Of a DNA stretch of 13,193 bases, positions 1-13,193 are shown piece after piece. The stretch's first letter is position 1; each line of letters starts with the position of its first letter. Under the pieces are notes generated by a model that saw only the letters and a program-made list of their open reading frames with translations, had not been told where the DNA came from and made no database searches. A program made the translations under genes and the position numbers. The stretch is from an uncultured Christensenella sp. Its GTDB lineage: Bacteria > Bacillota > Clostridia > Christensenellales > UBA1242. The DNA lies in the NCBI GenBank assembly GCA_949291975.1, contig CASEYA010000058.1:1-13193 (forward strand). The letters are read 5' to 3'.

Positions 1-536
1 ATGCCAAGGTCAGTAATCTTTTCACCAAGCCAAAGGGTAAACATTGAACCAGCAACCAAAATTAGCACAATGATTGCGGATACAACCCACCCTGGAACAG
101 AACTACTGAGTGCAGATTCGTTGATTGTTCCACTTGCTGAGAATGTAAGCACAATTGCAATTGCTTGAATTAAAGCAAAGATAAGAGCTGTTATTCTGGT
201 GTAGAAAGTTATTTTTCTTCTGCCTTCCTCCCCTGCCTTACTCAATCTTTCAAGTGCAGGAATAGCAACTGTTAAAAGTTGAATAATAATTGAAGCAGAG
301 ATATATGGAATTACTCCCAAGGCAAGCAAAGAACCATTTGCAAGCGCTCCACCTGTTACTGAACTTAAAAGTGATAGAAAATCGCTGCCAGAAACAGATT
401 CGTTGAATGCTGCAAGGTCAAGCCCCGGAATCGGCAACCAACAGCCGATGCGGTATATAAAGAGTATTCCAAGTGTTATAAGAATTTTTTTGCGCAAATC
501 TTTTGACTTAAACGCTTGAACTAATGTTTGAAACAT
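1..536 (-). CDS. secY: Protein translocase subunit SecY (N-terminal part, cut by window edge)
   Basis: SecY is the multi-spanning channel of the Sec translocon, which moves unfolded preproteins across, and membrane proteins into, the cytoplasmic membrane together with SecE, SecG and SecA. The first 178 codons are present and the rest lies beyond base 1. Visible features are a short basic cytoplasmic N-terminus (FKSKDLRKK), a first membrane span at about residues 18-37 containing YRIG, then the IPGLD motif at 36-40. A Gly/Ser/Leu-rich stretch at about 50-70 is where the channel plug lies in this family. Further spans lie at about 70-92 (GVIPYISASII), 113-133 and 149-170, and the fragment ends in GEKITDLG. 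The start ATG overlaps the stop of rplO as TAATG, and an AGGAGG lies within the last codons of rplO, so translation is probably coupled. Placement after rplO is the usual end of the spc operon. Confidence 0.97.
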   Translation of the reverse strand, partial: MFQTLVQAFKSKDLRKKILITLGILFIYRIGCWLPIPGLDLAAFNESVSGSDFLSLLSSVTGGALANGSLLALGVIPYISASIIIQLLTVAIPALERLSKAGEEGRRKITFYTRITALIFALIQAIAIVLTFSASGTINESALSSSVPGWVVSAIIVLILVAGSMFTLWLGEKITDLG

Positions 537-979
537 TATGCCTCCTCAGTCTTTCCACCGGCTTTTTCAATTTTCTTAACTGCCGTTTTGGAGAATTTAT
601 TTGCTTTAACGGTTAACTTCTTAGATAATTTTCCATTTCCAAGAACTTTTAAACCGCTTTTTTCAATTTTTCCAATTATTCTCTTTTCCTTAAGAAGTTC
701 TGCTGTAACAACTGTGCCATCTTCAAAAACTTCTAAGTCCTCAACATTTATAATTGAGAATACATCGCCATAAGGGTTATTAAAACCTCTTTTTGGCAAA
801 CGGCGAATAAGGGACATTTGTCCACCTTCAAACAAAGGACGAGTTCCTCCGCCAGAACGCTTGTTTTGACCATTTTCTCCACGTCCAGAGGTTTTACCTC
901 TGCCACTGCCAAGACCACGACCAACACGTTTCACACCTTTCTTAGAATTTGGTGCAGGGTTAAGTTCATGAATATTCAT
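536..979 (-). CDS. rplO: Large subunit ribosomal protein uL15
   Basis: uL15 is a late-assembling 50S protein that binds 23S rRNA with a long basic N-terminal extension. The 147-residue product has the usual length. It shows the [14 protein letters not shown] start, the Gly/Arg-rich tail ([15 protein letters not shown]) and the family signature [14 protein letters not shown] followed by LPKRGF. One local deviation is [12 protein letters not shown] where GHKGQKSRSGGG is common. The ATG is preceded by TAGGAGG, in which TAG is the stop of rpmD, with a 12-nt gap between genes. The last codons (TEEA) contain the AGGAGG that serves secY, and the stop overlaps the secY start as TAATG. uL15 adjoining SecY is the standard spc arrangement and helps confirm both calls. 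Confidence 0.98.
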
Positions 980-991
980 AATGTCGTCCTC

Positions 992-1213
992 CTATTCTTC
1001 CACCTTCACCAAGTGTTTAACAACTTCAATCATGCCACGAATTGCTTCGTTATCTGGCATAACCTTTGTTTTGTTTATTTTGTTCAAACCCAAAGCTTTC
1101 ATTGTTGCCTTTTGCTTTGGATTACAACAAATAACACTGTGAATTTGTGTGATTTTTATTGTTTTTCCACTTTTTGTGGATTTTTTAGGAGTGTTTGTTT
1201 TACTTGTTTCCAT
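992..1213 (-). CDS. rpmD: Large subunit ribosomal protein uL30
   Basis: uL30 is a small 50S protein that binds 23S rRNA. The core runs from about residue 18 (KTIKITQIHSV) through KQKATMKALGL, the most diagnostic stretch, to AIRGMIEVVKHLVKVEE at the C-terminus, which closely follows the family pattern. At 73 residues it is a little longer than the usual 58-62 because of a Lys/Thr/Ser-rich N-terminal extension of about 15 residues. The start is well fixed: the junction reads TAGGAGGTATTTTTATG, where TAG is the rpsE stop and TAGGAGG the ribosome-binding site. The gene's own TAG stop is likewise embedded in the TAGGAGG that serves rplO. rpmD is missing from some bacterial spc operons but is intact here. 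Confidence 0.96.
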   Translation of the reverse strand: METSKTNTPKKSTKSGKTIKITQIHSVICCNPKQKATMKALGLNKINKTKVMPDNEAIRGMIEVVKHLVKVEE

Positions 1214-1224
1214 AAAAATACCTC

Positions 1225-1866
1225 CTATAAGTCTTCCGTGGTCTTGCCACGAAGTTTAGCAACTTCATCCTTTGTGCGCATTGCTTTTAATGCGTTAAAA
1301 GTTGCTCTTACAATATTAATTTTATTGTTGCTTCCTTGTCTTTTTGCTGTAATATCTTTAATTCCAGCAAGTTCCAAAACAGGACGAGCAGCACCACCAG
1401 CAATAACTCCAGTTCCCTGTTTTGCAGGAATAAGACGAATTACACTTGCGCCATATTTCATTGTTATTGCATGTGGAATTGTTGTGTTGTCAATTGATAC
1501 AGTTATCATGTTTTTCTTTGCTGCGTTAAAGCCTTTTTCAATTGCGTTAGTTGCTTCACGAGCCTTTCCTGTTCCAATTCCAACACGGCCTTTTTTGTCT
1601 CCAACAACACAAAGTGCGCTGAAACTTTGAACACGTCCACCCTTTACTGTTTTTTGAACAGAGCGAATGTCTACCATTCTCTTTTCAAACTCATCAGCTT
1701 CACGAGGTGGTCTTTCTGAACGAGAGCGTTTGTTTTTGTCAAACTTTCCGCCACGGCGTTCATTTTTGCCCTTTTGTTCTGGCTTTTCTGCTGTTTGAAC
1801 ACTTTCAGTGTTAACATCTGCGCTAACTTCTGCTGAAACTTCATTTTCTTTTAATTCTTCTGCCAT
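1225..1866 (-). CDS. rpsE: Small subunit ribosomal protein uS5, with long N-terminal extension
   Basis: uS5 lies on the solvent side of the 30S subunit near the mRNA entry path and contributes to decoding accuracy. The core begins near residue 58 (DEFEKRMVDIRSV) and shows TVKGGRVQSFSALCVVGD, GRVGIGTGKAREA, then IPHAITMKYGASVIRLIPA, GTGVIAGGAARPVLELAGIKDI, and SNNKINIVRATFNAL with a LRGK end. The product is 213 residues, against about 160-170 in most relatives. The extra 50 or so N-terminal residues are low-complexity: acidic and Glu/Val/Ser-rich first, then Lys/Arg-rich (GKFDKNKRSRSERPPRE). The start is supported by TAGGGGGATATTATG, where TAG is the rplR stop; no comparable site was identified inside the extension. 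Its own TAG stop forms part of the rpmD Shine-Dalgarno. Confidence 0.98.
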   Translation of the reverse strand: MAEELKENEVSAEVSADVNTESVQTAEKPEQKGKNERRGGKFDKNKRSRSERPPREADEFEKRMVDIRSVQKTVKGGRVQSFSALCVVGDKKGRVGIGTGKAREATNAIEKGFNAAKKNMITVSIDNTTIPHAITMKYGASVIRLIPAKQGTGVIAGGAARPVLELAGIKDITAKRQGSNNKINIVRATFNALKAMRTKDEVAKLRGKTTEDL

Positions 1867-1875
1867 AATATCCCC

Positions 1876-2244
1876 CTAAAACTTTAATCCAGCAGCTCTT
1901 GCGCTATCTGTTAATTTTTTAACTCGACCTGTATAAAGGTATCCGCCACGGTCACAAACAACTGTTTCAATACCTTTCTTTAATGCTCTTTTAGCAATTT
2001 CTGTTCCAACGATTTCTGCTTGCTCTACTTTTGTTTTCCCTTGAAGTTTTGGTTTTATACCTTTTTCAAGAGAAGAAGCACTTACAAGAGTTACACCCTT
2101 TTCATCGTCAATGATTTGAGCATAAATGTTGCTCACACTACGGTAAATACATAAACGAGGGCGTGCATTTGTTCCGCTGACAGTTTTGCGAACTCTTGTG
2201 TGTCTGCGTTGGCGTTCTTTGTTTTTGTCAATTTTTGTTATCAT
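1876..2244 (-). CDS. rplR: Large subunit ribosomal protein uL18
   Basis: uL18 binds 5S rRNA and, with uL5, docks it into the central protuberance of the 50S subunit. The 122-residue product has the family length. It begins with a basic stretch ([16 protein letters not shown]), followed by [27 protein letters not shown]. The C-terminal half contains [44 protein letters not shown], here cited only by its recognisable ends VCDRGGY and ARAAGLKF, which are typical for uL18. A strong AAAGGAGG lies 10 nt before the ATG, within the 19-nt gap after rplF. The TAG stop continues as TAGGGGG, the ribosome-binding site of rpsE. Confidence 0.98.
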
Positions 2245-2263
2245 TTTTCACTTTCCTCCTTTA

Positions 2264-2806
2264 TTATTTACCTGCTTTTTTGCCTTCTTTCTTAATTACA
2301 ACTTCATCGGAATATCTAATTCCATATGCGTGATAAGGCTCAACTGGTCTTAATGCACGAATGTTTGCAGCCATTTGTCCAACAGCTTCTTTGCTGATTC
2401 CTTCAACCTTGATTTCAAGTGGTGAAGGGCAACTTAAAGTGATGTTTTCCATTGGATGAACAAACACTGGGTGACTTAGTCCAAGGTTAAGTTCTATATC
2501 TTGCCCTTTTTGAGTTGCTTTGTAACCAACACCATTTATAACAAGTGTTTTGCTGTAACCTGTGGTAAGTCCTGTAATCATATTGTTAACTAGTGTGCGA
2601 TATAGGCCATGCATACTGTTTGCTTCTGTTGTTTCCTTAACAGGTGTTAATGTAACAACTCCATCTTCAACCTTAACACTGATAAGTTTGCTTATTGGTT
2701 GAACAAGTTTGCCTTTCGCACCTTCAACAGTAACTGTGTTGTGCTCATCAACACTTACAGTTATTCCTGCTGGTATGTTAATGGGTTTCTTTCCTATTCT
2801 TGACAT
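2264..2806 (-). CDS. rplF: Large subunit ribosomal protein uL6
   Basis: uL6 sits near the factor-binding region and sarcin-ricin loop of the 50S subunit. It is built from two repeated domains, visible here as about residues 1-82 and 83-180. The protein starts MSRIGKKPINIPAGI, carries VEGAKGKL in the first domain, VINGVGYKATQKG at the domain junction, GLSHPV, and IRALRPVEPYHAYGIRY near the end. The length of 180 is normal. The conserved PEPYKGKGIRY stretch reads PEPYHAYGIRY, a small clade-type variation. The junction with rpsH reads TAGGAGGCTATTATG, so the upstream TAG stop is part of the ribosome-binding site. The gene ends in TAA, and a separate AAAGGAGG serves rplR. Confidence 0.98.
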   Translation of the reverse strand: MSRIGKKPINIPAGITVSVDEHNTVTVEGAKGKLVQPISKLISVKVEDGVVTLTPVKETTEANSMHGLYRTLVNNMITGLTTGYSKTLVINGVGYKATQKGQDIELNLGLSHPVFVHPMENITLSCPSPLEIKVEGISKEAVGQMAANIRALRPVEPYHAYGIRYSDEVVIKKEGKKAGK

Positions 2807-2815
2807 AATAGCCTC

Positions 2816-3214
2816 CTACCACACATAAGCCAGCACTTCGCCACCAACATTGTTGGCTCTTGCCTGCTTATCTGTCATTATTCCTTTGCTTGTTGAAATG
2901 ATTGCAATTCCAAGTCCACTTAAAACTTTTGGAAGTGTGTTTACGCTTGCATAAATTCTAAGTCCTGGTTTTGAAATTCTTTTAAGTCCTGAAATTACAT
3001 AATTAGCAGAAGGAGATTCCTTTAAAGTTATATGAATCATTTTTTCAACGCCATCTCCAACAACTTCAAAATCTGTGATGTAACCTTCATCTTTCAGAAT
3101 TTGAGCGATTGAAGTTTTTACCTTGCTAACTGGAACATCAACGGTTAGGTGTTTTGCACCAATTGCATTTCTAATTCTTGTTAGCATATCTGAAATAACA
3201 TCTGTAACTACCAT
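2816..3214 (-). CDS. rpsH: Small subunit ribosomal protein uS8
   Basis: uS8 is a primary 16S rRNA-binding protein of the 30S central domain; in Escherichia coli it also represses the spc operon, though whether it does so here is unknown. The 132-residue product has the normal length. It shows the N-terminal [14 protein letters not shown] motif, [33 protein letters not shown], and the C-terminal signature [20 protein letters not shown] followed by GGEVLAYVW, which is the hallmark of bacterial uS8. The junction TAGGAGGATAAAATG merges the rpsN stop with the ribosome-binding site. Its own TAG stop is in turn used in the rplF site, so three successive junctions share this design. Confidence 0.98.
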
Positions 3215-3223
3215 TTTATCCTC

Positions 3224-3409
3224 CTACCAACTAGCCTTTTTAACACCAGGGATTTCTCCACGGTAAGCCATTTCTCTAAAACAAATACGGCAAATTCCAT
3301 ATTTTTTTAGAACAGCGTGAGGTCTTCCACAAACTTTACAACGAGTGTATTCACGAGTTGAAAACTTTTGTGGTTTTTGTTGTTTTAAAACTAATGCTTT
3401 TCTTGCCAT
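3224..3409 (-). CDS. rpsN: Small subunit ribosomal protein uS14, zinc-binding type
   Basis: uS14 is a 30S head protein contacting uS3 and uS10. This is the short 61-residue form with a zinc site: C24-x2-C27 and C40-x2-C43 ([20 protein letters not shown]). The zinc-type protein ends in the typical [11 protein letters not shown]. Zinc-type uS14 encoded between rplE and rpsH is standard in low-GC Gram-positives and several other phyla, whereas the zinc-free paralogue is about 90-100 residues long. The junction with rplE reads TAGGAGGATAATATG, with the TAG stop inside the Shine-Dalgarno. Many bacteria carry a second, zinc-independent copy used under zinc limitation; whether this genome has one cannot be seen here. 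Confidence 0.98.
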
Positions 3410-3418
3410 ATTATCCTC

Positions 3419-3997
3419 CTACGCCTTTTTGAAAGGCATTCCAAGTTCTGTGAGCAATGCCTTTGCCTCATTGTCTGTTTTTGCTGTGGTTACAATACAA
3501 ATATCAAAACCACGAACTTTCTCAATTTTATCATAGTCAATTTCAGGGAATATAAGTTGTTCTTTTACGCCCATTGCAAAATTGCCTTTTCCATCAAACG
3601 ACTTTGGAGAAATTCCACGGAAGTCGCGAACTCTTGGAAGAGCAATTGAAATCAAACGGTCCAAAAACTCCCACATTGTGCTTCCACGCAAAGTTACCTT
3701 TGCTCCAATTTTCATTCCTTCACGAAGCTTAAAGTTAGCAACTGCTTTCTTTGCTGTTGTAACAAGTGGCTTTTGACCTGTGATTAAACCAAGTTCATCA
3801 ACTGCTTGATTAAAACTTTTTGAGTTGTCTTTTACATCTCCAAGTCCAGCATTAACAACAATTTTTTCAATTGCAGGAACTTCATTGATGTTTTTATAGT
3901 TAAACTCTTTTTTAAGCGCAGGAACAACACTTTTATTGTAGAAAACTTCTAAACGAGGTTTGTTTCCTTTTGCTTGAACTTTGTTTTGTTTTTCCAC
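3419..3997 (-). CDS. rplE: Large subunit ribosomal protein uL5 (GTG start)
   Basis: uL5 binds 5S rRNA and contacts the P-site tRNA from the central protuberance of the 50S subunit. Recognisable segments are [38 protein letters not shown] (quoted by its ends), [16 protein letters not shown], and the C-terminal block [27 protein letters not shown] and [16 protein letters not shown]. The length is 192, compared with about 179 for most relatives; the excess is a 12-13 residue polar N-terminus before PRLEVFYN. The start codon is GTG, supported by GGAGGAATAAA directly before it and by the absence of an in-frame ATG before the core. The gap to rplX is 14 nt. The TAG stop is embedded in the TAGGAGG of rpsN. 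Confidence 0.97.
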
Positions 3998-4011
3998 TTT
4001 ATTCCTCCAAA

Positions 4012-4536
4012 CTATTTACCTGTTGACTTTGCTTGAGGTGTTTTTCTTTTTGTAGTTGCTGTGTCGACCTTGGCTTTTTTTGCCACAGCAGTTTTCTTTG
4101 CTGATTCTTTCTTTGCTCTCATTGGAGTTTTTTCAGTAACAGGTTCTGCTTTTGCTTCTTTTACTGTTTCTTTTGATGCCTTATCCTTTGTTGCAGGCTT
4201 ATCTTTTGCTCTCTTTTCTCCATCCATGAAAGCACCACATTTTTTACAAGCACGGTGTTTAATGCCTTTTTCATCAAACTTTTGAGCAATTCTTGTTGCT
4301 TTGCCACAATTTGGGCAAACAATTTGCACATTGCTGATGTCAATTGGGGCTTCTTCTTTTTTGATTCCACCCTTGTCGTTTTGTGAACGAGGCTTTCTGT
4401 GTTTGCTTACAATGTTAACATTTGCAACTGTAACACGGCCCTTGTGTCTGTTGCATGCGGTTATTTTACCGGTTTTTCCTTTATCTTTTCCAGCAAGCAC
4501 CAAAACGGTGTCGCCTTTCTTTAATTCTGTGTTCAT
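4012..4536 (-). CDS. rplX: Large subunit ribosomal protein uL24, zinc-ribbon form with long Lys/Ala-rich tail
   Basis: uL24 is an assembly-initiator protein of the 50S subunit located near the exit of the peptide tunnel. The KOW-type core is clear: [20 protein letters not shown] at residues 6-25, then [32 protein letters not shown]. Residues 74-100 form a zinc-ribbon-like module with C74-x2-C77 and C97-x2-C100, a variant found in part of the bacterial uL24 family. The protein should end near residue 105 but continues to 174 with a low-complexity tail rich in Lys, Ala, Thr and Glu, in frame and without any hairpin or frameshift sign. The junction with rplN reads TAAGGAGATAAAATATG, so the stop and the ribosome-binding site again overlap. 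The gene ends in TAG. Confidence 0.97.
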
Positions 4537-4547
4537 ATTTTATCTCC

Positions 4548-4916
4548 TTATAGCACTTCGTTTGCAAGAGACACAATCTTCATATATCCCTTGTCACGAA
4601 GTTCTCTTGCGATAGGGCCAAACACACGAGTTCCTTTTGGTTGTTTATCTTTGTCGATAATCACACAAGCATTATCATCAAATCTAATGCTACTTCCATC
4701 TGGGCGACGAACGCCACGAGATGAACGAACAATAACTGCCTTCACAACATCACCCTTCTTAACGCTTCCGCCAGGAATTGCTGATTTAACTGTTCCAACA
4801 ATTATGTCGCCAATGTTTCCAAATTTCCTAAAAGAACCGCCCAAAACACGAATACACATTAAAACTTTTGCACCTGTGTTGTCGGCAACTTTTAGTTTTG
4901 ATTGAGGCATTATCAT
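4548..4916 (-). CDS. rplN: Large subunit ribosomal protein uL14
   Basis: uL14 sits at the subunit interface, forms an intersubunit bridge to 16S rRNA and is the docking site for the silencing factor RsfS in many bacteria. The 122-residue length is exactly that of the family. The sequence carries [39 protein letters not shown] (a near-perfect family signature), [33 protein letters not shown] and the end [23 protein letters not shown], quoted by its parts [12 protein letters not shown] and [10 protein letters not shown]. The ATG at the 5' end is preferred over the one two codons further in because AAAGGAG lies 9 nt before it and it gives the standard MIxPQS start. The gap after rpsQ is 18 nt. 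Confidence 0.98.
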
Positions 4917-4934
4917 AATGTATTACTCCTTTGA

Positions 4935-5195
4935 TTACTTCGCTTTTTCAATTATTTTCACCAATCTGAAGTATTTGTCTTTAGAAAGGTGACGAGTTTC
5001 AGTGATTTCGACCTTATCACCAACATTGCACTCATTGTTTTCATCGTGAACTTTGAATTTTTTGGTTGTTTTTACAATTTTCTTATATAAAGGGTGGCGA
5101 ACATTGTCTGCAACCGCAACAACAATTGTTTTGTCCATAGCGGTACTAACCACTGTGCCCACTCTTGTCTTTCTGAGATTTCTTTGTGTTTCCAT
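4935..5195 (-). CDS. rpsQ: Small subunit ribosomal protein uS17
   Basis: uS17 is a primary 16S rRNA-binding protein with an OB fold that helps nucleate 30S assembly. The 86-residue product shows [20 protein letters not shown], the diagnostic [21 protein letters not shown] (quoted in part), then [24 protein letters not shown] at the C-terminus. The length and the whole pattern are typical. The junction with rpmC reads TAAGGGGGAGCGAAATAATG, in which the rpmC stop abuts the G-rich ribosome-binding site. The gene ends in TAA and has a separate AAAGGAG for rplN downstream. Confidence 0.97.
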
Positions 5196-5209
5196 TATTT
5201 CGCTCCCCC

Positions 5210-5416
5210 TTATTCAGCCTTTTTCTCTTTTAGTTCTCGTTCTCTCAAAGTTGTTAGCACCCTTGCAATGTCTTTTTTAACGGTGTTTAACATCATTGGA
5301 TTTGTAAGTTGTCCTGTTGCATGAGAGAAACGAAGGTTGAAATGTTCGGTTTTAAGTTCTTTGAGTTTGCTGACAAGTTCGTCATTGGTCATATCCTTAA
5401 ATTCCTTGGACTTCAT
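5210..5416 (-). CDS. rpmC: Large subunit ribosomal protein uL29
   Basis: uL29 is a small, mostly helical 50S protein next to the tunnel exit, where it forms part of the docking site for trigger factor and SRP together with uL23. The 68-residue product contains [26 protein letters not shown] (quoted by ends), followed by the diagnostic [22 protein letters not shown] and a basic C-terminus. Its ATG overlaps the stop of rplP by one base (TAATG), and AAGGAGG lies within the last codons of rplP, so translation is likely coupled. The TAA stop leads straight into GGGGGAG, the rpsQ ribosome-binding site. Confidence 0.97.
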
Positions 5417-5916
5417 TATTGTTCCCCTCCTTCTTGCTTGGTTTCAACTTTTGTTTGTGTTTCGGTTACTTTTTTGCCTGCAAGACGAGCATCAACTTCT
5501 TTGTCAAGTGCTTCTTTTGTATAGAATTTTGTCTTGATTGGAAGTTTGTGACTTGCAAGTCTTAATGCCTCACGAGCAACTGATTCCGAAACGCCTGCAA
5601 TTTCAAACATAACTCGACCTGGTTTAACAACTGCAACCCAGCCTTCAAGGTTTCCCTTTCCCTTACCCATACGGGTTTCAAGAGGCTTTTTGGTGTATGA
5701 TTTGTGTGGGAAAATCTTTATCCAAACTTTTCCAACACGGCTCATATATCTTGTCATTGCAACACGAGTTGCCTCGATTTGATTAGATTTAATCCAACCA
5801 GATTCAAGAGCAACAAGTCCATATTCTCCATAAGAAATTCTGTTGCCACGAGTTTCTGCGCCCTTCATTCTTCCACGTTGCATCTTTCTGAACTTTGTCT
5901 TCTTTGGCATTAACAT
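5416..5916 (-). CDS. rplP: Large subunit ribosomal protein uL16, C-terminally extended
   Basis: uL16 binds 23S rRNA at the base of the central protuberance and helps position the aminoacyl end of tRNA near the peptidyl transferase centre. Family motifs are [39 protein letters not shown], the strongly conserved [20 protein letters not shown], and [20 protein letters not shown] followed by [15 protein letters not shown]. The length is 166 residues against about 140-145 usually. The extra C-terminal segment is polar and ends EGGEQ, where the codons for Glu-Gly-Gly hold the AAGGAGG used by rpmC. The start ATG overlaps the rpsC stop (TAATG). A second ATG six bases later is possible but would lose the usual MLMPK start. 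Confidence 0.98.
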
Positions 5917-6590
5917 TACTCACCACCCCCTTGTTTTGAGGTTGATTTCTTGTCTAGGACTTCGCCTTTGTAAATCCAAACCTTAACACCAAGAACACCA
6001 TAGGTTGTGTGTGCTTCAACAAAGCCATAGTCTATGTTTGCTCTTAATGTGTGTAGTGGAACTGAACCTTGTGCAAATTTTTCGCTTCTTGCCATTTCTG
6101 CACCATTAATTCTTCCATTTACCACAATTTTACATCCAAGTGCTCCAGATTTCATTACCTTTTGAAGAGACATTTTGATTGCCCTTTTAACAAGAACACG
6201 CTTTTCAATTTGGCTTGCAATACCCTGTGCAACCACGGTTGCGTCAAGGTCTGGCACTTTGATTTCTTTTATGTTGATAGAAACTTGTTTGCCACCAACA
6301 ATTTTGTCTAAACTCTTTTTAAGAGCTTCAATTCCAGCACCCTTTTGACCAATGATAATTCCTGGTCTTGCGGTGAAAACATTAACAACAATTTTGCCAT
6401 TAACACCCTGTGTTCTCTCGATAACAACGCGAGAAACAGATGCGTCTTTATATTGCTTTTTAACAAACCCACGAATCTTGTTGTCTTCAACAAGGTTGTT
6501 TGCAAAGTCTTTCTTGTCTGCATACCAAGTTGCATCCCAAGGCTTAACAATGCCAACTCTTAATCCGTGAGGACTTACTTTTTGCCCCAT
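5916..6590 (-). CDS. rpsC: Small subunit ribosomal protein uS3
   Basis: uS3 is a 30S head protein at the mRNA entry tunnel, with mRNA helicase activity described for the E. coli subunit (with uS4 and uS5). The N-terminal motif [17 protein letters not shown] is typical. The type-II KH domain spans about residues 40-110, and its GXXG-type loop reads [12 protein letters not shown], with Gln where Lys is common. The C-terminal domain carries [27 protein letters not shown], and [18 protein letters not shown]. At 224 residues the length is normal. The start is one base after the rplV stop, and its GGAGG lies inside the last codons of rplV. The C-terminus KQGGGE is encoded by a G-rich stretch that also serves rplP. 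Confidence 0.98.
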
Positions 6591-6591
6591 A

Positions 6592-7188
6592 TTATTTCTC
6601 GCCTCCTTCTTGCGTTTTATCTTTTTTTGCTTTCACAGTTTTGTCTGATGATTTTTTTGTTGTGGTTGTTGATGCCACTTTTTTTGTTTCTGTTTTTGCT
6701 GGTTTTGTTGTTTTTGCTTCTGCCTTTTCTTCTTGCTTTACTTCTGCTGGTTTAACTTCGGCTTCTGCTTTTTTGCTTACCTTTTTTACAGGCATGTCGT
6801 CATCTTTCTTTTCATCTAAGATAATTTTGATGTGACTTGTTCTTTTCTTAATTATGTCAGCACTTCCGTGTGAACGATACCAATATCTCTTCATTGTCAT
6901 GCCTTCGTTTGCATAACATTCAGCAACATATAGGTCATTTTTGCTGAGGTTTTGGTTGTTCTCTGCATTTGCGCCAGCACTTTCAAGAACCTTGATTATA
7001 GCTTCACTTGCACGCTTTTGAGTGTTTTGCAAAATTCCCAAAGCAGTGAAGTAGTCTTTTCCACGAATTAAGTCAAGCACAACACGAACTTTTGGTGGAC
7101 TGATTCTGATGTATTTTGCAAGTGCTTGTGGACGATTGTCCTTTTCAGCAATGCGTTTTGCTGTTTTTTCTTTCATTCTCTTTGCCAT
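6592..7188 (-). CDS. rplV: Large subunit ribosomal protein uL22 with long C-terminal tail
   Basis: uL22 binds all 23S rRNA domains, and its beta-hairpin forms, with uL4, the constriction of the peptide exit tunnel. The core lies at about residues 23-127: [43 protein letters not shown] and [10 protein letters not shown]. Two extensions make it 198 residues long, against about 110 in most bacteria: roughly 20 basic residues at the N-terminus and about 70 at the C-terminus that are Lys/Ala/Glu/Thr-rich. The hairpin tip is unusual: [12 protein letters not shown] stands where relatives have a form of KRxxPRAxGRA. An SD-like GGTGAGGTG precedes the ATG, and the rpsS stop is TAG. The last codons (EGGEK) contain the GGAGG that serves rpsC. 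Confidence 0.98.
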
Positions 7189-7201
7189 AACAACACCTCA
7201 C

Positions 7202-7483
7202 CTAGTTTGATTTTCCAGCAACTTTTGAGCCGGAGTGTCCTTTGAACAAACGAGTTGGAGCAAATTCTCCAAGTTTGTGTCCAACCATTTCAACTGAACA
7301 ATAAACAGGAATGAATTTACGACCATTGTGAACCTGAACAGTGTGTCCAACAAAGTCTGGATAGATTGTTGAAGAACGAGACCAAGTTTTAACTGGCTTC
7401 TTTTCGTTTGCTTCGTTCATTTTTTGAATTCTTGACATCAAACGTGCTTCTACATATGGCTTCTTCTTTAAACTTTTACTCAT
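7202..7483 (-). CDS. rpsS: Small subunit ribosomal protein uS19
   Basis: uS19 forms a complex with uS13 in the 30S head and contacts the A- and P-site tRNAs and the 50S subunit. The 93-residue product has [16 protein letters not shown] at the start (SLKKGPF in most relatives), then [26 protein letters not shown] (quoted by its ends) and the near-invariant [20 protein letters not shown], which settles the identification. The start is fixed by TAGGAGTAAATTATG, in which TAG is the rplB stop. The gene ends in TAG, followed by GTGAGGTG before rplV. Length and order are standard. Confidence 0.98.
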
Positions 7484-7492
7484 AATTTACTC

Positions 7493-8320
7493 CTAGTTTG
7501 CTCTCTTAATTATCATTCTACTGCTTGGCTTACGCTTGTTGCGTGTTTTCTTTCCAAGAGTTGGTTTACCCCAAGGTGTGCTAGGGCTTGGTCGACCGAT
7601 TGGCGCTTTCGATTCACCACCACCATGTGGGTGGTCAACAGGGTTCATAACACTACCACGAACGGTTGGTCTGATTCCCTTGTGACGATTGATTCCCGCC
7701 TTTCCAATTTTGACAAGTTCGTGGTCAATATTGCCCACTTGTCCGATTGTTGCACGACATTTTGATGAAACCATGCGCATCTCTCCACTTGGAAGTTCAA
7801 GAGTTGCATGAGTTCCTTCTTTTGCAACAAGTCTTGCAGAATTTCCTGCACTGCGAACCATTTGTCCGCCTTTTCCTGGTTGAAATTCAATGTTGTGAAT
7901 AACAGTTCCAACTGGCATATCTGCCATTGCCATTGCGTTTCCAACTTTGATTTCACTTCCTGCGCCACTTTGAACAATTTGACCAACGGTTAAGCCAAGT
8001 GGTGCAAGAATGTATCTCTTTTCACCGTCGGCATAATGCAAAAGTGCTATGTATGCACTACGGTTTGGGTCATATTCAATGCTTGCAACTTTTGCTGGAA
8101 CACCATCTTTGTTTCTTTTGAAGTCAATCACACGATATTTTCTTCTAACACCGCCACCTTGATGACGAACAGTAATTCTGCCTTGGTTGTTGCGACCTGC
8201 TTTGCTGTTAACTGTTCTTAAAAGACTTGATTCAGGCTTGTTTGTTGTGATTTCTTCAAATGTTGGTCTAACCATATGACGCATAGAAGGTGTGATTGGT
8301 CTATATCTTTTAACTGCCAT
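7493..8320 (-). CDS. rplB: Large subunit ribosomal protein uL2
   Basis: uL2 is the largest conserved 50S protein, needed for subunit joining and peptidyl transferase activity. The product of 275 residues has the family length. It contains [33 protein letters not shown] (quoted by its core [14 protein letters not shown]), [31 protein letters not shown], and the C-terminal block [22 protein letters not shown] with [16 protein letters not shown]. The VDHPHGGGE motif includes the His linked to peptidyl transferase function in bacterial uL2. The start is supported by TAGGAGGTATAAAAATG, whose TAG is the rplW stop. Its own TAG stop lies in the TAGGAG used by rpsS. Confidence 0.99.
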
Positions 8321-8331
8321 TTTTATACCTC

Positions 8332-8625
8332 CTATGATAAGCTCTCAAAGAATGCTATTGGCTTGCTGTCTTTCTTTAAGGTTACAATTGCCTTTTTGAT
8401 TGAACTTGTATAGCCACTAACTCTTCCGTGACGCTTTTTTGGTTTTTTTGCTGTGATTGAAGTGTTTACGCTGTCAACTTGAACGCCAAACATTTCTTCA
8501 ACTGCGAGTTTGATTTGTTCTTTTGTGGAGTTTTTGTCCACTACGAACCAATATTTTTTTGCTTTTATATCAGAGTATGCTTTTTCTGATAATAAAGGTT
8601 TGATAATAATTTTATTTGCTTCCAT
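8332..8625 (-). CDS. rplW: Large subunit ribosomal protein uL23
   Basis: uL23 lies at the tunnel exit and is the main docking point for trigger factor and SRP. The 97-residue product begins [17 protein letters not shown], the usual I-x-x-P-x-x-[ST]-E-K motif, followed by [29 protein letters not shown] (quoted by parts) and [20 protein letters not shown], with the conserved basic loop and KKAIVTL strand. The length is normal. The start lies inside the end of rplD, giving a 14-nt overlap in a different frame, with AGGAGG nine bases before the ATG in the rplD coding sequence. This arrangement suggests coupled translation of uL4 and uL23. The TAG stop is part of the rplB ribosome-binding site. 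Confidence 0.98.
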
Positions 8626-9250
8626 CAGTATAAGCCTCCTCTAATTTTTTGATTGCGTTTTGTGTGAACAAAATTCTGTTATTTGCCACAACTTCATATG
8701 TGTTAAGAAGGTCATAGTTCACAACGCTTACCTTTGGCAAGTTTCTGCAAGCAAGCATAACATTTTCGTTTGGTTCATCAAGAACAACAAGAACGCTTTT
8801 GTCAAACTTGAACGCATCAAGAACTTTTACCATTTGTTTTGTTTTGTTTGTTTTGAATGTGAATTTATCAACAACTGTGATTTCTTTTTGTGCAAGTTTT
8901 TCACTCAAAGCACTGCAAAATGCAATTCTCTTTGCTGTTTTGTTGACCTTTTGTGAAAAGTCTCGTGGTTTAAGGGCAAATGCCATTCCACCTTTTATCC
9001 ATTGTGGGCCACGACGGCTTCCCTGTCTTGCACGACCTGTGTGTTTTTGTCTCCAAGGCTTTCTTGCTCGTCCTCGAACTTCACCTCGGTTAAGTGTGCT
9101 TTTTGTTCCTTGTCTTTGGTTTGCAAGGTATGCAACCACCACTTGATGAATAAGTGCTTCGTTATAAGGAGCTTTGAAAACAGCATCACTTAATTTAATC
9201 GAGCCAACTTCTTGGGCTTTCATATCATAAACTTTTGTTGTTACAGACAT
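8612..9250 (-). CDS. rplD: Large subunit ribosomal protein uL4
   Basis: uL4 binds 23S rRNA domain I and sends a long loop into the peptide exit tunnel opposite uL22. In gamma-proteobacteria it also represses its own operon through the S10 leader; whether it does so here is unknown. The 212-residue product has the family length. The tunnel loop falls at about residues 50-95: TLNRGEVRGRARKPWRQK, then TGRARQGSRRGPQW. Position 70 is His, so the usual KPWRQKGTGRAR reads KPWRQKHTGRAR. The C-terminal globular half carries ITVVDKF, FKFDKSVLVVLDE, NLPKVSVVNYDLLNTYEVV (quoted in part) and the usual Leu-Glu end. An AAGGAG lies 7 nt before the ATG. The end of the gene overlaps rplW by 14 nt. Confidence 0.98.
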   Translation of the reverse strand: MSVTTKVYDMKAQEVGSIKLSDAVFKAPYNEALIHQVVVAYLANQRQGTKSTLNRGEVRGRARKPWRQKHTGRARQGSRRGPQWIKGGMAFALKPRDFSQKVNKTAKRIAFCSALSEKLAQKEITVVDKFTFKTNKTKQMVKVLDAFKFDKSVLVVLDEPNENVMLACRNLPKVSVVNYDLLNTYEVVANNRILFTQNAIKKLEEAYTDGSK

Positions 9251-9267
9251 TTTCTTTCTCCTTATTA

Positions 9268-9900
9268 TTATCTGGCTTTAACTGCATTTCTCAGCATAAC
9301 CACACCATTGCGTGGACCTGGAATTGCGCCCTTAACCAAAATTAAATTTCTTTCGCCATCAACCCTTACGACCTCAAGGTTTTGAATGGTAACTTGTGTT
9401 CCACCATAGCGTCCGGCCATCTTTTTGCCTTTGAAAACTTTTCCAATTCCTGGACCACTTCCAAGAGATTGGTGGCGGTGAATTTTATATCCACCGTGAG
9501 TGTTGTCTTGATGCTTCATGTTCCAACGGTAAAGTGAACCTGTGAACCCTCTTCCACGAGAGTCTGCAATTGCATCAACTTTATCTCCATCTTTGAAGAT
9601 ATCACATTTGATTTCTTGCCCAACAGTGTAAGCTGATGTGTCATCAAAGCGGAATTCTTTGAGCATTCTCTTTGGGGCAACTCCTGCCTTTTTGAACACT
9701 CCTTGTCTTGGTTTGTTTACCAAGTTTTCTCTTATCTCTCCATAAGCAACAACAAGTGCATTGTAACCATCTTTGTCTTCATTCTTGATTTGAACGATAA
9801 CATTTGGAGTTGTTTCCACAACAGTAACAGGAATTACAACACCTTTTGGAGAGAAAACTTGTGTCATTCCAAGTTTTTTACCTAAAATTGCTTTGTTCAT
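9268..9900 (-). CDS. rplC: Large subunit ribosomal protein uL3
   Basis: uL3 is an early assembly protein whose extended loop reaches towards the peptidyl transferase centre. The N-terminus MNKAILGKKLGMTQVF is diagnostic. Further matches are VTVVETTPNVIVQIK, GQEIKCDIFKDGDKVD, RGRGFTGSLYRWN, and the C-terminal GKVFKGKKMAGRYGGTQVT, VVRVDGERNLILVKGAIPGP. The product has 210 residues, as expected. The central loop (MKHQDNTHGGYKIHRHQSLGSGPG) is less typical: the common RxPGSIG segment reads RHQSLGSGPGIG. I regard this as clade variation. The start is supported by GGGAG about 8 nt upstream, in a 26-nt gap after rpsJ. The gene ends in TAA. Confidence 0.98.
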   Translation of the reverse strand: MNKAILGKKLGMTQVFSPKGVVIPVTVVETTPNVIVQIKNEDKDGYNALVVAYGEIRENLVNKPRQGVFKKAGVAPKRMLKEFRFDDTSAYTVGQEIKCDIFKDGDKVDAIADSRGRGFTGSLYRWNMKHQDNTHGGYKIHRHQSLGSGPGIGKVFKGKKMAGRYGGTQVTIQNLEVVRVDGERNLILVKGAIPGPRNGVVMLRNAVKAR

Positions 9901-9926
9901 AACTTTTTCTCCCTTTTGTTACTTAT

Positions 9927-10235
9927 TTAAAGTTTAATTTTGATATCTACGCCAGCAGGCAAATCAAGTTTAGACAATGTGTCCATTGTTTTGCTTGTTG
10001 GGCTGAAAATGTCGATAAGTCTTTTGTGAGTTCTTATTTCGAATTGCTCACGGCTGTCTTTATCAACATGTGGTGAGCGCAAAACTGTTACAATTTCCTT
10101 GTCGGTTGGCAGAGGAATTGGTCCAGAGAATTTGCAACCCGATTTTGTGGCAGCATCGATGATTCGAGCGGCTGCTTGGTCAATCAAACTGTGGTCAAAT
10201 GATTTAAGTTTGATTCTGATTTTTTGTGTAGACAT
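9927..10235 (-). CDS. rpsJ: Small subunit ribosomal protein uS10 (NusE), first gene of the operon
   Basis: uS10 is a 30S head protein and, as NusE, takes part in transcription antitermination and transcription-translation coupling by binding NusB and NusG. The 102-residue product has the exact family length and pattern: [47 protein letters not shown] (quoted by ends [10 protein letters not shown] and [13 protein letters not shown]), [20 protein letters not shown] and the end [11 protein letters not shown]. The start is fixed by AAGGAGGGGTGTATG. Upstream lie a structured leader of about 260 nt and a near-consensus promoter, so this is the first gene of the S10-spc transcription unit. Confidence 0.99.
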
Positions 10236-10498
10236 ACACCCCTCCTTATAAAGTCAAACATTCCAAACATTTCTGAACAACTTTCAACTGCTGATACACC
10301 TAAAATTCAAAACACTTCTAGGCAATCTCAACTTTTGTTAAAAGTTTATCACAGAGTATACACTCCCGTGTGTGTCCAGCCTATGAGCAAAAAAAATATT
10401 TTCGTTTGGCGCAGTGCTTTTGCACCACTTGTCCGCATAAATTCTCTCTAAAAGTCGCATTTTAGAGTAACTTTATGCATCAACCCGCTCATAAAGAT
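10236..10498 (-). promoter_or_regulatory. 5' leader of the S10-spc operon (structured untranslated RNA)
   Basis: From the expected transcription start near 10498 to the rpsJ start codon the transcript would carry about 260 untranslated nucleotides, far longer than needed for initiation. The first 110 or so nucleotides form a closed three-way junction (separate entry). After it come three simpler hairpins: 10350-10372 (stem GAGT/ACTC extended by CACA/TGTG), 10330-10346 (AACTTTT/AAAAGTT, a perfect 7-bp stem) and 10299-10322 (7 bp with one G-U pair). The ribosome-binding site AAGGAGG lies 5 nt from the ATG and is not inside any of these hairpins. Long leaders before rpsJ are known to regulate ribosomal protein operons, in E. 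coli through L4. The folding is by eye, and the ligand is unknown. Confidence 0.8.
10382..10493 (-). ncRNA. Three-way-junction RNA element in the rpsJ leader
   Basis: On the transcribed strand, TATGAGC (10493-10487) can pair with GCTCATA (10388-10382), closing a domain of 112 nt. Inside it are two hairpins. The first joins GCATAAA (10478-10472) to TTTATGC (10441-10435). It then continues, through a four-by-four internal loop, into an 8-bp stem, CTCTAAAA (10467-10460) with TTTTAGAG (10453-10446), capped by a six-base loop. The second is GTGGTGC (10428-10422) with GCACTGC (10417-10411), including two wobble pairs, with an AAAA loop. The junction strands are GGGTTGAT, GGACAA and a segment from 10410 to 10389 that ends in eight U residues. 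This is a by-eye fold. It resembles autoregulatory ribosomal protein leaders in general, but I cannot assign a known class. Confidence 0.7.
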
Positions 10499-10504
10499 AG
10501 TGTC

Positions 10505-10533
10505 ATTATACTACAAATAAAGGCTAATTGCAA
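10505..10533 (-). promoter_or_regulatory. Sigma-70/SigA-type promoter of the S10-spc operon
   Basis: The -35 element is TTGCAA (10533-10528), the spacer is exactly 17 nt, and the -10 element is the perfect TATAAT (10510-10505). Transcription should start near 10498. The 25-30 bases just upstream of the -35 element are runs of A and T (AAAAAATTTTGAAAAAACAC), which fits an UP element bound by the RNA polymerase alpha subunit. Such strength is expected for a ribosomal protein operon. No equally good promoter was found elsewhere in the intergenic region. Confidence 0.88.
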
Positions 10534-10696
10534 GTGTTTTTTCAAAATTTTTTAAAAAGTTTTTTACCCTGAAAAATATTACTAACAAACCATAAATTTA
10601 CAAAAAACATTAACAAAAATATTAACTTTTTCTTTTCATATATATAATATTTTATCATTAACTTTCTTTTTAATAAAAATATTTTAAAACTTAAAG
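10534..10696. other. AT-rich intergenic spacer
   Basis: This stretch between the terminator of the upstream gene and the S10 promoter is made almost wholly of A/T runs. It contains no open reading frame that looks like a gene, no tRNA-like fold and no clear repeat family. The motif CATTAAC or ATTAAC recurs three times (10609, 10621 and 10656 regions) without regular spacing, which I treat as chance in such AT-rich DNA. The part nearest the promoter probably acts as an UP element. Confidence 0.6.
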
Positions 10697-10728
10697 AAAA
10701 AAGAGCCTAATTTTTAATATTAGATTCT
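10697..10728 (-). terminator. Intrinsic terminator of the 364-residue hypothetical gene
   Basis: Eight bases after the TAA stop at 10736-10738, the transcribed strand reads AGAATCTAAT (10728-10719), a 7-base loop, and ATTAGGCTCT (10711-10702). These form a 10-bp stem with one A-C mismatch and one wobble pair, followed by six T residues (10702-10697, the first shared with the stem end). The other side also carries T runs on the plus strand, so it could terminate in both directions, although no plus-strand gene leads into it. The stem is AT-rich and so of moderate strength. It separates the pfkA unit from the S10 operon. Confidence 0.72.
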
Positions 10729-10735
10729 TTTATTT

Positions 10736-11830
10736 TTACAATGCAATCTGCACTTCCTTTTTGTCTTTGCCTAAAATTTCTGCTTTTGATAGTTTTTCGC
10801 TTGGGACATAAACAACATCAAGTTCAGAATTTAAAAGTGGAACATCAAACACATCTGCTATTTCTTGGCACATTGCAAAATCAGGGCTATCCGTTTTTAA
10901 ATTACGAGCAATAAGTCCAATTGCAAATTTTAATGGAACACCGCCAGGAATAGCAACCCAATCAGGATAATAAGTTGCAACCTTCTTTGCATTTCTACTT
11001 TGTTTAGCAATCCCGTCAAAAAGCGAAATTTGTTCAGCACTCAAATTTTTCAAATATTCTGTATTATCATTATTTCTCATATATTCAAAAAAGTCATTTT
11101 CTAAAAGTTTTTTAAGGTCCTGATTTGACGCATCAAGAATTAAAGTAAAATTTGGGTGCTTTGCATTAACTGGTAAATTTATACTTACATCATGTTCCAA
11201 AAAATTATCTTTTGACCCTTTTATTTTATTGGTTTTTACAAAAAAACTACACATAAAACCTTCTTCCATAACTTCCGTTTGCCCAAACCACTCACTTGCG
11301 AGAATTCCTAAATCTTTCCTGCTTTCATATTCTTCAATGTTCTCAGAAAATTTAAAATTATGAACTAAAAAATCACCATTAAAATCACCATTCTTGTCTT
11401 TTAGTGGAAGTGAAGCATTTTTACTTCTGCCATCTTCCGCATCGTGCATTATCTTTTTAATATATTCCACTTTTGGTTTCCAAAATGTTTTAAGGTCAGA
11501 GATATGTTTATAATATCCTTGTCGAGACTTTTCATCCATAAGACTCAAAATTTTATCTCCAACTTGCATGTGCACACTTGGAGTCCAAACAATATCCCCA
11601 TCTTTATCACGAAATTGCATTAAAAATTCTTCATACTCGGGTAATGCCGTTACTCTATAATAATCTTCTTTATAATGCGTCCTTAAAAAATTTCCTCTGT
11701 CTTTACTGTCTCTATCAAAAAAATCTAAAAGATTATCTGAATACTCAAGTTCTTTTATATTATTTTCTTGTAAGCCCGTTTCGTGCATTCCAACATTTAT
11801 ACCTTTTCCCAAATGGTAAGTTTTTTTCAC
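10736..11830 (-). CDS. Conserved-looking protein of unknown function (364 residues)
   Basis: I do not recognise this protein. With the GTG start it has 364 residues, no signal peptide, no membrane span and no cysteine metal motif, and is probably cytosolic. It is rich in Lys, Asp, Glu and Asn with four Trp residues. The first half includes a Tyr/Trp-rich part (TYRV-type region 57-120 with VWTPSVHMQVGDKI at 81-94) and a turn-rich DKNGDFNGDF at 145-154. The most structured-looking block is YYPDWVAIPGGVPLKFAIGL at 287-306, hydrophobic and Gly/Pro-rich. An ATG at 11860 would add ten residues, but no ribosome-binding site precedes it, whereas AAAGGAG lies 6 nt before the GTG at 11830. The gene follows pfkA by 90 nt with no terminator or clear promoter between them, so it is probably co-transcribed. 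A terminator follows. Confidence 0.85.
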   Translation of the reverse strand: MKKTYHLGKGINVGMHETGLQENNIKELEYSDNLLDFFDRDSKDRGNFLRTHYKEDYYRVTALPEYEEFLMQFRDKDGDIVWTPSVHMQVGDKILSLMDEKSRQGYYKHISDLKTFWKPKVEYIKKIMHDAEDGRSKNASLPLKDKNGDFNGDFLVHNFKFSENIEEYESRKDLGILASEWFGQTEVMEEGFMCSFFVKTNKIKGSKDNFLEHDVSINLPVNAKHPNFTLILDASNQDLKKLLENDFFEYMRNNDNTEYLKNLSAEQISLFDGIAKQSRNAKKVATYYPDWVAIPGGVPLKFAIGLIARNLKTDSPDFAMCQEIADVFDVPLLNSELDVVYVPSEKLSKAEILGKDKKEVQIAL

Positions 11831-11836
11831 ATTGTT

Positions 11837-11843
11837 CTCCTTT
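11837..11843 (-). promoter_or_regulatory. Shine-Dalgarno that fixes a GTG start
   Basis: AAAGGAG stands six bases before GTG at 11830-11828 and then leads into KKTYHLGKG. The in-frame ATG at 11860 lies upstream of this site and has only AT-rich sequence before it. An ATG that overlaps the GTG by one base is out of frame and meets TGA at once. Confidence 0.85.
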
Positions 11844-11920
11844 ATATCATTAAATATCATATGATTAAAATCTTTTAAAATCCATCAAAACAAAAGACAA
11901 CAACTATTTATCATAAACTT

Positions 11921-12901
11921 TTAATTATAGGTTTCATATTTTTTAAGTCTTATGAATGTATGCCAAACATCCTCTCTGAATTTTCTTTTTGCTTTGACTG
12001 CTTTTTCAAGAGGAATTAGTTTTATATTGTCATCTTTTAGTGCTGTTACAACCCCAAAAGCGCCACTCAATACACATTCAACAGCAGATACACCCATTCT
12101 TATTGCTAAAAGCCTGTCTTGCATTGTTGGCTTTCCTCCCCGCTGATAATATCCAGCAATTATTGCACGACATTCCTTTTTATAGGTTGCCTCAACCTTT
12201 TTGGCAATTTCGTTTATATCAAACTGATGTTCTGCAACCACCACAGTTGGAGAATCATTGTGTGCTTTAAGTTGTTTTCCAATTTCACGAATAATCTTTT
12301 CTGCTGATTGTTTTTTCTCTGGAATCACTATAATATCGCTTTCACTGCACATTCCACTGTATAATGCTATATCTCCGCAATATCTGCCCATAACTTCAAC
12401 AAGCAAAATTCTTCTGTTAGTTTTCATGGTTTCTTGAACATTGTCAATCAAATCAACAGCATTATTTGCTGCTGTATCAAAGCCAATTGAACGGTCTGAA
12501 CAAGGAACATCATTGTCTATTGTGCAAGGAATAGCAATAACGTCAATGCCCAAGTTTTTAAGGTCAAGAGAGCCACGAACAGAACCATCACCGCCAAGCA
12601 CAATCAGTGCATCAACTTTGTTTTTCCTTAAAACATCCTTTGCTTTTTGTCGTTTCTGCTCGTCGGTAAAATCTTTGCTTCTTCCCGCATAAATAATGCT
12701 TCCACCAAGATTAAAACACAAATCTACATCTTCGCTTGTTAATTTTTTTGACTTATTTTCCAATAATCCTTGAAAGCCACCCAAAAACGCAACAACTTCT
12801 AGCCCATTTCTTTCGGCAGTTGTTACCACTGTTTTGATACAAGCATTCATCCCCTGTGCATCTCCACCACTGGTTAAAATTCCTATTATTTTTTTCTTCA
12901 T
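11921..12901 (-). CDS. pfkA: 6-phosphofructokinase (ATP-type, PfkA family)
   Basis: PfkA phosphorylates fructose 6-phosphate to fructose 1,6-bisphosphate, the committed step of glycolysis, in the cytosol. Family motifs in the 326-residue product are LTSGGDAQGMNA (10-20), GGSIIYAGRSKDF (66-78), VLGGDGS (101-107), TIDND (127-131, with the catalytic-base Asp129), GFDTA, VEVMGRYCGDIAL (168-180), VAEH (222-225) and QRGGKPTMQDR (253-263). Gly106 matches ATP- rather than pyrophosphate-using enzymes. Substrate-binding Arg164, Arg173, Arg245 and Arg254 are present by alignment with E. coli. Oddities are Gln16 for Pro, Cys126 for the usual Gly (Lys in PPi enzymes), and Tyr251 where E. coli has His249. 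The effector-site residues Arg21, Arg25 and Arg54 of E. coli appear as Lys, Thr and Lys. AGAGG precedes the ATG, and a promoter lies just upstream. Confidence 0.93.
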   Translation of the reverse strand: MKKKIIGILTSGGDAQGMNACIKTVVTTAERNGLEVVAFLGGFQGLLENKSKKLTSEDVDLCFNLGGSIIYAGRSKDFTDEQKRQKAKDVLRKNKVDALIVLGGDGSVRGSLDLKNLGIDVIAIPCTIDNDVPCSDRSIGFDTAANNAVDLIDNVQETMKTNRRILLVEVMGRYCGDIALYSGMCSESDIIVIPEKKQSAEKIIREIGKQLKAHNDSPTVVVAEHQFDINEIAKKVEATYKKECRAIIAGYYQRGGKPTMQDRLLAIRMGVSAVECVLSGAFGVVTALKDDNIKLIPLEKAVKAKRKFREDVWHTFIRLKKYETYN

Positions 12902-12918
12902 TTTTCCCTCTTTTTATC

Positions 12919-12947
12919 ATTATATATAAACTTTTCATAACAATCAA
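12919..12947 (-). promoter_or_regulatory. Promoter of pfkA
   Basis: The gap between the upstream stop codon and pfkA contains TTGATT (12947-12942), a 17-nt spacer and a perfect TATAAT (12924-12919). Transcription would start near 12912, leaving an untranslated leader of only about 10 nt that holds AGAGG. The promoter would uncouple pfkA from the upstream gene. The gap is AT-rich, so a chance match is possible, but spacing and both hexamers are good. Confidence 0.72.
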
Positions 12948-12956
12948 GCAATAATG

Positions 12957-13193
12957 TTATAAAAGTTTAATAAATTCTTCATCTAATATTCCCAAAAGTT
13001 CTTTGATTAAAGCATCACTTCCATCAACATATTCTGGCAGATTATGAGCATTGTTTGTTTTTGCACAGCGCACCTTTACTGGAATATGTCCAGCATAGCG
13101 CTTTAAAACATCTCGAATTTGCTCACGCAAGGAAACATCGGTAAAATCAAACTTTAAGAAAAGTTTTTTAGAAGGGACTTGCTCTTCTTTTTC
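12957..13193 (-). CDS. dnaE: DNA polymerase III alpha subunit, C-terminal end (cut by window edge)
   Basis: Translating the minus strand from base 13193 gives 78 in-frame codons ending in TAA at 12959-12957. The fragment reads KKLFLKFDFTD at about residues 9-19, then REQIRDVLKRYAGHIPVKV at about 23-41, and ends LIKELLGILDEEFIKLL. This matches the pattern at the C-terminus of DnaE-type alpha subunits, where an L-[FY]-[LV]-[KR] strand, a helix, and a [YH]-x-G-x-x-P-V strand form the small domain after the OB fold. DnaE is the replicative polymerase catalytic subunit. The dnaE to pfkA neighbourhood is known from Firmicutes, where accD and accA may lie between, and supports the call. The catalytic domains are outside the window, so the assignment rests on a short segment plus context. 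Confidence 0.78.
   Translation of the reverse strand, partial: EKEEQVPSKKLFLKFDFTDVSLREQIRDVLKRYAGHIPVKVRCAKTNNAHNLPEYVDGSDALIKELLGILDEEFIKLL

Follow-up and report, generated by a model that had tools for sequence, protein, structure and literature searches.

A pan-Bacillota leader RNA of the S10 operon and an adjoining candidate WhiA-like DNA box upstream of rpsJ in a Christensenella genome

The minus strand of the window (the whole stretch of 13,193 nt that was analyzed, from an uncultured Christensenella sp.) carries the S10-spc ribosomal-protein operon with rpsJ as its first gene, and the interval between the operon promoter and rpsJ probably holds two control elements, a structured leader RNA and a DNA box. 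The RNA is very likely the Clostridia-type form of the predicted "S10 r-leader in Firmicutes", a membership judged independently of the published alignment. The candidate box, judging from its sequence, would most likely be bound by WhiA. Features of this region are listed in Table 1.

The elements reported by the first-pass annotation, namely a closing helix of 7 bp, a hairpin of 7 + 8 bp around a 4x4 internal loop, a hairpin with an AAAA loop, and eight U residues, were all found on the minus strand. In P2, the outer helix of 7 bp joined 10472-10478 with 10435-10441, the internal loop placed GUUA opposite AGAA, and the inner helix of 8 bp joined 10460-10467 with 10446-10453. P3 consisted of 7 bp, of which one was U.G and another G.U, and its first two pairs (G-C and U.G) were nearly invariant among relatives. 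The minus strand folded with -33.4 kcal/mol, compared with -21.05 +- 2.96 kcal/mol in shuffles (z -4.17), and none of the 200 shuffles was as good. Because the plus strand also folded unusually well (z -4.79), folding energy cannot fix the strand, and the RNA was assigned to the minus strand on the basis of the downstream operon and the comparative data. The promoter that had been placed just upstream of the junction (TTGCAA-17-TATAAT at 10533-10505) was likewise found, with a like arrangement in relatives, and the RNA starts about a dozen bases past it. Since a scan of the window gave three such sites against 2.9 expected by chance, the promoter call rests on its position and its presence in relatives, not on the scan. 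About 135 nt separate the 3' end of the junction from the Shine-Dalgarno sequence. Another stretch that may form an RNA hairpin was seen further downstream, at 10291-10331 on the minus strand (UUGAGAUU..CC-UAGAA..UUUUA-GG..GUAUCA); it seemed conserved in the window's genus (L005, L006, L007, L008) and was missing in L003.

Table 1. Features of the rpsJ upstream region in the window (positions within the 13,193-nt stretch).
Feature	Position	Strand	Basis
Promoter: -35 TTGCAA, 17-base spacer, -10 TATAAT	10505..10533	-	Scan; like arrangement in relatives
Closed three-way-junction leader RNA (P1, P2, P3)	10382..10493	-	Fold, covariation, P1 partner test
P1 5' strand UAUGAGC, pairs with 10382-10388	10487..10493	-	Fold, P1 partner test
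Conserved core, covariance model R1, 83.8 bits	10407..10487	-	R1 search
P2	10435..10478	-	Covariation
P3 hairpin GUGGUGC-AAAA-GCACUGC	10411..10428	-	Covariation, relatives
U8 tract directly 5' of P1 3' strand	10389..10396	-	Sequence
P1 3' strand GCUCAUA	10382..10388	-	Fold, P1 partner test
DNA box GACACACACGG-GAGT-GTAT, WhiA-like candidate operator	10358..10376	-	Pattern searches, relatives
Shine-Dalgarno AAGGAGGGG	10239..10247	-	Sequence
rpsJ (S10), first operon gene	9927..10235	-	ATG at 10235; S10 domain confirmed

For the comparative analysis, rpsJ was located in 133 of the 147 genomes of the window's family. We took 110 upstream regions (30 search loci and 80 fetched stretches), of which 109 were used, L084 being too short. 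Among 93 anchored loci, seven yielded no core segment, and 60 of the 86 segments obtained made up alignment A2, which omits odd or wrongly segmented cores (e.g., L024, L029, L060, L063, L071, L073, L078, L086, L094, and L107) and also some close relatives. Compensatory changes, which the first-pass annotation had named as support for the fold, were sought in this alignment, and covariation was strong: the covariation score of A2 was 0.731, whereas shuffles gave 0.245 +- 0.012 and slid partners no more than 0.214. Further, 90.1% of its cells were paired (63.8% in shuffles and no more than 56.1% with slid partners), and two-sided changes were present in 399 cells vs. 140.7 +- 12.0 in shuffles. 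The number of A2 pairs showing any two-sided change, 18 of 22, was not above the shuffles (mean 17.1; 172 of 500 reached it), and this plain count was therefore not used as evidence. When 41 longer segments were aligned, two-sided changes were found in 13 of the 15 P2 pairs predicted by RNAalifold.

P1 was left unaligned by MAFFT and was therefore tested by partner swapping in 56 of the 65 loci with a box. Pairing with the own strand gave -11.26 kcal/mol, compared with -5.77 kcal/mol for strands from other loci (standard deviation of means 0.36); within each sequence, the two P1 strands are specific to one another. A few sequences, such as L019, L047, and L061, had little or no P1. In addition, a mixed set of Bacilli and Clostridia-type sequences (80 R1 matches, 79 of them distinct), whose alignment was fitted to the model, showed two-sided changes in 20 of 22 pairs vs. 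15.7 in shuffles, a value reached by none of 500. The reading of this RNA as a real structured leader of the S10 operon, with strong covariation and rightly placed for autoregulation, was thereby borne out.

Covariance model R1 matched 172 of the 297 genomes of the order at E 0.01 (169 with a single match and three with two), 40 of 291 genomes of the class, including 27 outside the order, and 42 of 249 genomes of the phylum at E 0.1. All 51 measured matches outside Bacilli were on the rpsJ strand and ended 12-286 nt upstream of rpsJ, with a median of 119. Within the window's family, 94 of the 109 regions matched (89/100 and 5/9; five only partially), 60 of which had trained R1, and 15 of the 109 loci gave no match. 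Similarly, 23 of the 28 order loci that were found via the box and tested were without an R1 match. In Bacilli, all 44 loci tested from 80 named loci matched, with ends 12-17 nt before rpsJ, and four loci of the B. subtilis/B. pumilus type were individually weak (E 0.012 to 0.14). The Bacilli sequences examined had no P1, their leaders were without the U tract, and four to six bases lay between the end of P3 and the Shine-Dalgarno sequence. Given the matches across the order, class, and phylum together with those in Bacilli, the core represents a pan-Bacillota S10-operon leader. The features belonging to the window's lineage are P1 with the U tract and a DNA box standing apart from the RNA. 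In four loci that have lost the core (L079, L080, L081, and L088), a short hairpin closing a U-rich loop was observed between the start site and the box, as though the core had been lost and P1 with the U tract retained.

A search of Rfam 15, the covariance-model check raised along with the fold, returned no curated family for the leader, either in the window or, up to E 1, in 13 relatives; the sole Rfam match listed for the window, at 1330-1458, had E 1.8 and was below its cut-off. R1 is a well-supported model for an S10-operon leader that is missing from Rfam, with instances in hundreds of genomes. Earlier work on the Firmicutes S10 r-leader is reportedly that of Yao et al. from 2007. The suggestion that the RNA might be undescribed or clade-specific did not hold up: the core occurs across the order, class, and phylum searched as well as in Bacilli, and an established S10 r-leader in Firmicutes is mentioned, with numerous further Clostridia examples added, in the available portion of Eckert & Weinberg 2020 (PMC7247131).

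The ligand of the leader is most likely L4, by analogy with the S10 operon of E. coli. When R1 was searched against five loci carrying 5' parts of 23S rRNA, the best hit reached 11.0 bits (E 0.26) and nothing was significant. No 23S match being better than this, mimicry lends no support to L4. L4 is named from the E. coli analogy, as given in the accessible text of PMC10931766, and no test in this analysis singles it out, which leaves appreciable room for another operon product (L3, L23, L2, or S10 itself) or for a NusB-S10 partnership. We consider these ligands together the less probable choice, as different leaders of one operon tend to share the same ligand protein, a principle found in the part of Eckert & Weinberg available (PMC7247131). 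As for the mode of action, the U tract suggests that L4, or whichever product binds, acts during transcription in the window's lineage. A run of at least six U within 60 nt before the box was kept in 56 of 65 relatives, and clear terminators were present at the U tract in some of them (e.g., L263 and L268). A hairpin of at least 5 kcal/mol before the U tract was absent in the window, and such hairpins occurred in 6 of 61 family loci (shuffles 6/183) and 8 of 43 wider loci (shuffles 9/129), counts from a scan window that could not span the long stems found, e.g., in L259 and L260. A general intrinsic terminator at the U-rich strand was rejected for this reason, and attenuation is weakly supported. 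The same absence in the window would fit a U-rich strand that is structural or accidental, with expression controlled only at translation, as would the Bacilli leaders, in which the U tract is lacking and P3 adjoins the Shine-Dalgarno sequence. Control at translation alone nevertheless appears somewhat doubtful in view of the retained U run, the terminators in some relatives, and the distance at which the window junction ends from the Shine-Dalgarno sequence.

The DNA box lies directly 3' of P1 in the window and was absent from the observations of the first-pass annotation, though it adjoins the 3' end of the junction. Its general form is GACACACACGG-N4-GTGT; after the four bases, the second arm is GTAT in the window and mostly GTGT in relatives. 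The pattern ACACNNNNCCGTGTGTNTC was searched with the reversed pattern as control. With up to one mismatch, 130 matches (own count) were obtained in 100 of the 147 family genomes vs. 9 control matches, and exact matches were present in 69 of the 297 order genomes vs. 2 control matches. In 29 of the 30 loci from the exact order search, rpsJ was next to the box. The search pattern fixes several positions, and the 100% values in the box logo are partly built in. In Bacilli, the box was found at rpsJ in 75 of 80 loci, 61 of them with the form GACACACCCGG.

The position of the box relative to the rpsJ promoter varied. It formed the -35/-10 spacer in 19 of 109 family loci, and 17 of these 19 boxes were reversed; a twentieth, in L003, was discounted because it matched by chance in a locus of the leader type. 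In L240, which belongs to a different family of the order, a count by eye placed the box 77 bp upstream of the rpsJ promoter. Loci in which the junction is gone kept the box, e.g., L079-L081 and L088. As it is kept at rpsJ downstream of, inside, or upstream of the promoter, the box is regarded as a DNA element. In L235, two exact copies 176 bp apart were present upstream of rpsJ (G063:C3:4892 and 5068). In L303, L320, L345, and other Bacilli, GACACACCCGG was located inside the leader helix P2b, at about -90 from rpsJ.

Box matches away from rpsJ were fetched with their surroundings and scanned with Rfam. At 23 sites, spread over 22 genomes that all belong to the window's family, the box was followed by a 23S or 16S rRNA gene with the same orientation. 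The gene was 23S in 4 of 9, 14 of 20, and 1 of 19 sources of three sets, and 16S in 1 of 20 and 3 of 19 sources of the second and third sets. At L206, L207, L210, L211, L213, L221, and L229-L231, the box preceded a similar promoter and the stretch ended before any rRNA. Boxes inside genes (e.g., L216, L217, L219, and L236) looked like chance and were set aside. All 19 cases measured fell into two classes of distance from the box to the -35 of the rRNA promoters, five at 52-54 bp and 14 at 61-65 bp, roughly one helical turn apart; the cases are not independent because several genomes share a genus. Such a near-constant distance is the trace expected of a protein acting on RNA polymerase. The window's own genome gave no 16S match. 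In this family, 23S genes often had their own promoter about 285-470 bp upstream (L119, L124, L130, L140, and others) and often no 16S directly before them, indicating a split rRNA operon. In L209 (G045:C4), the L21 gene, which begins at 1616, has a promoter whose -35/-10 spacer is a box near 1507.

The rpsJ operon of Mycoplasma gallisepticum is repressed by WhiA, an ATP-responsive protein that binds GAYACRCY there; according to the part of that paper available, most species with WhiA have such a core upstream of rpsJ, and in most Mollicutes it follows the start site (PMC11701221). The window core GACACACA agreed with GAYACRCY at 7 of 8 positions, position 8 being A instead of C/T, and the Bacilli forms GACACACCCGG and GACACACC fit the published core. 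The auxiliary motif GTTGT downstream of the core was absent in the window, which has GTAT there, and relatives mostly have GTGT. In a search of incomplete sensitivity, which failed to detect WhiA in B. subtilis and matched 3 of 14 control genomes, 60 of 61 order genomes had a WhiA domain; the genome of the window is one of them (PF02650 at G000:C107, E 9.2e-29, 330-codon frame). Being nearly universal here, the presence of WhiA discriminates little. Moreover, B. subtilis WhiA is described, in the accessible text, as not acting as a classic transcription factor, which weakens a simple transfer of its role (PMC10714963).

These observations bear on two other readings of the box. The ACACACGG element was read first as an RNA hairpin, and this was dropped on finding copies inside and upstream of promoters. 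A conserved ACACACGG...GUGU stretch forming a further hairpin of the leader RNA would agree with the possible pairing of ACAC with GUGU, with the box forming part of the P2b helix in Bacilli, and with the 88 of 109 family loci in which the box is outside the promoter spacer, mostly within the transcribed leader. We regard it as highly improbable, since the box is between -35 and -10 in the 19 spacer loci, nearly always reversed, lies upstream of the promoter in L240, and at rRNA promoters stands 52-65 bp upstream of the -35, where it is not transcribed from those promoters. That the box is the operator of a protein other than WhiA is a more serious, although still unlikely, alternative: one core position departs from GAYACRCY, the auxiliary motif is missing, the domain count hardly discriminates, and an ordinary dimeric repressor would also be compatible with a site that is partly palindromic. 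In favor of WhiA are the same target operon, the GACAC core, and clade-specific variation as in WhiA-bearing bacteria (PMC11701221, in the part available), together with the box at rpsJ in most Bacilli loci, predominantly in the form that fits the published core.

The model as a whole, in which product feedback on an S10 leader RNA is combined with a WhiA-type DNA box, is one we hold to be likely. The core common to the S10-operon leaders of Bacilli and Clostridia-type bacteria consists of P2, P3, and the conserved strands joining them, and in the window's lineage P1 closes this core into a three-way junction with the U tract before the last strand. An operon product in excess, most likely L4, may bind the core and lower operon expression. 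In the window's lineage, this control would probably act during transcription, with RNA polymerase pausing or terminating at the U tract; in Bacilli, with P3 a few bases from the Shine-Dalgarno sequence, it would probably act on translation. The DNA box just behind the junction would serve as the binding site of a protein (WhiA being the most likely) and would tie transcription of the S10 operon and, in the window's family, of rRNA to a cell signal such as ATP. At rpsJ, WhiA or a protein of like specificity is expected to repress, the spacer and downstream positions being suited to a block; at the rRNA promoters, the placement of the box, upstream and in phase, would be consistent with activation or co-regulation. 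The two elements would thus divide the labor, with general control via the DNA box and stoichiometric feedback via the leader RNA.

On a broader proposal we see the balance as even: one DNA-binding protein, probably WhiA, may coordinate both arms of ribosome production in the window's family through a shared S10/rRNA operator, with the rRNA site fixed and helically phased 52-65 bp upstream of the -35, and in Bacilli the operator would overlie a leader helix, one stretch being read as both DNA and RNA. To our knowledge, a transcription factor tying rRNA to ribosomal-protein genes is outside the usual picture of bacterial ribosome control, and among the 15 papers listed out of 948 in a literature search, which was not exhaustive, none joined WhiA with an rRNA operon. 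The operator may matter more than the RNA, and the shared S10/rRNA operator deserves follow-up. Given the arrangement in Bacilli, some of the conservation seen in their leader sequence may be due to the DNA operator. Further, L4 control of the S10 operon in Gram-positive bacteria is now directly testable.

Like the Firmicutes S10 r-leader, the window RNA is located upstream of rpsJ on the same strand and in Firmicutes including Clostridia, and R1 matched 44 of 44 Bacilli leaders. Unlike the Bacilli leaders, the window form has P1 and the U tract, and its WhiA-like box is outside the RNA core, not inside P2b. The rpsJ motif RLC-47-1 is likewise a ribosomal leader candidate in the 5' UTR of the S10 gene of Clostridia-type bacteria; compared by description only, it differs from the widely spread window leader in being restricted, in the portion of the source available, to three genera of Peptostreptococcaceae (PMC11109978). 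In E. coli, L4 controls the S10 operon, and an S10 leader of that kind is known only in some gamma-proteobacteria according to the accessible text (PMC10931766). The window RNA shares with it the operon and, as a working model, product feedback via a structured leader in which a U-rich site may be involved. For the candidate box, the counterpart is the rpsJ operator of M. gallisepticum, from which it differs in position 8 (A in the window), in its second arm (GTGT/GTAT instead of GTTGT), and in its additional occurrence upstream of rRNA genes, the term "rRNA" being absent from the available text of that paper; the two have in common the GAYACAC core, rpsJ as the target, a position commonly downstream of the start site, and the presence of a WhiA gene (PMC11701221).
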